The position numbers were made by a program, and so were the translations under genes. The notes beneath the pieces are model-generated. The model had not been told where the DNA came from and ran no database searches. It was given only the letters and a program-made list of their open reading frames with translations. This document shows, in pieces, positions 1 to 64,000 of a DNA stretch of 64,000 nt (position 1 is the stretch's first letter; every line of letters starts with the position of its first letter). This DNA comes from Phycisphaerales bacterium (lineage in GTDB: Bacteria; Planctomycetota; Phycisphaerae; Sedimentisphaerales; Anaerobacaceae). The stretch lies in the NCBI GenBank assembly GCA_003141275.1, contig PLLM01000009.1:1-64000 (forward strand), written 5' to 3'.

Positions 1-15
1 GGGGAACGTTTCCCC
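1..15. promoter_or_regulatory. perfect palindrome upstream of recA
   Basis: GGGGAACGTTTCCCC has 6-bp arms around CGT and lies about 30 bp before the recA start. It could be an operator (recA genes are often LexA-controlled) or the end of an upstream structure cut by the window edge. It does not match the GAAC-N4-GTTC LexA box of Gram-positive bacteria, so the role is a guess. Confidence 0.3.
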
Positions 16-44
16 TCACACTACCCACATAGGAGTCGAGAAAA

Positions 45-1136
45 ATGACTAAGACAAAGACCACCCAGCAGACCAAAGGCGCAGTTGAACCATTAAGACC
101 ACAGCAGGCAGCCGGTGAGAAATCCGGCGCCGAGTCCGCCCTGCAAAGGGTCATCGCTCAAATCGAAAAGCAATATGGCCGTGGCTCGATTATGCAGATG
201 GATGAGCACAAATATGCCAAGATAGAAAGCATCTCGACCGGCGCGTTGTCGCTGGATATTGCCCTGGGCGGCGCGGGCATACCGCGAGGCAGAATAACCG
301 AGCTTTTCGGCCCCGAATCATCAGGCAAAACCACGCTGGCCCTGCACATCATCGCCAACGCCCAGAAGGCCGGCGGCGTCGCGGCGTTCATCGATGCCGA
401 GCACGCCCTTGATACCACCTGGGCAAAGCGTCTCGGCGTTGACGTTAGCTCGCTTCTCGTCAGCCAGCCCGATACGGGCGAACAGGCCCTCGACATCGTG
501 GAAATGCTGATTGCCTCCAACTCTGTTGATGTTGTAGTCGTTGATTCGGTCGCCGCGTTGACCCCCAAGGCCGAAATCGAAGGCGAAATGGGCGCCAGTC
601 ACATGGGGCTTCAGGCACGACTGATGAGCCAGGCGATGAGGAAACTCACTGCCATAATAGCCAAAAGCAAAACCTCGCTGATATTCATAAATCAGATTCG
701 CATGAAAATCGGCGTGATGTTCGGCAACCCCGAAACCACCACGGGCGGCAACGCCCTCAAGTTCTACTGCTCGATTCGTGTTGACCTGCGAAGAGTAACA
801 ACTATTAAGGAAGATACCGGCGCAGTCGGCAACAGGGCCCGCGCCAGGGTCGTGAAAAACAAAATCGCCCCGCCTTTCCGCGAAGCCGAATTCGATATTA
901 TGTTCGACCACGGCATCAGCTACGAAGCCGACCTGATTGACCTCGGCATTGCCTGCAACGTAATCGAAAAATCCGGCACACATCTTGGTTTCGGCCAAAT
1001 ACGCTTGGGCCAGGGCAGGGAAAAGGCACGCCAGTTTCTTATCGACAACAAGGACCTCTGCGAACAGATAAAACACAAAATCCTCGTCGCTAAAGGATTG
1101 TTGGTCGAGGATTTATCCGCCGGGGCAAAAAAATAA
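45..1136 (+). CDS. recA: RecA recombinase
   Basis: RecA is the ATP-dependent strand-exchange protein of homologous recombination and the co-protease that triggers the SOS response. The 363-aa product has the RecA core: Walker [10 protein letters not shown], the [18 protein letters not shown] segment, and the loop [22 protein letters not shown]. An N-terminal extension of about 30 polar residues precedes the usual start, as in several planctomycete RecAs. AGGAG lies about 10 bases upstream of the chosen ATG. A small membrane protein and alaS follow on the same strand; recA next to alaS is a common bacterial order. The family call is certain. Confidence 0.98.
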
Positions 1137-1170
1137 ACACTGTGTCACGGATTTCAAAAAACAAATTACA

Positions 1171-1202
1171 ATCAGTGTAATCTGTGGAATCTGTGGTTAA
1201 GA
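1171..1202. repeat. TCTGTGG-type dispersed repeat, copy 1
   Basis: The recA-downstream gap holds tandem short units (ATCAGTGTA, ATCTGTGGA, ATCTGTGGTTAA). The same wording recurs in intergenic gaps near 6.7, 15.65, 22.7 and 45.44 kb. It is low-complexity and non-coding; its function is unknown. Confidence 0.6.
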
Positions 1203-1225
1203 ACTAATTCAGAAAGGATAACGCT

Positions 1226-1507
1226 ATGAATTTACTTGCAGCGGCAACAGCGCCGGCTCAAACAGCGCCAGCTTATAACCCGGCTTATCAAAACCAGGCT
1301 TACCAGAACACAACGGTGCAGCCCGACAGGCCCGCTCCAAAGTCGTCCTGGGTTGGAAAGACCATTGTTATTGGTAATTTGATGTTCAATTACGTCGTCG
1401 TTATTGTCATCGTCGTGCTGATTTTCAGGTTCATCAGGGCCTTCGAAAAGATAGCGAGCAGTTTGGACAAAGGCATCGTTATCAAAAAAGACGATACGAC
1501 AACCTAA
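1226..1507 (+). CDS. small single-pass membrane protein, unknown function
   Basis: This 93-aa protein has a Pro/Gln/Tyr/Asn-rich N-terminal half (residues about 8-40, with PAYNPAYQNQAYQN) and one strongly hydrophobic helix at about 53-70. A short charged tail follows. The start is supported by AAAGGA eight bases upstream. It lies between recA and alaS on the same strand, 16 bp before alaS, so co-transcription with alaS is likely. I recognise no family. The proline/tyrosine-rich face may be extracytoplasmic, but the topology is not determined. Confidence 0.75.
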   Translation: MNLLAAATAPAQTAPAYNPAYQNQAYQNTTVQPDRPAPKSSWVGKTIVIGNLMFNYVVVIVIVVLIFRFIRAFEKIASSLDKGIVIKKDDTTT

Positions 1508-1522
1508 TTTCGCAGACCAGAT

Positions 1523-4225
1523 ATGACATTGACCGCAAAGCAAATAAGAGCCGGCTTCATCGACTTTTTCAAAGGCAAAGACCACAAGTTTGTCCCCAGC
1601 TCGCCCATTGTTCCCATCGGCGACCAGACGCTGCTTTTCGCCAACGCCGGGATGAACCAGTTTAAGGACATATTTCTCGGTCTGAGCGCACCATCCTGCC
1701 GTCGCGCGGTCAACAGCCAGAAGTGCCTCCGCGTCAGCGGCAAGCACAACGACCTCGAAGAAGTAGGCCACGACAACTATCATCACACCTTCTTTGAAAT
1801 GTTAGGCAACTGGTCATTCGACGATTATTTCAAGGCCGAGACAATCGAATGGGCTTGGCAATTGCTCACTGACGTTTGGGGCATCAACCCGAAAAACTTG
1901 TACGCAACCGTATTTGCCGGCGACGCCCACGATAATCTCCCCGAAGATAGCGTTGCCGCGAACCTCTGGACAAAGGTTACGTCACTGCCGGCAGACCGCG
2001 TCCTCAAATTCGGCAGAAAAGACAACTTCTGGGAAATGGGCGAAACGGGTCCCTGCGGCCCCTGCAGCGAAATCCACATCGACCTCGGCCCCGACCGCTG
2101 CGACAAAAAGAACGTTCCCGGCCACAAGTGCGCCGTAAACGCCGGCTGCGCAAGATTCATCGAATTGTGGAACCTCGTCTTCATTCAATTCAATCGAGCC
2201 GAAGACGGCAAGCTGACGCCGCTTAACGCCAAATATGTCGATACCGGCGCAGGATTGGAAAGAGTTACGGCCGTCCTGCAAAATAAACGCAGCAATTACG
2301 ATACCGACCTGTTTATGCCCGTAATCGACCGGCTCGCCCAGATGACCGGCAAAAAATTCACCTCGCAACTGAACAATAAAACCGATAACGCCTTCCGCGT
2401 CATCGCCGACCATATCCGCGCTCTCTCAATGGCTATAACTGACGGCGCAACACCGTCCAATGAGGGTCGGGGCTACGTCATTCGCAGAATTCTCCGCCGC
2501 GCCTTCCGTTTCGGCAGAGAGCTTGGCCTTCACGACCCGTTCCTCTTCAAACTTGTCCCTGCCGTCGATGATTGCCTCGGCGAGGCATTCCCGGAAATAA
2601 AAGCACGCAAGGATTACGTCTCCACTGTCATCGAATCCGAAGAAGTAAGTTTCGGCAGAACACTCGACAGGGGACTTGAGATTTTCACCGCCGCCGCCGA
2701 TAAAGCTAAAAACAAAACAATCTCCGGCGACGACGCCTTCCAGCTTTACGACACCTACGGCTTCCCTGTTGACCTTACTCAATTGATGGCGCAGGAGCGG
2801 GGCCTCAAAGTCGATACAGCCGGTTTTAATGCGTTGATGGAGCAGCAGCGAAGCCGCGCAAGGGCCGCACAAAAAGGCACGCAGCTTTTAGTTGCCTCGC
2901 CCGATATGGAATTGCCTGTAACAGAGGACCTGCACAAATACAAAATGGACCGCTGTGAGGCGACAATCGTCGGTTTTATCGACCAGGGTGTCTTCAAAAC
3001 AAAAGGCAAGTTCGAGGCGGGCGAAGAAGCTGGCATCGTCCTCGACAAAACCTGCTTCTACGCCGAAATGGGAGGTCAGGTAGGCGACTGCGGAACAATA
3101 GAGTCCGCCAGGGGCAAATTCGCCGTCGATATCACGACCAAAGTAGCTGAATGCGTCATACACCGCGGCCGGTTCATCGAAGGAACGTTTGCCGTCGGCG
3201 ATAAAGTTACCGCTATCATCGGCCCCGACAGGGACGCCACAAAGAAAAACCACACCGCCACACATCTTTTACAATGGGCTTTGCGGCAAACGCTCGGCAA
3301 TTCGGTCGCTCAGCAGGGCAGTTTGGTCTGTCCCGATTACCTGCGTTTCGATTTCACTTATCCAAAGTCACTGACGCCTGAGCAGATAAAACAGGTTGAG
3401 TCAATGGTTAGAGATAAAATCGCCGCCGATTTGCCCGTTACCTGCGCTGTTCTGCCTCGAAACCAGGCCGACAAGCTTGGCGCAATGGCACTATTCGGCG
3501 AAAAATACGGCGACGATGTCCGCGTAATCGCCGTTGGTGCCGAAAATCAGGATGCCCTCAACCAGGCATTCAGCAAAGAATTTTGCGGCGGCACACACGT
3601 TGACCGAACAGGCGTTATAGGCGGATTCAAAATAATCAAAGAAGAAAGCATCTCCGCGGGTGTTCGCAGAATCACCGCCTACACGGGCCGCGGCCTTGCC
3701 AGATACCTCGAACAAAGAAGCGACATAGTCGACGAGCTTTCCGCAGCACTCAAAATCCCCGCTACGGGCATCGTCGAAAAAGTCGCTAATCTGCTCGCTG
3801 AAAATAAACGACTCGCCAAAGAGCTTAAATCCCCCTCGCGTCAGGCCGCGTCCGATTCGCTCACTGAAGCGAAACAGCTTCTCGAAAAATGCGAAAAAGT
3901 CGGTGACGTCTCGATAGTTGTCGGCAAGCTTTCGCCCGCGACCGCCGAACAGGCACGCGCCGCGATTGATATGCTTAAAAAGAAAGCCCCTTCCTCGGTC
4001 ATCGTTCTCGGCTTCGCCGAAGGCGACAAGGCGACACTGTTCGCTGCCGTAACCGATGACCTCGTAAGTAAAATCGGCGCAGCCGACCTCCTCAAGCAAA
4101 TATCGCCCATTATCGACGGCGGAGGCGGCGGAAGACCGAATATGGCGCAGGCGGGCGGCAAAAAACCCGACAAACTCGACGACGCACTCGCTAAAGCCGC
4201 TGAAATTATAAAAACAAAACTGTAA
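1523..4225 (+). CDS. alaS: alanine--tRNA ligase
   Basis: AlaRS charges tRNA-Ala and hydrolyses mischarged Ser/Gly-tRNA-Ala. The 900-aa protein has the full architecture: class II catalytic core from the N-terminus (FIDFFKGKDHKFVPSSPIVP, FANAGMNQFKD, TGPCGPCSEIH), a tRNA-recognition helical domain, an editing domain with the zinc-binding HTATHLLQWALR and CGGTHVDRTG motifs, and a C-terminal domain ending in the glycine-rich stretch DGGGGGRPNMAQAGG. The length matches the family. The start lies 16 bp after the preceding small gene. There are no anomalies. Confidence 0.98.
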   Translation: MTLTAKQIRAGFIDFFKGKDHKFVPSSPIVPIGDQTLLFANAGMNQFKDIFLGLSAPSCRRAVNSQKCLRVSGKHNDLEEVGHDNYHHTFFEMLGNWSFDDYFKAETIEWAWQLLTDVWGINPKNLYATVFAGDAHDNLPEDSVAANLWTKVTSLPADRVLKFGRKDNFWEMGETGPCGPCSEIHIDLGPDRCDKKNVPGHKCAVNAGCARFIELWNLVFIQFNRAEDGKLTPLNAKYVDTGAGLERVTAVLQNKRSNYDTDLFMPVIDRLAQMTGKKFTSQLNNKTDNAFRVIADHIRALSMAITDGATPSNEGRGYVIRRILRRAFRFGRELGLHDPFLFKLVPAVDDCLGEAFPEIKARKDYVSTVIESEEVSFGRTLDRGLEIFTAAADKAKNKTISGDDAFQLYDTYGFPVDLTQLMAQERGLKVDTAGFNALMEQQRSRARAAQKGTQLLVASPDMELPVTEDLHKYKMDRCEATIVGFIDQGVFKTKGKFEAGEEAGIVLDKTCFYAEMGGQVGDCGTIESARGKFAVDITTKVAECVIHRGRFIEGTFAVGDKVTAIIGPDRDATKKNHTATHLLQWALRQTLGNSVAQQGSLVCPDYLRFDFTYPKSLTPEQIKQVESMVRDKIAADLPVTCAVLPRNQADKLGAMALFGEKYGDDVRVIAVGAENQDALNQAFSKEFCGGTHVDRTGVIGGFKIIKEESISAGVRRITAYTGRGLARYLEQRSDIVDELSAALKIPATGIVEKVANLLAENKRLAKELKSPSRQAASDSLTEAKQLLEKCEKVGDVSIVVGKLSPATAEQARAAIDMLKKKAPSSVIVLGFAEGDKATLFAAVTDDLVSKIGAADLLKQISPIIDGGGGGRPNMAQAGGKKPDKLDDALAKAAEIIKTKL

Positions 4226-4255
4226 AACCCGGCTCGTTTGAAAGAAAGGTCGGCA

Positions 4256-5347
4256 ATGGAGGGTAATTCGCCGAACCAAAATCCGTCCGAATCGGCAATC
4301 CGATTCATCTGCTCCTTTTGCGGCAGACAGGTTCGCGTGCCCTCTATACTCGCCGGCAAAAAAGGTAAATGTCCCCAGTGCAAAAACGTCGTCTTGGTTC
4401 CATGTTCAACACCTTTGTCCCCGCGGGAAAATACGTCGATTGATCCTAAACCGGATTTAGACATGCTTCTTCAGCCGGGTCCTCCTCGCGAACGTACCGC
4501 TGCCGACCAGCCAAAAGACCAGCAGTATGAAGCGCTGCGGGAAAGCGCAGGATTGCCCTCCCTTCAGCCCCCGCCTCCGCTAAAACGAAAATTCCCTTGG
4601 CTTATCGATATATTGTTCTATCCTGCGAGCACGCCAAGTCTTATATCCATTGGAATTATTATCGTCCTGCCTTTTCTAGTTAATGTTGTTGCATGGTCAC
4701 TTGGCCCGTTCGGTTTTTTCGTATCGATTCCAGGATTTTTATTAATAAAAATTCCCATTGCACTGTTTCTGTTCTGGTACTTTTGTGAATGTATAGGTGA
4801 TAGTGCCCAGGGCGGATTCCGGGCCCCTGAAACAATAACCACGATCGCTGAATTAGGGCAAATATTCCGCTTAGTGATTACCTGGCTGGTGTTCTGGCTT
4901 CCGCCTATTTTGTATTCAATACGCAAATACCCGCCGAATAGAATGTTCGCGGCCTTGTTTACCTTGCCTGAAGGCGAATCAGCAAAAGATGTACTGGTTT
5001 ATATAATTCAAAATGACATAACATTTTGTCTGTTGTGGTTTTATGCGATTTACTTTTTCCCCATGGGCTTGTTGAGCGTTATTTTATCTGACTCGCTGAC
5101 CGGTCTCAATCCTTTGCTTATCATCCGCTCTATATTCAGCACTTTTTTTCGATACTTTTTGGTCGTAGTGGTTTTCCACATACCCGCTATGGTCTTGTTC
5201 GGAATGTTTGGGTATTTTCCGAATCTAATGTTTGGACTGCCGGGCTTGCCTTTACGTTTTGCTTGGGTCTGGCTATTGCTAACCGTTGGCCATCTAACAG
5301 GAAGATATTATTATCGCAATGAACAAAAACTCAACTGGGATGTTTAG
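4256..5347 (+). CDS. ribbon-motif polytopic membrane protein
   Basis: The protein is 363 aa from ATG 4256, chosen because AAGAAAGG sits 6-13 bp upstream; an in-frame TTG at 4238 lacks this. The N-terminus carries a zinc-ribbon-like C19-x2-C22...C39-x2-C42 (CSFCG and KGKCPQCKN), a motif common at the N-termini of planctomycete membrane proteins. A Pro-rich linker and about five or six hydrophobic segments follow (residues about 125-350). The function is unknown; it may be a metal-binding or regulatory head on a membrane body. It converges with hisD and the two stop codons overlap by 4 bp. Confidence 0.8.
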   Translation: MEGNSPNQNPSESAIRFICSFCGRQVRVPSILAGKKGKCPQCKNVVLVPCSTPLSPRENTSIDPKPDLDMLLQPGPPRERTAADQPKDQQYEALRESAGLPSLQPPPPLKRKFPWLIDILFYPASTPSLISIGIIIVLPFLVNVVAWSLGPFGFFVSIPGFLLIKIPIALFLFWYFCECIGDSAQGGFRAPETITTIAELGQIFRLVITWLVFWLPPILYSIRKYPPNRMFAALFTLPEGESAKDVLVYIIQNDITFCLLWFYAIYFFPMGLLSVILSDSLTGLNPLLIIRSIFSTFFRYFLVVVVFHIPAMVLFGMFGYFPNLMFGLPGLPLRFAWVWLLLTVGHLTGRYYYRNEQKLNWDV

Positions 5348-6660
5348 CTTCGATTTTCCTGGCGTATCCGAACGCTTCTCGCGTGTGCGTCTAATCCCTC
5401 CGCCTCCGCTAATCGGATTATGTCATCCGCGCTCGCCGCTAATTTCTTCTTGTCGTATTCGATGATGCTCGTGGATTTTATGAAGTCGTTTGCGTTCAAC
5501 GCGCTGAAAAATCTCGCGCTTGTCCCCGTAGGCAACGTATGGCTTGGCCCCGCCCAGTAATCGCCAACCGCTACAGGTGAATAATCACCGATAAATATCG
5601 CGCCGGCATTTTGTATCTTACCGGCAATCTGTCTGCTCTGTTTTCCACACTGAATCTGCAAATGCTCGGCTGCAAAACCGTTCGCATGAATTATTGCATC
5701 CGCCATATTTTTTAAGACCACTATGGCGCCGAACCCCAGCAGGCAATCGATGGTTTCTTTCGACCTACCTAACTCTGCAACTTGCCTTTTTAGTTCAGAT
5801 AGGACATCAAGGCCAAGTTTCTCGGAATCCGTGAATAAAGCCGCCGAACCCGGATTATGTTCCGCCTGGCTTAACATATCTGCCGCTACCCAGGCAGGAT
5901 TGGCTGATTTGTTCGCTATTATTAGAACTTCACTTGGTCCTGCAATCGAATCGATATCGACAGCCCCAAAGACCTTTCTCTTTGCGTTCTGAACCCATTG
6001 ATTCCCCGGCCCGACAATCTTGTCAACATAATTTATGGTCTTTGTTCCTTGGGCCATCGCAAATACGGCCTGTGCGCCGCCAATCCTGTAAACTTCTTTA
6101 ATTTTCAATTCCCAACAGGTGGCTAATATTACCGGATGAATGCTCCCGTTATATCTCGGTGGCGATACCACAACGATTTCCTTCACACCCGCAACCTGTG
6201 CGGGAACGGCGGTCATAATGACCGTCGAAGGCAAAGGCGCGGATGCGCCGGGAACACATATTCCCACTCGTCTTATCGGGGTATATTTTATACCCGTCGA
6301 TTTGAAATTTTTGTCCTTGCCGACGAAAATTTTTGACTGATACTCCCTGACGTTTTTAATCGCCTGTCTAATCGATTTCGAAAGTTTTTTGTCGATTGTC
6401 TTATGGGCGGCAATCAATTCCGCCTCCGATATCCTGAACTGCTTAGGAGTAAGTTCAATGCCGTCAAATTTCTCTGTGAAATAGGATATCGCTTCGTCGT
6501 CGCGGTCGATTACTTCTTTAAGAATAGTATCTAATTGTTTATCTTTATCGCTATCGTAGCCGAAATAGGTGGCTCCGAAAGTAGCATCTCGAATTTCAGA
6601 GAGCTTCTCTATGAAATCCGGCTGGTCGTATTTAATCAGAATTTTATCAAGCTCATTCAC
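5344..6660 (-). CDS. hisD: histidinol dehydrogenase
   Basis: HisD is a Zn-dependent cytosolic enzyme that oxidises L-histidinol twice with NAD+ to give L-histidine, the last step of histidine biosynthesis. The 438-aa product contains the family signatures: PGASAPLPSTVIMTAVPAQVAG, IGGAQAVFAMAQGT, VGPGNQWVQNAKR, IAGPSEVLIIA, and the metal/substrate region SQAEHNPGSAALFT, HANGFAAEHLQI and SHTLPTG. No other his genes are nearby. It is the last gene of a minus-strand run after aconitase and an exported unknown. Confidence 0.96.
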   Translation of the reverse strand: MNELDKILIKYDQPDFIEKLSEIRDATFGATYFGYDSDKDKQLDTILKEVIDRDDEAISYFTEKFDGIELTPKQFRISEAELIAAHKTIDKKLSKSIRQAIKNVREYQSKIFVGKDKNFKSTGIKYTPIRRVGICVPGASAPLPSTVIMTAVPAQVAGVKEIVVVSPPRYNGSIHPVILATCWELKIKEVYRIGGAQAVFAMAQGTKTINYVDKIVGPGNQWVQNAKRKVFGAVDIDSIAGPSEVLIIANKSANPAWVAADMLSQAEHNPGSAALFTDSEKLGLDVLSELKRQVAELGRSKETIDCLLGFGAIVVLKNMADAIIHANGFAAEHLQIQCGKQSRQIAGKIQNAGAIFIGDYSPVAVGDYWAGPSHTLPTGTSARFFSALNANDFIKSTSIIEYDKKKLAASADDIIRLAEAEGLDAHARSVRIRQENRS

Positions 6661-6668
6661 TGTTTTTT

Positions 6669-6749
6669 CTTCCGCCTTTTTACTTTTTGCTTTTTTATTT
6701 TTATTCTCTGTGTCCTCTGTGCTCTCTGTGGCTAAAAAACCTCTGTGGC
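6669..6749. repeat. poly-pyrimidine and TCTGTG-type repeats, copy 2
   Basis: The gap upstream of hisD contains CCTTTTTACTTTTTGCTTTT followed by tandem CTCTGTG units ending CTCTGTGGCTAAAAAACC. The first part recurs at about 9661-9693. The second belongs to the TCTGTGG family seen in several other gaps. Neither part encodes protein. Confidence 0.55.
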
Positions 6750-6753
6750 AAAT

Positions 6754-7566
6754 CTATCTCCCGAAATTACCGTAACTATACATTCTTGTCGCTTTTTGCA
6801 GCAGCAGGTATTGTTCGCCCTTATATTTCGTTAAAATGCCCGCTACGTTAAACCGCACAGGGTTTGACTCGCTTCGCACTTGGGCAATCGCCTCTTCGAG
6901 TTTCTCGCAGGGCAATAATTTAATTGTAAACTTTTCGACTCCGCGTCCCAGCGCATCCGCCTCGAATATGTAACCACCGTTTTTAATTTCCACTCGACCT
7001 GTTTTGTTGGCGAAAATCGTATCCTGTTTCAGCTGCAGCTCTTCGGCCCGGGTTGCCTGCGCCTCAGTCGTCGGCAAAACTTCCGATTGTCTAAGCAACG
7101 CCACTATCTCCGCGGGTATATTTACCACGTCATTCGGGGCATTCACCGCCTGGGTAGCGCTGTTCGGCTCATTTTTAGCCGCCCCTCCCGTCGGCTGGTC
7201 AATTTTGCGAAGCGGCAGATAATATATCGCGAACAAATAATTCTTCCCCTCGAATTTCGTTACCTTCGCCCACAGCCGGACCATCGCTTCGGTTCGTTCC
7301 TTCGCGTCCGCGGCCATTTTCTCCAGCGTCGCCGAACCCAGCATCTCTAACATTTGCCCTGCTTTTATCTCCACCCCGCCGATGTTTGCCGCTGATTCAA
7401 ATTCAAACGCCCATTTGTCGGGGGCCGTCTGAATCAGTTTGCCGTCCACCCCCGCGAAAACATAATCATCAGGCAATAATTTATCGCCGTTCGTTTTTGC
7501 TGCCGCCTGCGACGTCCATACTCCTGCTGCAATCGTCAGGGCCAATATGAATCTCGCTGTCCTCAT
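6754..7566 (-). CDS. exported protein of unknown function
   Basis: The 270-aa protein starts with a Sec-type signal peptide (MRTARFILALTIAAGVWTSQAAA, cleavage near residue 23). The mature part has repeated mixed alpha/beta segments: DGKLIQTAPDKWAFEFE near 40-55 and a second half with VEIKNGGYIFEADALGRGVEKF and FNVAGILTKYKGEQYLLL. The motif 'GKNYLFAIYYLPLRK' resembles 'KGEQYLLLQKATRMY', so the protein may consist of two related halves. Its ATG overlaps the aconitase stop by 4 bp (ATGA), which implies translational coupling. I recognise no family. Confidence 0.8.
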   Translation of the reverse strand: MRTARFILALTIAAGVWTSQAAAKTNGDKLLPDDYVFAGVDGKLIQTAPDKWAFEFESAANIGGVEIKAGQMLEMLGSATLEKMAADAKERTEAMVRLWAKVTKFEGKNYLFAIYYLPLRKIDQPTGGAAKNEPNSATQAVNAPNDVVNIPAEIVALLRQSEVLPTTEAQATRAEELQLKQDTIFANKTGRVEIKNGGYIFEADALGRGVEKFTIKLLPCEKLEEAIAQVRSESNPVRFNVAGILTKYKGEQYLLLQKATRMYSYGNFGR

Positions 7567-9557
7567 CGTTTGTCTTTCCCGGCTTTTTTGTTCGCCCGTT
7601 CAAGCGTATATTTCAGCAGGCCGCCCGAAAGCAGAATCTCCCTGTCCCTGCCCGACAGGTTTAGTTTGCCCGTAATCTCATATCTGTTTTTTTCTTCGAT
7701 AATCTTCACTTCGTCTTTGCCTTTTATCGCATCAACTAAGCCGTCTATCCGCAGGGTATCGCCTTGGCTGATTTTTTCGTAATCATCCTGGTTCGCCAGT
7801 TCAATCGGCACAACGCAGAAGTTTATCAGGTTCGCCTTGTGAATCCGCTCGATACTCTTGGCCAAAACCATCCGCACGCCGAGATACATCGGGCATAGCG
7901 CCGCGTGCTCCCTCGACGACCCCTGCCCGTAGCTCGCACCGGCAACAATAATACCACCTCGGCCTTCGCCTTTCACCTTCATCGCCCGTTCAGCGAAACT
8001 GGGCTTACCTTTTTCGTTGAAGCAGTGGAACACAACCTTCGCGTATTCGGGCACGTTGCTGCGAAGCTTCAAAAATGCCCCCGCGGGCATTATATGGTCC
8101 GTCGTAACCTTATCGCCGCACTTTATCAGCACTTCCGCCTTCAAATCCGCAGGCAATTGCTTGGGTTGTTCGGGCACAACTATCGTCGTCCCGCGAATAA
8201 CCTCTTGCTTGGCCGCCTCTTTCTCGCTCAAAGGCGCCTCAATCATATTATCATTGATAATAAATTCCGCCGGCTGCTCAATCTTCGGATGCTTTATCCC
8301 GAACAATTTTCCAATTTCTCGCGGGTCGGTAATCTTTCCCGTCAAAGCCGACGCGACCGCCGTCTCAGGGCTTACGAGAAATACCTTGTCGTCTTTCGTT
8401 CCGCTCCTGCCCGCGAAATTCCGGTTAAACGTCCGCAAGCTAATGGCCTCGTCGGCGGGCGAAAAACCAAGCCCTATACAAGGCCCGCACCCGCTCTCAA
8501 GAATCCTCGCCCCCGCCGAGATGATGTCCCTCAGTGCGCCGTTGGCCGCCAGCATATTCAAAACTTCCCTGCTGCCCGGCGCAACCGCGAACTCCACCGT
8601 CGGGTCAATCTTCCTGCCCTTTAACGTCTTCGCAACCATCATCAAATCTGTGTAGCTCGAATTTGTGCAGCTTCCTATCGCTATTTGTTTTGATGGTGCT
8701 CCGGCGATTTCTGTGATTGTTTTCACATTATCAGGCGACGATGGACACGCCGCCATTGGCTCTAAATTAGACAAGTCAATCTCAATCAGCCGGTCGTAAA
8801 TCGCACCAGCATCCGCCGCCATTGGCTTGTAATCATTCTCCCGTTTCTGTGCCGCCAGGAATTTCTTTGTTTGCTCATCGCTGGGGAAAACGCTCGTCGT
8901 TACCCCTAATTCCGCGCCCATATTCGTAATCGTCGCCCGTTGGGGCACAGTCAGCGTCGCAACCCCAGGCCCGAAATATTCAACTCCCCAGCCGACGTTG
9001 CCCTTCGTAGTCAGTATGCTCAACAGTTTCAGGATTACGTCTTTCGCCGCCACCCAGTCGGGCAGTTGCCTAGTCAATTTAACGCCTATGACTTTTGGGC
9101 AAGTCAGATAAAATGGTCCCCCGCCCATGGCAACTGCCACGTCTAATCCGCCCGCGCCTATCGCTATCGCCCCGATTCCTCCCGCGGTAGGCGTATGCGA
9201 ATCACTCCCCAATAGTGTCGCGCCAGGTTTTGCGAACCGTTCCAACTGCACCTGATGACAAATCCCGTTGCCTGCCCGCGAATGGTAAACCCCGCTTTTG
9301 GCCGCTATCGTCTGCAAATACAAATGGTCGTTATGATTCTCCGGCCCAAACTGCGACATATTATGGTCAATATAACTGACCGATAAATCCGTCCGGACCC
9401 TGCCCGCCCCCATCGATTCGAACAATAAGAACGCCGTTGTTCCCGTCGCGTCCTGTGTCAGCGTCTGGTCTATCCGTATCCCAATCTGCTCGCCTGCCGC
9501 GAGTTTTCCTTCAACAATATGTGCTCCAAGTATCTTGTAAAAAAGCGTCTCAGCCAA
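7563..9557 (-). CDS. aconitate hydratase
   Basis: This TCA-cycle Fe-S enzyme isomerises citrate and isocitrate. The 4Fe-4S ligands are in GSCTNSS and ESGCGPCIG. Domains 1-3 are N-terminal and the swivel domain is C-terminal, with GDKVTTDHIMPAG and YGQGSSREHAA. At about 664 aa it is the shorter mitochondrial/archaeal-like aconitase type rather than the ~900-aa AcnA. The frame is open to a GTG at 9593, but TTG 9557 (MAETLFYKILG) has GGAG 8 bp upstream and matches the usual family N-terminus, so I use it. Homoaconitase or 3-isopropylmalate dehydratase activity is less likely given the fused length. Confidence 0.93.
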   Translation of the reverse strand: MAETLFYKILGAHIVEGKLAAGEQIGIRIDQTLTQDATGTTAFLLFESMGAGRVRTDLSVSYIDHNMSQFGPENHNDHLYLQTIAAKSGVYHSRAGNGICHQVQLERFAKPGATLLGSDSHTPTAGGIGAIAIGAGGLDVAVAMGGGPFYLTCPKVIGVKLTRQLPDWVAAKDVILKLLSILTTKGNVGWGVEYFGPGVATLTVPQRATITNMGAELGVTTSVFPSDEQTKKFLAAQKRENDYKPMAADAGAIYDRLIEIDLSNLEPMAACPSSPDNVKTITEIAGAPSKQIAIGSCTNSSYTDLMMVAKTLKGRKIDPTVEFAVAPGSREVLNMLAANGALRDIISAGARILESGCGPCIGLGFSPADEAISLRTFNRNFAGRSGTKDDKVFLVSPETAVASALTGKITDPREIGKLFGIKHPKIEQPAEFIINDNMIEAPLSEKEAAKQEVIRGTTIVVPEQPKQLPADLKAEVLIKCGDKVTTDHIMPAGAFLKLRSNVPEYAKVVFHCFNEKGKPSFAERAMKVKGEGRGGIIVAGASYGQGSSREHAALCPMYLGVRMVLAKSIERIHKANLINFCVVPIELANQDDYEKISQGDTLRIDGLVDAIKGKDEVKIIEEKNRYEITGKLNLSGRDREILLSGGLLKYTLERANKKAGKDKR

Positions 9558-9660
9558 CTTATAACTCCAATCATTATCGTTTAGCCCCACCACCTGTGGG
9601 CGGGGTCAAGCCAATTTAACACAAAGCTTCGGCAAACACAAACCCCTCTATCTTCTCCGC

Positions 9661-9693
9661 TTTTTTCCTTTTACTTTTTGCTTTTTGCCTTAG
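9661..9693. repeat. poly-pyrimidine repeat, second copy
   Basis: TTTTACTTTTTGCTTTTTGC here matches the stretch at about 6677-6694 (CTTTTTACTTTTTGCTTTTT) almost base for base. Each copy lies in a gap near the 3' side of a minus-strand gene. On the minus strand it reads as a purine tract, so it is not a U-run terminator. Confidence 0.4.
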
Positions 9694-9695
9694 TT

Positions 9696-10823
9696 TTAGA
9701 AGTAGTATCTGCCCAGATAGCCAATTATTACCTTTTTCACTTCCAAGGGGTCTATCGGGCCGGTATGTCGATAAATTATCTCTCCGCCCGGCTTAATAAT
9801 AATCGTGTAAGGGATGCCGCCTTCCCAGCCCTTGTCCAGTGCCTCACTTAATTCGGTTCTGTCCTCCGAGTTGAACTGGTAATTAGTACAGGAAACCTGC
9901 TTATCCTTCAGGAATTTTATAACAGCGTCTTTTTTGCTCGGCATATCCCCGCTGATTGTTACCATTTCGAACGGTCTGCTGCTGCGGTACATCCGGTTTA
10001 TATTGACTAATTCCGGCATTTCAATCACGCAGGGTCCGCACCACGTCGCCCATATATTGACCAGCCGCAGTTTACCAGAATTATTTTTCATAATCTCGCG
10101 TACGCCGTTGGCGTCAATCAGATTCACCTCAACCGCTTCTTTTGCCCATTCCGCAAGCGCCTTTTGTGCCAGGTTTTGTTTGTCCGCCCATTTTATCGAA
10201 CAGCCGAACGGCTTCATTTTCTTTATCGCGACCTCTCGCCCCTCAAGTAATGCCTCAATCGCGTCTCGCGCGAAACTCTTTTTGATTTTGCTCGGGTCTT
10301 CGGAGTTATCTACCGCGCCGCAGTATGCCAGTTTGCGTTCCTTGTCGAACACAAAAACATGAGGTGTGCTCATCGGCCCATAAGCACGCGATACCTCCTG
10401 TGTTTTGCCGTCATAAAGATACGGGAAATTAAACTTCCTTTCAGCCGCGCGAATCTTCATCTCCTCGAAAGAATCGCCCATGTCGGTATATCCCAGTTCA
10501 TCCAGCCGGATTGCCAGCGGGTCATTAGGCGATATCGCCACAACCGCCACCCCCTTACTCTTATAGTCCGTTACCAATTGCATTATCCGGCTTTCGTATG
10601 CCTGCGCCGTCGGGCAGTGATTGGCCATAAATACAACCACGAGGATATTCGCCTTGGCAAAATCCGCTATACCGTAGGTTTTACCATCCACGCCCGGCAA
10701 ACTGAAATCCGGTGCAGCAGACCCGATTTCCAATGGCACAACCTTACTCGCTTCCGCCATAACGGGTCCCGTCATTAATATCGCGATGAGAATCGCCGAC
10801 CAAAATATGTTCCGTCCGTTCAT
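9696..10823 (-). CDS. two-domain redoxin / TlpA-like thiol-disulfide protein
   Basis: This 375-aa exported protein has a signal peptide (about 1-24, WSAILIAILMTGPVMA) and two thioredoxin folds. Domain 1 (about 30-200) is of AhpC/TSA redoxin type, with PDFSLPGVDGKTYG and a single-Cys site MANHCPTAQAYE. Domain 2 (about 230-375) is TlpA/ResA-like with a full CxxC in NIWATWCGPCVIEMPEL and a cis-Pro region GGIPYTIII. The likely role is periplasmic thiol redox or peroxide handling. The single-Cys first domain paired with a CGPC second domain is typical of planctomycete exported redoxins. Confidence 0.88.
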   Translation of the reverse strand: MNGRNIFWSAILIAILMTGPVMAEASKVVPLEIGSAAPDFSLPGVDGKTYGIADFAKANILVVVFMANHCPTAQAYESRIMQLVTDYKSKGVAVVAISPNDPLAIRLDELGYTDMGDSFEEMKIRAAERKFNFPYLYDGKTQEVSRAYGPMSTPHVFVFDKERKLAYCGAVDNSEDPSKIKKSFARDAIEALLEGREVAIKKMKPFGCSIKWADKQNLAQKALAEWAKEAVEVNLIDANGVREIMKNNSGKLRLVNIWATWCGPCVIEMPELVNINRMYRSSRPFEMVTISGDMPSKKDAVIKFLKDKQVSCTNYQFNSEDRTELSEALDKGWEGGIPYTIIIKPGGEIIYRHTGPIDPLEVKKVIIGYLGRYYF

Positions 10824-10905
10824 ATTCGTTACACCTCCATATAATTATCTTTGCTCAAATGATACGCCATCGGCAATCGATAATCAACCCGGCAAATCTG
10901 CGCAT

Positions 10906-10944
10906 AAAAAAACCGGCCCACCCCGTTAATTCGGAGCAGGCCGG
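10906..10944 (-). terminator. Rho-independent terminator
   Basis: On the minus strand CCGGCC/GGCCGG forms the outer stem and CTCCG/CGGGG an inner stem, followed by seven T residues. It lies 25 bp after the stop of the gene ending at 10969, and terminates that paralog gene before the redoxin gene. Confidence 0.9.
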
Positions 10945-10968
10945 CGTTACATTCGGTTATTCCGCCGG

Positions 10969-11604
10969 CTAAATTGGCGCCGGTTTATTCACTTCTGTGT
11001 ATGTGTAGTGCTTTTCTGCCAGTATCCCTTTTAACTCATCAATTATTGTATCCTGCGTCCATGCAGCGGCAGGGTCATTGAACAGTTTGGTCTTGGTGGT
11101 GTAAAGAGACGCCGAAATATTTCCCACTGCCGCAAGGTCATGCTCTAAATCAAAAAATATGCCGTTTTCTTGCCTGATATAGCCCTTCAGCGTCGTGGCG
11201 ATATTTTTTCTGTTTGCGGGGCCGATAGTTGTTCTGTGGACGTTGCCCATAATAAGCGACCTGAAGCCGAAGGGCGGTTCGCCGTTGAGCGAGTAGAAAT
11301 TCCTCACATCCCGCGTCAATATATGCGCATCGAGGAACTCGTTTGCGTCGCTTGAGTTAAGCTGTATGAAAACCTTATTCCTGTTGGGGTCTCTGCCGTA
11401 AATAATCATATTCGAGTCAACAAGCGAATTAGTGTCGTTATCAAAGTTCATTACCAGGTAGCCCCTGAAGGAAATCGTTACCTTATTCGCATCTTCCACG
11501 CCCCTGACGGTTCCCGACAGGTTATAAACAAGGAAATAACCATAAGATGAGGTGCTTGTCCCCAAAATCACCAATGCCGCAAATATCGCCGACAGCAGTT
11601 TCAT
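10969..11604 (-). CDS. exported protein of unknown family, paralog B
   Basis: This 211-aa protein has a signal peptide (MKLLSAIFAALVILGTSTSS). The mature part begins YGYFLVYNLSGTV and includes SFRGYLVMNFDNDTNSLVD, MIIYGRDPNRNKVFIQLN, DVRNFYSLNGEPPFGFRSL and IMGNVHRTTIG. The upstream neighbour shares all these blocks, so the pair arose by tandem duplication. The chosen ATG (11604) has GGGGAAA upstream and directly begins the signal peptide; an ATG 24 bp earlier would spoil it. The function is unknown; the beta-rich mature region suggests a secreted or surface protein. Confidence 0.82.
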   Translation of the reverse strand: MKLLSAIFAALVILGTSTSSYGYFLVYNLSGTVRGVEDANKVTISFRGYLVMNFDNDTNSLVDSNMIIYGRDPNRNKVFIQLNSSDANEFLDAHILTRDVRNFYSLNGEPPFGFRSLIMGNVHRTTIGPANRKNIATTLKGYIRQENGIFFDLEHDLAAVGNISASLYTTKTKLFNDPAAAWTQDTIIDELKGILAEKHYTYTEVNKPAPI

Positions 11605-11677
11605 TTTCCGTTTCCCCTGATTAAACATTCATTCATTTTCTCTTACTTTACTATCGATTGATAAATACCTGGCCATA

Positions 11678-12340
11678 CTATTTCAGTGCCGGGATGCTCA
11701 CTGCCTTGCAGTGTTTTTCCGCCACCATTATTTTCAGCGTATCAATAATTCCTTCCTGCGTATGCGGGGCAACATAATTACGAGGGTTGTTGACCCCTCT
11801 TGTAGCAACGCCGTAAAGCGACGCTGATATCCTTCCTACCCCCGCAACATCCTCGTCTAAAGCAAAGAATATGCCTTCTTCCTGCGTAATAACGCCGCTC
11901 AAATCTGGAGCGATATCTTTTCTAAGTGCATGCCCGACGATATCTCTCCCGATAGTTCTTCTGTGAACGTTACCCATAATAAGCGAGCCGAAACCGAAAG
12001 GTGATTCGCCGTTGAGCGAGTAAAAATTCCTCACGTCCTGTTTCAATACGGCGGTATCGAGGAACTCGTTGCTGTCGTGGGCGTTGAGCTGGACATAAAC
12101 CTTATGCCTGTTTTGATTTTTGCCGTAAATAATCATGTTCGCGTCAACGAGCGAATTGGTGTCATCGTCAAAGTTCATCACCAGAAAACCCTTGAAGGGA
12201 ATCGTCACCTTTTTTACATCAACCGTCCCGTCCGTCCCTTTAATTCTGCCCGACAGGTTATAAATAAGGAAATAACCGTAAGATGATGTGCACATCCCCA
12301 GCATTACCAATACCACTAATACCGCCGACAACCTTTTCAT
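11678..12340 (-). CDS. exported protein of unknown family, paralog A
   Basis: The product is 220 aa from ATG 12340, selected because GAGGAAA lies 7 bp upstream and the product then starts with a proper signal peptide (MKRLSAVLVVLVMLGMCTSS). Shared blocks with the downstream paralog: YGYFLIYNLSG, FKGFLVMNFDDDTNSLVD, MIIYGKNQNRHKVYVQLN, DVRNFYSLNGESPFGFGSL, IMGNVHRRTIG. It carries short extra segments (KGTDGTVDVKK; GRDIVGHALRK). The family is unknown. It is divergent from the GH2 gene, so the roughly 220-bp gap should hold both promoters. Confidence 0.82.
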   Translation of the reverse strand: MKRLSAVLVVLVMLGMCTSSYGYFLIYNLSGRIKGTDGTVDVKKVTIPFKGFLVMNFDDDTNSLVDANMIIYGKNQNRHKVYVQLNAHDSNEFLDTAVLKQDVRNFYSLNGESPFGFGSLIMGNVHRRTIGRDIVGHALRKDIAPDLSGVITQEEGIFFALDEDVAGVGRISASLYGVATRGVNNPRNYVAPHTQEGIIDTLKIMVAEKHCKAVSIPALK

Positions 12341-12469
12341 TTGCCGTTTCCTCTTATAAGCATTCAGTTCTGCCATACGGGTGAAGATATTTATGATTGT
12401 GCATATTATCCCCTGTGCTGGCCTGTTTGCAATCGAAATCCGCACCTTTTACTCTTCACGTTTATATAG

Positions 12470-12498
12470 TTGCATATTATTATCTTATCAGAATAATG
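12470..12498 (+). promoter_or_regulatory. candidate sigma70-type promoter for the GH2 gene
   Basis: TTGCAT is followed after 16-17 bp by AATAAT/ATAATG in an AT-rich patch about 60 bp before the GH2 start. It matches the -35/-10 layout only loosely. Confidence 0.3.
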
Positions 12499-12559
12499 GA
12501 TAGTGCTGCCGGTAAGTTCGAACAATTAAAACATGGTTTCGCAGTAATGGATTAAGCTA

Positions 12560-14638
12560 ATGAGGATTAAAGTTTGCATTGCTTTGGTTTTGGAGGTTCT
12601 TTTTGGTGCAGACAACGCTTTTTCGCAGGAATTTTTGGGTTATCGCGACAGCTTCAATATCACCAGCTGGAAGTTTTATAAAGGCGATATACACTCTGCT
12701 GAAAGCGGCGACAAAATCTCAGAACAAGGTTGGGAAGATGTAACTATACCTCATACCTGGAATGCCAAAGACGTTCTGACTGAGGGAGACCATTGTTATC
12801 AGGGGGTTGGATGGTATCGCGGCAGTTTTGATTTGCCAAAGGAGCAAAATAGCAGGCGGTACTTTATTCGTTTTGAAGGCGTATGCCTGGTGTCCGATGT
12901 ATATGTCAATGGCGTTTTCATTGGCCGGCACAAAGGAGGGTTTTCCGCTTTTTGCTACGAAATCACCCGGCGGGTCAAGCCGGGCCGCAAAAACAGCATT
13001 TCCGTCAAAGTGGATAATTCGATGCAGCCGGACGTGGCGCCTTCCGGGACTTACCTTTATCCTTTGTTCGGGGGCATTTACCGTCCTGTTACAGTATTCA
13101 GCACGGACGATTTATGTATATCACCGCTCGATTACGCTTCGACCGGCGTATATATCCGTCCCGTGAATGTTTCACATAAACAAGCGGATATTGAAGTGGT
13201 GACGCTCTTGAATTCAAAAGACCCAAACGACGCCAAAGTAGTGCTGAAGACGACCGTGATGGACAATAATAATGTGATTGCTCAAAATCGCCAGAAAGTC
13301 ATTGTAAAGAACAATCAGCAGGCCAGAACCGTTTCGAAAATTCACATAGATAATCCCCATCTCTGGAACGCTAAAAAAGACCCGTATTTATACAAGCTGA
13401 ATGTCCGTGTGGAAGACACGCGGGGAGTAAAAATAGACGAAATAGACCAGCCGCTTGGGCTGCGTTTCTTTGAGGTTAACAGGGACAATGGGCTTATACT
13501 GAACGGCACACCATATCATTTATACGGTGTCTGTAGGCATCAGGAATGGGAAGGATTTGGTTCCGCTCTTACCGATGAGCAGCACAAAAAAGACATCGAG
13601 TTGATACTCGAACTCGGTGCCACCGGCGTCCGCCTGGCGCATTATCAGCAGGCGGATAAGATGTACAGTTTGTGCGACGAGAGCGGCCTTGTTGTCTGGG
13701 CGGAAATCCCGAATACTCCCGCGTATCGGGCAGAGAATCCGGCGTATCTTCAGAACTGTAAAGAGCAGCTGACGGAACTTGTCAAACAAAACTACAATCA
13801 CCCCTCGATTTTCTTCTGGGGAATGTACAACGAGATTCCAATCTCCGCCGAAGATGTAAAATCGCTGCATCAGACCGCCAAGCAGCTCGACCCTTATCGC
13901 TTAACTACCCAGGCGGACTTCACGCAGCCCGCAGCCAGACATTCTGTGACGGATGTCGTCGCCTGGAACTGGTATTTCGGCTGGTACTATGACAAGGTTG
14001 ACAAATACATTACATGGTATGACAAACTTCACAAAGAACACCCCCAAATAAAAGGCGGCCTGAGCGAATACGGCGCCGAAGGTTGTATCAGCCAGCAGCA
14101 GGAAGACCCGAAACGGCTGAATCCCCTCGGCAGGTTTTTCCCCGAGCAATACCAGCGTCTTTACCACGAGGAGGCCTGGAGAACTATAAAAGACAGGGAC
14201 GACATCTGGTGCAAATTTATATGGAACATGTTCGACTTCAGCTGGACGTTTGCCAAACGCGGTGACCGTGATTTTATAAATCACAAAGGGCTTGTTACGC
14301 ACGACCGCCAGGTGAAAAAAGACGCCTTCTATTTCTACAAGGCGAACTGGTCCGATGAACCGGTCCTGTATATCCTCAGCAGACGCAATACGCAGCGCAC
14401 CCAAAGCGATGCGCAGGTCTCGGTTTATACAAATCTCGACGAAGTCGAGCTGTACATCAACAGCAAACTGCTCTCGAAGAAAAAAATGGATTCAGACATC
14501 CACAAGATTACCTGGGAAAACGTCGGTCTTGTGCCGGGGAATAACCAGCTAAATGTAATTGGCTACAGAGGCGACCAAAAATATACCGACGTCTGTGAAT
14601 GGACGCTGGTCACAAAATCCGACAGCAATTCCCCATAG
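12560..14638 (+). CDS. secreted glycoside hydrolase family 2 (beta-galactosidase/glucuronidase-like)
   Basis: This retaining exo-glycosidase has 692 aa and an N-terminal signal peptide (MRIKVCIALVLEVLFGADNAFS). The GH2 modules are in order: jelly-roll sugar-binding domain (about 25-185, EGVCLVSDVYVNGVFIGRHKGG), immunoglobulin-like domain (about 185-300), and TIM barrel (about 300-600). The general acid/base is E425 in MYNEIP and the nucleophile is E503 in GLSEYGAEG. A C-terminal beta domain (DUF4982-like position) follows. Substrate specificity cannot be read from the sequence. The protein probably acts in the periplasm on plant or algal oligosaccharides. Confidence 0.92.
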   Translation: MRIKVCIALVLEVLFGADNAFSQEFLGYRDSFNITSWKFYKGDIHSAESGDKISEQGWEDVTIPHTWNAKDVLTEGDHCYQGVGWYRGSFDLPKEQNSRRYFIRFEGVCLVSDVYVNGVFIGRHKGGFSAFCYEITRRVKPGRKNSISVKVDNSMQPDVAPSGTYLYPLFGGIYRPVTVFSTDDLCISPLDYASTGVYIRPVNVSHKQADIEVVTLLNSKDPNDAKVVLKTTVMDNNNVIAQNRQKVIVKNNQQARTVSKIHIDNPHLWNAKKDPYLYKLNVRVEDTRGVKIDEIDQPLGLRFFEVNRDNGLILNGTPYHLYGVCRHQEWEGFGSALTDEQHKKDIELILELGATGVRLAHYQQADKMYSLCDESGLVVWAEIPNTPAYRAENPAYLQNCKEQLTELVKQNYNHPSIFFWGMYNEIPISAEDVKSLHQTAKQLDPYRLTTQADFTQPAARHSVTDVVAWNWYFGWYYDKVDKYITWYDKLHKEHPQIKGGLSEYGAEGCISQQQEDPKRLNPLGRFFPEQYQRLYHEEAWRTIKDRDDIWCKFIWNMFDFSWTFAKRGDRDFINHKGLVTHDRQVKKDAFYFYKANWSDEPVLYILSRRNTQRTQSDAQVSVYTNLDEVELYINSKLLSKKKMDSDIHKITWENVGLVPGNNQLNVIGYRGDQKYTDVCEWTLVTKSDSNSP

Positions 14639-14658
14639 AATACAAACTTTGCTCGACT

Positions 14659-15420
14659 CTACATACCTGCCGGGTTTTGGTGATAGAAATTGCTTAACTC
14701 TTGATACAACTCCGGATATGTCTTTTGCAAATCCTTTGGCCGTTCGAAAAAACATTCGGTCGCGACTGCGAAAAACTCCGCCGGATTCTGCCCCGCGTAA
14801 GAACCCAATAGCGTAGGCCTGTTGTTCGATAAATCCTGCTGCAGCTTCAGGTAGTTTTTATGCAGCACCCTCGCCCAGGCGATAAATGTGGACTGGCGCT
14901 GAAGGACCGCGCTATTGTCTCCCTGCCCCGCGGAGGCGTCCAATTGATGCGCAAATTCGTGCAGCGCGACGTTGTGCCCCGCGCGTATGTCCGCCGAGTC
15001 ACGCCGAACATCATCCCACGAAAGCACCACCGACCCGTGATGCCACGATTCGCCTAATCGCACGTCGAATCCTTCCTCCACAATCCCGCCCGCCAGGTGC
15101 CTCGTCGCTTTAGCCACGTATGCCGCGGGATAGACAAGTATGGAATGCAATCCGGGGTAATAATCGGTTTGGCGGTGAAGCAGTAATACGCATGCCTGTG
15201 CCGCTATCGTTACCCTGATTTCGTCGGTAATCTCCAATCCGCCGCAGCCGACGAAATGCTTCTCCGCGAGGAATATCAGGATGTGCCGTTGCAGTTCCTC
15301 TTTGTCGGCTCTTGTTAGCTTGCGATATATTGAGACATTGGCCTCAATAATGCCCAGCCACCCCGCCGGAAAAGGCCCGCCGGCTATTTTCTTTCTACGC
15401 CATTTCTTAAAAAACCACAT
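14659..15420 (-). CDS. mtfA: MtfA-like zinc peptidase (M90)
   Basis: The 253-aa product has the gluzincin motif H154-E155-F-A-H158 in VALHEFAHQLDASAG and a downstream conserved glutamate region NPAEFFAVATECFFE (about 213-227). This is the layout of MtfA (YeeI), which in E. coli binds the repressor Mlc and so affects glucose uptake. Other matching segments are ILVYPAAYV and GESWHHGSVVLSWDDV. It converges with the GH2 gene, 20 bp apart. The family call is firm; the Mlc link is not testable here. Confidence 0.9.
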   Translation of the reverse strand: MWFFKKWRRKKIAGGPFPAGWLGIIEANVSIYRKLTRADKEELQRHILIFLAEKHFVGCGGLEITDEIRVTIAAQACVLLLHRQTDYYPGLHSILVYPAAYVAKATRHLAGGIVEEGFDVRLGESWHHGSVVLSWDDVRRDSADIRAGHNVALHEFAHQLDASAGQGDNSAVLQRQSTFIAWARVLHKNYLKLQQDLSNNRPTLLGSYAGQNPAEFFAVATECFFERPKDLQKTYPELYQELSNFYHQNPAGM

Positions 15421-15642
15421 ACCCCGGATTATAAACGCAAACTATTATCTTTCCCAAAATATTAATCTGTCCGCCGAAAGCGAGACCGGATGTCCTCTCG
15501 GAGCGTAGCGTAGACCCCAGACTACGATCTGGGATCCAGCATCCTTAAAAAATTTAGCCCCTCAATTTACCTGTCCTCGAATGTCTTTGTCGGGGATTGA
15601 GGGGTTACGTAAGCGTAACTATAGTCTTATACTGTACTTATA

Positions 15643-15674
15643 AATCAGTGTCCATCTGTGGAATCTGTGGCTAA
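15643..15674. repeat. TCTGTGG-type dispersed repeat, copy 3
   Basis: ATCAGTGTCC-ATCTGTGGA-ATCTGTGGCTAAA has the same unit as the copies after recA and near 45.4 kb. It is non-coding. Confidence 0.6.
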
Positions 15675-15781
15675 ACCTCCTTTTTTGCCCATTTTTAGCA
15701 TGGTTTTTGACATGTTTTTAACGCAGACCTTTTGCTGTAACATCTTGTGTAATAAGGACATAAAACAGGATTAAAAAAGTC

Positions 15782-15820
15782 GTATAAAACGCTTGTATAA
15801 AACGTTTGTATGATACAGTT
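15782..15820. repeat. three tandem 13-bp iteron-like repeats
   Basis: The consecutive units are GTATAAAACGCTT, GTATAAAACGTTT and GTATGATACAGTT. The first two differ at one base; the third has diverged. They stand about 250 bp upstream of the HNH-AP2 gene in an AT-rich tract. Iterons of this kind bind replication initiators or repressors, but no such gene is visible here. Confidence 0.6.
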
Positions 15821-16071
15821 GTTCGCCGATTTCGCGCAAGTGTTTTTTGGCTAATCCGGGAATTTTTGAAATTTTTTTTATTCCTTATACCATAACAACT
15901 TAAGTGCATTTCGAGGCATCCCCAAAATCGGAATTTTCGTCAAAAGCGCGCAAGTTCGCGCCATATACAGAGGGCCGCATTGGCGGCCCGAAGACGGATA
16001 ACCGAGGTCGGAGGACGGCCAATCTGTCTTCTGTCATCAGTCCTCCGTCATCTGCTAAAAGGGAGAAGATT

Positions 16072-16662
16072 ATGACAATGATTCACATAAGTATTCCGAA
16101 TTGGCTGGACCGTTTTTTTACCTTTCCGCTGCTCGTCTTTCGCCTTCTCCGCTATGGCTACACCTTCCGCAGGATTTACCTCAGCGAGGACGCATGGACC
16201 GTTCTCGACCAGCAGGATTACTATCGCTTTGGCAGATTCAAATGGGAAATCAGCGGAGACGATAACATATTCTATGCTGTTCGGAATACAATAGTCGATT
16301 CATCCCGGACGACCACTATCCGTTTGCACAGGGAAATTATGAATGCCCCTAAGGGCCTTGTGGTTGACCATATAAACGGCGATTCGCTCGATAATCGCAG
16401 GGCAAATCTGCGTTTGGCAACACACTCGCAGAATTCCTGCAACAAGCGAAAAAGAAAAAATACCACGTCACAGTTCAGAGGGGTCTGTTTTTGCAAGGCA
16501 AAAGGGAAGTGGGATGCTAACATTAACCTGGCGGGAAAAAGAATATGGCTCGGAAGCTTTGATTCGGAAATTGAGGCCGGTAAGGCGTATGATGTCGCAG
16601 CCAAAAAGTATCATGGGGAATTCGCCCGCCTCAACTTCCCTGAAGTCGCTACTCCGTCCTGA
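16072..16662 (+). CDS. HNH homing-type endonuclease with AP2 DNA-binding domain
   Basis: The 196-aa protein starts at ATG 16072, with GGGAGAAG 4-11 bp upstream. An HNH_3-type nuclease core spans about 95-135 (HREIMNAP, VDHINGDSLDNRRANLRLAT). An AP2 fold follows at about 140-196 (QFRGVCFCKAKGKWDA, KRIWLGSFDSEIEAGKAYD, AKKYHGEFARLN). HNH-AP2 proteins are mobile homing endonucleases found in phages and free-standing in genomes. The last codon and stop come from a dispersed CCTGAGCGCAGTCGAA repeat. It converges with the BRO gene. Mobility is inferred from the family. Confidence 0.88.
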   Translation: MTMIHISIPNWLDRFFTFPLLVFRLLRYGYTFRRIYLSEDAWTVLDQQDYYRFGRFKWEISGDDNIFYAVRNTIVDSSRTTTIRLHREIMNAPKGLVVDHINGDSLDNRRANLRLATHSQNSCNKRKRKNTTSQFRGVCFCKAKGKWDANINLAGKRIWLGSFDSEIEAGKAYDVAAKKYHGEFARLNFPEVATPS

Positions 16663-16680
16663 GCGCAGTCGAAAGGCGAG
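16654..16680. repeat. CCTGAGC-type dispersed repeat, copy 1
   Basis: GTCCTGAGCGCAGTCGAAAG covers the HNH gene stop codon. A related copy (GTCCTGAGCACAATCGAACA) lies at 31444-31467, and a longer relative (GTGAGCGCAGCCGAACCAGT) sits inside addB. This type of element is common in environmental bacterial genomes. Confidence 0.6.
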
Positions 16681-16711
16681 TTGATTATCAAATGGTCTAT
16701 TGTTGTTCTGC

Positions 16712-17551
16712 TCATCGGTTGTTCTTCTGGGGCAATGCCTTTCTGTCCGGAGGTCCTCCCAGATAATTCTTACGGGATACTACTCTCCTACCTGTCCGCG
16801 ACTCTAAGTCCTTTCTGGCCTTGCCCGCCACCTCGCCTCCTTCGCGGGCTGTCTCCTTGTTCTCCAAAAATCCACGCGAGTCTTTATTCTTTGTTATCTC
16901 CGTTGTCGCCGCCTCGCCTAACATATTGAATATCAGTTCGAGGTCGTTGAAATGGTCCCGCAGATTTTCACGCTTCAATCCCTTAAGCCGTTTATATTGT
17001 GAGGGCGTCAGTCCGAACGTCGCCTTCGAGATTTCGGCTGTCAGTATCGAGTATTCGGCGTCTTCTTTCACGCCCCTATTTCTCCATTCGTCTGTCAATT
17101 CCTCGCGTATCGCGATACCCCGCATACGCTTTTCTATCCAGCCGTCGGGATACCCTTTGGCTTTGTATAGTGCGCGGGTCCTTTTGGTTCCGAGTTCAGG
17201 GTCTTCAATTTCCTGGATGCGTTCATAGCCGACCTTGGCTAACCAGCGTTTGAAGGGTTCGGCCTTGGGGCTGGGGATTGACTGGATAATGCGGAATATG
17301 CCTTCGGTATTGGCACAGTTTGACTTTCTTATCTTGCCGTCAGGAGCAGGCAAATCAAGGGGGGTACAAATTGTACCCCAGTAGGAGTTCAACTGCGGGT
17401 CGCGTTGCCTCATTTTCTTGATATACTGCTTTGTGTCGGCACTGTCCGTTAGAGCCGCAACAACATCAGTTATCGAAAACCACCATTCCTTGTTATGAAT
17501 GGTCTTTCTAACCTCGCTGCCTTTGAATACCGCGATTTTCGTCGTTTCCAT
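16712..17551 (-). CDS. BRO-N / DinD-like protein
   Basis: The 279-aa product has an N-terminal BRO-N (phage antirepressor-type) DNA-binding domain (about 1-110: AVFKGSEVRKTIHNKEWWF, SITDVVAALTDS, CANTEGIFRIIQSIPSPKA, KRWLAKVGYERI). The C-terminal half is of DinD type (ALYKAKGYPDGWIEKRMRGI, REELTDEWRNRGV, ILTAEISKATFGLTPSQYK, LRDHFNDLELIFNMLGEAA). E. coli DinD is SOS-induced and inhibits RecA filaments. I choose the second ATG (17551), because GAGGG abuts the first ATG at 17560. A broken copy and two dyads lie upstream. Confidence 0.88.
   Translation of the reverse strand: METTKIAVFKGSEVRKTIHNKEWWFSITDVVAALTDSADTKQYIKKMRQRDPQLNSYWGTICTPLDLPAPDGKIRKSNCANTEGIFRIIQSIPSPKAEPFKRWLAKVGYERIQEIEDPELGTKRTRALYKAKGYPDGWIEKRMRGIAIREELTDEWRNRGVKEDAEYSILTAEISKATFGLTPSQYKRLKGLKRENLRDHFNDLELIFNMLGEAATTEITKNKDSRGFLENKETAREGGEVAGKARKDLESRTGRRVVSRKNYLGGPPDRKALPQKNNR
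17361..17379. repeat. palindrome inside the BRO gene
   Basis: GGGGTACAA-A-TTGTACCCC is a perfect 9-bp inverted pair inside codons for WGTICTP. The homologous place in the broken copy (about 17673-17696) also forms an imperfect palindrome from different bases. Confidence 0.55.
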
Positions 17552-17586
17552 ACGGTTCATCCCTCTTAACTGCCACCTTTATTTTC

Positions 17587-17611
17587 AGTTGTCGATAAAG
17601 TGTCGACAACT
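17587..17611. promoter_or_regulatory. dyad in the BRO leader
   Basis: AGTTGTCGA and TCGACAACT (9-bp perfect arms, 7-nt spacer) lie 36 bp upstream of the BRO start codon. This could be a repressor operator or an RNA hairpin near the ribosome site. Confidence 0.45.
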
Positions 17612-17718
17612 CAATGCCGGACGATTCTTTTTGCTGCCTTTCTGCTCTGGCCCCCGTTGGTCTCGACCACAAGGGGGGTGGCAATTTGCCCCCACCCTTT
17701 TCCAAGCTCCGGGTCTCG
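17611..17718 (-). pseudogene. fragment of a second BRO-N gene
   Basis: The minus strand encodes RDPELGKGWGQIATPLVVET, then NGGQSRKAAKRIVRH and a stop. This aligns with RDPQLNSYWGTICTPLDLPA of the intact BRO gene, and the DNA is also alike (GACCCGGAGCTTGG versus GACCCGCAGTTGAA). There is no start and a stop codon stands directly before it, so it is a remnant. It suggests a past tandem duplication or insertion of one BRO gene beside another. Confidence 0.7.
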
Positions 17719-17740
17719 CTAAACGTCTGCCTGCAATTTC

Positions 17741-17765
17741 AACTGTCCGATTTTTCCGGACAGTT
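17741..17765. promoter_or_regulatory. second 9-bp/7-nt dyad
   Basis: AACTGTCCG and CGGACAGTT have perfect 9-bp arms with a 7-nt spacer. The geometry is the same as the dyad at 17587-17611, and the half-sites are similar (TCGACAACT versus CGGACAGTT). On the minus strand both sit in text translating as ELSxx...QLKxxxxV, so this may be repeated coding residue rather than an operator. Confidence 0.4.
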
Positions 17766-17826
17766 CAGATTCCGATGTTTTTTCTTTGCCACAGATTACA
17801 CGGTATTTGCTCGGCTTGCGTTCTTC

Positions 17827-17871
17827 GGCAAGGCCTTTTCTCAAAGCGAGCTTTTGTGAAAGGCCGTTGCC
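17827..17871. repeat. long imperfect hairpin
   Basis: GGCAAGGCCTTTTCTCAAAG pairs, with small offsets, with CTTTTGTGAAAGGCCGTTGCC. The tip is GC-GA-GC. It lies in the gap between the BRO fragment and the restriction gene. No U-tract follows, so it is not a clear terminator. Confidence 0.45.
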
Positions 17872-18002
17872 TTGCCCGCCCAAGTCCTTCGGCCTTCCTT
17901 TTTAAGTCGAGCAAATAACACGGATTAAACAATTACCCACGCCTTCTTCACCCTATTAGCTCTTCGATAATCTGCTGCACGCTGTCCGCTATATGCTGTA
18001 CG

Positions 18003-20858
18003 CTACTTATTGCCTTCAACTATCGCGATTTCCTCTTCCGTCAGGCCATACAGGTCATAAACAAGCGTATCTATCTGCTTATCAGTTGCGTTTATCTCTC
18101 GCTGCAAACGCTCCTTCTCCGTAGGAACCTTGACTGCTCCTATTTTCTTATTCAAATCCAGCATCCGCTCCACCAACTTGACCATTTTGTCGTGCTGACG
18201 CTTATCGGCAGGGTTACCAAAATCAATTGTGCGAATAGGAAGTTCCTTTATCACACTGGGCTTAATTTCAGCAAAAATTTTGCCAGTTTGCGGATTACCA
18301 AGTTTATAGACAAAGGTTAATAATTTAGAGTTCAACAATCCTAATAGGAACTTTAAATTGATATCAGTTGAGTGAACGATAAACAAGGAATTTTGACAAT
18401 AATATCCGTTCTCATCGTAACACGCCCGTATGATATCGCTTGTTTGACGCATCAGTATCTTAGGATTTAACATCAATGATTCATTCGACTGATACATCAG
18501 CCACTTTCCATATTTGATAAATCTATCACCTGGGAAAGATACATGGTAGCGGTTTACATCTTCACCGACAACGAGCGGTTTCCAGTCCTTTCCTTTCTGA
18601 ACCATGCTATGATAAACACGATTCGTCATTATTTCTTTGGTTTGTGGAGGAACTCCATACCCAATCTGATAAGGTTTAATACCCCAAATAATCGAACAAT
18701 TCTTGTTGAACGGAGAACTTTTCGTATAAAGCTTTTCTTGTAATCGCTTCTTATTTTCATCCAAGTCAATAATGATGCGGCAATACTCATCAGCCAGCCA
18801 AATATTCTTATCAACCACGTGATCAGAAACTTTTGATCCTTTTCTAAAACGTACTGCCCGACATTTACTTGTTGTCTCTTTTGATTTAACAAGAAGTAAT
18901 ACGGAACTCTCAACTACACATTGCTTAAACACGCCATCACCATAATCAATCACTTCTTTTATATCGAATGACAAAAGATATTGTCGGTATTCCTTTGTGT
19001 TGTTGATCAGTAACCATGTGTTTGGGATGATTAATCCCAACGAACCTTCTCTTCGTAGTATCTCAAGTTCCATCAAGACAAAATACAAATAGCTATCTTT
19101 TGTTTTGGTGGGTATGAGCGGGAACTTTTTTACAAGATATTCTTTTTCTATCTTCGTTATTTCTGCGCCCCATGGTGGATTGCCTATCACTGCGTCAAAC
19201 CCGCCTTGTTTGAAAACATCCGGAAACCCATCTTCCCAATCAAAAGCATTTATTCGTTTTCGTTCATCTTCAGTTAGTTTCTCCCCTTCTTCTGTTTGAT
19301 AAACATCATTTCCAATAAGCGAATTGCCGCACTTTATATTGTCCCCTAAATCCGGCAATGCCCGCTCGTGATGTATTTTGAACTCCGACCCTACCGTCTC
19401 CTGATTCTCGCCCTCAAGAACCTTCAAAAGCAAACTCAATTTTGTAACCTCGACCGCCTGAAAATCGATATCCACCCCGTAAATGTTATTAAGTAGTATC
19501 TGTTTTTTCTCTTTGATTGTCAGATACCATTGTCCGCCCCTGCCCTGATAAATATGCTTTGTGTGTTTCTCTGGCCCGTCGTTAACGTACCAGTCCCGGT
19601 GACAATTCAAAAGATACGTATATGCCCCAAGTAGAAACGAACCAGAACCGCACGCAGGGTCAAGAATCTTTAATTTGCTTATTTCCTTCGGTGTCTTGCC
19701 TTTACAAAGTTTCCCCACCGTGTTTTGCACAATGTAATTTACGATATACTCCGGTGTATAATAAACCCCACCCGCCTTTTTTACCTCCGGCTTGTCATCG
19801 ATTTTGACCATTCGGCCCGGCGTAATTCGAATGACCTTACCTAAAAATTGTTCATATACGTTGCCAAGTATCTCCGCCGGAAAAACTCTAAAATCGTATG
19901 GTTGCGGATAATATAAATTATTCAGAATCCAGCTTATCGGCTCATCGGGGACATCAAGCCCAAGCGTCAGTTCATCAGGTGGCTCATTTCTACCCTTCTC
20001 CGGCTTGAAATAAAATAATCCCGAGTTATACTTCGTGTCCGCCTTTTCAAACAATTCCCCAAGTCGGCGGTATATATTATCGCCGTTCTTTAACGCCATT
20101 AATTGCCCGTATGACTCAATCCCCCAGTCCTCGCACATCCGCAAAAACAATATCCGGTCTATTATTCGCTGAACCGCAAAACTTACCTCCGCTGTCCCAA
20201 GGTTTCTGTTTTGCCAAGCAATACGAGTCGCGAGGGTTTTTCGCCAGCTCTCTATTTCCTTCAAAAACTCTTTATCAACCGTGCTTGTCCCGCGTTTTCC
20301 CTCTGCCTTCGCCGCGTATTTGTCAAATGACCCCTTCAACACCGCGTCTTTTGAAAATATCGCCGCAATCTCATCCCATCGCTCCGCGTAATCCTTGTAC
20401 GTCATATAAATTGTTCGTGCTGTGTTCGCTCGCTCGGTGTGTTGAGGTCTGACTAAGCAATCATAAACCGCGAATTTCTCAAAATTCGTCAAAATAGATA
20501 ATGGCAGTTTCGCGCTCCACGCATACCGTCGCAATTGATATGCCGATTCCTCACTGTCTCCGATATCTATTGCCGGCTTCTTTGCCTCTAAGAAAAATTT
20601 CCGTGTACCGCCTATCCGGAAACAATAATCCGGCGCCTTTGTCTCCCCGCCTATCTTTATCGCGTCCTCATTTATGACGTATTTATATGCCTCGGCTATT
20701 CCCCCTTTATTCGCCACATCCCATCCCAGCGCGTCAAAAAACGGGTCGATGAATTCCTTCCGCACCTGTGCCTCGTTGTATCCCTGTCCCTTGTACGATT
20801 CGATATTCCGCTCGAATCGCTCAATAAGATCTATTACTTCCTTCGGTGCTCCGCCCAT
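18003..20858 (-). CDS. type IIG-like restriction-modification enzyme
   Basis: This 951-aa single-chain enzyme cuts and methylates DNA. An N-terminal PD-(D/E)xK nuclease is suggested by D77 and E91-A-K93 (PDYCF...FLEAKKP). A central adenine-N6 methyltransferase follows, with motif I at D400 (DPACGSGSFLLGAY) and motif IV N560-PPW. The C-terminal third (about 700-930) looks like a target-recognition domain (LNSKLLTFVYKLGNPQTGKI). ATG 20858 has GGAG 9 bp upstream; the frame is open to 20969. No specificity or partner subunit is beside it. It resembles Eco57I/MmeI-type enzymes. Confidence 0.88.
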   Translation of the reverse strand: MGGAPKEVIDLIERFERNIESYKGQGYNEAQVRKEFIDPFFDALGWDVANKGGIAEAYKYVINEDAIKIGGETKAPDYCFRIGGTRKFFLEAKKPAIDIGDSEESAYQLRRYAWSAKLPLSILTNFEKFAVYDCLVRPQHTERANTARTIYMTYKDYAERWDEIAAIFSKDAVLKGSFDKYAAKAEGKRGTSTVDKEFLKEIESWRKTLATRIAWQNRNLGTAEVSFAVQRIIDRILFLRMCEDWGIESYGQLMALKNGDNIYRRLGELFEKADTKYNSGLFYFKPEKGRNEPPDELTLGLDVPDEPISWILNNLYYPQPYDFRVFPAEILGNVYEQFLGKVIRITPGRMVKIDDKPEVKKAGGVYYTPEYIVNYIVQNTVGKLCKGKTPKEISKLKILDPACGSGSFLLGAYTYLLNCHRDWYVNDGPEKHTKHIYQGRGGQWYLTIKEKKQILLNNIYGVDIDFQAVEVTKLSLLLKVLEGENQETVGSEFKIHHERALPDLGDNIKCGNSLIGNDVYQTEEGEKLTEDERKRINAFDWEDGFPDVFKQGGFDAVIGNPPWGAEITKIEKEYLVKKFPLIPTKTKDSYLYFVLMELEILRREGSLGLIIPNTWLLINNTKEYRQYLLSFDIKEVIDYGDGVFKQCVVESSVLLLVKSKETTSKCRAVRFRKGSKVSDHVVDKNIWLADEYCRIIIDLDENKKRLQEKLYTKSSPFNKNCSIIWGIKPYQIGYGVPPQTKEIMTNRVYHSMVQKGKDWKPLVVGEDVNRYHVSFPGDRFIKYGKWLMYQSNESLMLNPKILMRQTSDIIRACYDENGYYCQNSLFIVHSTDINLKFLLGLLNSKLLTFVYKLGNPQTGKIFAEIKPSVIKELPIRTIDFGNPADKRQHDKMVKLVERMLDLNKKIGAVKVPTEKERLQREINATDKQIDTLVYDLYGLTEEEIAIVEGNK

Positions 20859-21161
20859 ATCGCAAAACTCCATCCAATGCTTTAATTTCCCTTTCGCCAC
20901 AATACCGCAGTTTTTATCTTTCGTCAACCCCCGCAGTTTTGCTTCTCCCCGCAAGGCGGGACATCGCATAACTAAGCGCGGGGGCAGGTAATCGCTTTTT
21001 CTCGCCTCCGGCGGACGACCCGCGTAAAAAAGGCAGAGACGGCACAGAATGCCCAGAAAATAGTTGCGGTATTATGCCAGCTTTGAGACAATGTTAGTCG
21101 GCATCATGTCTGTGAAACATGCGTTCGAAACTAATACTTGTTCAGGTAAAGGAGTAGAACA

Positions 21162-21305
21162 ATGGTCGCGCACACGAATCTGCTGTTAGTGGCCCTGCCT
21201 GAGAGCTTTCAATTTCTTCACGGCGGATGGTTTGTCGTTCATATTATTGGTATATGTCTGGTCGGCTATTTGGGTTACAAACTCGGCCGGATGAAAGAAA
21301 GTTAG
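21162..21305 (+). CDS. 47-aa small membrane protein
   Basis: The ATG follows a near-ideal ribosome site (AAAGGAG, 7-bp spacing). The product has an amphipathic N-terminus (MVAHTNLLLVALPESFQFLH), one transmembrane helix (about residues 22-40, WFVVHIIGICLVGYLGYKLG) and a basic end RMKES. It is too short for standard gene finders, but the start signal and hydrophobic profile are convincing. It stands 53 bp left of the insertion sequence, with no obvious partner gene. The function is unknown. Confidence 0.7.
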   Translation: MVAHTNLLLVALPESFQFLHGGWFVVHIIGICLVGYLGYKLGRMKES

Positions 21306-21358
21306 CACTTAACCCCGTATTCGGGACTCCTCCGTCCGCCGCGCCGAAGGCGGGCAAA

Positions 21359-22355
21359 CCCCGGCATAAACAACATTTTGCGCCCGGTGATGTAAATACT
21401 TGCGCCATAAAGAGTTCGCCTCCATAATATAAGGCGCCAATGAAAACCTTTTGAAAGGACATGATTATGGAAGACGAACTGTACAAGGAAATATACCGAA
21501 TGTTAAGACAAACCGGCAACAACAAAGTGCCACAAAGAGGTACCTACACAGACGAGGATGTCGTGTTGACTTATCTATGGGCGGTGCTTCACGACAGACC
21601 AACTTACTGGGCCTGTCAAAAGACCAACTGGCCGATTTGGTATCGAAGAAAACCCTTGCCGACTGCATCGACAATGTCACGCAGGTTACGCACGGAATCA
21701 GTACAAGGACTTATGCTGCAACTTGAGCGACAGTTGCATAACAGATTCCCTGCCAATTTATGTCGATGGATAGACGCGAAACCATTGCCGATAAGCCACT
21801 GTAGTAAAGACAAGCAAGCCGGTTTCGGCCCTGGTGCCGGCTGTATGACGAAGGGTTATAAACTTTATACAATAGCCGATAAGATGCAAGGATTCGTGAT
21901 TTGGACAGTCAGACCCATTAACAATCCGGAGTGGGTTGTTGCCCATGAATTGATTAACAAGCTCAATAGTGAGGGGTATCTGGTCGGAGACAGGGCATAC
22001 GATACAAATCGGCTGTATGATTCAGCACATGCAAAGGATGTTCAGCTTGTTACACCACACAGATGGAAAACTGCAAAAGGACTTGGTCACAGGAAAAGTA
22101 GCCCTCATCGTCTAAGAGCGATGTCGTTTAAGGATAGTCTCATGGGACAGGCCTTACTTGCAAGCCGAGACAACATAGACAGGATGTATGGCCAGTTGAC
22201 AAATCTGGGTTTCGGCCTGAGCCCTTTGCCGAATTGGGTTCGCACGCAGTTTAGGGTGGAGATGTGGGTTCGCGGCAAACTTATTTTCTATCATCTTTGG
22301 CGTTGCAGACAACACGCTAAAACAGGGTAGATGCAAAATGTTGTAAATGCCGGGG
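21359..22355 (+). mobile_element. complete ~1 kb DDE insertion sequence
   Basis: The ends are 23-bp terminal inverted repeats, 21359-21381 and 22333-22355, with only two mismatches. Both start CCCCGGCAT inward and share ACAACATTTTGC. They enclose one transposase gene. I could not find an exact target-site duplication: the flanks GCAAA and CTAAA only resemble each other. Intact ends and an intact frame suggest a recently active element. Confidence 0.85.
21467..22330 (+). CDS. IS4/IS5-superfamily DDE transposase
   Basis: The 287-aa transposase has an RNase H-fold DDE core: first Asp in CRWIDAKPLPI, second in VGDRAYDTNRL, and Glu in FRVEMWVRGKLIFYHL. The N-terminal region (TYTDEDVVLTYLWAVLHDRP, WPIWYRRKPLPTASTMSRRL) fits the IS4/IS5-type helix-rich lead. 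I choose ATG 21467, which lies 8 bp from AAAGG; an ATG at 21461 is too close. The stop lies 2 bp before the right terminal repeat. It is full-length without frameshift. Confidence 0.87.
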   Translation: MEDELYKEIYRMLRQTGNNKVPQRGTYTDEDVVLTYLWAVLHDRPTYWACQKTNWPIWYRRKPLPTASTMSRRLRTESVQGLMLQLERQLHNRFPANLCRWIDAKPLPISHCSKDKQAGFGPGAGCMTKGYKLYTIADKMQGFVIWTVRPINNPEWVVAHELINKLNSEGYLVGDRAYDTNRLYDSAHAKDVQLVTPHRWKTAKGLGHRKSSPHRLRAMSFKDSLMGQALLASRDNIDRMYGQLTNLGFGLSPLPNWVRTQFRVEMWVRGKLIFYHLWRCRQHAKTG

Positions 22356-22719
22356 CTAAATATTTGAGGAAGGGGAAATCCGTGTAATCCGCACCCCCGC
22401 CGTTTTGCTTGGCCCCTCTGCTTCTTGCACCCCACTGCTTCGCTTTGCGAAGCAAAGCGTGGGGGCGTGTGAAGCAAATTGAGGGGCTTCGCAAAAGCGA
22501 AGCCGCGGGGGGCTGCGCAAAAATATGGCCGGCGACCTCCCTATTCGTCGCCGGCCAATAGCTTCTTCATTCCCCTGCTTGCCCTCGACTGTTGTTATCG
22601 AGGGAATGCTGTCAGAAAATGCCACTCGGCATTTCTTATTTCGATCAGAAAACCCTAACCACTAAGACACCAAGACACTAATTTTTAAATAATCTGTGTA
22701 AATCCGTGTCAATCCGTGG
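22356..22719. other. gap rich in hairpins right of the IS
   Basis: No gene is visible. Contents: GCTTCGC-TTT-GCGAAGC (22437-22453), GGCTTCGC-AAAA-GCGAAGCC (22485-22504), a strong 10-bp hairpin (22527-22556), CCGTGTAATCCG-like text at about 22380, and a TCTGTG-type repeat (22690-22722). It marks the right edge of the accessory island. Confidence 0.5.
22520..22556 (-). terminator. candidate terminator for the PilZ transcript
   Basis: GGCCGGCGAC and GTCGCCGGCC (22527-22536, 22547-22556) pair perfectly around a 10-nt loop. On the minus strand ATATTTTTG follows. It is 165 bp after the PilZ stop, rather far, so confidence is moderate. Confidence 0.5.
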
Positions 22720-22722
22720 TTA
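22690..22722. repeat. TCTGTGG-type dispersed repeat, copy 4
   Basis: AATCTGTGTAAATCCGTGTC followed by AATCCGTGGTTA is the same family as the copies at 1.2, 15.65 and 45.4 kb. Here it runs up to the PilZ stop codon. Confidence 0.6.
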
Positions 22723-23055
22723 CGATTCGATGCTTTCGAAGACGATGCCGATGCCTATTGAGCCGTCGTCAAGCAATTCGCCTCGTTCGATTCGCACCAC
22801 TCTTCCGCTCTTAATCCGCGCGAAGCTGCCTTTTCTCTTGGCCAGCGCCATTGTGCGCGGGAAATTCAGCTCGACAACGTGCCCGGTCCGCAAAGGCGTA
22901 GTCGCCGGTATGCGCACCAGCACGCCGCTGCTGCTGATATTGGAGCTTCTGCCGTTGAAGAACCTGTTTGCTTCCGGTAGCCAGACGCTTACGGGCCAGG
23001 CGACCTGTGTTCGTGTGGTTTTCCTGTTTTCAACCGCTACTGTCGCTTCATTCAT
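22720..23055 (-). CDS. PilZ domain protein
   Basis: The 111-aa product is a stand-alone PilZ domain, the family that binds cyclic di-GMP. The two nucleotide contacts are present: an arginine patch near the N-terminus (ENRKTTRTQVAWPV) and N-x-S-x-x-G in SSNISSSGVLVRI. The C-terminal strand GIGIVFESIES closes the barrel. Such proteins tune motility, exopolysaccharide or secretion. It is monocistronic. Effective c-di-GMP binding needs RxxxR; here the spacing is R-K-T-T-R, which fits. Confidence 0.88.
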   Translation of the reverse strand: MNEATVAVENRKTTRTQVAWPVSVWLPEANRFFNGRSSNISSSGVLVRIPATTPLRTGHVVELNFPRTMALAKRKGSFARIKSGRVVRIERGELLDDGSIGIGIVFESIES

Positions 23056-23281
23056 AGTCTAATCTCCATATTAGAGTAATTTAACTTCGATACCTACTCT
23101 ATCGGCAGTGTTAAATTGGGTAGATTAGGGTATTTGGGTGATTTGCAGGTTTTACTCGAAAAAATTTGTTTTTCCGGCGAAAGGAATACCGTGGCGACAT
23201 ATTATAAGACCTTTGATGTTAAATTAGGCAATTTTCTTTTTGAAAAATTGAAGAATCGCCCGGAATTTAGTATTATACGGC

Positions 23282-23977
23282 CTAATCATTTGAGCTCTTG
23301 GTGGACCTGAATTGAAGAAGTATGCCCAAAAGGGTTCCTGCGATAAGCAACAGGGGCAGGAACCAGCCATTGCCGTAATATAAATCATTGAGGTGCGTTG
23401 TCGGCGGGTCGCAGGCAAAGGTTTCATAGCGGTACATAAGGGCGAAGACACCGACTATGATAAGTGAGGTCCCGCTCAAACTTGTGAATAACATAACGGA
23501 CAGCTTGAAGACGACGAAGGAAATCATAAAGCCGGCGACGATGCCGGTCAGCGCCCCCGCCCAGACAAACTGCTGCGGCAGATTACACGAATGCCATATC
23601 CCAGCGGAGAGTATTCCGCCCGCCACCGCGCCGAGGACCGCGACGGCCCATCGCATAAGCGGGATGGCCAATATGACCAGAAGGGCGCCGCCGATGATTG
23701 CGCCTGGGAGGGCCTTTTGGAACTGTTCGCCAATCCACAAGCCGGCATAGAGACCGATAAGGCCAAATCCGATAACTGTGAGTGCCTTGTAGATTCGCCA
23801 GCCATACATAAGGATGATAACGCCGAATGAAATACCGATAACGGCCTGGAGCCAGGTGAGAATGGTGGCCTGCTGCCAGATGAAATCGAGGGCGCGCAGG
23901 ACGTATTTAGTGCCGTACTCAACGGTAGCGTTGTCAAAATGATGTGACGTTTTTGCCAAAAGTAACGAAAAACTCAT
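23282..23977 (-). CDS. polytopic membrane protein (DUF4203-like)
   Basis: The 231-aa protein has about seven hydrophobic helices between residues 40 and 225. Glycine-rich segments such as IGFGLIGLYAGLWIGEQF and AVLGAVAGGILSAGIW are typical of DUF4203/TMEM198-type proteins. It is the second gene of a two-gene minus-strand operon with the next entry, 48 bp apart. No enzymatic motif is visible. The function is unknown; both products may form one membrane complex. Confidence 0.75.
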   Translation of the reverse strand: MSFSLLLAKTSHHFDNATVEYGTKYVLRALDFIWQQATILTWLQAVIGISFGVIILMYGWRIYKALTVIGFGLIGLYAGLWIGEQFQKALPGAIIGGALLVILAIPLMRWAVAVLGAVAGGILSAGIWHSCNLPQQFVWAGALTGIVAGFMISFVVFKLSVMLFTSLSGTSLIIVGVFALMYRYETFACDPPTTHLNDLYYGNGWFLPLLLIAGTLLGILLQFRSTKSSND

Positions 23978-24007
23978 TTATACTTCTCCTTCTTCTTCAA
24001 CATTCAA

Positions 24008-24021
24008 GCCCGACAAGTCGG
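24008..24021. repeat. small hairpin between two membrane genes
   Basis: CCCGAC-AA-GTCGGG lies in the 48-bp gap of the two-gene operon. It could dampen expression of the second gene or be a short dispersed repeat. Confidence 0.4.
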
Positions 24022-24025
24022 GAGA

Positions 24026-24760
24026 TTAAGAGGTACGCCAGGTTACGGATTTTGCTGCCGGTTCGGTATTGCCGCTCCTGATTTTGATTTTTTTAACTTT
24101 GGCCTTGGCGGCGACAAATTGCTTGCTAATCTTCGGCAACAGCCACAATTGGGTGATAGTGCCGAGGATTGTTGCCAGGGCGATTCCCGCGATGTAAATA
24201 TCCTGTTTGGTGGTCATATAGCCGATGGCGGGATAGTCGAAATTCAACAGAGCCATAATCGTTCCCGCCAGGATAAGTATTGTTCCCGCGGCTGAACTGA
24301 AAAGAGCTGAGGCGCCCGCCCAGGATATAACAGTGAATGGCAAAGCGGTTATCGCCAGCAGCATGGGCCAGTTGTAGTATGGGACGCCGATAGCCAACTG
24401 CCTGATTACCGCCATAATGTCACTGGAGGGACGGAAATAAGGCCGGACCAGCATAGAATAGCCGATTGCGGCGGCTATGGCCGAGGCGACCAGTATAAAG
24501 AATGTATCCTGCAATTTAAGCGCAAGCAACGCAAAGATGCCTATCATGGCTGCGGCGAGATACCAGTTTGTGCCGGAAGAGAATAATGTGCAGAATGCGC
24601 CGAAAAAGACGCCTACCGCAGCAAACATAATTTTTTTGTAGCCGAGTCCGCCGAGCCAGACAAACAGGCCCGCCGCGATAGTAATGGCCGCGAGCGCCAA
24701 AAGCAGCGGGGGCTGCAAATGCGTTACGCGGTTTTGAAATGTCCATAGTAAGCTTGCCAT
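24026..24760 (-). CDS. polytopic membrane protein, unknown function
   Basis: The 244-aa protein has about seven transmembrane helices (residues about 17-215), for example LLLALAAITIAAGLFVWLGG and ILILAGTIMALLNFDYP, and a basic C-terminal tail (KAKVKKIKIRSGN). The helix spacing is like that of its downstream neighbour, which suggests divergent members of one family. It is the first gene of the pair. No catalytic or transporter signature is visible. Confidence 0.73.
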   Translation of the reverse strand: MASLLWTFQNRVTHLQPPLLLALAAITIAAGLFVWLGGLGYKKIMFAAVGVFFGAFCTLFSSGTNWYLAAAMIGIFALLALKLQDTFFILVASAIAAAIGYSMLVRPYFRPSSDIMAVIRQLAIGVPYYNWPMLLAITALPFTVISWAGASALFSSAAGTILILAGTIMALLNFDYPAIGYMTTKQDIYIAGIALATILGTITQLWLLPKISKQFVAAKAKVKKIKIRSGNTEPAAKSVTWRTS

Positions 24761-24889
24761 AAGTTTTTAGCGCCTCGAAAAAGGCGTCCTGAGAATGCAA
24801 GTTTAGCCCACGTATTTATCGGCCTAATAAGGCCCTTTCGTTAAGTCCGGAGTTAATGCGGGGAACCCGCACGAATAATGGCGAGGTAA

Positions 24890-24973
24890 TGCGGATGAGA
24901 GGAGTTGAACCTCCAAGGGCCTAAGCCCGCAGGCACCTGAAGCCTGTGCGTCTGCCAGTTCCGCCACATCCGC
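24890..24973 (-). tRNA. tRNA-Leu (CAG)
   Basis: The minus strand folds as a class II tRNA. The acceptor stem is GCGGATG/CATCCGC, the D-arm contains GGCGGAACTGGCAGACGC, and the anticodon stem CAGGC/GCCTG has loop TTCAGGT (anticodon CAG). A variable arm and the T-arm GGAGGTTCAACTCCT follow. The discriminator base is A and CCA is not encoded. It reads CUG leucine codons. No integrase or duplicated 3' end is nearby. Confidence 0.95.
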
Positions 24974-25569
24974 TTACTGAGCCGATAATAACGGTTTTTG
25001 GTCGGCTCGTCAATATATAAGGCGGAATCGGGCGGGGATAATAAACGGGCAACGCGTGATGTTTCGCCAATTTGAAGAATTTCAATATTCATACGGCCAC
25101 TACGAGTGGTCGGCGGGTTTGCAACGTTATCAGACGTTGCGCAGAACGCTACGCGGGAAAGTAGAGAGTGGAGCAGGTGAGCAGGAGATGGAAACCCCGG
25201 CTCACTACAGGCAAAATCCTCACGGTTTACGCAAATTATCCGGTTTGTGCGCATACGTAAAGTATAGGAAAAAAGGCGGGGGAGAAGAAATTGCGGATTT
25301 AAGAACTTCGTTAAACGGTTGCGGTTACGCGGCCCATTTCCGAAGCGGGCTCGTCGCTTCGCTCCGTGTCGTCATGCGTCCGCCGTGATGGGCTTGGCCA
25401 TCCTTTTCGGGAGGCGTCCATTTCGGGAGTGCGTACTGCGGTTAAAAAATAGAGAAACACACGCAATTTTTATGACCCGCAGGCGGGCCTGCGGGCTAAC
25501 CGATAAGGAAAAGCCCTGTCGCATGCCAAGGACGATGCTGACGGAGCTAAATATTTTAAGGAAAATAAA
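24974..25569. other. 600-bp gap without a supported gene
   Basis: Open frames here (for example 25056-25388, +) have no ribosome site and no recognisable domain. Two hairpins stand out: GCAACGT-TATCAG-ACGTTGC (25121-25140) and CCCGCAGG-CGGG-CCTGCGGG (25476-25495). Neither is followed by a U-tract on either strand. Confidence 0.5.
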
Positions 25570-25589
25570 GTAATCTCCTGGCAGATTAC
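25562..25589 (-). terminator. terminator overlapping the GLUG/PASTA gene stop
   Basis: On the minus strand GTAATCT-GCCAGG-AGATTAC is followed by TTTATTTT. The stop codon TAA is inside the left arm. Confidence 0.7.
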
Positions 25590-28327
25590 CTCAGGTCAAT
25601 GGTCTCCAAGCCATCAAGGTTTACGCCGAAGCAGTCGATGCCGAAACCCTCGACGCTGGATTGTGTAATAGACGCATATTTGACGGATATGGCAAAGGTG
25701 CATTTGACATAATCCAGCTTTGCAGTTACACGAACAAGAGGCCCTTCATTCGAAAGGGCGTTCTTGCAGCTTACTACGCCTTTCTTGCTCAGGAATTGAT
25801 TTCCCGTCACCGTAAACGTCTGGCTTCCCACGGTTATCACCAAAGGATTGGCTAAGTTGGGCCCGCCTGCCGTGGTGAACCGTCCTGAAACCGTTAATGA
25901 GTTGGCATCGGGTCTTGAGCTTCGTTTGAAACGCACCTTATCGGCCACCAGCGAATTTTGCACGTCCATCATCAACTGGTAGGGAATAAGTTTTCTTGTG
26001 CCGTTGACTATTGTCTCTCCGATGGAAATAGATCCGAAACGATTTCCGATTCGGATGCTTAGGATAACCGGGCAGTCAAGCCCAGTCAGGTCAATATTTT
26101 TGGCGGCTAAGGAAAATTTCCCTGTTTTGGTGCTGAACTTAAAGGTGCTCTTAAATGCAGCGCCTTTGATTGTGTAATTATATGATCCCTTCTTGAAGGT
26201 CGTCGTGTTAATGGGGAAGGTCATAACGCATGGATCCATCGGTTCGTCCGAAATGGCTGTTACGACTATCTGGCTGGCTGCGAGCATGTCCGTGTCATTG
26301 GCGTCCATTGTCCCTGAAATCGAAATCGAGTCGCAAACTATATTATACTTGCTGCCCGCGGCAACCGTGCACTTTGCTGCCGTAATATTCATCCATTTTC
26401 CCAGGCTTATTACAATATCAACAGCCGAACCCGGTGATGCGCTTGTCCCTGCGGCCGGGTCCTGGCTTATTATGCTCCCCCTGATAATGGAATCGCTGTA
26501 ATCATATGCAATATTGCCGACAACAAAGCCCGCGGAAATAATGGCCGTTGTGGCATTTGCCTCAGTCATCCCCACAACATCAGGCACTTCAGATTCTTCG
26601 ATACCCAGGCTCACCACGTAATCGACAGCCGTATCGAGTTCGACACTTGTCCCCGCAGCCGGACTCTGGCTTATTACATCGCCCGCAGCGACGGAATCGT
26701 TGTAATCAGTGGTAATCGTGCCGACAATCAGCCCGGCAGAAATAATCGCCGAATTGGCATCCGCCTGCGTCAAGCCGACGACATCAGGCACATCCACGGT
26801 TGGTATCGGGATAAAACCTAAGCGTATGTTCGGTACATAGGGGTCGCTGACCGGCATTGGGCTGCTGTCCGACCACGCCAGTGGATTGTTGTAACTGCTG
26901 TCGTCGGTGCCGCAAGATATTGTTCTGTTGCCCCCGCCCCCAGGTACCGAATAATAGCAAAAGGTTACCGAAGCCCGGTTACTGTAATTAAAGCTCATAT
27001 CGACTATCAGATTATCAGTACCATTATATTCGAAAGGCGTATCGAATATGAAAGTCACCCACCCGTCCGCTGAAACAGTCAAATCAGATTGATAAACCGT
27101 TGTCCAGTCGCTGGTTTCCCACAAATTGGATGCGTATGAGGCCATGTTTGTGTGTTTGACTCTTACTGTAAAATTTTGCATCCAGGAGCCGGTCGCCAGG
27201 AAAGTATGCAGAGCCAGCGACCTGAGCGTTTTCTTGCTGCCTATTTCCGATGAAAGATAAATAATCTGTATTCGTGAGTAATAATAAACCGATTCAAATG
27301 GTAAAGCCCACGCCCCCGCCCCAGTCCCTATGGTAACGGTATTCTCCCATGATAACACCGGATAGCCGCCGTCGAAGGGCATTTTCCACATATCATCGGC
27401 TCCGTTAGCCATCTCGACGATAAAATCCCAGCCCGCATCGGTAAACGTCGATTGCGTCTGCATCTCTGCCGTCGTCTTGCCTGTCCCGCCGGCGCTCTCG
27501 TCTTGTCCTGATGTTTGCGTATCCCAGAAACTCGCGGTAATCAAATCATCACCACCGCCATTATATCCCACCATACCGCCGAAATATGTAGTGCCGACAA
27601 CAGTGCCAGTGGAATAACAAGAGGTAATTCTGCCTTTATATTCCTCACTACTATCCCCGTTGAAACCCACCAGGCCCCCTACCATGTTAGTTCCGACGAC
27701 CGAACCCGTGGCGTAACAGTTTGTAATATCGCCATAATTTATCGCCGCCAGGCCGCCTGTATAAACATCGTTGTTGTTGACATCGACTGCGGCATAACTG
27801 GAGGTAATAGTGCCGTCCCAGTTATACCCTACAAGTCCCCCAACTCCTGTCCCTGCGCCGACAATCACACCCGTAGCATAACAGGATGTAATCGCTCCAT
27901 CGTTATATCCAACCAGACAGGCGACATTACCTCCGCCACAAATATTAGCATCCACGATGCCGAGGTTTTTCACCTGCCCGCCGGGGGCGAGATAGCCAAA
28001 CAGACCAATCCAATAACTGCTCGGCATATTTATTACTAAATTACGGATGATATGGTCGTTGCCGTCAAAGACGCCGGTGAACGACGTGACATTGTAATTT
28101 CCCATTGGATTTATAGTGACCCCCGCAAGATCAATGTCATTTACCAGAACAAAGGCCTTGCCGTAATCATTAGCATCCGCAGTCAAAACCTGGAGGTCTG
28201 CTGCAGAAGCGATTCTGTATGGGTCATCAGTTTCACCCGTCCCGCCGCTGTATTTGGCGAAGGCGCTGCCTGCCGCAAGGGTTAGTATGGCTGTAAGGGA
28301 CAGGATAAATGTTGTTCTGGTTTTCAT
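25586..28327 (-). CDS. secreted GLUG-repeat protein with two PASTA domains
   Basis: This 913-aa secreted protein has a signal peptide (TTFILSLTAILTLAAGSAFA). Next is an N-terminal beta-helix-like region with GLUG-type repeats (about 40-300: GGLVGYNWDGTITSSYA, ACLVGYNDGAITSCYATG), then a beta-sandwich region (about 330-505). Two PASTA domains follow (about 512-578 and 579-645; VPDVVGLTQADANSAII, VPDVVGMTEANATTAII), then a C-terminal region with two similar halves (FKSTFKFSTKTGKFSLAAKN). It is likely surface-attached or adhesive. GGAG stands 10 bp before the ATG. Confidence 0.85.
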   Translation of the reverse strand: MKTRTTFILSLTAILTLAAGSAFAKYSGGTGETDDPYRIASAADLQVLTADANDYGKAFVLVNDIDLAGVTINPMGNYNVTSFTGVFDGNDHIIRNLVINMPSSYWIGLFGYLAPGGQVKNLGIVDANICGGGNVACLVGYNDGAITSCYATGVIVGAGTGVGGLVGYNWDGTITSSYAAVDVNNNDVYTGGLAAINYGDITNCYATGSVVGTNMVGGLVGFNGDSSEEYKGRITSCYSTGTVVGTTYFGGMVGYNGGGDDLITASFWDTQTSGQDESAGGTGKTTAEMQTQSTFTDAGWDFIVEMANGADDMWKMPFDGGYPVLSWENTVTIGTGAGAWALPFESVYYYSRIQIIYLSSEIGSKKTLRSLALHTFLATGSWMQNFTVRVKHTNMASYASNLWETSDWTTVYQSDLTVSADGWVTFIFDTPFEYNGTDNLIVDMSFNYSNRASVTFCYYSVPGGGGNRTISCGTDDSSYNNPLAWSDSSPMPVSDPYVPNIRLGFIPIPTVDVPDVVGLTQADANSAIISAGLIVGTITTDYNDSVAAGDVISQSPAAGTSVELDTAVDYVVSLGIEESEVPDVVGMTEANATTAIISAGFVVGNIAYDYSDSIIRGSIISQDPAAGTSASPGSAVDIVISLGKWMNITAAKCTVAAGSKYNIVCDSISISGTMDANDTDMLAASQIVVTAISDEPMDPCVMTFPINTTTFKKGSYNYTIKGAAFKSTFKFSTKTGKFSLAAKNIDLTGLDCPVILSIRIGNRFGSISIGETIVNGTRKLIPYQLMMDVQNSLVADKVRFKRSSRPDANSLTVSGRFTTAGGPNLANPLVITVGSQTFTVTGNQFLSKKGVVSCKNALSNEGPLVRVTAKLDYVKCTFAISVKYASITQSSVEGFGIDCFGVNLDGLETIDLR

Positions 28328-28727
28328 CTTTGCTCTTCTCCATGTGTTTCTTTAGCTATCTTCTGATACGGGTTCTTTTGTGTCTGTTGGAAGTGTGTTT
28401 GAGCCAAAAAGCCGACCGCGACTTTGAAAAAGCGTTTTTACTGAACCAATTATAGTTTTTCATAAACGAGATGTCAAGGAAGAAGCAGCCCGGTTTCGTT
28501 AAAGAATTTTCGCCTTCGCTTGCGCTACGCCGGGACAGGACGTTGAGGCAAGGGTTCAGTGTGGAGCGTATAGCGTGCAGCGGACGAGAACCTCGTTTTT
28601 CCTGTTTTTGCTTTACTGGCTGGCAGTGCAGAGAGAGAATACCTCCGTGGACACAAGACAAAACGTGAGTAATTCGCCGGGCCGGCGCATATATATAAGA
28701 AAAGGAAACTAATTAAGGAGAAACCAA
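28328..28727. other. 400-bp divergent intergenic region
   Basis: This region separates two divergent genes, so it must hold both promoters; I see no clear -35/-10 pair. It contains short repeat-like text (CGCCTTCGCTTGCGCTACGC at about 28510) and a weak ACGAG-AAC-CTCGT-TTTT hairpin (28584-28600). No gene is supported. Confidence 0.4.
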
Positions 28728-30182
28728 ATGAGATACGGAACTTTTTATGCATTAGCGGTGATGGCGATTTTAAGCACGGTTTGTTTTGGTGCTGAATCCG
28801 CTCCCCTCGACAATGCTCGGGACAGGCAGGGCAAACCTGGGGTGGGGCTGACGATTTACAATGATAATTTCGCGGTGGTGCGCGAGGCCCGCAATATGAA
28901 ATTCGACAAGGGACAAAACACGGTGCGCTTTACGGACGTGGCTTCGGCAATCGACCCGACGAGCGTGAAGTTTTCGTGTTTATCTTCGCCGGGGGCGGTG
29001 TCGGTTCTGGAACAGAATTACGAATACGACCTTGTGAATACCGACAGTTTGCTGAAACGGTATATCGATAAGGAAGTCAAAGTGGTGGTTAAGGGCAGCG
29101 GGTCGGAGGCAAGGAAGGTCGTTGATGGAAAGCTGTCGGCGGCGATAGGAGAGGATTTGATTTTGCAGAGCAGTAACGGCATTGAGGTGATTGGGCGGGG
29201 GAGCGTCGAGGAGATTGCGTTAAAGGAATTGCCTGAGGATTTGGTGACAAGGCCTACGCTTGTGTGGCTGACGGATGCGCAGAAGGGCGGCGAACAGCTT
29301 TGCGAGGTGACATATACGACGGGGGCGATTGGCTGGAAGGCGGATTATACGGCGATTTTGAACAAGGACGATACCGCTCTGGATTTTTCGGGCTGGGTGA
29401 CAATAAATAACAAAAGCGGCGGGGGATATAAGGACGCGACGCTGAAACTGATTGCGGGGGACGTGCGGAGGATTCAGCCGGCGATGTCAATGCAGCCAAT
29501 AGCGATGGGGATGATGAAGGATAGGAGTGCGGGGGAGTCAGGATTCGTGGAAAAGTCGTTTATGGAATATCATATGTACACGCTTGGCCGGAAGAGCACG
29601 ATAAATAATAATCAGGTCAAGCAGATTGAGTTTATCGAGCCGGCGGAGGGGGCCAAGGCAAAGAAGATTTATGTTTATGAGCGAAGCGACTACTGGAACC
29701 CGCGGGGAGGCGACCAGAGTAAAAAAGTTATGGTCAAGATTGAATTCGAGAACAAGAAGGAAAATAAATTAGGGATTGCGCTGCCGAAGGGCAAGGTGCG
29801 GGTATTCAAGAAGGACCCCGCAGATAACAGCTTGCAGTTTGTGGGCGAGGACGAAATTGACCATACGCCGAAGGATGAGAAGTTGTCGCTTTATATCGGG
29901 GACGCGTTCGATATTGTCGCGGAGCACACGCTGGTTGACAGCAAGGAGCAGTTCGGCAAACATCGCGAGTCGCACAAGATTGAGCTGCGCAACAGGAAGA
30001 ATGAGGAGGTTACTGTCCTGGTGGATGAGAAGTTCGCGAGATGGGTTTACTGGGAGGTTGAGAAGTCAACACAGGAGTACGAGAAGAAAGACGCATATAC
30101 GGCTCGGTTCCCTGTGAAGGTCGGCGCAAACGCGACGGTAACGCTGGAATACGCCGTCGTATGGTCAACGTGGAAATGGTAG
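28728..30182 (+). CDS. exported DUF4139-domain protein
   Basis: The 484-aa protein has a signal peptide (MRYGTFYALAVMAILSTVCFG). The DUF4139 fold has mucoidy-type beta-sandwich features: VGLTIYNDNFAVVREARNM, FTDVASAIDPTSVKF, EVTYTTGAIGWKADYTAIL, and at the C-terminus ELRNRKNEEVTVLVDE and VTLEYAVVWSTWKW. The start is supported by AAGGAG. Residues about 25-38 (DNARDRQGKPG), between the signal peptide and the domain, are encoded by GCTCGGGACAGGC, resembling a small repeat insertion. The function of the family is unknown. Confidence 0.87.
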   Translation: MRYGTFYALAVMAILSTVCFGAESAPLDNARDRQGKPGVGLTIYNDNFAVVREARNMKFDKGQNTVRFTDVASAIDPTSVKFSCLSSPGAVSVLEQNYEYDLVNTDSLLKRYIDKEVKVVVKGSGSEARKVVDGKLSAAIGEDLILQSSNGIEVIGRGSVEEIALKELPEDLVTRPTLVWLTDAQKGGEQLCEVTYTTGAIGWKADYTAILNKDDTALDFSGWVTINNKSGGGYKDATLKLIAGDVRRIQPAMSMQPIAMGMMKDRSAGESGFVEKSFMEYHMYTLGRKSTINNNQVKQIEFIEPAEGAKAKKIYVYERSDYWNPRGGDQSKKVMVKIEFENKKENKLGIALPKGKVRVFKKDPADNSLQFVGEDEIDHTPKDEKLSLYIGDAFDIVAEHTLVDSKEQFGKHRESHKIELRNRKNEEVTVLVDEKFARWVYWEVEKSTQEYEKKDAYTARFPVKVGANATVTLEYAVVWSTWKW

Positions 30183-30286
30183 TTTTGAGTTATGGGGTGA
30201 AGGGAGCTTTAAAATAAAGGCAACGTATAAAGCGTATTGCCGAGATTGAAGCCGAATGAGGGGTTATCATTGCCGGGTGAAAATAA

Positions 30287-30319
30287 AAGCGGCCTTATAC
30301 TTGACGTATAAGGCCGCTT
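30287..30319. terminator. bidirectional Rho-independent terminator
   Basis: AAGCGGCCTTATAC and GTATAAGGCCGCTT form a perfect 14-bp stem with loop TTGAC. On the minus strand AAGC...GCTT is followed by TTATTTTC. It separates the convergent DUF4139 and pseudopilin genes and likely serves both. Confidence 0.9.
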
Positions 30320-30349
30320 ATTAAAGCTAAAACAGCCGCTTGCTGTTAA

Positions 30350-31405
30350 TTACGGTTTAATCTCATTAACCAAAAGCGCATCTTCGACATCCCCCGGATA
30401 TAATAAGTTGACGGGGGAGGGGGTGAATGTTATCGTCCCGGTGTACGCCGGTAAAAACCCGGCCGCTTCCCTCTCTAGCTTTAACGGCACTGTTGACGGT
30501 ACACCGGAGGCCGGGTCTGACCAAGATGCACCCCATCTTTGGTAGATGTTGTCGTTATTTATGCCCACATTGGCCAACGTCTCAAATTTCACGTGGCCGT
30601 CGTTGTACAACACGTTTTGCCCTTCTCGCTGATGGGGATACGCGTTATACACCAAATCCTTGTCCTTGTATTCATTGTTGTTGTTGTTCCACACCGCAGT
30701 GGCGCCAGGCAAATCACTTGTCGTGTCGCCAGGAGCCCGTTGCGCGCCTGCAACCGCTCCGCCCAATATGTAAGTGGACGCATTCCTGTCCAGCCCCGGG
30801 TTTCTATCTGCCGCAAGCGGACAACTCGGCTTGTTGTTAACGGATATCGGGCGCCCCGCAATAGTGCCTGTTGCATTAAGGGCAAAGGGGAAATGGTAGG
30901 CATAACTGTTATGCTTGCCTGGCACCGTGCCGAAATCGTAGCACTTGGTCACGTCCGTCTGTGACGTGGCGGTATAGCTTGTGAGCTTGAAAATCTCAGC
31001 GCCGGAGTCGCCCTTGCAGTTAAACTGTTTTGGCGAGACGTCCTCATATTTTATGAGCATGAAGAGCAGTGAACCTATGGTTGCAACGCCGCCGTTACCA
31101 CTACCTGTCCCCAGGAAGGCATCCTTCACAGTGCCGGAGCCTTCCCAACCAGGATTACTATTAATGTGGCCGTTCGTGGCGTAAACTACGGGGAGTGCTT
31201 GCCAACCTGGCATTGGGTATGACTCCGCAGAGTCGCCTGCATACAGCAGCAGCCCCTTGCCTATGCCCGACAGATTTGCCCCGCAGACCATACGGTTGGC
31301 AATCATCCTGACCCTTGCCAGAGCCGGCATCAGGATACCCATCAGCAGAGCTATGATCGCTATGACGACCAGCAGCTCAACTAACGTAAAACCTTTCTTT
31401 TTCAT
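30350..31405 (-). CDS. type II pseudopilin-like (planctomycete DUF1559-like) protein
   Basis: The 351-aa protein begins with a type IV prepilin leader MKKKG|FTLVELLVVIAIIAL, which a prepilin peptidase cuts after Gly5 and methylates at Phe6. A long globular domain follows. A C-terminal HQREGQNVLYNDGHVKFE resembles the H-x9-DG signature of DUF1559 proteins, but with ten residues between. Such proteins are greatly expanded in Planctomycetes and Lentisphaerae. The export or assembly role is inferred from the leader. No secretion genes are adjacent. Confidence 0.88.
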   Translation of the reverse strand: MKKKGFTLVELLVVIAIIALLMGILMPALARVRMIANRMVCGANLSGIGKGLLLYAGDSAESYPMPGWQALPVVYATNGHINSNPGWEGSGTVKDAFLGTGSGNGGVATIGSLLFMLIKYEDVSPKQFNCKGDSGAEIFKLTSYTATSQTDVTKCYDFGTVPGKHNSYAYHFPFALNATGTIAGRPISVNNKPSCPLAADRNPGLDRNASTYILGGAVAGAQRAPGDTTSDLPGATAVWNNNNNEYKDKDLVYNAYPHQREGQNVLYNDGHVKFETLANVGINNDNIYQRWGASWSDPASGVPSTVPLKLEREAAGFLPAYTGTITFTPSPVNLLYPGDVEDALLVNEIKP

Positions 31406-31443
31406 TTGTATTCTCCTTTATACATTTTGAGATTCGCTATCCG

Positions 31444-31467
31444 GCCGTCCTGAGCACAATCGAACAT
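31444..31467. repeat. CCTGAGC-type dispersed repeat, copy 2
   Basis: CGTCCTGAGCACAATCGAAC matches the copy at the HNH gene stop (CGTCCTGAGCGCAGTCGAAA) at all but three positions. Confidence 0.55.
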
Positions 31468-31822
31468 GGTTTTAGACGGATTAATGCAACCTACTCTTAA
31501 CCGCACAACACTTTCGGTAATTCCCCGCGAATCTCACTGTTACACTGTTTCGCTCGGAATCAGCCGGCAAAAAACTTTTTTAGACCAGATTTTATGGGAC
31601 TTGTTGGTTGCCTTAATCTTGACTCGAAATGCCGCCAATTCAAGTTAAGCAAGGCAAAACCACTTCTCATAGGCAGGTTACGATATTTGGTAGGAAACAA
31701 TTTATAATTACGGCCAACATTATGATATTAACTTTACTTGCCTGCCTACCTTACTCTATTCTTAGTATAGTGCCGCCCAATACTATTGTCAAGGGGGTTT
31801 TCGGCAAAAAATGCTATATTCC

Positions 31823-31851
31823 TTGAAAATTTCGGTCTGATACCTTATAAA
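31823..31851 (+). promoter_or_regulatory. sigma70-type promoter for the UDP-sugar pyrophosphorylase gene
   Basis: TTGAAA, a 17-bp spacer and TATAAA form a near-consensus -35/-10 pair, ending 27 bp before the ATG at 31879. This would give a leader of about 20 nt. Confidence 0.6.
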
Positions 31852-31878
31852 AGGCGTTTTTGACGTGGAAAAAGGCCT

Positions 31879-33306
31879 ATGACTGACCAAAGTGAGTTTC
31901 AAAACCTTCAGAAAGTCCTAAAAAAATATGGACAGACCCGCCTTTTGGCCTTCTGGGACCGGCTTGGCCCGGTCAGGCAGGAACGGCTTCTCGCCCAGAT
32001 TGGCCAACTGGACTTTATTCAGTTAGACCGCTGGCGGGCAGAGTTTGTTATGAACGCCGCCCCTTTCAAGCTGCCCGTCAAGCTCGCGCCTGCCCCGTTC
32101 TACGCCCATCAGCCGGGCGATGCCGGCCAGCGAGGAAAATACGACCAGGCGCGTCAACTGGGTGACAAGCTGATTTCGCAGGGCAAGGTCGCGGCGTTTG
32201 TAGTTGCAGGCGGGCAGGGGACCCGGCTGGGTTTCGATGGGCCGAAAGGAAACTTTCCCATAAGCCCCGTCAAAAACAAGGCGCTGTTCCAGATTTTTGC
32301 GGAGGGCATTTCCGCCGCCAGTAAAAAATACCATACCAGTTGTCCCTGGTATATTATGACCAGTCCTCTTAATCATCAGCAGACGCTGGATATTTTTTCC
32401 GCCAACAATTATTACGGATTGAATAAAAAAGACGTATTCATATTCCAGCAGGGGACACTGCCAAATTTTTCTTTAGACGGCAAAATACTTCTGGCCGACA
32501 TTGACGCCATTGCCACCTCGCCCGACGGCCACGGGGGCAGCTTGCGCGCGCTCTACAACAGCGGCGCGATGGCTGATATGAAAAAACGCGGCGTCGAGTT
32601 CATAAGCTACTGGCAGGTAGATAATCCCCTCATCAATATTTTTGACCCGCTGTTCGTCGGTCTGCACGCCCTCGACGGCGCGGAGATGTCCTCGAAGGCG
32701 CTTGTTAAAACAGGCCCGTTTGAAAAACTCGGCAACTTCTGTTTAGCCGACGGGAAAGTTACGGTCATCGAATACAGTGATTTACCGGACGAGCTTGCCG
32801 AAAAGAAAAATCCGGACGGCTCACTGGTTTTTGAGCTCGGCAGTATCGCCATCCACATCATAAGCGTTGATTTTGTTGACCGGCTTAACAATCACGGGTT
32901 TGTCCTGCCGATGCACAGGGCGGTAAAGAAAATTTCCCATATAAACGATAAGGGGCAGCGTGTTGAACAAAAGGAGCCGAACGGTGTTAAACTCGAGAGC
33001 TTCGTCTTCGACGCGCTGCCGCTTTGCAAAAAGTCGGTTATCCTGCAAACCATCCGCAGCGAGGAATTCGCCCCGACTAAAAATGCGACTGGTGTTGACA
33101 GCGTCGAAACAACAAGGCAAATGATGATTGACCGTTCGGCTGCCTGGCTCGAATCGGCGGGCGTTAAGATTCCGAGAAAATCGGACGGTTTGCCCGATTG
33201 CGTTATTGAGATTGCGCCGAGCTTTGCCCTGACAAAAGAAGACGTCATTAAAGAACGCGACAAGATACCCGCAATAAAACCCGGAGATAAAATCTATCTT
33301 GCGTGA
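31879..33306 (+). CDS. UDP-sugar pyrophosphorylase (UAP1/UDPGP family)
   Basis: The enzyme joins UTP with a hexose- or N-acetylhexosamine-1-phosphate. The 475-aa product has the eukaryotic-type UDPGP features: nucleotide-binding AGGQGTRLGFDGPKGNFP, PWYIMTSPLNHQQT, the metal/substrate block GHGGSLRALYNSGAM with YWQVDNPL, and KTGPFEKLGNF. The N-terminal helical region (KKYGQTRLLAFWDRLGP) is typical of UAP1 N-acetylglucosamine/galactosamine enzymes. The exact sugar cannot be decided. The GH28 gene follows after 6 bp, so the two are co-transcribed. Confidence 0.9.
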   Translation: MTDQSEFQNLQKVLKKYGQTRLLAFWDRLGPVRQERLLAQIGQLDFIQLDRWRAEFVMNAAPFKLPVKLAPAPFYAHQPGDAGQRGKYDQARQLGDKLISQGKVAAFVVAGGQGTRLGFDGPKGNFPISPVKNKALFQIFAEGISAASKKYHTSCPWYIMTSPLNHQQTLDIFSANNYYGLNKKDVFIFQQGTLPNFSLDGKILLADIDAIATSPDGHGGSLRALYNSGAMADMKKRGVEFISYWQVDNPLINIFDPLFVGLHALDGAEMSSKALVKTGPFEKLGNFCLADGKVTVIEYSDLPDELAEKKNPDGSLVFELGSIAIHIISVDFVDRLNNHGFVLPMHRAVKKISHINDKGQRVEQKEPNGVKLESFVFDALPLCKKSVILQTIRSEEFAPTKNATGVDSVETTRQMMIDRSAAWLESAGVKIPRKSDGLPDCVIEIAPSFALTKEDVIKERDKIPAIKPGDKIYLA

Positions 33307-33312
33307 GGGAAT

Positions 33313-35007
33313 ATGTGCCTTCGCAAAATTATTTTGTTGTCGGCGGTAATAATATCCGCGTTTGGCTTGAGTTCCTGCGCCAAAAATACGTCCGGCACTT
33401 TTGTCATAACCGGCTATGCGGCAGTGGGTGACGCAAAGACGCTTAATACCGCCTCGATTAACAAGGCCTTGTCCGCCTGCGCAAAATCGGGCGGCGGCAT
33501 GGTGATAGTCCCGCCGGGGACATTCCGCACGGGGCCGATACGGATATATGCCAACACCACCCTGCATCTTGAGGCAGGCGCGGTTCTCAAAGGCAGCGCA
33601 GACCTCAATGACTACATCATCAACGGTCAAAGATACGGCCTCATATCAGCTGCAAACGCAGACAACATCGCAATTACAGGCAGGGGGACAATCGACGGCA
33701 GCGGCGTTAAATTTATGAATATGAAAAAAACCCTTGCGGGAAGCGGCAACTATGGCGATTTCGACCCGAAATTTACGCGCCAGGGCAGGGAATATATGGA
33801 CCCGAAGTTCGGCACGGCGGATGGGCCGGTGATTCCTTACGAAAGGCCCGGCCGGCTTGTCGCTTTTTCGCTTTGTAAGAACGTGCTGATTCGGGATGTT
33901 ACAATCACCGATGCCCCGCTCTGGACGGTTCATCTGGACCGATGCAGGGATGTTGTCGTTTCTGGTGTTCATATAGATAATCCGCTGGGAGTGCCCAACA
34001 ACGATGGGATTCATTGCACCTCGTGCGTCAACGTTCATATCAGCGATTGTATTATTTCCGCGGGCGACGATGGTATTGCAATTACCTCGATAGGCGACCC
34101 TCGTCATCATCAGATTCTCGGCGGCGACCCCTTAGGGCCGGGCAAAACCGAAAATATAACCGTGACCAACTGCACGCTGCAATCACGCTCAACCGCGCTT
34201 CGCGTCGGCTACACGGGCGGGGACATTAAAAACTGCACTTTCTCAAATATTGTCATCCGCGAATCCAATCGCGGCCTGCTCGTCAACGTCCGTGATGAGG
34301 CATCGGTTGAAAATGTGTTTTTTTCGAATATCATCATTCAAACCCGCCTGCACACGGGCCACTGGTGGGGACATGCGGAACCCATCCAGGTTTCCGCCGT
34401 TCCTAACGCCCCAGATATAAAAAAGCTCGGCCAGATAAAAAACGTTCGCTTCTCAAATATAATTGCCGAGTCGCAAAGCGGTATAGTCGTGTGGGGCAGC
34501 AAGGACAGCGTCATCAAAGACCTCGCTTTCGACAACGTCAAAGTAAAAATAAAAAATGGCCCGCTGAGCGCATCATACGGCGGGAATTTTGACCTGCGAA
34601 CAAGCGGCGATTTGGCTACTGCGCAATTCAGGCACGATATACCGGCGATTTACTGCAAAGACGTGGCAGGGCTGAAAATCAGCGGATTCGAGACCGAATG
34701 GGAGGAAGGTTTGCCCGACTTTTTCAGCAATAGCATCTGGTGCCAAAATGTCAGCGATGTTGAAATCGACGGATTTGTCGGCAGGCAGGCGCATCTCGGC
34801 GACAGCAGGGCGGCTATCGTCCTCGACAAAGTGAATGGCGCAACAATTAGAAATTGCAGAGCCGCTGAGGGAACGGGTGTTTTCCTGCAGGCCGTCGATG
34901 TGAATGACGGGCGGCTGTTTGTGAACAATGACCTGTCGAAAGCGCAGCAAACGGGCGAATCCGCGGAATCGGTTTTCCGCGAATTCGGCAATTACGAGTC
35001 GAAGTAA
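33313..35007 (+). CDS. GH28 polygalacturonase-like lipoprotein
   Basis: The 564-aa exported enzyme carries a lipobox (FGLSSC, Cys near residue 22), so it is probably membrane-anchored. It is a right-handed parallel beta-helix with an N-terminal pectate-lyase-superfamily cap (GYAAVGDAKTLNTASINKAL, MVIVPPGTFRTGP). The GH28 catalytic aspartates are D231 (PNNDGIHC) and D252/D253 (SAGDDGIAI). GH28 enzymes hydrolyse alpha-galacturonides or related rhamno-/xylogalacturonan bonds. Acting with the nearby epimerase, GH2 and GH29 enzymes is plausible. Confidence 0.88.
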   Translation: MCLRKIILLSAVIISAFGLSSCAKNTSGTFVITGYAAVGDAKTLNTASINKALSACAKSGGGMVIVPPGTFRTGPIRIYANTTLHLEAGAVLKGSADLNDYIINGQRYGLISAANADNIAITGRGTIDGSGVKFMNMKKTLAGSGNYGDFDPKFTRQGREYMDPKFGTADGPVIPYERPGRLVAFSLCKNVLIRDVTITDAPLWTVHLDRCRDVVVSGVHIDNPLGVPNNDGIHCTSCVNVHISDCIISAGDDGIAITSIGDPRHHQILGGDPLGPGKTENITVTNCTLQSRSTALRVGYTGGDIKNCTFSNIVIRESNRGLLVNVRDEASVENVFFSNIIIQTRLHTGHWWGHAEPIQVSAVPNAPDIKKLGQIKNVRFSNIIAESQSGIVVWGSKDSVIKDLAFDNVKVKIKNGPLSASYGGNFDLRTSGDLATAQFRHDIPAIYCKDVAGLKISGFETEWEEGLPDFFSNSIWCQNVSDVEIDGFVGRQAHLGDSRAAIVLDKVNGATIRNCRAAEGTGVFLQAVDVNDGRLFVNNDLSKAQQTGESAESVFREFGNYESK

Positions 35008-35022
35008 ACACCGGCCAACGGT

Positions 35023-36177
35023 TTATTTTGTCGAGAACGTGTGTATTGTAATCGTCTCGTATTTTTCGCCCGGCCGCAAAACTGTCGATGGGAACATCGG
35101 CTTGTTCGGCGAATCGGGATAATGCTGCGTTTCGAGGCATAATGCGCCGTATTTGTTATAGGCCTTGCCATCCTTGCCCTTGAGCGAACCATCAAGCCCG
35201 ATAGCGCTGTAGAACTGAACTCCCGGTTCGGTTGTTTCTATTGTCATTACTCGTCCGCTGGTCGGCTCATAAACTTTCGCGGCGAGTTTCATTTTCCCCA
35301 CCTTGCCCTTGAGGACGTAGTTATGGTCGTAGCCGCCGATTTCGATTTGCTTTATCCGGGAGCCAATCGTCATCGGCTTAGTGAAATCCAACGGTGTGTC
35401 ATTAACATCTTTCAACTCTCCCGTTGGTATCAGGCCTTTATCGACTGCGGTGTACTTGTCGGCGTTTATCATCAGTTCGTGGCCAAGGACGTCGCCGCTG
35501 CCCTGCCCGGCGAGGTTCCAATATGCGTGGTTCGTCAGGTTCACAACCGTGGGTTTATCCGTTGTCGCCTCATATTTCATTTCCAGCTTATTATCCGATG
35601 TAAGGGTATAAGTAACGACGCACTTGAGATTTCCGGGGAAACCTTCCTCGCCGTCCTTGCTGGTATAGCTGAGTTTTAATTCGGCTTTATTGCCTTTTGC
35701 CTCGGCCTTCTCAATTTTCCAGACAACTTTATCAAAGCCGACTATCCCGCCGTGCAGAGAATTCTCTCCGTTGTTTGCCGCAAGCTTGTATTCCTTGCTG
35801 TCCAGTGTGAACTTCGCCCCGGCGATACGGTTGCCATAGCGTCCGACTATCGCGCCGAAATACGGACTTGCCTTGATATACCCGTCCAGATTATCGAATC
35901 CGAGGACAATATCTCCGGGTTTTCCATTTCTGTCCGGCGCTTCAAATGAGACGATAATTCCTCCGTAGGTCATTATTTTGGCAGTAAGCCCTTTGTCGTT
36001 TGCAAGCGTTACGATATCAATTTGCTGACCGTCCTGTGTTTTCCCAAAAGGTTGGACTTTAACGCTCATTTTTACCGGCTCCTTACATTTTTTAGCACAG
36101 CATTTCATTTCGCAGCAACTGCTCACATAAACCACAACTGCCGTCAAAACCACGCCAACCAGAATTCTCCTGTTCAT
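35023..36177 (-). CDS. galM: aldose 1-epimerase lipoprotein
   Basis: Mutarotase interconverts alpha and beta anomers of galactose/glucose. The 384-aa product has GalM blocks: FGAIVGRYGNRIAGAKF, ENSLHGGIVGFDKVVW, VVNLTNHAYWNLAG (catalytic His), TPLDFTKPMTIGSRI, YDHNYVLKG and CLETQHYPDSPNKP. ATG 36177 has GGAG at 8-bp spacing. An unusual N-terminus follows the hydrophobic helix: SSCCEMKCCAKKCKEP, with five Cys after the probable lipobox Cys. It is therefore predicted exported and lipid-anchored, unlike cytosolic GalM. Confidence 0.92.
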   Translation of the reverse strand: MNRRILVGVVLTAVVVYVSSCCEMKCCAKKCKEPVKMSVKVQPFGKTQDGQQIDIVTLANDKGLTAKIMTYGGIIVSFEAPDRNGKPGDIVLGFDNLDGYIKASPYFGAIVGRYGNRIAGAKFTLDSKEYKLAANNGENSLHGGIVGFDKVVWKIEKAEAKGNKAELKLSYTSKDGEEGFPGNLKCVVTYTLTSDNKLEMKYEATTDKPTVVNLTNHAYWNLAGQGSGDVLGHELMINADKYTAVDKGLIPTGELKDVNDTPLDFTKPMTIGSRIKQIEIGGYDHNYVLKGKVGKMKLAAKVYEPTSGRVMTIETTEPGVQFYSAIGLDGSLKGKDGKAYNKYGALCLETQHYPDSPNKPMFPSTVLRPGEKYETITIHTFSTK

Positions 36178-36317
36178 TTTCGAACTCCTGCTTATACGAT
36201 AATCCATTATTCGATATTTTCACGCGCAATGAATATATCTTCCCTTTCCGGGTTTGTCAAAAAGTAATACAAAGAGGCAGAAACACGATTGATATGGTTT
36301 TATTGGGGTCAGAAATG

Positions 36318-37973
36318 TTAGCAGTTGTCGCTGCCGGCGGAAGTATTCTGGAGGCGCATATTATTTCTCGTTCTCTGCTTTGGCAACGCGAAGAAGAATG
36401 TACTTCCCTTTCCGGGTTCTGATTCGACCCATATAGCACCATCGTACATATCCGCTATTTTTTTGACCAGGGCCAAGCCGACGCCGACGGCTTCGACCTC
36501 GTCATGCGTGTTAAGCGTCTGAAAAGGCCGGAAAATCTTCGCAAAATACTTACTCTCTATCCCAGGCCCGTTATCAGTAACGCTGAATTTGCAGAACCCG
36601 TTCTTTTCCACACAGGCGATTTCGATTTGGCCTTTCGCCTTGTCCATAAATCTTACGGCATTGCCGATAAGGTTCTTGAACACCAGGACTAAATGCTGTT
36701 CCCCACAAGTGATTACAGGCAGTTCACCCTCAATCGTTATTTCGATATTCTCAGGCGAAGCAATTTCTCTAATCGTCCTTTGTACAAGCTCGTTTATATC
36801 TACCTGTTTCTCTTTATAAACAAGCCGTCCGACTTCAGAATATTCTATTACGGCATTGAGAAGGTCGTTCATTCGCTCCGACCTTCCGAGAAGCAACCCA
36901 AACAATCTTTTGCCTTCGGCGTCCAGTTTGTCGGCATAATCCAGGGCCATCATACCGGCCAAGCTTCCAATCGCCCTGATGGGAGTTTTCAGGTCGTGAG
37001 CTGCCACATAAGCCATATCCTCAATGTCGCGATTCGCCGTTGATAGTTTATACACCGTCATTTCGAGCTCTTTGTTCAGTTCGGCTAATTTCTTTTCCGC
37101 ACGCTTGCGCTCGTCAATCTCCAGTCCACAAGCTATAATTTCATCCTGAAGACTTTGGGTCATCCTGTTAAAGGCCAAAGCCAGGGTGCCTATCTCGTCA
37201 TTCGAGTACAAGGGTACTCTGTAGCTCAGGTCGCCGTCGGCAATGCGCTCGCTGGCGGCAGTCAGTTTGACAATCGGCGCAGTCAATGTTCGCCCCAGCA
37301 GCCATCCCAGCACCATCGCCACAGGGATGGTGGCGCCAAAGAATGTCAACGCCACCCGAAAAAATTGCCTCTCGTGCGATATTACGTCGGCGGCAGCAAT
37401 ATCCATGCCTATAATACCCTCCATGCGGCCATCAGACTTGTAGAAGGGAGCATAACCCGACAACCATACCCCCCATTCATCGGTGTCAAATTCTTCAGCG
37501 GCCATTGGGCCTTTAATATCTGCCAGTTTTTGTCGCAGTTCCTTCTCGTCATCGCTGTGATAAATGTCTCCGAGATGAGAGATATCCTTGGGGTTGGTTT
37601 CAGCATCAACAACAAAGACAAGTTCGCCGGCATCGTTAAAACGCCAGGTATAGATAAAGCGAATATTAGGACTGTTATCACGGATTCTCTGGAGGACACG
37701 TTTGATTCGCATGTATGCAGCATTGCCCTCCTGAGAGGGTTCCATCAGTGTGGCGTGCGCATCAGCATCAACCTGCAGGGCCGCAATACTTGCAATGCTG
37801 CGCAGGTGTTCACGGATATCCTCACGCAGTTGGCGTCGCACCGTTTGATACAAGGCAAAGGTTAATAGTGCGGAGATGATTATTGCAAGGACCGAAAAGC
37901 TTACGCCGAGCTTTGTCCCCAGCCGGGCGTATCTGTGCGACATGGATCGTGCATCCGTGAGGTCTTTATGCAT
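36318..37973 (-). CDS. membrane sensor histidine kinase
   Basis: The 551-aa transmembrane kinase has a helix at about 20-45, an extracytoplasmic sensor (about 45-205; contains RFIYTWRFNDAGELVFVVDA, a Cache-like block), a second helix at 207-228 and HAMP (about 225-280; PIVKLTAASERIADGDLSYR). A coiled coil follows (about 280-315), then HisKA with H326 (VAAHDLKTPIRAIG) and HATPase with DNGPGIESKYF and GVGLALVKKIADMYDGA. No response regulator is adjacent, so it is an orphan. AGGAG lies 9 bp upstream. Confidence 0.92.
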   Translation of the reverse strand: MHKDLTDARSMSHRYARLGTKLGVSFSVLAIIISALLTFALYQTVRRQLREDIREHLRSIASIAALQVDADAHATLMEPSQEGNAAYMRIKRVLQRIRDNSPNIRFIYTWRFNDAGELVFVVDAETNPKDISHLGDIYHSDDEKELRQKLADIKGPMAAEEFDTDEWGVWLSGYAPFYKSDGRMEGIIGMDIAAADVISHERQFFRVALTFFGATIPVAMVLGWLLGRTLTAPIVKLTAASERIADGDLSYRVPLYSNDEIGTLALAFNRMTQSLQDEIIACGLEIDERKRAEKKLAELNKELEMTVYKLSTANRDIEDMAYVAAHDLKTPIRAIGSLAGMMALDYADKLDAEGKRLFGLLLGRSERMNDLLNAVIEYSEVGRLVYKEKQVDINELVQRTIREIASPENIEITIEGELPVITCGEQHLVLVFKNLIGNAVRFMDKAKGQIEIACVEKNGFCKFSVTDNGPGIESKYFAKIFRPFQTLNTHDEVEAVGVGLALVKKIADMYDGAIWVESEPGKGSTFFFALPKQRTRNNMRLQNTSAGSDNC

Positions 37974-38348
37974 TCACCCCTACTCCTCTGTGCTTATCAG
38001 ATATTGAAGTGCCCCGAGCCATAATTACTTTTCCGGCAATATCGTGTTAGGACAACAGCATTCTCCCCTCTTATCAGATTTTTCGGCACATATTCTGCCC
38101 TGTTATACCCCCAAATCCTTTTGCCCCTCATATCTTGAAGAAAATGCGCTCTAAGGGAAGGTTTTTCCGCGTAACCGATATATTATCGGCCTATTCCATT
38201 GCCCCAGGAACGTTAATTGTTCAAGTTAGCTTCTTTGTGGGCCGAAAAACCCTTGTGCTCGTTAATGACCCTTTTGTATCTAAAATTAGAATTTACACGG
38301 TTAAATGTTGCGGGGAAATTGGGAAGAAGTTTCCTTCAGGACACAATA
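37974..38348. other. 375-bp divergent intergenic region
   Basis: It separates the kinase from a divergent gene. It contains a perfect palindrome CCGATA-TAT-TATCGG (38175-38189) in AT-rich context, a possible operator. In-frame codons upstream of 38349 lack a ribosome site, so I do not extend the downstream gene. Confidence 0.45.
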
Positions 38349-39134
38349 ATGGCAAAAAGCAGGACTTTACTAATTGTCCTCTTCTTCTTAAGCGGGACCG
38401 GGCTGGCCGATGACCAGGAACAAAAACTGGGCGTCACCCTCGACCTGACCTATGTCAGCAGATATATCTGGCGGGGAATGGATATCTATCCGCAACACCA
38501 CAGTGCAACTCAACCAAGTATCGATATTGATTTGTACGGAACAGGATTTGGCTTGAATGTCTGGTCGTCGATGGCGAACCGCAGCGGATTTGAAGAAGAC
38601 AAGGAAATGGACTACACAGTTTATTACAATAACACTATCTTTGAAGATGAAGTTTACGCCACAAATTACAACGTTGGCTGGACATATTACACCTACCCAA
38701 ATCTGCCCCCAAAAGCCGCAGATATGCAGGAGCTTATCGCTACTTTCTGCTGGCCAAAGTTTCTGCCCGCAGGTTTAGTTCCTCATTACACCATTGTCTG
38801 CACCTGGCCATCCGCAAGCCATTCCGATGTCAGCGACGATGGCGGCTGGCTGCATATGTTCGGGCTTTGCTGGGAGCTGCCAATAACGCCATGGCTGCCT
38901 GGAACAAAGGAGCAAACCGTCGAACTGTCCGCAGAGGCGACCTACAACGATAATGCTTACGGTCCCCAGGTAAATCACGGCTGGTCACACGCCGTCTTTG
39001 GCGTCTCAACCGGTATTGGCCTCGGCGACAATCTCACCTTCAAGCCCGGATTCTATTACCAGTCATCGTTGGGTAATTCCAGTAAAATAAAAGACCAGTA
39101 CTGGGTCAGCCTGGGTCTTGAGTATAAATTCTAA
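38349..39134 (+). CDS. outer-membrane-type beta-rich protein (TIGR02001-like)
   Basis: The 261-aa protein has a signal peptide (SRTLLIVLFFLSGTGLA) followed by a beta-barrel-like pattern beginning LGVTLDLTYVSRYIWRGMD and ending WVSLGLEYKF with terminal Phe, the usual outer-membrane C-terminus. The VSRYIWRG opening is typical of the TIGR02001 group of unknown function. ATG 38349 is chosen from AGGA 7 bp upstream and from the signal peptide; the frame is open to 38217. It converges with queA. Confidence 0.8.
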   Translation: MAKSRTLLIVLFFLSGTGLADDQEQKLGVTLDLTYVSRYIWRGMDIYPQHHSATQPSIDIDLYGTGFGLNVWSSMANRSGFEEDKEMDYTVYYNNTIFEDEVYATNYNVGWTYYTYPNLPPKAADMQELIATFCWPKFLPAGLVPHYTIVCTWPSASHSDVSDDGGWLHMFGLCWELPITPWLPGTKEQTVELSAEATYNDNAYGPQVNHGWSHAVFGVSTGIGLGDNLTFKPGFYYQSSLGNSSKIKDQYWVSLGLEYKF

Positions 39135-39155
39135 GATCCAGCGAGCCGGCCTGTC

Positions 39156-40205
39156 TTAGATTATCAGCATCGCGTCGCCGTAGGAGTAAAAACGATAATG
39201 CTTTTCAATGGCGTGTCTATATGCGGCGAATACCGTATCAAGTCCGGCGAAAGCGCCGACAAGGGCGAGCAGCGTCGATTTGGGGAGGTGAAAATTTGTT
39301 ACCATACCGTCAACCATTCTGAATTTGTATCCCGGTTTGATAAACAGGCGAGTTGAGCCGGTGATTGCGGGCAGTTGTCCCTGTGCGCCAGCGGTTTCCA
39401 AAACGCGGACCGAGGTTGTCCCGACGGCGATTATCCTGCCGCCGGTTTTTTTGACGCGATTTATCAATTCAGCGTTTTTTTTGTTGATGCTGAATTGCTC
39501 CTCGTGTATCTGATGTTCTTCGAGCGTTTCGGCGGTTACGGGCTTGAACGTCCCCTCGCCCACAGCCAGCGTGACGTATGCGAATTCAACGCCCCGCGTT
39601 TTCAGTGTCGCCATCAATTTTTTGGTGAAATGCAACCCGGCGGTCGGGGCGGCTACTGCCCCCAGATTGCGGGCGTAAACCGTCTGGTATCTTTGCCTGT
39701 CTCTGGCGGCCTGGCGCAAATCGGTGTCGCGCCTGATATACGGCGGCAGGGGGGGAAAGCCGATTTTCTCAAGAGTTTTTTGAGCCGGCTCTTCGGTTTC
39801 GATTTTCATAAGACACTTGCCCTCGGCCTTTTTCTCGATTACTTCCGCGCGGCAAAAATCGTCGCCTTTGATATCCTTGAGCCGGATGTATTCCCCCGTT
39901 TTGACTTTGCCGAGGCCTTTGAGCATTATCTCCCAGAGGCCTTTATCCTGTTGATTCAAAAACAACCCTTCGAGCGAGCCCCCCGTCTGACGTTTTGCGA
40001 AGAAACGCGCAGCCAATACCTTTGTATCATTTAAGACAAGGCAATCGCCCTTGCGCAGAAATTCCCCGATTTTGTCAAACCTGGTGTCGGTTAACGACCC
40101 ATTTTGCCGCTCCAAAACCAGCAGTCGGGACTGGCTGCGGTTTTTCGCCGGCTGCTGGGCAACCAGCTCTTGGGGCAGGTAATAATCCAGTTCTTCGGTC
40201 TTCAT
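39156..40205 (-). CDS. queA: tRNA preQ1 ribosyltransferase-isomerase
   Basis: QueA uses the ribosyl group of S-adenosylmethionine to turn preQ1 in tRNA into epoxyqueuosine. The 349-aa product has the full family pattern: DYYLPQELVAQQPAKNRSQSR, DCLVLNDTKVLAARF, PPYIRRDTDLRQAARDRQRYQ, AAPTAGLHFTKKL, TLAVGEGTFKPV, VGTTSVRVLE and VTNFHLPKSTLLALV. There are no other queuosine genes in view. It is divergent from a small conserved-looking ORF and dapB. Confidence 0.97.
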   Translation of the reverse strand: MKTEELDYYLPQELVAQQPAKNRSQSRLLVLERQNGSLTDTRFDKIGEFLRKGDCLVLNDTKVLAARFFAKRQTGGSLEGLFLNQQDKGLWEIMLKGLGKVKTGEYIRLKDIKGDDFCRAEVIEKKAEGKCLMKIETEEPAQKTLEKIGFPPLPPYIRRDTDLRQAARDRQRYQTVYARNLGAVAAPTAGLHFTKKLMATLKTRGVEFAYVTLAVGEGTFKPVTAETLEEHQIHEEQFSINKKNAELINRVKKTGGRIIAVGTTSVRVLETAGAQGQLPAITGSTRLFIKPGYKFRMVDGMVTNFHLPKSTLLALVGAFAGLDTVFAAYRHAIEKHYRFYSYGDAMLII

Positions 40206-40383
40206 ACCAGAAACTTATCAGACCATACTCAAATCGCGTAATAATTTTTTTCACGATAACAGTATGATTTTAACGCTTTACACATAAAAGAGCAAATTCC
40301 CGTAAAAGCTGCTGATTGCCGTGTCGATACGTGAATTGTTGGCCCGGTTTCGCAAATGCGTCGTAGAAATAAGAGGTGATACA

Positions 40384-40581
40384 ATGGCTTCGAAGGAATT
40401 TTTTGAACAGACAGCAACCTCAATCGCGGCCCTGAACAGGGACGAGCTTAAAAGACGCATCAAGAACTTCCACGGTCGTTTCAAACTGGACTTCACCGAA
40501 GATTATCTAAATCAGCTCAACGTTGACCGGCTCAGGCACATCCTTCTGGCCGCCCACATCAGCGCAAGCGGCTCCTGCTAA
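40384..40581 (+). CDS. small protein of unknown function
   Basis: The 65-aa protein has MASKEFFEQTATSIAALNRD and a helix-rich, charged body (ELKRRIKNFHGRFKLDFTED, YLNQLNVDRLRHILLAAHIS). ATG 40384 follows AGAGGTG; 21 upstream in-frame codons have no ribosome site. It is predicted as a compact helical protein, about pI neutral to basic. It is divergent from queA and 180 bp before dapB. No family is recognised; it may be a small nucleic-acid-associated or regulatory protein, but nothing shows that directly. Confidence 0.6.
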   Translation: MASKEFFEQTATSIAALNRDELKRRIKNFHGRFKLDFTEDYLNQLNVDRLRHILLAAHISASGSC

Positions 40582-40762
40582 AACCGAATATCAGCCCGCC
40601 CCGCCGTTGCCCTTCCTCACGTTTGCCGCTCGCAACTTCTGCATTCAAAAGAAATTAGGTAATCGCAATCCCAAATCAAAAAAACGCGTAACTCTTGCTA
40701 ATGATGCTGAAAACAGCTATCATTGACGGGCAGCATATAGGGAATAATAAGAGGTTATCGAA

Positions 40763-41560
40763 ATGAAACCAAAACTGATAATTTGCGGCGCAGCCGGAAG
40801 GATGGGCAGACGCATTGTGGCCCTGACAGCCGAAGAAGGCGTGTTTGAAATCGCGGGCGCGGTCGAAAAAACAGGTCATCCCGACATGGGTAAAGACGCA
40901 GGCGTTCTGGCGGGAGTGCCGCAACTGAATGTTAAGGTGGCGGACGGTTTCCCCGCAAAAGCGGACGTGGTAATTGATTTTTCGCTGCCAGAGGCGGCGG
41001 ACAAGTCGATTGATTATTGTTCGGGCAATAAAACAGGTTTGGTCCTGGGCACAACGGGCCTTAGCGGCAGCCAGCGGAAGAAAATCGAAGCGGCATCCTC
41101 GAAAATCCCGATTGTCTGCGCGACCAATATGAGCGTGGGGATGAATACCCTATTTGCCCTTGTTGGTAAAGTAGCATCGATGCTGGGGCCTGATTACGAT
41201 ATTGAAATTGTCGAGCAGCACCATCGTTTCAAGAAAGACGCGCCGAGCGGCTCGGCTTTGACGCTTGCTGAGAATATCGCCAAGGCGACGGGTAAGAAAT
41301 TTCCCGGTTGCCTCACCAACGGCAGGAACGGCAAAGACGCCCTGCGAGAGAAAGGCACAATCGGTATGCACGCGGTTCGCGCGGGCGATATTTTCGGGAT
41401 TCATTCTGTTATTTTCTCGACTTTAGGCGAGACGGTAACGTTGAATCATACCGCGCATAGCAGGGACACATTTGTTCGCGGCGCCCTTCGCGCGGCCGGC
41501 TGGCTCATCAATAAAAAACCCGGCCTGTATTCGATGGCCGACGTATTAGGGTTGAAATAG
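40763..41560 (+). CDS. dapB: 4-hydroxy-tetrahydrodipicolinate reductase
   Basis: DapB reduces hydroxy-tetrahydrodipicolinate with NAD(P)H in the diaminopimelate/lysine pathway, supplying cell-wall DAP. The 265-aa enzyme has the Rossmann nucleotide loop CGAAGRMGRRI, VVIDFSLPEAADKS, VLGTTGLS and ATNMSVGMN. The catalytic block is EQHHRFKKDAPSGSALTLAE (His and Lys). No other lysine genes lie nearby. It has a clear AGAGG ribosome site and may share a transcript with the small membrane gene downstream. Confidence 0.97.
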   Translation: MKPKLIICGAAGRMGRRIVALTAEEGVFEIAGAVEKTGHPDMGKDAGVLAGVPQLNVKVADGFPAKADVVIDFSLPEAADKSIDYCSGNKTGLVLGTTGLSGSQRKKIEAASSKIPIVCATNMSVGMNTLFALVGKVASMLGPDYDIEIVEQHHRFKKDAPSGSALTLAENIAKATGKKFPGCLTNGRNGKDALREKGTIGMHAVRAGDIFGIHSVIFSTLGETVTLNHTAHSRDTFVRGALRAAGWLINKKPGLYSMADVLGLK

Positions 41561-41616
41561 CGAGACGGCAGGGATGCCCCGAAGTTTGGTATCAGACATA
41601 AGAAAGGAAGTGAGAT

Positions 41617-41811
41617 ATGAATATTGTATTTTCATTGATAGCGATAATTGGGGGCGTGCTGTTGTCGCTGATTGCGTTTAACAAGATACAGCTTGGTAAG
41701 TTTATAGACCCCGGAGAGGCGGAGGACTGGCACAGGAAATTCGGCAAGATAGCCAAAGTTTTAGGCCCTATTGTGGTCGTCTTGGGATTATATTTTATCA
41801 TTTTCAAATAA
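41617..41811 (+). CDS. small two-helix membrane protein
   Basis: The 64-aa protein has hydrophobic helices at about 3-20 (IVFSLIAIIGGVLLSLIAF) and 46-62 (VLGPIVVVLGLYFIIF). They are joined by a polar loop with KFIDPGEAEDWHRKFGKIAK. The ribosome site AAGGAAG stands 8 bp upstream. The alkylation-repair gene starts 5 bp after its stop, so translation is probably coupled. The family is unknown. Confidence 0.75.
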   Translation: MNIVFSLIAIIGGVLLSLIAFNKIQLGKFIDPGEAEDWHRKFGKIAKVLGPIVVVLGLYFIIFK

Positions 41812-41815
41812 TCGG

Positions 41816-42538
41816 ATGGCAACGCGGGAGACGGCAAAGCGGCTGCTCAGCTGTCGCGAGATGAATTTCAATCAGGTTATCGACTCGCTAAACTCTTTAG
41901 CTGACCCGGATTACCTGGCGGGTATGACCCATTTTGCAATCAAAACAGACCGCGCGCTGGGCGTATCAGCGCCGCGTATGCGTAAACTCGCCAAAGAAAT
42001 CGGAACAGACCATAAACTTGCGATGGAACTGTGGGAAAGCGATATTCACGAAGCGAGGATAGTAGCGGCGCTTATAGATGACCCGAAGCAGGTAACGAAA
42101 TCCCAGATGAATAACTGGGTGCGTCAATTCGATAACTGGGGCGTGTGCGATGCGTGCTGCTGTGTGCTGTTCGACAAGACACCATTTGCCTGGGTCAAGG
42201 CAATTGAGTGGCCCCGGCGAAAGGAAGAATTTGTCAGACGAGCGGGTTTTGTTCTGATGGCCGCTTTGGCCGTGCACGATAAAGAATCGCCGGATAAAAA
42301 ATTCATCCCGTTCTTCAGCATTATCAAGCGTCACGCAGACGACGAGCGGAACTTCGTCAAAAAGGCCGTAAACTGGGCGCTGCGACAGATAGGCAAACGA
42401 AACATTCCGCTCAACAAAAAGGCCGTGGCCGTCGCAAAGGAAATCCGGAAGATGGATTCGCCCGCTGCTCGCTGGATAGCCGCCGACGCGATTCGGGAAC
42501 TGACAAACAAGAAAATATTAGCCCGTTTGCGTACCTGA
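41816..42538 (+). CDS. DNA alkylation repair (HEAT-like) protein
   Basis: The 240-aa protein belongs to the AlkD/DNA_alkylation HEAT-like family, which excises or recognises 3- and 7-alkylpurines. Visible blocks: GVSAPRMRKLAKEIG, LWESDIHEARIVAALIDDP, NWVRQFDNWGVCDACC, ERNFVKKAVNWALRQIGKRN and SPAARWIAADAIRELT. AlkD uses Trp/Asp side chains in these helices. The start is uncertain: ATG 41816 sits right behind the previous stop without a strong ribosome site, and ATG 41861 (MNFNQVIDSL) is the alternative. Confidence 0.88.
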   Translation: MATRETAKRLLSCREMNFNQVIDSLNSLADPDYLAGMTHFAIKTDRALGVSAPRMRKLAKEIGTDHKLAMELWESDIHEARIVAALIDDPKQVTKSQMNNWVRQFDNWGVCDACCCVLFDKTPFAWVKAIEWPRRKEEFVRRAGFVLMAALAVHDKESPDKKFIPFFSIIKRHADDERNFVKKAVNWALRQIGKRNIPLNKKAVAVAKEIRKMDSPAARWIAADAIRELTNKKILARLRT

Positions 42539-42602
42539 TTGCGTGACGTTTGAGGTTTCCAAAACGAGGTCGGCGTGATAAAATTCCCTTCAGATAATTG
42601 AT

Positions 42603-43529
42603 ATGACACAATTTGCAATTACAGTTAAAGATATAAGCAAGAGCTTCGGCAAGGTGAATGCCGTCCGCGACCTGAGCTTCGAGGTCGAGGCCGACACCTG
42701 TTATGGTTTCCTGGGTCCAAACGGCGCGGGCAAGACGACGATGATGAAGATGCTCTACGGCAAATGCACCAGGGGAGAAAACGGCTCGATAAACGTTTTG
42801 GGCTATGACCCCGCGAGCGACGAGCTTGCAATCAAATATCTCTCAGGCGTCGTCCCGCAGGATAACAATCTCGACGATGAGCTTGACGTAATAAGCAACC
42901 TGATGGTTTATTCGCGGTTTTACGCACTGCCTCGCAAGGCGGCGACGAGCAGGATTGATTATCTTCTTGGGTTTATGGAATTGTCCGACAAACGCACCGC
43001 CAGAATCAGGGAGCTTTCGGGCGGTATGCAACGGCGATTGATTATCGCGCGTGCGCTGATGAATAACCCTAAGTTATTGATACTCGATGAACCCACCACG
43101 GGCCTTGACCCGCAGGTGCGGCATTTGATATGGGACAAGCTGCGCCAGCTAAAAAGGCACGGCACGACGATTCTGATTACGACGCACTATATGGAAGAGG
43201 CGTTTGCGCTTTGCGATACAATTTTGATTATGGATAAAGGGGCGGGTATGCTTCGCGGCTCGCCCGCTGAATTGCTTGCGAAAAATGTCGAGAAGCACGT
43301 CCTTGAAATTACGGGCAGCCATTCGCTCGAAGCGATAGCCGATGGCGCGATACTGCAAAAGCTTCGAATCGACCGCACACAGGAGACAACGCGGGTGTAT
43401 TGCGATGATGACCAGCTTCTGCGGAGTTTGACCGGTCGATTAGAGGGCGCACATTACTTTTTGAGACAGACAAATCTTGAAGATGTGTTTTTGAAGGCGA
43501 CGGGAAGGGCTTTGAATGAAAAACAGTAA
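42603..43529 (+). CDS. ABC-2 type exporter ATP-binding subunit
   Basis: The 308-aa ATPase has Walker A GPNGAGKTT, signature LSGGMQRR, Walker B LLILDEPTTGLDP and the H-loop ITTHYMEEA. The C-terminal extension (about 230-308, AEALLxKNVEKHVLEITG-like) is of the NodI/DrrA kind. It powers the membrane permease encoded next, and the coding regions overlap by 14 bp (translational coupling). NodI-type systems export lipooligosaccharides or drugs; the substrate here is unknown. Confidence 0.93.
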   Translation: MTQFAITVKDISKSFGKVNAVRDLSFEVEADTCYGFLGPNGAGKTTMMKMLYGKCTRGENGSINVLGYDPASDELAIKYLSGVVPQDNNLDDELDVISNLMVYSRFYALPRKAATSRIDYLLGFMELSDKRTARIRELSGGMQRRLIIARALMNNPKLLILDEPTTGLDPQVRHLIWDKLRQLKRHGTTILITTHYMEEAFALCDTILIMDKGAGMLRGSPAELLAKNVEKHVLEITGSHSLEAIADGAILQKLRIDRTQETTRVYCDDDQLLRSLTGRLEGAHYFLRQTNLEDVFLKATGRALNEKQ

Positions 43530-44307
43530 ACCATATCCTTACCCGCCGCTTGCGAGGCGTCTTTTCGGCGTGTGGTTCCGACATATGCGGGTCTATACGA
43601 AAAACATCTTCAGCAACGGTCTGCCTCCATTTCTGGAACCGCTGATTTTTTTGGCGGGCGTCGGACTGGGCCTGGGCAAATACATAACCCAGTCGATGGA
43701 GGGGCTTACCTATATCGAGTTTCTCGGGACGGGACTTCTTATGACGGCGGCGATGTTTACCGCGTCGTTCGAATGCACCTTCGGAACATTTATCAGGATG
43801 GAATTCGAGAAGGTTTATGACGGGATGTTAGCTGCGCCGATTACCGCCAACAATCTGATTATCGGTGAAATTATCTGGGCGGGGACAAAGGGATTTTTCT
43901 TCTCGTTTGCCGTGCTGTGCGTGCTTACCTGTTTCGGCATAATATCTTTGCCGAGGGGTTTGCTCGCGCCGTTTATAGGGTTTTTCACAGGGCTGATGTT
44001 TTCTGTTATGGCGTTATTAGTTACGTCATTTGTGAGGACGATTAATCATTTCAATTTTTATTTTTCGGGTTTTATCTCGCCTATGTTTTTCTTTTCGGGC
44101 GTGGTTTTTCCGATTTCCAATCTGCCCGCTTATATTCGCCCCTTCGCCGAAATCATTCCCCTGACGCATTCGGTCCGGCTTACACGCGCCGTCTGTGCCG
44201 GCCAATACAATATGTATCTCCTGCTCGATATGCTTTACATTATCGCCTTTATCCTCGTCATCGGCTTCTTCGCAGTCAAACGCCTCAAAAAACGGCTTGT
44301 ATTTTGA
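43516..44307 (+). CDS. ABC-2 type permease (NodJ-like)
   Basis: The 263-aa membrane protein has about six helices: FLEPLIFLAGVGLGLG, FLGTGLLMTAAMFTASFECT, FFFSFAVLCVLTCFGIISL, VMALLVTSFVRTINHFNFYF, FISPMFFFSGVVFPISNLP and LLDMLYIIAFILVIGFFAVK. The FFFSGVVFPISNLP block and EIIPLTHSVRLTRA are typical of the NodJ/DrrB permeases. It works with the preceding ATPase as an exporter. The substrate is undetermined. Confidence 0.92.
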   Translation: MKNSKPYPYPPLARRLFGVWFRHMRVYTKNIFSNGLPPFLEPLIFLAGVGLGLGKYITQSMEGLTYIEFLGTGLLMTAAMFTASFECTFGTFIRMEFEKVYDGMLAAPITANNLIIGEIIWAGTKGFFFSFAVLCVLTCFGIISLPRGLLAPFIGFFTGLMFSVMALLVTSFVRTINHFNFYFSGFISPMFFFSGVVFPISNLPAYIRPFAEIIPLTHSVRLTRAVCAGQYNMYLLLDMLYIIAFILVIGFFAVKRLKKRLVF

Positions 44308-44324
44308 CGGCTTATTGAAAAAAC

Positions 44325-44337
44325 GGTAGCTGTCCCC
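44325..44337 (+). repeat. left inverted repeat flanking the FRG gene (core)
   Basis: GGTAGCTGTCCCC matches the core GGTGGCTGTCCCT seen near 52.1 kb. It stands 18 bp after the permease stop, facing the copy at 45396-45424. It is more degenerate than the right copy. Confidence 0.5.
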
Positions 44338-44509
44338 GGTTCGGTTAGGGTTACACAGGAGACGACATCAAAAGATAAATTTGCCGAGGGGGCTTAAAGG
44401 ACTATTCACTGGCGAATAATTTGCATTGCCTTTGGCGATAATTGGGGGGATAATAATTTAATAGAAATGAAAACACTTTAAGTTGAAAGACCCCTAAGAA
44501 AGCCTAAAA

Positions 44510-45367
44510 ATGAAACAAGAAAATAACTCGTGGGGAAAGCAAATCAAAGAAGGTTTTCTAATTGAAGAATTAAATTCATGGGAAGGTTTCGTAGAATTTG
44601 TCAAAGATGAAAAGAGATGTTGGGCTACTCAGATTTTCCGAGGGCAGGCGAATGCTAAATGGACACTATTATCGAGATTAGATCGCCTTGAAAAAAAGTA
44701 TAACAAAAAGCCGAATCTAAGCGGGAATAATCCTGAAGAGTTCAGTTGTCCACGAGTCGATCGCGATATTCATTTGAACCGATTCAAAGAACTTGCCCTT
44801 GATAAAATTAACAAAGATGTTAAAAATGATGATGTGTTGTGGGCCGTAGCGCAACATCATGGCTTAGCCACGCCTTTATTAGATTTTACATATTCGCCGT
44901 TTGTCGCATTATTTTTTGCTTTTGAAGAAGAGAAGTGCTGGTGTGAGGAAAATAATATTACAGTATTTAAAGAACCTCGCGAGCGAGCGGTATTTGCATT
45001 AACTCATCATCTTGTAGAAGAGTTGATACAGCCATTCTCAGTAGCAGGTTATGGAATTTATCGAGCAGCTAGTCAGGCTGGATTATTTTTAAATATGCCC
45101 CAAAAAGATTATCCTGATAAATGGGATCTGGAATCTTATATCCAGGAAAAAGGTAAGAATGAGACATGCAAACAACATACAAACAGATTGATTCTGAAAA
45201 AATTTATAATCCCAAATAAAGAAAGAATTGAGTGTTTAAGGTTCTTAGACCAAATGAACATTAACCGTGCGACACTTTTCCCTGACCTTGATGGTGTAGC
45301 AAAATATGTAAATGATTTATGGGAAATTAACTTTGACAAAGCGCTTGGGTATATTAAGCAATTATAA
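44510..45367 (+). CDS. FRG-domain protein, probably horizontally acquired
   Basis: The 285-aa protein has the FRG domain signature: F43-R44-G45 in QIFRGQANAKWTLLSRLDRL and the later block AQHHGLATPLLDFTYSPFVA, which marks this family of poorly understood proteins often found in phage- and defence-rich loci. The coding DNA is markedly AT-rich (many Lys AAA, Ile ATT, Asn AAT codons) compared with its neighbours. It is alone between two inverted repeats (44325-44337 and 45396-45424). Function in defence or phage interaction is inference only. Confidence 0.85.
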   Translation: MKQENNSWGKQIKEGFLIEELNSWEGFVEFVKDEKRCWATQIFRGQANAKWTLLSRLDRLEKKYNKKPNLSGNNPEEFSCPRVDRDIHLNRFKELALDKINKDVKNDDVLWAVAQHHGLATPLLDFTYSPFVALFFAFEEEKCWCEENNITVFKEPRERAVFALTHHLVEELIQPFSVAGYGIYRAASQAGLFLNMPQKDYPDKWDLESYIQEKGKNETCKQHTNRLILKKFIIPNKERIECLRFLDQMNINRATLFPDLDGVAKYVNDLWEINFDKALGYIKQL

Positions 45368-45395
45368 TAACCCAAGCAAGGGGGTTAAATAGAGG

Positions 45396-45424
45396 TTAAA
45401 TAGGGACAGCCATCCATTATTTAA
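45396..45424 (-). repeat. right inverted repeat flanking the FRG gene
   Basis: TTAAATAGGGACAGCCATCC followed by ATTATTTAA. On the minus strand it reads AATGGATGGCTGTCCCTATT, the same motif as 52553-52585. A short direct copy GGTTAAATAG precedes it. Confidence 0.6.
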
Positions 45425-45434
45425 ATATTTTAAA

Positions 45435-45457
45435 GAATCAGTGGAATCTGTGGTTTT
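45435..45457. repeat. TCTGTGG-type dispersed repeat, copy 5
   Basis: GAATCAGTGGAATCTGTGGT matches the copy after recA (AATCTGTGGAATCTGTGGTT-like). It lies just outside the FRG cassette. Confidence 0.55.
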
Positions 45458-45492
45458 GTGAATTTTGGGCATTTTTGCGGCAAACAGCTTGT

Positions 45493-46350
45493 TTACTGAT
45501 TCAGCGCGGCGAGGACGCTCATTGCGTTGAAGAGGGCGTGGACGAAAATGGAGCGGAAAAGCGAGCCGCTTTTTTCGTATGTATAGCCGAGGCACAGCGA
45601 CAGGACGAACAAGGCGGGCCAGTGCGGGGCGTTGGCGTGAAAAACAACGAAGACAAACGAAGCCAGGAAAATAGCGGGCCAGGGCCGGATAATATATGAC
45701 CGAAAAAGGGTTTGGAGCATCCCGCGGAAAATAAGCTCCTCGACAAACGGCACGACCACAACAGCGGTGAAAACAATCAGGGCACGAACCTGCCACTGGG
45801 AATAGGCGATTATCTCCTTTAACTCCTCGTGCTGGGGCATTTTGAATTTGTCGCCTAAGATTAATTTGCCGATTATGGTTGTCAGGATAATCGCGCCGAG
45901 GACGACCGGCATAACAGCGAGCAGATTGAGGAACGCGGCGACAAAGTCGCGTGGAATGGTTTTCGGATTCAGCCCAAGACCCTTGAGACCGCGAACAAAA
46001 GCTATCCTTGCTATTATTACGCTCGTCACGATTGCGGGTATGACGCCGATGCAGAGTATCAGGTTGTCCGCTATGGCGTCTTGCCAGTCGGGCAGGCCCG
46101 CCAACAATTTTTCCTTGACGAAAAGCAACACTGATACCGTCCCGAACCACAGAAAAAACGGCGTGAGAGCCAATAGGGGCGGCATGTTATTTTCGCGTAC
46201 GGGCGAATTGTCGAGCGCCTTTGTGCCGAGGGATGTTCTTAATGCCCAGGCCGCCAGAACCAATACTCCGCCCCCGCAGACAAAGAGGTCCGCTATGGTG
46301 GTCTGGCCGCCAAATTCTTCGAGAATACTTGTTATTTTTGCGATATACAC
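45493..46350 (-). CDS. CPBP-family intramembrane metalloprotease
   Basis: The polytopic membrane protein (285 aa from GTG 46350) has about eight helices. CPBP/Abi motifs: EELIFRG (EExxxR, about residue 207-213) with FVVFHANAPHWP and VHALFNAMSV supplying the conserved His/Asn. The family includes Rce1-type CAAX proteases and bacteriocin self-immunity proteins. I favour GTG 46350 because it leaves room for the divergent murA promoter; the frame is open to ATG 46437, which has no ribosome site. Confidence 0.88.
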   Translation of the reverse strand: MYIAKITSILEEFGGQTTIADLFVCGGGVLVLAAWALRTSLGTKALDNSPVRENNMPPLLALTPFFLWFGTVSVLLFVKEKLLAGLPDWQDAIADNLILCIGVIPAIVTSVIIARIAFVRGLKGLGLNPKTIPRDFVAAFLNLLAVMPVVLGAIILTTIIGKLILGDKFKMPQHEELKEIIAYSQWQVRALIVFTAVVVVPFVEELIFRGMLQTLFRSYIIRPWPAIFLASFVFVVFHANAPHWPALFVLSLCLGYTYEKSGSLFRSIFVHALFNAMSVLAALNQ

Positions 46351-46473
46351 AATACGACTGTCTCTCCACCTCCCGTTAGGGATGGCCAAGCCATTAGGTG
46401 TACAGGTATTGATAAAAACGAACGTTTGTATTACCATACACGAAGTCGATTTCGCTTTTCAAGGAAAATAGAT

Positions 46474-47751
46474 ATGGACACATTTCGAATCGAAGGACCG
46501 GTTCGGCTTTCGGGCACGGTATCCGTCAACGGGTCAAAGAACGCTGCGTTGCCGATTATGGCCGCGGCGATACTCGCTCCGGGCAAATCAACCCTCAAAG
46601 GCGCTCCACGGCTTTCGGATATTTCGGTCTTTGCGCAACTGTTAGACGACATCGGCTGCAAAGTTACAACGGCAGATGATGGAAACATAACAATTGACTC
46701 AACATCGATAGGCAAACCCGTCGGCGAATACGACATCGTCCGCAAGATGCGCGCGGGAATCTGCATTCTCGGCCCGCTTCTGGCTCGGTGCGGCAAGGCG
46801 AAGGTCTCGATGCCCGGCGGCTGCGCAATCGGTTATCGCCCCGTTGATATCCACATTCGCGGCCTGCGCGAACTTGGGGTTCATATCGACCTCGAAAACG
46901 GCTACATTGTCGCGGACGCGACAAAGGGCTTACGGGGTAAAGAGATATTTTTAGGTGGGGCTTTCGGCTCGACTGTTCTGGGCACGGCAAACGTGCTGAT
47001 GGCGGCGACATTAGCCAAAGGCACGACTGTGATTGAATCCGCCGCCTGTGAGCCGGAAGTTACAGATTTGGCGAACTGCCTCAATAAAATGGGCGCAAAA
47101 ATAACCGGCATCGGCTCGCCCCGTCTGACAATCGAGGGAGTCAAGCAGCTAAAACCCTTCGAATACGAAGTTATACCCGACCGCATCGAGGCAGGGACAT
47201 TTATGGCCGCCGCGGCGATTACCAAAGGTTGTCTGCACATAAAAAACTGCCGGCTCGGAGACCTGATGGCGGTAGTTGACAAGCTGCGAAATATCGGCGT
47301 TACCGTCGAGGCCGAAAATTCCGGTTGCATCGTTGCCTGCTCAGGGCACGTCAGGCCGACGGATATCACGACCCAGCCGTATCCAGGTTTTCCAACCGAC
47401 CTTCAGGCGCAGTTTATGGCCCTTCTGGCTTTGGCGGAGGGAAACAGCATCATAATTGAAAAGATTTTCCCGGACAGATTTATGCACGTCGCGGAACTTG
47501 CGCGAATGGCGGCCGATTTACGAAAAGAAGGCGCGGCTGTAATCGTATCGGGAGTCAAGAAACTAATCGCGGCGCCTGTTATGGCGTCGGACCTGCGCGC
47601 ATCAGCCGCTCTTGTAATCGCGGCGCTGGCCGCTGAGGGCACAACCATAATCAACAGGGTTTATCACATCGACCGCGGCTACGAAAAAATCGAAGAGCGT
47701 CTCAATCCCGTCGGCGCAAAAATCATCCGCGAGGGCGACGGTTCGGTATAG
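46474..47751 (+). CDS. murA: UDP-N-acetylglucosamine 1-carboxyvinyltransferase
   Basis: MurA transfers enolpyruvate from PEP to UDP-GlcNAc, the first committed step of peptidoglycan synthesis and the fosfomycin target. The 425-aa enzyme has the N-terminal SVNGSKNAALPIMAAAILA, the catalytic loop with C117 in MPGGCAIGYRPVDIHIRGL (Cys present, so fosfomycin-sensitive type by that residue), PFEYEVIPDRIEAGTFMAAA and QPYPGFPTDLQAQFMAL. ATG 46474 follows AAGGAAA. A complete MurA implies a peptidoglycan wall in this lineage. Confidence 0.97.
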   Translation: MDTFRIEGPVRLSGTVSVNGSKNAALPIMAAAILAPGKSTLKGAPRLSDISVFAQLLDDIGCKVTTADDGNITIDSTSIGKPVGEYDIVRKMRAGICILGPLLARCGKAKVSMPGGCAIGYRPVDIHIRGLRELGVHIDLENGYIVADATKGLRGKEIFLGGAFGSTVLGTANVLMAATLAKGTTVIESAACEPEVTDLANCLNKMGAKITGIGSPRLTIEGVKQLKPFEYEVIPDRIEAGTFMAAAAITKGCLHIKNCRLGDLMAVVDKLRNIGVTVEAENSGCIVACSGHVRPTDITTQPYPGFPTDLQAQFMALLALAEGNSIIIEKIFPDRFMHVAELARMAADLRKEGAAVIVSGVKKLIAAPVMASDLRASAALVIAALAAEGTTIINRVYHIDRGYEKIEERLNPVGAKIIREGDGSV

Positions 47752-47776
47752 GGCCAAAGGCAGCCCGGAGCATCTT

Positions 47777-48871
47777 ATGAGATGGAGAAATATTTCAAGA
47801 AGGAATTTCCTCCGGCTCACCGGTTATGCTGCGGCTGCGGCAGTTCTTGCCCCCGGCTGCGTCACCGCCAAAAAATCTGGTGTGGATGTGAAGCCGACGA
47901 AGGCACAGGCGGCCTGGATGAAATTGGGCTACGGGATGTTCATTCATTTTGGGCCTAACACAATCAGAGGGGTCAGCTATGGAGACGGCAGATTTCCGCC
48001 TGAAAAGGTCGTATTTGGAAAACTGGATGTCGCGCAGTGGGCGGGCGCAGCAGCCGAAGCCGGTATGAAATACGCCGTGCTTACATCCAAACACCTCGAT
48101 GGCTTTTGCCTCTGGCCAAGCAAACACACCGAATATTCGATAAAGAACTCTCCCGTAAAAAAGGACATCGCCCGCCTGTTCGTTGATGAATTTAGAAAAG
48201 CGGGACTCAAAACCGGATTCTATTATTGCCTGATTGACAAAAACTTTCGACAGTTCGGAGACGACCAGGTCTATAATGAATACGTGCGAAACCAGGTCGC
48301 CGAGCTGCTTACCGATTACGGCGACGTGCTGGAACTCTGGTTTGACGGGGCGTGGGTGAAGGACCACCCGACGAGAGATTGGCCCTGGGACCCGAACTGG
48401 GAGAAGAACCCGAACAGCGGCCTGAAACACGGCGAAAGATGGGAGTGGAATGAGCTTTATACGCTCGTTCACAAATTGCAGCCGGATTGCCTCGTCCTGA
48501 ACAATTCCAGCAGCGACAGTCCGGGCCGGGTGAAGTATCTTCCTGTAGATGCCCGCACGGCGGAACGTTTCGACTTTGTCTGGAAAGGGAAAATCTGCGA
48601 GCCGATTACAGACCCGGTTTTTACCGGGGCCGACGGCCGAAAGGTATATCTGCCGCTGGAATACTGTGATTCACTTGCGCCGGGCTGGTTCTGGAAAAAA
48701 GGCGATGATGCAAAACAGCCGTCGGTAGCGACAATCTGTGACTGGTATCAGAGGGTGCGAAAGACGCAGGCGAATCTGCTGCTCAATGCAGGCCCGGATA
48801 TAACCGGTGTGATACCTGATTATAACCGCCAGAATCTGTCGGCGGCGGCAAAACAGTTGAATCTGGTTTGA
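47777..48871 (+). CDS. Tat-exported alpha-L-fucosidase (GH29)
   Basis: The 364-aa retaining exo-fucosidase has a Tat signal peptide with RRNFLRLTG followed by a hydrophobic segment and Cys (a possible lipoprotein: VLAPGC). The GH29 barrel blocks are KLGYGMFIHFGPNT, YAVLTSKHLDGFCLWPS, GFYYCLID and ELWFDGAW, where D190 is the nucleophile. The acid/base is not confidently located. There is no C-terminal lectin domain; the length is short for GH29. It likely releases fucose from algal or host glycans. Confidence 0.9.
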   Translation: MRWRNISRRNFLRLTGYAAAAAVLAPGCVTAKKSGVDVKPTKAQAAWMKLGYGMFIHFGPNTIRGVSYGDGRFPPEKVVFGKLDVAQWAGAAAEAGMKYAVLTSKHLDGFCLWPSKHTEYSIKNSPVKKDIARLFVDEFRKAGLKTGFYYCLIDKNFRQFGDDQVYNEYVRNQVAELLTDYGDVLELWFDGAWVKDHPTRDWPWDPNWEKNPNSGLKHGERWEWNELYTLVHKLQPDCLVLNNSSSDSPGRVKYLPVDARTAERFDFVWKGKICEPITDPVFTGADGRKVYLPLEYCDSLAPGWFWKKGDDAKQPSVATICDWYQRVRKTQANLLLNAGPDITGVIPDYNRQNLSAAAKQLNLV

Positions 48872-48920
48872 AGCGGGTCGTTGATGGTCATAACGAGATG
48901 AAGGACAGAGGAAACATTCG

Positions 48921-49478
48921 ATGATGAAAAAGATATTGGCTGTTGTAGGCAGTCCTCGCAAGGGCGGCAATACCGATTTGCTTGTTCGCAAATTGGCGGA
49001 AGGGGCGGCGTCGAAAGGCGCACAAGTCGATACAATCTGGCTGGCCGGCCTGAATATCCGTGAGTGCGACGGCTGTCACGTCTGCTGGAAAGGCAAATCC
49101 TGCTGTAAAAAAGATGATATGCTCGGCCTTTATGAGAAAATAAGCGAAAGCGATGCGATTGTGTTCGGCACGCCTGTTTACTGGTTTGGGCCGACGGCGC
49201 TGATGAAAGCGTTTATCGACCGGTTCGTATATTTTAACTGCCCCGAGAACAGGGTGAAAATCAAAGGCAAAGCAGTTGCTACAATAATACCTTTCGAGGA
49301 TGACGACCTCGATACCGCAAGACCTCTTGTCGAGCTTTTTAAGAAGTCGTTTGACTACCTCGAAATGCGATTAGTCGGCAGCGTAGTTGTGGGCGGGGTG
49401 GGCGAGAAGGGCGATATTCTCAAAAAGCCGGACCGGCTGAATGAGGCATACGAACTGGGCAAACGGCTTGCGGATTAA
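48921..49478 (+). CDS. flavodoxin-fold NAD(P)H:FMN reductase
   Basis: The 185-aa protein has an FMN-binding loop VVGSPRKGGNTDLLV and GTPVYWFGPTALMKAFIDRF, typical of iron-sulfur flavoprotein/NADPH-dependent FMN reductase proteins. A Cys cluster in ECDGCHVCWKGKSCCKKDD (C-x2-C...C-C) is in the usual place for Isf-type flavoproteins and could ligate a metal. GAGGAAA stands 9 bp upstream. A second family member lies at 53572-54192. Confidence 0.9.
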   Translation: MMKKILAVVGSPRKGGNTDLLVRKLAEGAASKGAQVDTIWLAGLNIRECDGCHVCWKGKSCCKKDDMLGLYEKISESDAIVFGTPVYWFGPTALMKAFIDRFVYFNCPENRVKIKGKAVATIIPFEDDDLDTARPLVELFKKSFDYLEMRLVGSVVVGGVGEKGDILKKPDRLNEAYELGKRLAD

Positions 49479-49562
49479 CGATGTGAGCCACAAAGTTTAG
49501 CACCTGCCGCGGCAACTTTCGTATAACCCGTAAAATTTTGTTTATACAGAAACAGTAACTTT

Positions 49563-50330
49563 ATGAAATGGTCGATAAACGCAGGCCGGTTGTTCGGCAT
49601 AAAATTTCGCATTCACGTTACGTTCTTTTTGCTGCTGCTGTATGTGTTCTTCTCGGATATAAAGGAGGGCTTCGGGCAGGCCGGGTTATCGGTGCTGTTT
49701 GTGTGCGCCATCTTCGCCTGCGTAATCATTCACGAGCTTTCGCACAGTTTGGTCGCCCGGCGGTTTGGCAGAGAGCCGAAGAGCATCATGCTGCTGCCCA
49801 TCGGGGGTGTAGCGACAATCGATATGATGCCGACCAAGCCGTCGCAGGAAATAGTGATATCAATCGTCGGCCCGGCCACAAATATCGTGATAGCGATTCT
49901 GCTCGCTTTGGTTGGCGGTCCATCAATTGCTGCTGCTTTCAATAAGAGCGTTAACCCGACCGCGTCTCAATTATTCATCTTAAATCTTATTGCGGCCAAC
50001 ATAGTGCTGGCGGTGTTCAATCTCCTCCCGGCGTTGCCTATGGACGGAGGACGAGTTCTCAGAAGTATCCTTGCGATGAAGTTCGATTATTTGCGAGCCA
50101 CTATATGGGCAGTGGCTGTCGGCAAAGTAATCGCGGCGTTTTTTGTAGTGTATGGTTTTTACAGCCGGAATTTCCTGCTGGCATTGATTGGCTTTTTTAT
50201 TTTCGCCGGTGCAGACAGCGAAAAACGGCAGGCAATCTACCTGGCGATGCTTGCTCAAAGGCCGCCCGATTTGACAATACCGCCCGAATATATTAACTTG
50301 GAGCAGGATGACCGGATTACGCGGCAATAA
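49563..50330 (+). CDS. site-2 (M50) membrane metalloprotease
   Basis: The 255-aa integral membrane protein is a minimal M50B protease: zinc site H57-E58-L-S-H61 (VIIHELSHSLVARRFG) and the second motif FNLLPALPMDGGRVLRS carrying the zinc-binding Asp. About six helices are visible (FFLLLLYVFF, VLFVCAIFACVII, IVIAILLALV, NLIAANIVLAVFN, VIAAFFVVYGF). It is similar to SpoIVFB-like proteases that cut membrane-embedded anti-sigma or pro-sigma factors. No C-terminal CBS domain is present. The substrate is unknown. Confidence 0.92.
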   Translation: MKWSINAGRLFGIKFRIHVTFFLLLLYVFFSDIKEGFGQAGLSVLFVCAIFACVIIHELSHSLVARRFGREPKSIMLLPIGGVATIDMMPTKPSQEIVISIVGPATNIVIAILLALVGGPSIAAAFNKSVNPTASQLFILNLIAANIVLAVFNLLPALPMDGGRVLRSILAMKFDYLRATIWAVAVGKVIAAFFVVYGFYSRNFLLALIGFFIFAGADSEKRQAIYLAMLAQRPPDLTIPPEYINLEQDDRITRQ

Positions 50331-50378
50331 CCGCACGGTCAGGTAGTATCACCGTTATCGATTTGGAGGTATAAGGAC

Positions 50379-51638
50379 ATGTCGAGACAAGATGACAAAA
50401 GAATCAATCGCAGGAATTTTCTGAAGACAGCGGGGCTTGTTGGAGTGGGCAGTGTAATCGCGGCGGCAAAAGCCAACGCGGCTGAAGCCAATGAGCCGAA
50501 TGCGCCGGCGGCGCAGCCCCCGATTCAAAAAGTGCCGAAACGCAAACTCGGCAAAACGGGCGTTGAGGTTTCCGTGCTGTCGCTGGGGCTGGGCAGACCC
50601 GCTGAACCGGCGGTTTTGAGACAGTCGCTTGACTGGGGCATAAATCACTGGGACACTTCATTGGCGGCCGGAAACGGGACGAGCGAACAAAGTATCGGTG
50701 AATTTATCGCCAAAAATCCCGACCGCAGGAAAGATATATTCCTCGTTACAAAGGAAAACAAATCGAAAACGCCCGACGATTTGGAAAAATGCCTGCAAAC
50801 ATCACTGAAGCAGCTCAATACGAATTACATCGACCTGTATTTCGGCGTTTATATGGTAAATGATATGGTGCGATTCACCGACGACATAAAAAACTGGGCC
50901 CAGAACGCCAAGAAGAAAGGCGTGATAAAACACTTCGGCTTCACCACCCACGAGAATATGCCTCAGTGTCTTATGGCTGCCTCGAAGCTCGATTGGATTG
51001 ACGCCATAATGATGAAATATGACTTCCGGCTGATGCAGGACAAACAGATGCAGGACGCAATCGACGCCTGCCACAAGGCGGATATCGGTCTTATTGCGAT
51101 GAAGACGCAGTCAATGCGGCAACGCAGGGGGCCAGCAGATGCCAATGCTGCTGCCGCTGAAGCCGAAGCCGACAAAAAGATGCTTGCCCATTTTCTCGAA
51201 AAGGGCTACACCGAAGGGCAGGCGAAAATAAAGGCCGTAATGGATGACCAGCGCATCAGTACGGTTTGCTCTTCGATGACCAGCACTACGCTGCTGATGA
51301 CCAATATTGCTGTCGCACTCGATAAAACCAAACTTGCCGCCGATGATATGGATATGCTCAAACAATACGCGCAGGCGACGTGCAGCGGATATTGCGCGGG
51401 CTGTGCGCATATTTGCGAGCCGGTCGCGTTGGGTGTTCCGGTCAGTGATATTATGCGGGCGTTGATGTATCACGACAGCTACGGCGATGTTGCCCAGGCA
51501 AAAGCGACATTCGCGGAAATTCCTGCTGACGTAAAACAGCGTTTGCTGAGCGTCGATTACGGTGCCGCGGAACACGTCTGCCCGAACCGTATGCCGATAG
51601 GCAAACTCATCGCGGACGCGGCAGCCAAATTAGCGTAG
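50379..51638 (+). CDS. Tat-exported aldo/keto reductase with Cys-rich tail
   Basis: The 419-aa protein has a Tat leader (INRRNFLKTAGLVGVG) and a TIM-barrel AKR core (about 55-330; KLGKTGVEVSVLSLGLG, HWDTSLAAGNGTSEQSI, FLVTKENKSK, TNYIDLYFGVYMV). The tetrad Asp is D92 and the Lys is in VTKEN. The usual Tyr after Asp (..YGNG..) is Ala-Ala here, and the usual His (LLH) is absent, so classical hydride chemistry is doubtful. The tail ATCSGYCAGCAHICEPV has four closely spaced Cys, perhaps a 4Fe-4S site. Confidence 0.9.
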   Translation: MSRQDDKRINRRNFLKTAGLVGVGSVIAAAKANAAEANEPNAPAAQPPIQKVPKRKLGKTGVEVSVLSLGLGRPAEPAVLRQSLDWGINHWDTSLAAGNGTSEQSIGEFIAKNPDRRKDIFLVTKENKSKTPDDLEKCLQTSLKQLNTNYIDLYFGVYMVNDMVRFTDDIKNWAQNAKKKGVIKHFGFTTHENMPQCLMAASKLDWIDAIMMKYDFRLMQDKQMQDAIDACHKADIGLIAMKTQSMRQRRGPADANAAAAEAEADKKMLAHFLEKGYTEGQAKIKAVMDDQRISTVCSSMTSTTLLMTNIAVALDKTKLAADDMDMLKQYAQATCSGYCAGCAHICEPVALGVPVSDIMRALMYHDSYGDVAQAKATFAEIPADVKQRLLSVDYGAAEHVCPNRMPIGKLIADAAAKLA

Positions 51639-51658
51639 GCAGTTGCGGGAAACAAGTT

Positions 51659-52078
51659 ATGATTCGGATAACCGATGAGACGGTCATCAGCGAGGGCGAT
51701 ATTGTTTACAGATTCTCCCGAAGCGCCGGTCCCGGCGGGCAGAACGTCAACAAGGTCAATAGCCGCGTTACGCTTCTTTTCGATATAAACAAGAGCCGGG
51801 GCCTGACGGCTGAACAAAAGCAGCGCCTGTTTGACCGGCTTTCATCGCGAATTTCAGATGATGGATTTTTGACGGTTGTCTCGCAGAGGCACAGGACCCA
51901 GAGCGCAAACCGTAAGTCAGCACAAAACCGTCTTGTTGAGTTGCTCAAATTCGCCTTGAGAGATATACCTGTTAGAAAGGAAACCGGCGTCCCGCACGGC
52001 GAAAAACGGAAACGCCTGCTCCGCAAACGCCGCCGAAGTGAGATTAAACAGATGAGAAAATCCGTCGCTTTTGACTAA
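51659..52078 (+). CDS. arfB: ArfB-like peptidyl-tRNA hydrolase
   Basis: The 139-aa protein is a stand-alone class I release-factor domain. The catalytic GGQ is G26-G27-Q28 (SAGPGGQNVNKVNSRV), followed by a short alpha/beta domain and a basic tail (GEKRKRLLRKRRRSEIKQMR) that in ArfB enters the mRNA channel. It rescues ribosomes stalled on truncated mRNAs. The product lacks a codon-recognition domain, which separates it from PrfA/PrfB. Confidence 0.94.
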   Translation: MIRITDETVISEGDIVYRFSRSAGPGGQNVNKVNSRVTLLFDINKSRGLTAEQKQRLFDRLSSRISDDGFLTVVSQRHRTQSANRKSAQNRLVELLKFALRDIPVRKETGVPHGEKRKRLLRKRRRSEIKQMRKSVAFD

Positions 52079-52085
52079 ACTGTTT

Positions 52086-52116
52086 AGAATAATAGGTGGC
52101 CGTCCCTATTTATTCT
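52086..52116 (+). repeat. left inverted repeat of a single-gene cassette
   Basis: AATAATAGGTGGCCGTCCCT followed by ATTTATTCT. It faces the copy at 52553-52585. The stop codon (TAA) of the enclosed gene lies inside it (52110-52112). Confidence 0.7.
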
Positions 52117-52526
52117 TTGCAGAAAACTTGCTGACACGACAGGAATAACACCTCAGCTCGCGCCTTGCCAGAATAAAACCGAAACTCGAAGTGCGAGTTC
52201 TTGTTGGCACTACATATAACCTCTTGAATATCAGAATAATCAATTCCCTCCGTTTGTTTGAAAGTAAAACAGTCCGTTGTCTTGAAATCAAACACAACCA
52301 CCTGGTCTTTCTTCGCCCCTTTGTAGCTGTTAAGCAAGAGTTCAACTTCAATGTCACAGTAAACAGCATCCTTCATGTCACCGAAGGGGTATACTAGGTT
52401 GCCATCCTCATTAAAGGCCCTATCTTTCACAAAGCTAATCCTTTTGAGACTCCCGTCATGGCAATGGCATAGCCGAGAAAGGATGCCATTCACCTCTTTC
52501 ACTGTCTTTGGTGCAGATATCTTCAT
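52110..52526 (-). CDS. 138-aa protein of unknown function in a repeat-bounded cassette
   Basis: Start ATG 52526 with GAGGT about 9 bp upstream; a GTG at 52538 is the alternative. The product has no signal peptide and no transmembrane helix. Visible segments: HDGSLKRISFVKDR, NLVYPFGDMKDAVYCDIEVE and HFEFRFYSGKARAEVLFLS. The alternation of beta strands suggests an alpha/beta fold. The codons are AT-richer than the neighbours. It stands alone between inverted repeats like those around the FRG gene. I recognise no family. Confidence 0.7.
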   Translation of the reverse strand: MKISAPKTVKEVNGILSRLCHCHDGSLKRISFVKDRAFNEDGNLVYPFGDMKDAVYCDIEVELLLNSYKGAKKDQVVVFDFKTTDCFTFKQTEGIDYSDIQEVICSANKNSHFEFRFYSGKARAEVLFLSCQQVFCKE

Positions 52527-52552
52527 TTTATGATACACCTCATTTCTTTATT

Positions 52553-52585
52553 AGAATAAATAGGGACAGCCGCCTATTATTATCT
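52553..52585 (-). repeat. right inverted repeat of the single-gene cassette
   Basis: AGAATAAATAGGGACAGCCG followed by CCTATTATTATCT. Its reverse complement carries ATAGGCGGCTGTCCCTATTT, the same motif as the left copy (31 nt) and as 45396-45424. Confidence 0.7.
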
Positions 52586-52597
52586 TTGTCTTCAATT

Positions 52598-53521
52598 TTA
52601 TTTTACCGAATCGTCCATCGGCATACCGAGTTGTTTGTAGATGCCCTGTCTTGCGGCCTTGTCCTTTTCCAGTATCACTTTTGCGTATTCGGCGACTTCT
52701 TTTGCCTTTGCCCTCGGGACGACCACGACGCCCTCGCCGTCGGCGACGATGATGTCGCCCGGCTCAACCAATGCGCCGCCGCAAACTACGGGACGGTTCA
52801 CTGATTCTAATTCGTTTCTGCCCGGCCTGATTCCCCTGCCCACTTTCTTGAGATACAGCGGCATCTTTTCTGTTATGATTTCATCGGTATCACGCGATGT
52901 GTTGCTTGTAACCACACCGATGCATCCGGCCATTTTCCAGACCATTATGTTGTTGGACCCGATGGAGCCGGTGTCGCCGTCGCCGGATTCTTCTATGACC
53001 AGAACGGTCCCCTTGCGGATAAGAGGTATAAACGGCTCGCCGGAAAAATTGGTGTACCAGTTGTCTCTCCATTCATCGTAGGGCTTTGCCTCCATCGCCG
53101 GCGCCTGAGGTTTGTTCGTTGGGACGTACCTCGCCGTAACCGCTATGCCCTGAATGCGATGCGTATAATGCTCCGTATCTTTCCACAAGGGGTGGATATC
53201 GGGCGACATCGTTCCTATGTTCTTCAAGCCGACTTTATCCATTCCGTCCACAACGTCTGCCACGCGCAACCCTTTATACAGATTCAGCATCTCTTCGTCT
53301 TCCTGTGCGCTGTAAACCTTTGTCGCGATGTAATTTTTGCCCGCCTTCAATTCTTCGATACTGGGTTTTACCGCCTTTGGAGGGTTCGCACCTGCGGGCG
53401 GCGCGGCGTTGACGGCCTTGTTTGGCTCAGCGGTTATCGCCGTATTCGAGCATGAAGCACAGGCCAGAACCATAAACAACGATAAAACCGAAATCATCAC
53501 CTTCGATTGCCCGGTTTTCAT
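52598..53521 (-). CDS. RraA-like lipoprotein
   Basis: The 307-aa protein has an N-terminal hydrophobic segment and lipobox (FMVLACASC), so it is probably exported and lipid-anchored. The remaining about 230 residues are an RraA/dimethylmenaquinone-methyltransferase-like fold: LYKGLRVADVVDGMDKVG, GSIGSNNIMVWKMAGCIGVV and DIIVADGEGVVVVPRAKAKEVA. This fold also covers 4-hydroxy-4-methyl-2-oxoglutarate aldolases. Cytosolic RraA inhibits RNase E; an exported one is unlikely to do so. AAGGAG stands upstream. Confidence 0.87.
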   Translation of the reverse strand: MKTGQSKVMISVLSLFMVLACASCSNTAITAEPNKAVNAAPPAGANPPKAVKPSIEELKAGKNYIATKVYSAQEDEEMLNLYKGLRVADVVDGMDKVGLKNIGTMSPDIHPLWKDTEHYTHRIQGIAVTARYVPTNKPQAPAMEAKPYDEWRDNWYTNFSGEPFIPLIRKGTVLVIEESGDGDTGSIGSNNIMVWKMAGCIGVVTSNTSRDTDEIITEKMPLYLKKVGRGIRPGRNELESVNRPVVCGGALVEPGDIIVADGEGVVVVPRAKAKEVAEYAKVILEKDKAARQGIYKQLGMPMDDSVK

Positions 53522-53571
53522 CTTTTTGTCTCCTTGAATGGTGAGGTTTTTCCTGTTTGTTCCAAATTATT

Positions 53572-54192
53572 TTACCCTGTAAGCTCCACGTCAATGGGTT
53601 TTTCCGGCACAGGCCCCGCAGTAAGGGCAAGTTCCTTGCCGAGTCGAATCGCTTCCTGCATCGCATCGGCGTTATCAGCAATTTTGCTCGCTTCGTCGGC
53701 GTTGCTGACAAACAGATTGGCAAAATAACCCATATCAACCGTATCTAAGTAATATTTCATCATCAGCCGGATGCAATCGAATGCTTTTCCTCCTTTTTTT
53801 CCCCCAACGGCAATGACCATAGCAAGCCGGCTTGTCTCTCGCGGCCCAATGATGGGACGCTTAAGAATATATTTGGTTGCCCACAGGCACTGGCAGCGGT
53901 CGATGAGTATTTTCGCCTGTGCGCAGACGCTCATAAAAAATATCGGCGTCGCAAAAATCAGGCGGTCCGCTGCAAGGATTTTCGCGAGTACGACTGCGAA
54001 ATCGTCCTGGACGGGACATTCACCCGTCGCGTAGCACGCACCGCACGCCGAACAGGGTGCGATATTAAACTTGCACAGGCGCAGGTATTCCGCCTCTGCG
54101 CCGGCGGCACTGGCGCCGGACAGCACCTGGCGCAAAAGCATATCACTGTTGCTGTTTTCTCGCGGGCTTGTTGATATTCCGAGTACTTTCAT
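53572..54192 (-). CDS. flavodoxin-fold NADPH-dependent FMN reductase (iron-sulfur flavoprotein-like)
   Basis: The 206-aa protein has an FMN loop GISTSPRENSNSDMLLR and FATPIFFMSVCAQAKILIDRCQ. The Cys motif CSACGACYATGECPVQDDF (C-x2-C-x2-C...C) is typical of the Isf-like branch, where it binds a 4Fe-4S cluster. It is 18 bp downstream of the ClpP-fold gene and so may be co-transcribed with it. A related protein is at 48921-49478. Confidence 0.88.
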   Translation of the reverse strand: MKVLGISTSPRENSNSDMLLRQVLSGASAAGAEAEYLRLCKFNIAPCSACGACYATGECPVQDDFAVVLAKILAADRLIFATPIFFMSVCAQAKILIDRCQCLWATKYILKRPIIGPRETSRLAMVIAVGGKKGGKAFDCIRLMMKYYLDTVDMGYFANLFVSNADEASKIADNADAMQEAIRLGKELALTAGPVPEKPIDVELTG

Positions 54193-54210
54193 AATTTTCT
54201 CTAAAAGAAG

Positions 54211-55476
54211 TTACCTGCGGCTTCTTACTTCCCTTGATGTTTTTTCGTAATCGGCCTGGAGGGAATTCAGGACCTTCTCGATATCCTGAACGTCCATGTC
54301 CAGGTCAGGATACTTTTTCGCAAGCGCTTTGAGGTTTTCAAAATCGCTCCTGGCGCCCTGCAGGATACCCAGGACTTTGGCCGCCGGCTGCGGGTTTTTC
54401 GATTGTTTTATCTTCAGGTCAAGCGATTTTATTAGATCATCCATACGGCGTTTCGCTATTTGCAGCTCTTTTCTGGCGTTCGCTATTTTCTTGTCGGTAA
54501 CAACGTTCGCGTCGCCGGCCTTGAACTGCTGGAGCAGTTGTTCCCGCGAGTCGACAAGCCCGTCGGCGATTGTGCATTCGACGGCATCCTGGGCCGTCAG
54601 AGTTACAAGCGACCCCGCCTTGTTCCATGTCCGCACGACTTGCTGCTCCGGCTTTTTGTTTACCGGCTCGATAAACAAACGCTTGCCCGCCTGGTTTATC
54701 TCAACGACAGCAATATCGCGGTCGACCATCGCCCTTGCCAATAAGCCGGGCCGGCCGTTTTGCTGCGCCAGTGAAGCAAGATACGCCCGCCAGACGGAAC
54801 TCATTTTCTCATCGACTACTTCGCCGTAATTTTTCTTCCTGGTATTTTCATAATCTTCTTTGTTTTTTGGCATAGTGACAAGGGTGGCTGCACCTATAAC
54901 CGTGTTGTTCGCCATATAAATTTTGTTGCAGGATAGCGCCACCGCGGCCCCGGCGGATATTGCGCCGCCATTTTTGCCGCCTTTGATGAACGCGAATACA
55001 TTGCAGTCAGTATCTTTTGTAATGGCCGTGCACATTCGATGGGCTAAATCAATCCGTCCGCCGGGCGTATCAATTTCCACCAGTATGAACAGGGGACCTT
55101 CCTGCGAACTGTCGGCTAAGGCCTTCTCGAAGGCGTCGGTTTCTATCTCATTCATTATCTGCTCGTCCACAGGCACAACGATTACCTTGTTGTTCCTGCC
55201 GAGATTGTCCCGTTTGATTTCCCATTCTTTGGGATTCAGCTTGAGCAGGCCTTTTTCCTGTGTAAAGACGCTCGTCGGGCCATTTTCAGCTTCGGCGGCT
55301 TTGGGGGAACTGTTATCCTGGAGGGCGTTTCGGGCGGAGCCGGGGAGCCGGGCCGTAATGTATCCGTGGAGTTTCTCATTGGTCTGACGATTGGTGAATG
55401 TGTCCGCAAGACAAGCGCCGGCAAACAGAATTATCATCGCCGATGTCAAAGTAACTACAGTTCTTAGTTTTTTCAT
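54211..55476 (-). CDS. exported ClpP-fold (NfeD/SDH-type) protein
   Basis: The 421-aa protein has a signal peptide (VVTLTSAMIILFAGACLA). A crotonase/ClpP-type domain (about 105-285) resembles membrane-bound NfeD serine proteases: VPVDEQIMNEIETDAFEKAL, LVEIDTPGGRIDLAHRMC, and GGAISAGAAVALSCNKIYM with candidate nucleophile Ser. The C-terminal part (about 320-420) is a long coiled coil (ARKELQIAKRRMDDLIKSL, DFENLKALAKKY). There is no NfeD beta-barrel. I choose the second ATG (55476) from AAGG spacing. Confidence 0.85.
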   Translation of the reverse strand: MKKLRTVVTLTSAMIILFAGACLADTFTNRQTNEKLHGYITARLPGSARNALQDNSSPKAAEAENGPTSVFTQEKGLLKLNPKEWEIKRDNLGRNNKVIVVPVDEQIMNEIETDAFEKALADSSQEGPLFILVEIDTPGGRIDLAHRMCTAITKDTDCNVFAFIKGGKNGGAISAGAAVALSCNKIYMANNTVIGAATLVTMPKNKEDYENTRKKNYGEVVDEKMSSVWRAYLASLAQQNGRPGLLARAMVDRDIAVVEINQAGKRLFIEPVNKKPEQQVVRTWNKAGSLVTLTAQDAVECTIADGLVDSREQLLQQFKAGDANVVTDKKIANARKELQIAKRRMDDLIKSLDLKIKQSKNPQPAAKVLGILQGARSDFENLKALAKKYPDLDMDVQDIEKVLNSLQADYEKTSREVRSRR

Positions 55477-55629
55477 TATCATACCTTGCCACTTTTTTAA
55501 CGCCGTTATTATATCATAAGCAATCCAAAATAAATATACGCTTCGATGCCGCGTGCAGGGGCTTGCAAAAAATCGTCACTGTGGTAAAAGATTCATTGCC
55601 TCGATTCATATTTTTCTCAGGAATCCGGT

Positions 55630-58600
55630 ATGGCGGTTAGGTTTATACTTGGCAGGAGCGGCACGGGCAAGACACACCATTGCGTAAAGGCAATAGTGGA
55701 TGCTTTGTCGCAGCCTGCCCCGAGCGGACCTGTGGTGAGCGCAGCCGAACCAGTCGAGGGGCCGGATAACGGGCCATTATTGCTTCTTGTTCCCGAACAG
55801 GCGACCTATCAGGCGAGCGAGGCAATACTCAGCGATACGCGTATAACCGGCTATAGTCGGCTGCACGTCCTTTCTTTTGACCGCTTAGTTTATCTTGTCC
55901 TCGGCAAAAATATCGCCAGGCCCGCGATTTCGCGCCTTGGCCGGGCAATGGTCATTCAAAGAATCCTCCGCGACTGCGCCAGCAAATTGAGCATATTTGC
56001 CGATTCGGCCGGGACTCCCGGCATCGGGCAGCGTTTGGCTGACACGATTACCCAGTTGCAGCAGTACGCGAACACGCCGGACGATATAAAAAATCTCGTG
56101 AGCAATCTGCGAAAACAGCAGGGCGACGCCTTGACAGCAGCTAAGTTCGCCGATTTGGGAATCGTTTTCGAGGAATACCTGAAGTTTATCGAAGGTAAGT
56201 TTCTTGACCCGGATATCCAACTGACTTCGGCCTGCAAGGCGGTAGCCGGCGCGGATTTGGTGCGCGGGGCGAAACTATGGGTCGATGGCTTCGCGGGCTT
56301 CACAACAGGCGAGCTTGCCCTGCTTACCGAATTGCTCAAGGTCGTCGAAGACGCCCAGATTGCCCTTTGCCTCGACCCTGCGACGACCGACATAGCCAAC
56401 CCGGACAAAAACAAAATTGACCCGACCGATTTATTCGGCCACACCGCCGAGACGTATGCCGAGCTTGTCGAGCGGGTAAAAAAGTGCAAACTCAAACTTT
56501 CTCCGCCTTTAATTTTGAATCAGCCGATGCGCTTTTCGGACAGTCCGCCGCTTGCTCATATCGAGCAGAATATTTTTAATCAGGATGCCGAAAAGATATT
56601 CGCAAGCCGTAATATTCGCGTCGTATCAGCGCAAAACGCACGTGCCGAGGTGCAGTTTGTCGCCCGGCAGATAACAAAATTAGTCAGACAAAACGGTTTA
56701 CGGTATCGCGACATCGCCGTCATCGCATCCGACCTCGATTCTTATGAAAACTACATCAAGACCTGTTTCGAGGATTACAGCATCCCCGTCTTTATAGACA
56801 AGCGAAGGCCTCTCAATCAGCATCCCGTAATAGAGATGATTTGTTCCGCGCTTAACGCGGTAACAAACGATTTTCCCGCAGGCGAGATATTCGCGTATCT
56901 CAAGACCGACCTGCTGAATATCGAGCGAGATGAAATTGACCTGCTGGAAAATTATTGTCTCGCCTTTGGCATCACCGCCGGCGACTGGAAAAGCGACAAG
57001 CCCTGGAAATACGCCGCCCAGAACGCCGAACAATTCGACGAAGAGCGTGTAAACCGAATCCGCAAAAAGGCAATCGACCCCCTGCTGGAACTGAAAAAGA
57101 AACTTGGCGATACCGCCGGCGATAATAAGTCGCTTGCCCCGGAGCAGTTCACAAAAATAATTTTCGACTTTCTTGAAGCAGCAGAAGTTCGCAAACAGTT
57201 GTCGAGTTGGGTTGAGCAGGCGATACAAAAAGGCGACTACGCGGCCGCCGACGAGCATCGCCAGTTTTATGACCGGCTAATCGACATCTTCGACGAAATG
57301 GTCGCGGCGTTTGAGGGTGTATCCCTTAACTGTGAGGATTATCTTGCGATTATGCGAAGCGCGTTTTCGCAGATAACGCTCGCGTTCATTCCTCCAAATC
57401 TTGACCAGGTGCTCGTCGGCTCGATTGAGCGCAGCCGACATCCCGATTTGAAGGCGGTTTTCCTGATTGGCACAACCGAAAGGCAATTCCCCTCACCCGT
57501 TGTTTTCGACAGCATACTAAGCGAAGAAGACCGCCTCGCCGCACAGTCATCAGGCGTTGACCTTCCGCCCGGCGTCCGACAGGAGCTTGCCAACAGGCCC
57601 TATCTTGCCTATATCGCGTTCACAAGGCCATCGGAATTTCTCTGCATTTCTTATCCGGCCGTTGACCAGAAATCGAACGCGGTTGTTCGTTCGCCTTTCG
57701 TCGATAACCTGTGCAGTTTGTTTGATGACCTTAAAGAGGAGTCGGTCGATTCCTCGCCGCCGGCTATTGAAGAGGTCTGCACAACATACGAGCTTGAGGA
57801 TATTCTTTGCTGTTCACCGCAGCCGGAAAAGTTGTTGGAGAAAATAACCCGCGATAACCAGCTTTCAGCGATTGGTTCAAGAGCGGCCAATGCGCTCGGT
57901 TATAAAAATGAAGCATCGCTGGATAGTTCAGTCGTCGGGGAGCTTTTCGATAAACAGTTGTCCAGTTCCGCGTCCCGGCTAAGCACCTTCGCCGAATGTC
58001 CCTACAGGCACTTCTCAAGATACACTCTGGGCCTGAGTAAACGCGAGGAATTCAAACTTGAGCCGCCCGACTTGGGCGAGTTTTATCACCGCGTCCTCGA
58101 CAGGTTTCTCAAAAGGGCCGTCGCCGACAAAATAGATTTCGAGACAATCGCCGACGAGGCCCTGATTAAAATCCTCGATGAGGAAACCGAACGACTTTGC
58201 CGGGAGGATTCATTTATATCCAAATTTGCCGCCCACAGTCCGCACAACGCTTTTATGATTGGCTCTGCACGGGAATATCTGCGGGATTGCGTCATCGCTA
58301 TATCGCAGATGATTCGCGCAGGCGCTTTCAGGCCCGCGATGTCCGAGATTTCATTCGGCAAATCCAAATCTGTTGACGATTCAATCGGCGAATTGACGTT
58401 AACGCTTGCCGATGGCAGACGACTCACCCTAAATGGCCGAATCGACCGGCTGGATATCGCGAAGATTGACGGGCGAAAGGTCGCTGTTGTCTTCGATTAC
58501 AAGAAACGTTCCAAAGATTCCTTTAGCTGGGCAGAGTTTTACTACGGCCTTGATATTCAGCTCGCGGTTTATATGCTCGCTGTTCGCAACGCCGCCGGGA

Positions 58601-59082
58601 AAATAGCCGACGATATCGCCGGCGCATTTTATATGCCAATCGAGATCGGTCCGGAAAATGTCGAGCTTGGCAAATCCATCGACAACAATCCCAAATTCGC
58701 CCATAAGGCAAGAGGGATATTCAACGGCAATTATTCCTCCTCGCTCGACGGCACAGCCGCAAAAGACAGTCATTATTATAATTTCTTCGTTACAAAAGAA
58801 GGCGACCCCTACGGGAAATATAATTCCTACGGCGCTCTTAAACCCGCGGATTTCGAGGCGTTTATGAATTTCGGCTCGCGCAAGATAACTGATCTTGCCG
58901 GACAAATCACGTCGGGTAAAATCACCGCTTTGCCCTATCGCCTCGGCACAGATTCGCCCTGTAAACAATGTGAATATAAACCCGTCTGCCGATTCGACTG
59001 GCAGATAAATAATTACAACCTGCTGACACGCGTCAATAAGGAGCAGGTCCTTGAGCGAATTAAAACAGATGAGTCAAAGTAA
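55630..59082 (+). CDS. addB: AddB subunit of the AddAB helicase-nuclease
   Basis: The 1150-aa protein processes DNA ends with AddA for recombinational repair. The N-terminal nucleotide loop is ILGRSGTGKT (about 6-15), followed by LLLLVPEQATYQASEAIL. A UvrD-like region follows (VLVGSIERSRHPDLKAVFLI), then the C-terminal RecB-type nuclease with an Fe-S cluster: AECPYRHFSRYTLGL and CKQCEYKPVCRFD, and VFDYKKRSKD (D-x-K). Residues about 30-46 (PSGPVVSAAEPVEG) are encoded by a dispersed repeat. Confidence 0.95.
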   Translation: MAVRFILGRSGTGKTHHCVKAIVDALSQPAPSGPVVSAAEPVEGPDNGPLLLLVPEQATYQASEAILSDTRITGYSRLHVLSFDRLVYLVLGKNIARPAISRLGRAMVIQRILRDCASKLSIFADSAGTPGIGQRLADTITQLQQYANTPDDIKNLVSNLRKQQGDALTAAKFADLGIVFEEYLKFIEGKFLDPDIQLTSACKAVAGADLVRGAKLWVDGFAGFTTGELALLTELLKVVEDAQIALCLDPATTDIANPDKNKIDPTDLFGHTAETYAELVERVKKCKLKLSPPLILNQPMRFSDSPPLAHIEQNIFNQDAEKIFASRNIRVVSAQNARAEVQFVARQITKLVRQNGLRYRDIAVIASDLDSYENYIKTCFEDYSIPVFIDKRRPLNQHPVIEMICSALNAVTNDFPAGEIFAYLKTDLLNIERDEIDLLENYCLAFGITAGDWKSDKPWKYAAQNAEQFDEERVNRIRKKAIDPLLELKKKLGDTAGDNKSLAPEQFTKIIFDFLEAAEVRKQLSSWVEQAIQKGDYAAADEHRQFYDRLIDIFDEMVAAFEGVSLNCEDYLAIMRSAFSQITLAFIPPNLDQVLVGSIERSRHPDLKAVFLIGTTERQFPSPVVFDSILSEEDRLAAQSSGVDLPPGVRQELANRPYLAYIAFTRPSEFLCISYPAVDQKSNAVVRSPFVDNLCSLFDDLKEESVDSSPPAIEEVCTTYELEDILCCSPQPEKLLEKITRDNQLSAIGSRAANALGYKNEASLDSSVVGELFDKQLSSSASRLSTFAECPYRHFSRYTLGLSKREEFKLEPPDLGEFYHRVLDRFLKRAVADKIDFETIADEALIKILDEETERLCREDSFISKFAAHSPHNAFMIGSAREYLRDCVIAISQMIRAGAFRPAMSEISFGKSKSVDDSIGELTLTLADGRRLTLNGRIDRLDIAKIDGRKVAVVFDYKKRSKDSFSWAEFYYGLDIQLAVYMLAVRNAAGKIADDIAGAFYMPIEIGPENVELGKSIDNNPKFAHKARGIFNGNYSSSLDGTAAKDSHYYNFFVTKEGDPYGKYNSYGALKPADFEAFMNFGSRKITDLAGQITSGKITALPYRLGTDSPCKQCEYKPVCRFDWQINNYNLLTRVNKEQVLERIKTDESK
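55722..55764. repeat. dispersed-repeat insertion in addB
   Basis: GTGAGCGCAGCCGAACCAGT is the recognisable centre. It belongs to the CCTGAGCGCAGTCGAA-type repeats at 16654-16680 and 31444-31467, and adds about 15 codons between the P-loop helix and the LLLLVPEQ strand without breaking the frame. Confidence 0.6.
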
Positions 59083-62000
59083 AGTTAATCCGCCTCGACA
59101 GATAAAATGGACGACACAGCAAAGCCGGGCCATTGTTGAGCACGGCAGGAACGTCTTTGTCTCCGCTTCGGCGGGGACAGGCAAGACCGCCGTGCTTTCC
59201 GGCAGTTGCGTCAACGTCGTGACCAACCCGTCCGCCTGCCCCGACGTCTGGAGCGTACTTGTCGTTACTTTTACCGAAATGGCCGCCGAGGAAATGCGTT
59301 CCCGCATCGCAAAGCAGTTAAGCTCCGCGATGGAAACGACCTCCGACGCTGGCCTTCGCAGGCATCTCCGCAGGCAGTTGATTCTGCTCGGCGCCGCCGA
59401 CATTAGTACCATTCACTCATTCTGCAAACGCATTATCACCGAGCATTTTTACGAAATCGGGCTTGACCCGACCTTTCGTATTATCGACGCCGACGAGGCG
59501 AAACTGCTCAAGACCGAGATACTCGAAAAAACAATCGACTGGGCCTGGAAACAAAACAATATAGCCGAGGCGCTGCGGCAGCTTATGGCTCGCAGGGACT
59601 TGCGAATGACGGACGGCTTCCCCGCGACCATAATCGAGATAAGTGATTTTCTCGATGGCGTCGTATCGCGCGATAACTGGCTTGAGCGGGCGAAAGTTTT
59701 AGCCGAAGCAGTTGACCCGTTCGCTACCGATATTGCCCAGGCCCAAAAGCAAATCGTAACAGATAAACTCCAGGACGCGCTTGGCCGGCTCGAATTTGCG
59801 ATGAAAGTTTATAATGACCAGAATCTGTCCGGCAAGTGGGCCGCGAAATGCAGAAACGAATATATAAAACCTGTTCAGCAATGTATCGAGCAATTCAACG
59901 CAGGCCGGTGGGAATTCGAAAGACCGAAAGTTTATAAACCAACGGATGTCTCGCAGGCGGAATTTATCGGCGGAATCGTAGGTGATGCCCTTGATTCCGT
60001 CAGGGAACTCAAAAACTTGGCTATTTTAAATCCCGAATACCTTAACAAATTCGCCGGTGCAATCGGCACGCAGACAAGAGTCCTCGTCGAATTAGTCAAA
60101 CGTTTCGATGATTCGTATCGCCAGGCCAAAAAGGCAATCAACTGTTTGGATTTCGCTGACCTTGAACATTATGCGTTGTGTTTGCTTACTGCGGAAGAAT
60201 CCAAACCATCACAGACCGCGTTGAAACTGCGTAAGAAATACAAATACGTTTTTGTGGATGAATACCAGGATATCAACGATGTCCAGCAGGCAATCATCGA
60301 TATGGTCGGTTCGCCCGGCAACGTCTTCGCAGTAGGCGACCCGAAGCAAAGCATTTACCGTTGGCGCGGCGCGAGACCTGAAATTTTTATTGAGCATCTT
60401 GGCCGAGCGTCGATAAAACCGGAATCGAGTAACGCAGGTCTGCGCGTTGACCTCAACGTCAATTTCCGCTCCGTCAAACCAATACTTGATTTTGCCAATA
60501 AGGTATTCGGCCGGATAATGACCGCCTCGTTTGCCGGCATCGATTACGATGAGTCGGCATATCTTAAGCCCAATTCTGATACCGCCGAAACCGCGATTTC
60601 TCCTGCCGTTGAATTGCACATACTCGATGAGGCACAAGACAATTCCGATGCGTCGTCCTTAAGTGACAGGCAACTACAGGCAGCGATGATTGCCCGGCGA
60701 ATAAAGCAGCTCGTAGATGCCGATTCAAATGAGCGAATCCTCGACAAAGAAACAAAAAATCCGCGCCCCGTCGAGTATCGTGACATTGTTATCCTGATGC
60801 GCTCGCTTGCGGGCAAAAGCGACTTTATCGAAGCGCTGCGACTCACCGGCATTCCCGTAAGCTGCGATGCCGCCGCCGGCTATTTCGAGGCGACCGAAAT
60901 CACCGATATGTTGTGCCTGCTGAAGGTCCTCGATAACCCGCGGCGCGACATAGAGTTTGCCGCGACACTGCGTTGCCCATTTTTCCGGTTCACCGACACC
61001 GAACTCGCAAAAATTCGTTTACATGGCAAAAAAGATAATCACAATTTTAGCTTCTATGATTGCGCAATGTCTTTTTGTAAATCGAGAAGCGAACTGGCAG
61101 ATAAACTTATTAAATCATTCGCCGCGCTCGACGAATGGCGAACCGTTGCGCGCCGAGGCCGGCTCGCAGAATTAATTTGGCACATCTATCGCCGGACCGG
61201 CTATTTGTCATTTGTCTGTGCTTTGCCAGATGGTCCTGCTCGCAGGGCCAATCTGCTCAAACTTCACGACAGGGCCATTCAGTTCGAGGGGTTCGCGGGC
61301 AATTCGGGTGTTCCCTCGCTTACCCGCTTCATCGTTTTTTTAGAGAAGCTCATCTCCGCTGGCGAGGACTGGTCAAAGCCCCAGCCCGAAGCCGGCACAG
61401 GCAATACGGTTCGCGTTATGAGCATCCACAAAAGCAAGGGTCTCGAATTTCCCGTCGTCTTCGTCGCCGACCTCGACAGCCGGTTCAGCAAAAAGGACTT
61501 CAGCCGTGATTGTGTTCTGGATGAACACCTTACCCTCGGCCTGAAAATCATCGATGCCGAAAGCAACTCCCGCCTCGACTCGCCGGCTTACCAGGTAATC
61601 GAAGAGCGAAACCGCCGAAAGTCGCTGGCCGAGGAAATGCGAATTCTCTATGTCGCAATGACAAGGGCGATGAATCGGCTCATACTCGTCGGCTGCAAAG
61701 ACCGGGATAGCTGCCAAAACATTCTTATCGCGGCACATTCATTCGCAGACCAGCCAATCCCGTCTTGGCATCTCGATACTTACCAGAACCATCTCGACTG
61801 GATTTTGTCGGCACTTGGCACTGAGCAAATCCTGCATCAGGTATTTCAAACCAAACTGCCGACGCAAGCCACACAGGATAATTTGTTCAGCGTTCAGTTT
61901 TACGACCAGCCGGAGTTGGTGAAATTTTCCGCTGCTATCCATCCCTCAAAACTAAAAACTCAAAATTCAACACTCAAAACTCAAGTCGTTAAATATGACC

Positions 62001-62809
62001 TGGCCGGCCTTAAACGCTCTCTTGATTGGCAATACCCATTCGGCAACGCGCCGGTGCTGCCCGCCAAAAGAACCGTTACCCAGTGGACTCATCGCAACGA
62101 CGAATTCGCGAAAATCGATTATTCGCTTGCCTTCGACCGAAAACCAAAAGCTGTTTTCGCGACTAAGCAAATCGATGGTAGGTCTGTCGGCACAGCCACA
62201 CACCTTGTTATGTCAAAACTTGACCTGGCTAAATCCGTAACGACTGACGCTATAAATCGACTTATTGAAAAACTCGTAAAAGATGGCGCCATTATTCAGG
62301 AAATCGCGTCGCAAATAAACGCCGAATCAATCACAAAATTCTTCAAAAGCAAACTCGGCCAAACAGTCCTCAATAAAGATAATACCGTCCTGCGAGAATG
62401 GCCATTCACCTTTGCCGTCCCCGCCTCGCAGTGGAAATCGGATAACTTAGGCGAAATACCCGCCATTGGGCGAGGTCTCGCCTTCGGCGGACGAAATACC
62501 ACGCTTCGCCAAGGCTACGCAGGGCAGGCGCAATACCCGCCATTTGGCGAGGTCTCGCCTTCGGCGGACGAAATACGAGATACAATTATCGTTCAGGGCA
62601 TAATCGATTTGCTTGTCAAAACACCTGAAGGTCTGGTGGTCATAGATTTCAAAACCGATGATGTTTCCGCCGAAAGTGCGCTAAAGCGAGCAGCAATTTA
62701 CCGCCAACAATTAGACCTTTACGCCCAGGCCGCCAGCATTATCCTTAACCAAAAAACAGGGAGCAAATGGCTCTATTTCCTGAGGCCCGGCTGCGAAGTC
62801 GAGGTCTGA
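59069..62809 (+). CDS. addA: AddA subunit of the AddAB helicase-nuclease
   Basis: The 1246-aa UvrD-like helicase/RecB-like nuclease has Walker A SASAGTGKTAVL (K39), motif Ia VVTFTEMAAEEM, motif II VFVDEYQDIND, motif III AVGDPKQSIYRWRGA, motif V MSIHKSKGLEFPVVFV and motif VI LRILYVAMTRAMN-like. The C-terminal nuclease has VQGIIDLL and VVIDFKTDD. It overlaps addB by 14 bp. An alternative TTG at 59051 adds 6 residues. Two in-frame repeat insertions lie at 61945-61985 and 62450-62576. Confidence 0.95.
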   Translation: MSQSKVNPPRQIKWTTQQSRAIVEHGRNVFVSASAGTGKTAVLSGSCVNVVTNPSACPDVWSVLVVTFTEMAAEEMRSRIAKQLSSAMETTSDAGLRRHLRRQLILLGAADISTIHSFCKRIITEHFYEIGLDPTFRIIDADEAKLLKTEILEKTIDWAWKQNNIAEALRQLMARRDLRMTDGFPATIIEISDFLDGVVSRDNWLERAKVLAEAVDPFATDIAQAQKQIVTDKLQDALGRLEFAMKVYNDQNLSGKWAAKCRNEYIKPVQQCIEQFNAGRWEFERPKVYKPTDVSQAEFIGGIVGDALDSVRELKNLAILNPEYLNKFAGAIGTQTRVLVELVKRFDDSYRQAKKAINCLDFADLEHYALCLLTAEESKPSQTALKLRKKYKYVFVDEYQDINDVQQAIIDMVGSPGNVFAVGDPKQSIYRWRGARPEIFIEHLGRASIKPESSNAGLRVDLNVNFRSVKPILDFANKVFGRIMTASFAGIDYDESAYLKPNSDTAETAISPAVELHILDEAQDNSDASSLSDRQLQAAMIARRIKQLVDADSNERILDKETKNPRPVEYRDIVILMRSLAGKSDFIEALRLTGIPVSCDAAAGYFEATEITDMLCLLKVLDNPRRDIEFAATLRCPFFRFTDTELAKIRLHGKKDNHNFSFYDCAMSFCKSRSELADKLIKSFAALDEWRTVARRGRLAELIWHIYRRTGYLSFVCALPDGPARRANLLKLHDRAIQFEGFAGNSGVPSLTRFIVFLEKLISAGEDWSKPQPEAGTGNTVRVMSIHKSKGLEFPVVFVADLDSRFSKKDFSRDCVLDEHLTLGLKIIDAESNSRLDSPAYQVIEERNRRKSLAEEMRILYVAMTRAMNRLILVGCKDRDSCQNILIAAHSFADQPIPSWHLDTYQNHLDWILSALGTEQILHQVFQTKLPTQATQDNLFSVQFYDQPELVKFSAAIHPSKLKTQNSTLKTQVVKYDLAGLKRSLDWQYPFGNAPVLPAKRTVTQWTHRNDEFAKIDYSLAFDRKPKAVFATKQIDGRSVGTATHLVMSKLDLAKSVTTDAINRLIEKLVKDGAIIQEIASQINAESITKFFKSKLGQTVLNKDNTVLREWPFTFAVPASQWKSDNLGEIPAIGRGLAFGGRNTTLRQGYAGQAQYPPFGEVSPSADEIRDTIIVQGIIDLLVKTPEGLVVIDFKTDDVSAESALKRAAIYRQQLDLYAQAASIILNQKTGSKWLYFLRPGCEVEV
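61945..61985. repeat. AAACTCAAAATTC-type repeat inside addA
   Basis: ACTAAAAACTCAAAATTCAA and CACTCAAAACTCAAG encode SKLKTQNSTLKTQ, a low-complexity Lys/Thr/Gln run inside AddA between motif VI and the nuclease. Tandem AACTCAAAATTC-like units of this sort are usually intergenic. Confidence 0.6.
62450..62576. repeat. 50-bp direct repeat inside addA
   Basis: Copies at 62450-62499 and 62527-62576 differ at two positions. The core is GGCGAGGTCTCGCCTTCGGC, with the 14-bp palindrome GGCGAGGTCTCGCC. The period is 77 bp (not a multiple of 3), so the copies are read in different frames, yet no stop arises. A 27-bp spacer CACGCTTCGCCAAGGCTACG... separates them. Confidence 0.85.
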
Positions 62810-62847
62810 ACCCGGAGAAAAAATTTTATTTTATTATGGAGGCAAAA

Positions 62848-64000
62848 ATGTTCACCACACCCAACACCAGGTATCTAATAGTATCAGTGTTTTTATTTCA
62901 GATGGTTGTTAGCCGCGCAGCTATCGCTTATCTTGAAACAACAAAACTTTTCCCTCCCGACGCCAACGCCGGCGACAGTTTTGGTTCTTCAGTTGCTATC
63001 GACGGCAATATTGCGGTGGTCGGAGCATATCAGAATGACTCAAATGGCAGCGACTGCGGTGCCGCTTATGTTTATGTACTTTCCGGCTCACAGTGGATTC
63101 AAAAACAAAAGCTTGTCCCTTCCGACGGTGCGGCCAACGACCAATTCGGCAAGTCGGTTGCCGTCGCAGGTAATACAATTGTCGTAGGCAGTTATTTGGA
63201 TGACAATAAAGGTTCCGCATATGTCTTTACTTGTTCAGGTGGTATCTGGTCACGGCAGCAAAAACTCGTTGCTCCCGACGCTGCCGCCAAGGACAAGTTT
63301 GGCTGCTCCGTCGCAATCGATAATAATACAATCGTCATAGGCGCTTACGGCGATGATAGCGGCAAAGGCAGCGCCTATGTTTTCACTCGCACCGGCACAA
63401 ACTGGGGCTTTCAGGGAAAACTGACTGCATCAGATGCCCAGTCGGGTGCATATTTCGGTAACAGCGTCGCAATCGACCACAACACAATTATCGCCGGCGC
63501 GCCAAATTGGAATACTCCGATTGGCTCCGCCTATTTTTATCAACGTCAAAACACGACGTGGTCTGAACAAAGTATTCTGCGCGGCGATGCCGGCCATTTC
63601 GGATACTCCGTTGCTCTCGATGGCAACTGGGCCGTTATCGGTGCGTATGAGGGCGATACCAATGTTGTTTCTGGCGCGGGTACGGCTTATGTCTTCGCCA
63701 AGACCGGTGCCGTCTGGGTCGAACAACAAAAGCTTTTTGACGCCAACTCTCCCGCTTACAGCGAGGACTTCGGCTGGGCAGTCGCCATAAAAAATGACAC
63801 AATACTTGTCGGCTGCCCTTATGATTTCGTTAATGGCAATATGACCGGCTCGGTATTCGAATTTGTACGTACTGGCACAACCTGGATTCAAAGCGCCTGG
63901 CTTACGGCTGACGATGCCAATACGAACGACAAATTTGGCTCTTCTACCGCATTATCAGGTCGTCATATCATCATTGGTTCGCCTTACAACTCTAACAACG
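62848..64000 (+). CDS. secreted FG-GAP beta-propeller protein (truncated by window end)
   Basis: The open frame from ATG 62848 (GGAGG 5 bp upstream) runs to the window edge, 384 codons so far. A signal peptide (RYLIVSVFLFQMVVSRAAIA) is followed by seven repeats of about 50 aa with consensus DxFGxSVAIDGNxxVVGA...GSAYVF, for example DQFGKSVAVAGNTIVVGSYL and DKFGCSVAIDNNTIVIGAYG. FG-GAP repeats form integrin-like beta-propellers that bind Ca2+ and partners outside the cell. The C-terminus, including any anchor, lies beyond the window. Confidence 0.9.
   Translation, partial: MFTTPNTRYLIVSVFLFQMVVSRAAIAYLETTKLFPPDANAGDSFGSSVAIDGNIAVVGAYQNDSNGSDCGAAYVYVLSGSQWIQKQKLVPSDGAANDQFGKSVAVAGNTIVVGSYLDDNKGSAYVFTCSGGIWSRQQKLVAPDAAAKDKFGCSVAIDNNTIVIGAYGDDSGKGSAYVFTRTGTNWGFQGKLTASDAQSGAYFGNSVAIDHNTIIAGAPNWNTPIGSAYFYQRQNTTWSEQSILRGDAGHFGYSVALDGNWAVIGAYEGDTNVVSGAGTAYVFAKTGAVWVEQQKLFDANSPAYSEDFGWAVAIKNDTILVGCPYDFVNGNMTGSVFEFVRTGTTWIQSAWLTADDANTNDKFGSSTALSGRHIIIGSPYNSNN

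Follow-up and report, generated by a model that had tools for sequence, protein, structure and literature searches.

The repeat in the nuclease domain of addA in this uncultured planctomycete is not a one-off duplication: three small dispersed repeats lie nested in a single, permissive AddA loop. Taking out the three inserts (33, 30 and 33 bp) restores five consecutive heptamers of the CGAAATA type, and the two outer inserts, A1 and A2, are copies of a 33-bp palindromic element that also lies at other loci of the genome. We consider it highly probable that the inserts are REP/RPE-like non-autonomous repeats which, as frame-neutral units, have been tolerated in this loop. The genome is a MAG of 3.05 Mb in 104 contigs, of which one of 78 kb holds both repeat copies; the window analyzed here is a stretch of 64,000 nucleotides of that contig. 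We refer to the window's own genome as G000, to two genomes of the same genus as G001 and G003, and to a further relative as G002.

Results

The direct repeat and its position in AddA

Our repeat search returned only one direct repeat in the region, with two 51-nt copies on the + strand (62449-62499 and 62526-62576) that are 96% identical, with 2 differences, and have a spacing of 77, in agreement with the two-copy repeat of 77-bp period that a preliminary description of this DNA had placed in addA. Its 31-nt core has 2 matches in the window versus 0 in 100 shuffles, and the further copies in G000 match part of the 51 bp only. Because 77 leaves a remainder of 2 on division by 3, each copy is translated in a frame of its own, copy 1 as ...PAIGRGLAFGG... 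and copy 2 as ...PPFGEVSPSAD..., and both are open, as had been described, within a single 1252-aa addA frame without a stop.

The host gene matches NCBIfam TIGR02785 (addA_Gpos) with an E value of 2e-257, above the cut-off of that model, and its product carries the Pfam domains UvrD-helicase, UvrD_C and PDDEXK_1, that is, UvrD helicase domains together with a PD-(D/E)XK nuclease whose motif is intact. In the AlphaFold model, which agrees in fold with AddA in crystal structures 4cej and 3u44 of AddAB, the insert forms the turn between nuclease-domain strands 132-144 and 198-211 (model numbering); pLDDT falls below 50 over residues 155-192 and exceeds 90 in the adjoining strands. The strand with the conserved VQGIIDLL motif follows the insert directly, so that the position originally given for the repeat, just before this motif, was correct. 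In an alignment with AddA of relatives the insert is absent from the same loop in G001, which has an array of ACGAGTC-type heptamers there, and in G003, which has a short loop. The proposal of a recent insertion therefore stands in that the closest relatives lack it, but the unit is a dispersed 33-bp palindrome and not a 50-bp repeat.

Across the order, the turn before VQGIIDLL varies more in length than any other part of the last 800 AddA residues (sd 11.5 versus 7.0 for the next; 74 sequences). Palindromic repeats, which fall into six families, were found in 14 of 61 distinct AddA loops, and heptamers likewise in 14 of 61, both counts being approximate because the repeat families were defined by eye. 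In different genera this turn is occupied by several other palindromic repeats, read as CPERSRR, GGSLKAEGFGDG, WHGHPDRVFWDxMSQP and ARASSPWSTARMAVP (loci L022, L128, L130, L138, L040, L041, L151, L152, L154 and L177).

Table 1. Features of addA and addB in the window, with the basis for each
Feature	Position	Strand	Basis
addB palindrome CCCCGAGC...GTCGAGGGG with apparent 24-bp in-frame insertion	55718..55761	+	comparison with G001 and G003
addA, helicase-nuclease subunit A, 1252 aa, host of the repeats	59051..62809	+	TIGR02785; Pfam
CTCAAAA heptamer array, 5.7 copies, in linker before nuclease domain of addA	61945..61984	+	sequence, relatives
Heptamer unit CGAAATA (1st of 5)	62452..62458	+	array visible once the three inserts are removed
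33-bp palindromic element, copy A1, CCCGCC-ATTG-GGCGAGGTCTCGCC-TTC-GGCGGA, read PAIGRGLAFGG	62459..62491	+	pattern match
Heptamer unit CGAAATA (2nd)	62492..62498	+	array after insert removal
Family B element, about 30 bp, CCACGCTTCGCCAAGGCTACGCAGGGCAGG	62499..62528	+	relatives at other sites
Heptamer unit CGCAATA (3rd)	62529..62535	+	array after insert removal
33-bp element, copy A2, N4 = ATTT, read PPFGEVSPSAD with neighbouring bases	62536..62568	+	pattern match
Heptamer units CGAAATA CGAGATA (4th, 5th)	62569..62582	+	array after insert removal
Nuclease strand with VQGIIDLL, intact, directly after insert	62583..62624	+	alignments; model strand E198-211

The 33-bp element and its empty sites

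The element is a 33-bp palindrome of fixed spacing, CCCGCC-N4-GGCGAGGTCTCGCC-N3-GGCGGA, with a predicted hairpin of about -18 to -19 kcal/mol. Copies were counted by pattern searches of the genomes (CCGCC-N4-GGCGAGGTCTCGCC-N3-GGCGGA, fixed spacing), with the pattern read backwards as the control; there are 16 in G000 and 4 apiece in three genomes of the same genus, the control gave 0, and the element is present in 12 of the 161 genomes of the order searched in this way. In size and dispersal it fits a REP in the broad sense, an imperfect palindrome of 20-40 bp at many dispersed, mostly intergenic sites.

The ends of the unit were fixed by empty sites of four copies outside addA, where orthologous DNA of same-genus genomes differs by exactly 33 bp (CCCGCC...GGCGGA), with insertion in either orientation and without target duplication at all four. 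On the complementary strand the inserted unit starts with TCCGCC, and the YG that precedes it belongs to the target at three of the four empty sites and is absent at the fourth. In 11 of 17 copies the element is followed on its 3' side by CA or CG, where 13.7% would be expected (P ~ 2e-6).

The two copies in addA are within ORFs that relatives support, as are at least four more, and the 33-bp insertions in addA and in four other ORFs are in frame and add 11 codons inside the ORF, as in Rickettsia palindromic elements (RPE). Of the 17 copies, 16 are stop-free in all six frames, compared with 65% expected for random N4/N3 around the same core; since this is only mildly above expectation, we do not claim selection for openness. 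Inspection of N4 and N3 by eye revealed no compensating changes. The stop-free copies, with inserted units that are multiples of 3 bp, mean that reading in two frames needs no switching mechanism, and we reject frame switching or a programmed frameshift in addA, where the frame is continuous.

Within the addA insert, A1 and A2 are identical at 32 of 33 positions and have the same orientation, and their match exceeds 33 bp because CGAAATA heptamers flank the element. The ends of family B follow from the heptamer register, and the heptamer boundaries leave A1, A2 and B each with ends that are ambiguous by at least one base.

Heptamers, family B and transposase genes elsewhere

Heptamers of the CGAAATA type are themselves dispersed, with 30 overlapping matches in G000 versus 1 for the backwards control and similar results in G001-G003. 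In another gene of G001 a 33-bp element lies within a heptamer array in the same register as in addA (..CGCCATA-[33 bp]-CGAAATA-CGCAATA..). Relatives of family B (at most 3 mismatches) lie at 1 further site in G000 and at 2 and 6 sites in G001 and G003, respectively, the backwards control being 0. A head-to-tail array of family B elements was seen in G003 (contig C22; L123, L124).

Genes for Y1_Tnp occur in these genomes, the only match in G000 being weak and at a contig edge. At the transposase loci examined in G000 (an incomplete MAG) and in six relatives that carry copies of the element, none lies beside Y1_Tnp. A RAYT was considered as the mover; the RAYT of a mobilised REP carries the element at its flanks, and none linked in this way was found at these loci.

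Other repeats in addAB

The preliminary description had counted several distinct dispersed repeats in addAB, and rightly so: the array at 61945 and the 24-bp addB insertion at 55722 are both real. The 61945 array is common to G001, and G002 and G003 carry a different AT-rich, repeat-like stretch at that position. The palindrome in addB is common to G001 and G003; its central 24 bp, present among these genomes in that of the window only, appear from the sequence to be a nested in-frame insertion. The addA gene of G001 has a 24-bp in-frame insertion of its own (L018 1891-1920, CCTGCCCTGAGCTTAGTCGAAGGG), absent from the window, which represents a further repeat family at a different site of addA. 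Directly 3' of addA, and at the same place in G001, is an open frame (62848-64000) with repeated, FG-GAP-like 'DxFGxSVAIDGNxxVVGA' units.

Discussion

REPs inside ORFs have been described before, many of them in genes of replication and repair, recBCD among them, with different REPs at about the same recB site in X. campestris and X. oryzae, and altered activity has been suggested for repair genes that carry them (Di Nocera et al., 2013; PMC3733652). Like those intragenic REPs, which belong to the GTAG and CGTC superfamilies (PMC3733652), the planctomycete element is a dispersed palindrome of 20-40 bp that sometimes lies in ORFs without introducing stops and forms grouped inserts, but it has no GTAG tag and a low copy number (16), and no linked RAYT was found. 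Most copies have a YGTC-like start on the complementary strand, as CGTC REPs do, whereas stem and loop differ from those of the CGTC families. Membership of either superfamily was rejected, given the lack of the tag and the empty sites, according to which YG is not part of the element. We therefore file the element only as REP/RPE-like in a broad sense, the tests for a GTAG/CGTC tag and for RAYT linkage having both failed. With RPE it shares its palindromic form, its in-frame position in varied protein genes and the addition of a short peptide outside conserved motifs (PMC3733652), although RPE-1 is longer than the 33 bp here and sequence and phylum are unrelated. MITEs are also short, non-autonomous and palindromic, but the four empty sites have no target-site duplication and no parent transposon was identified in a search for Y1_Tnp. 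The cyanobacterial heptanucleotide STRRs are dispersed tandem arrays of 7-bp units, as are the planctomycete arrays; their units appear to differ from those here, and the arrays here are short, degenerate and also found in coding sequence. A search of the STRR literature brought up nothing closer.

How might the nest have formed? We suggest that the 33-bp element moved in trans as a non-autonomous REP/RPE-like element, possibly via a single-stranded hairpin, and that the heptamer boundaries (..ATA/CGAAATA..) would supply its preferred C-G target. Survival of the inserts in addA would be owed to units that are multiples of 3 bp, that are almost always stop-free in any frame and that are placed in a nuclease-domain turn, where a disordered addition of 30-40 residues between two beta strands should leave the active site undisturbed. 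AddA with the insert is expected to remain active, and the insert itself is expected to have no specific function. A1 and A2 may represent two insertions, or one insertion that was copied within the array.

Did heptamers, through slippage or unequal recombination, allow a single 33-bp insertion to duplicate within addA, with B inserted between the copies? This is a sub-case of the explanation that we prefer and concerns copy number only. The near identity and common orientation of A1 and A2 and the continuation of their match into the flanks, to 51 bp in all, speak for it, and heptamer arrays are prone to slippage; however, the heptamers themselves account for the extension into the flanks, and copies that are equally A2-like (32/33) exist at other loci, for example L078, L079 and L080. 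We consider such a local duplication quite possible, if somewhat less probable than its contrary. Could the double repeat instead be an artefact of the assembler? The metagenome assembly is fragmented and assemblers can be confused by short repeats, but 2 of 51 positions distinguish the copies, which are separated by an unrelated element, no stop interrupts the reading frame, the entire 125-bp block fits within a normal short-read length and related genomes from other projects have comparable inserts at the same loop. Because the element also occurs elsewhere with clean empty sites, we regard an assembly duplication as extremely unlikely.

Two further readings would give the loop a role. If the inserts had been exapted, the loop beside the nuclease motif would have been repeatedly modified, and the added peptide or an mRNA hairpin would change AddAB activity or expression. 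Many unrelated repeats do occur in this one loop, published REPs tend toward replication and repair genes with suggested changes of activity (PMC3733652), and in RNA of 62440-62590 pairing between the palindromes can give a long stem (-56.2 kcal/mol, z -2.6). Against this, the added peptides have nothing in common in sequence and can come from any frame, the loop is short and plain in many relatives, the insert is predicted to be disordered, and a length-tolerant turn accounts for the pattern without any function, so that we hold exaptation to be unlikely. Alternatively, the turn before VQGIIDLL might be a preferred landing site, to which repair-linked DNA intermediates or the target sequence draw unrelated repeats whose peptides or hairpins tune AddAB. 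If true, this would link the spread of repeats to recombination capacity; we think it very unlikely.

As intragenic REPs in repair genes have already been published (PMC3733652), the planctomycete addA case is a new example that works alike. Its value lies in a small palindromic element whose ends are exactly known and whose empty sites are clean, with a preferred target and a fixed, frame-neutral length of 33 bp, in a phylum in which such elements have been little studied. The published oddity of recB in two Xanthomonas species (PMC3733652) is here widened to an AddA loop across an order of Planctomycetota, and with an order-wide pattern of this kind tolerance and targeting become testable by comparing the loops of many proteins.
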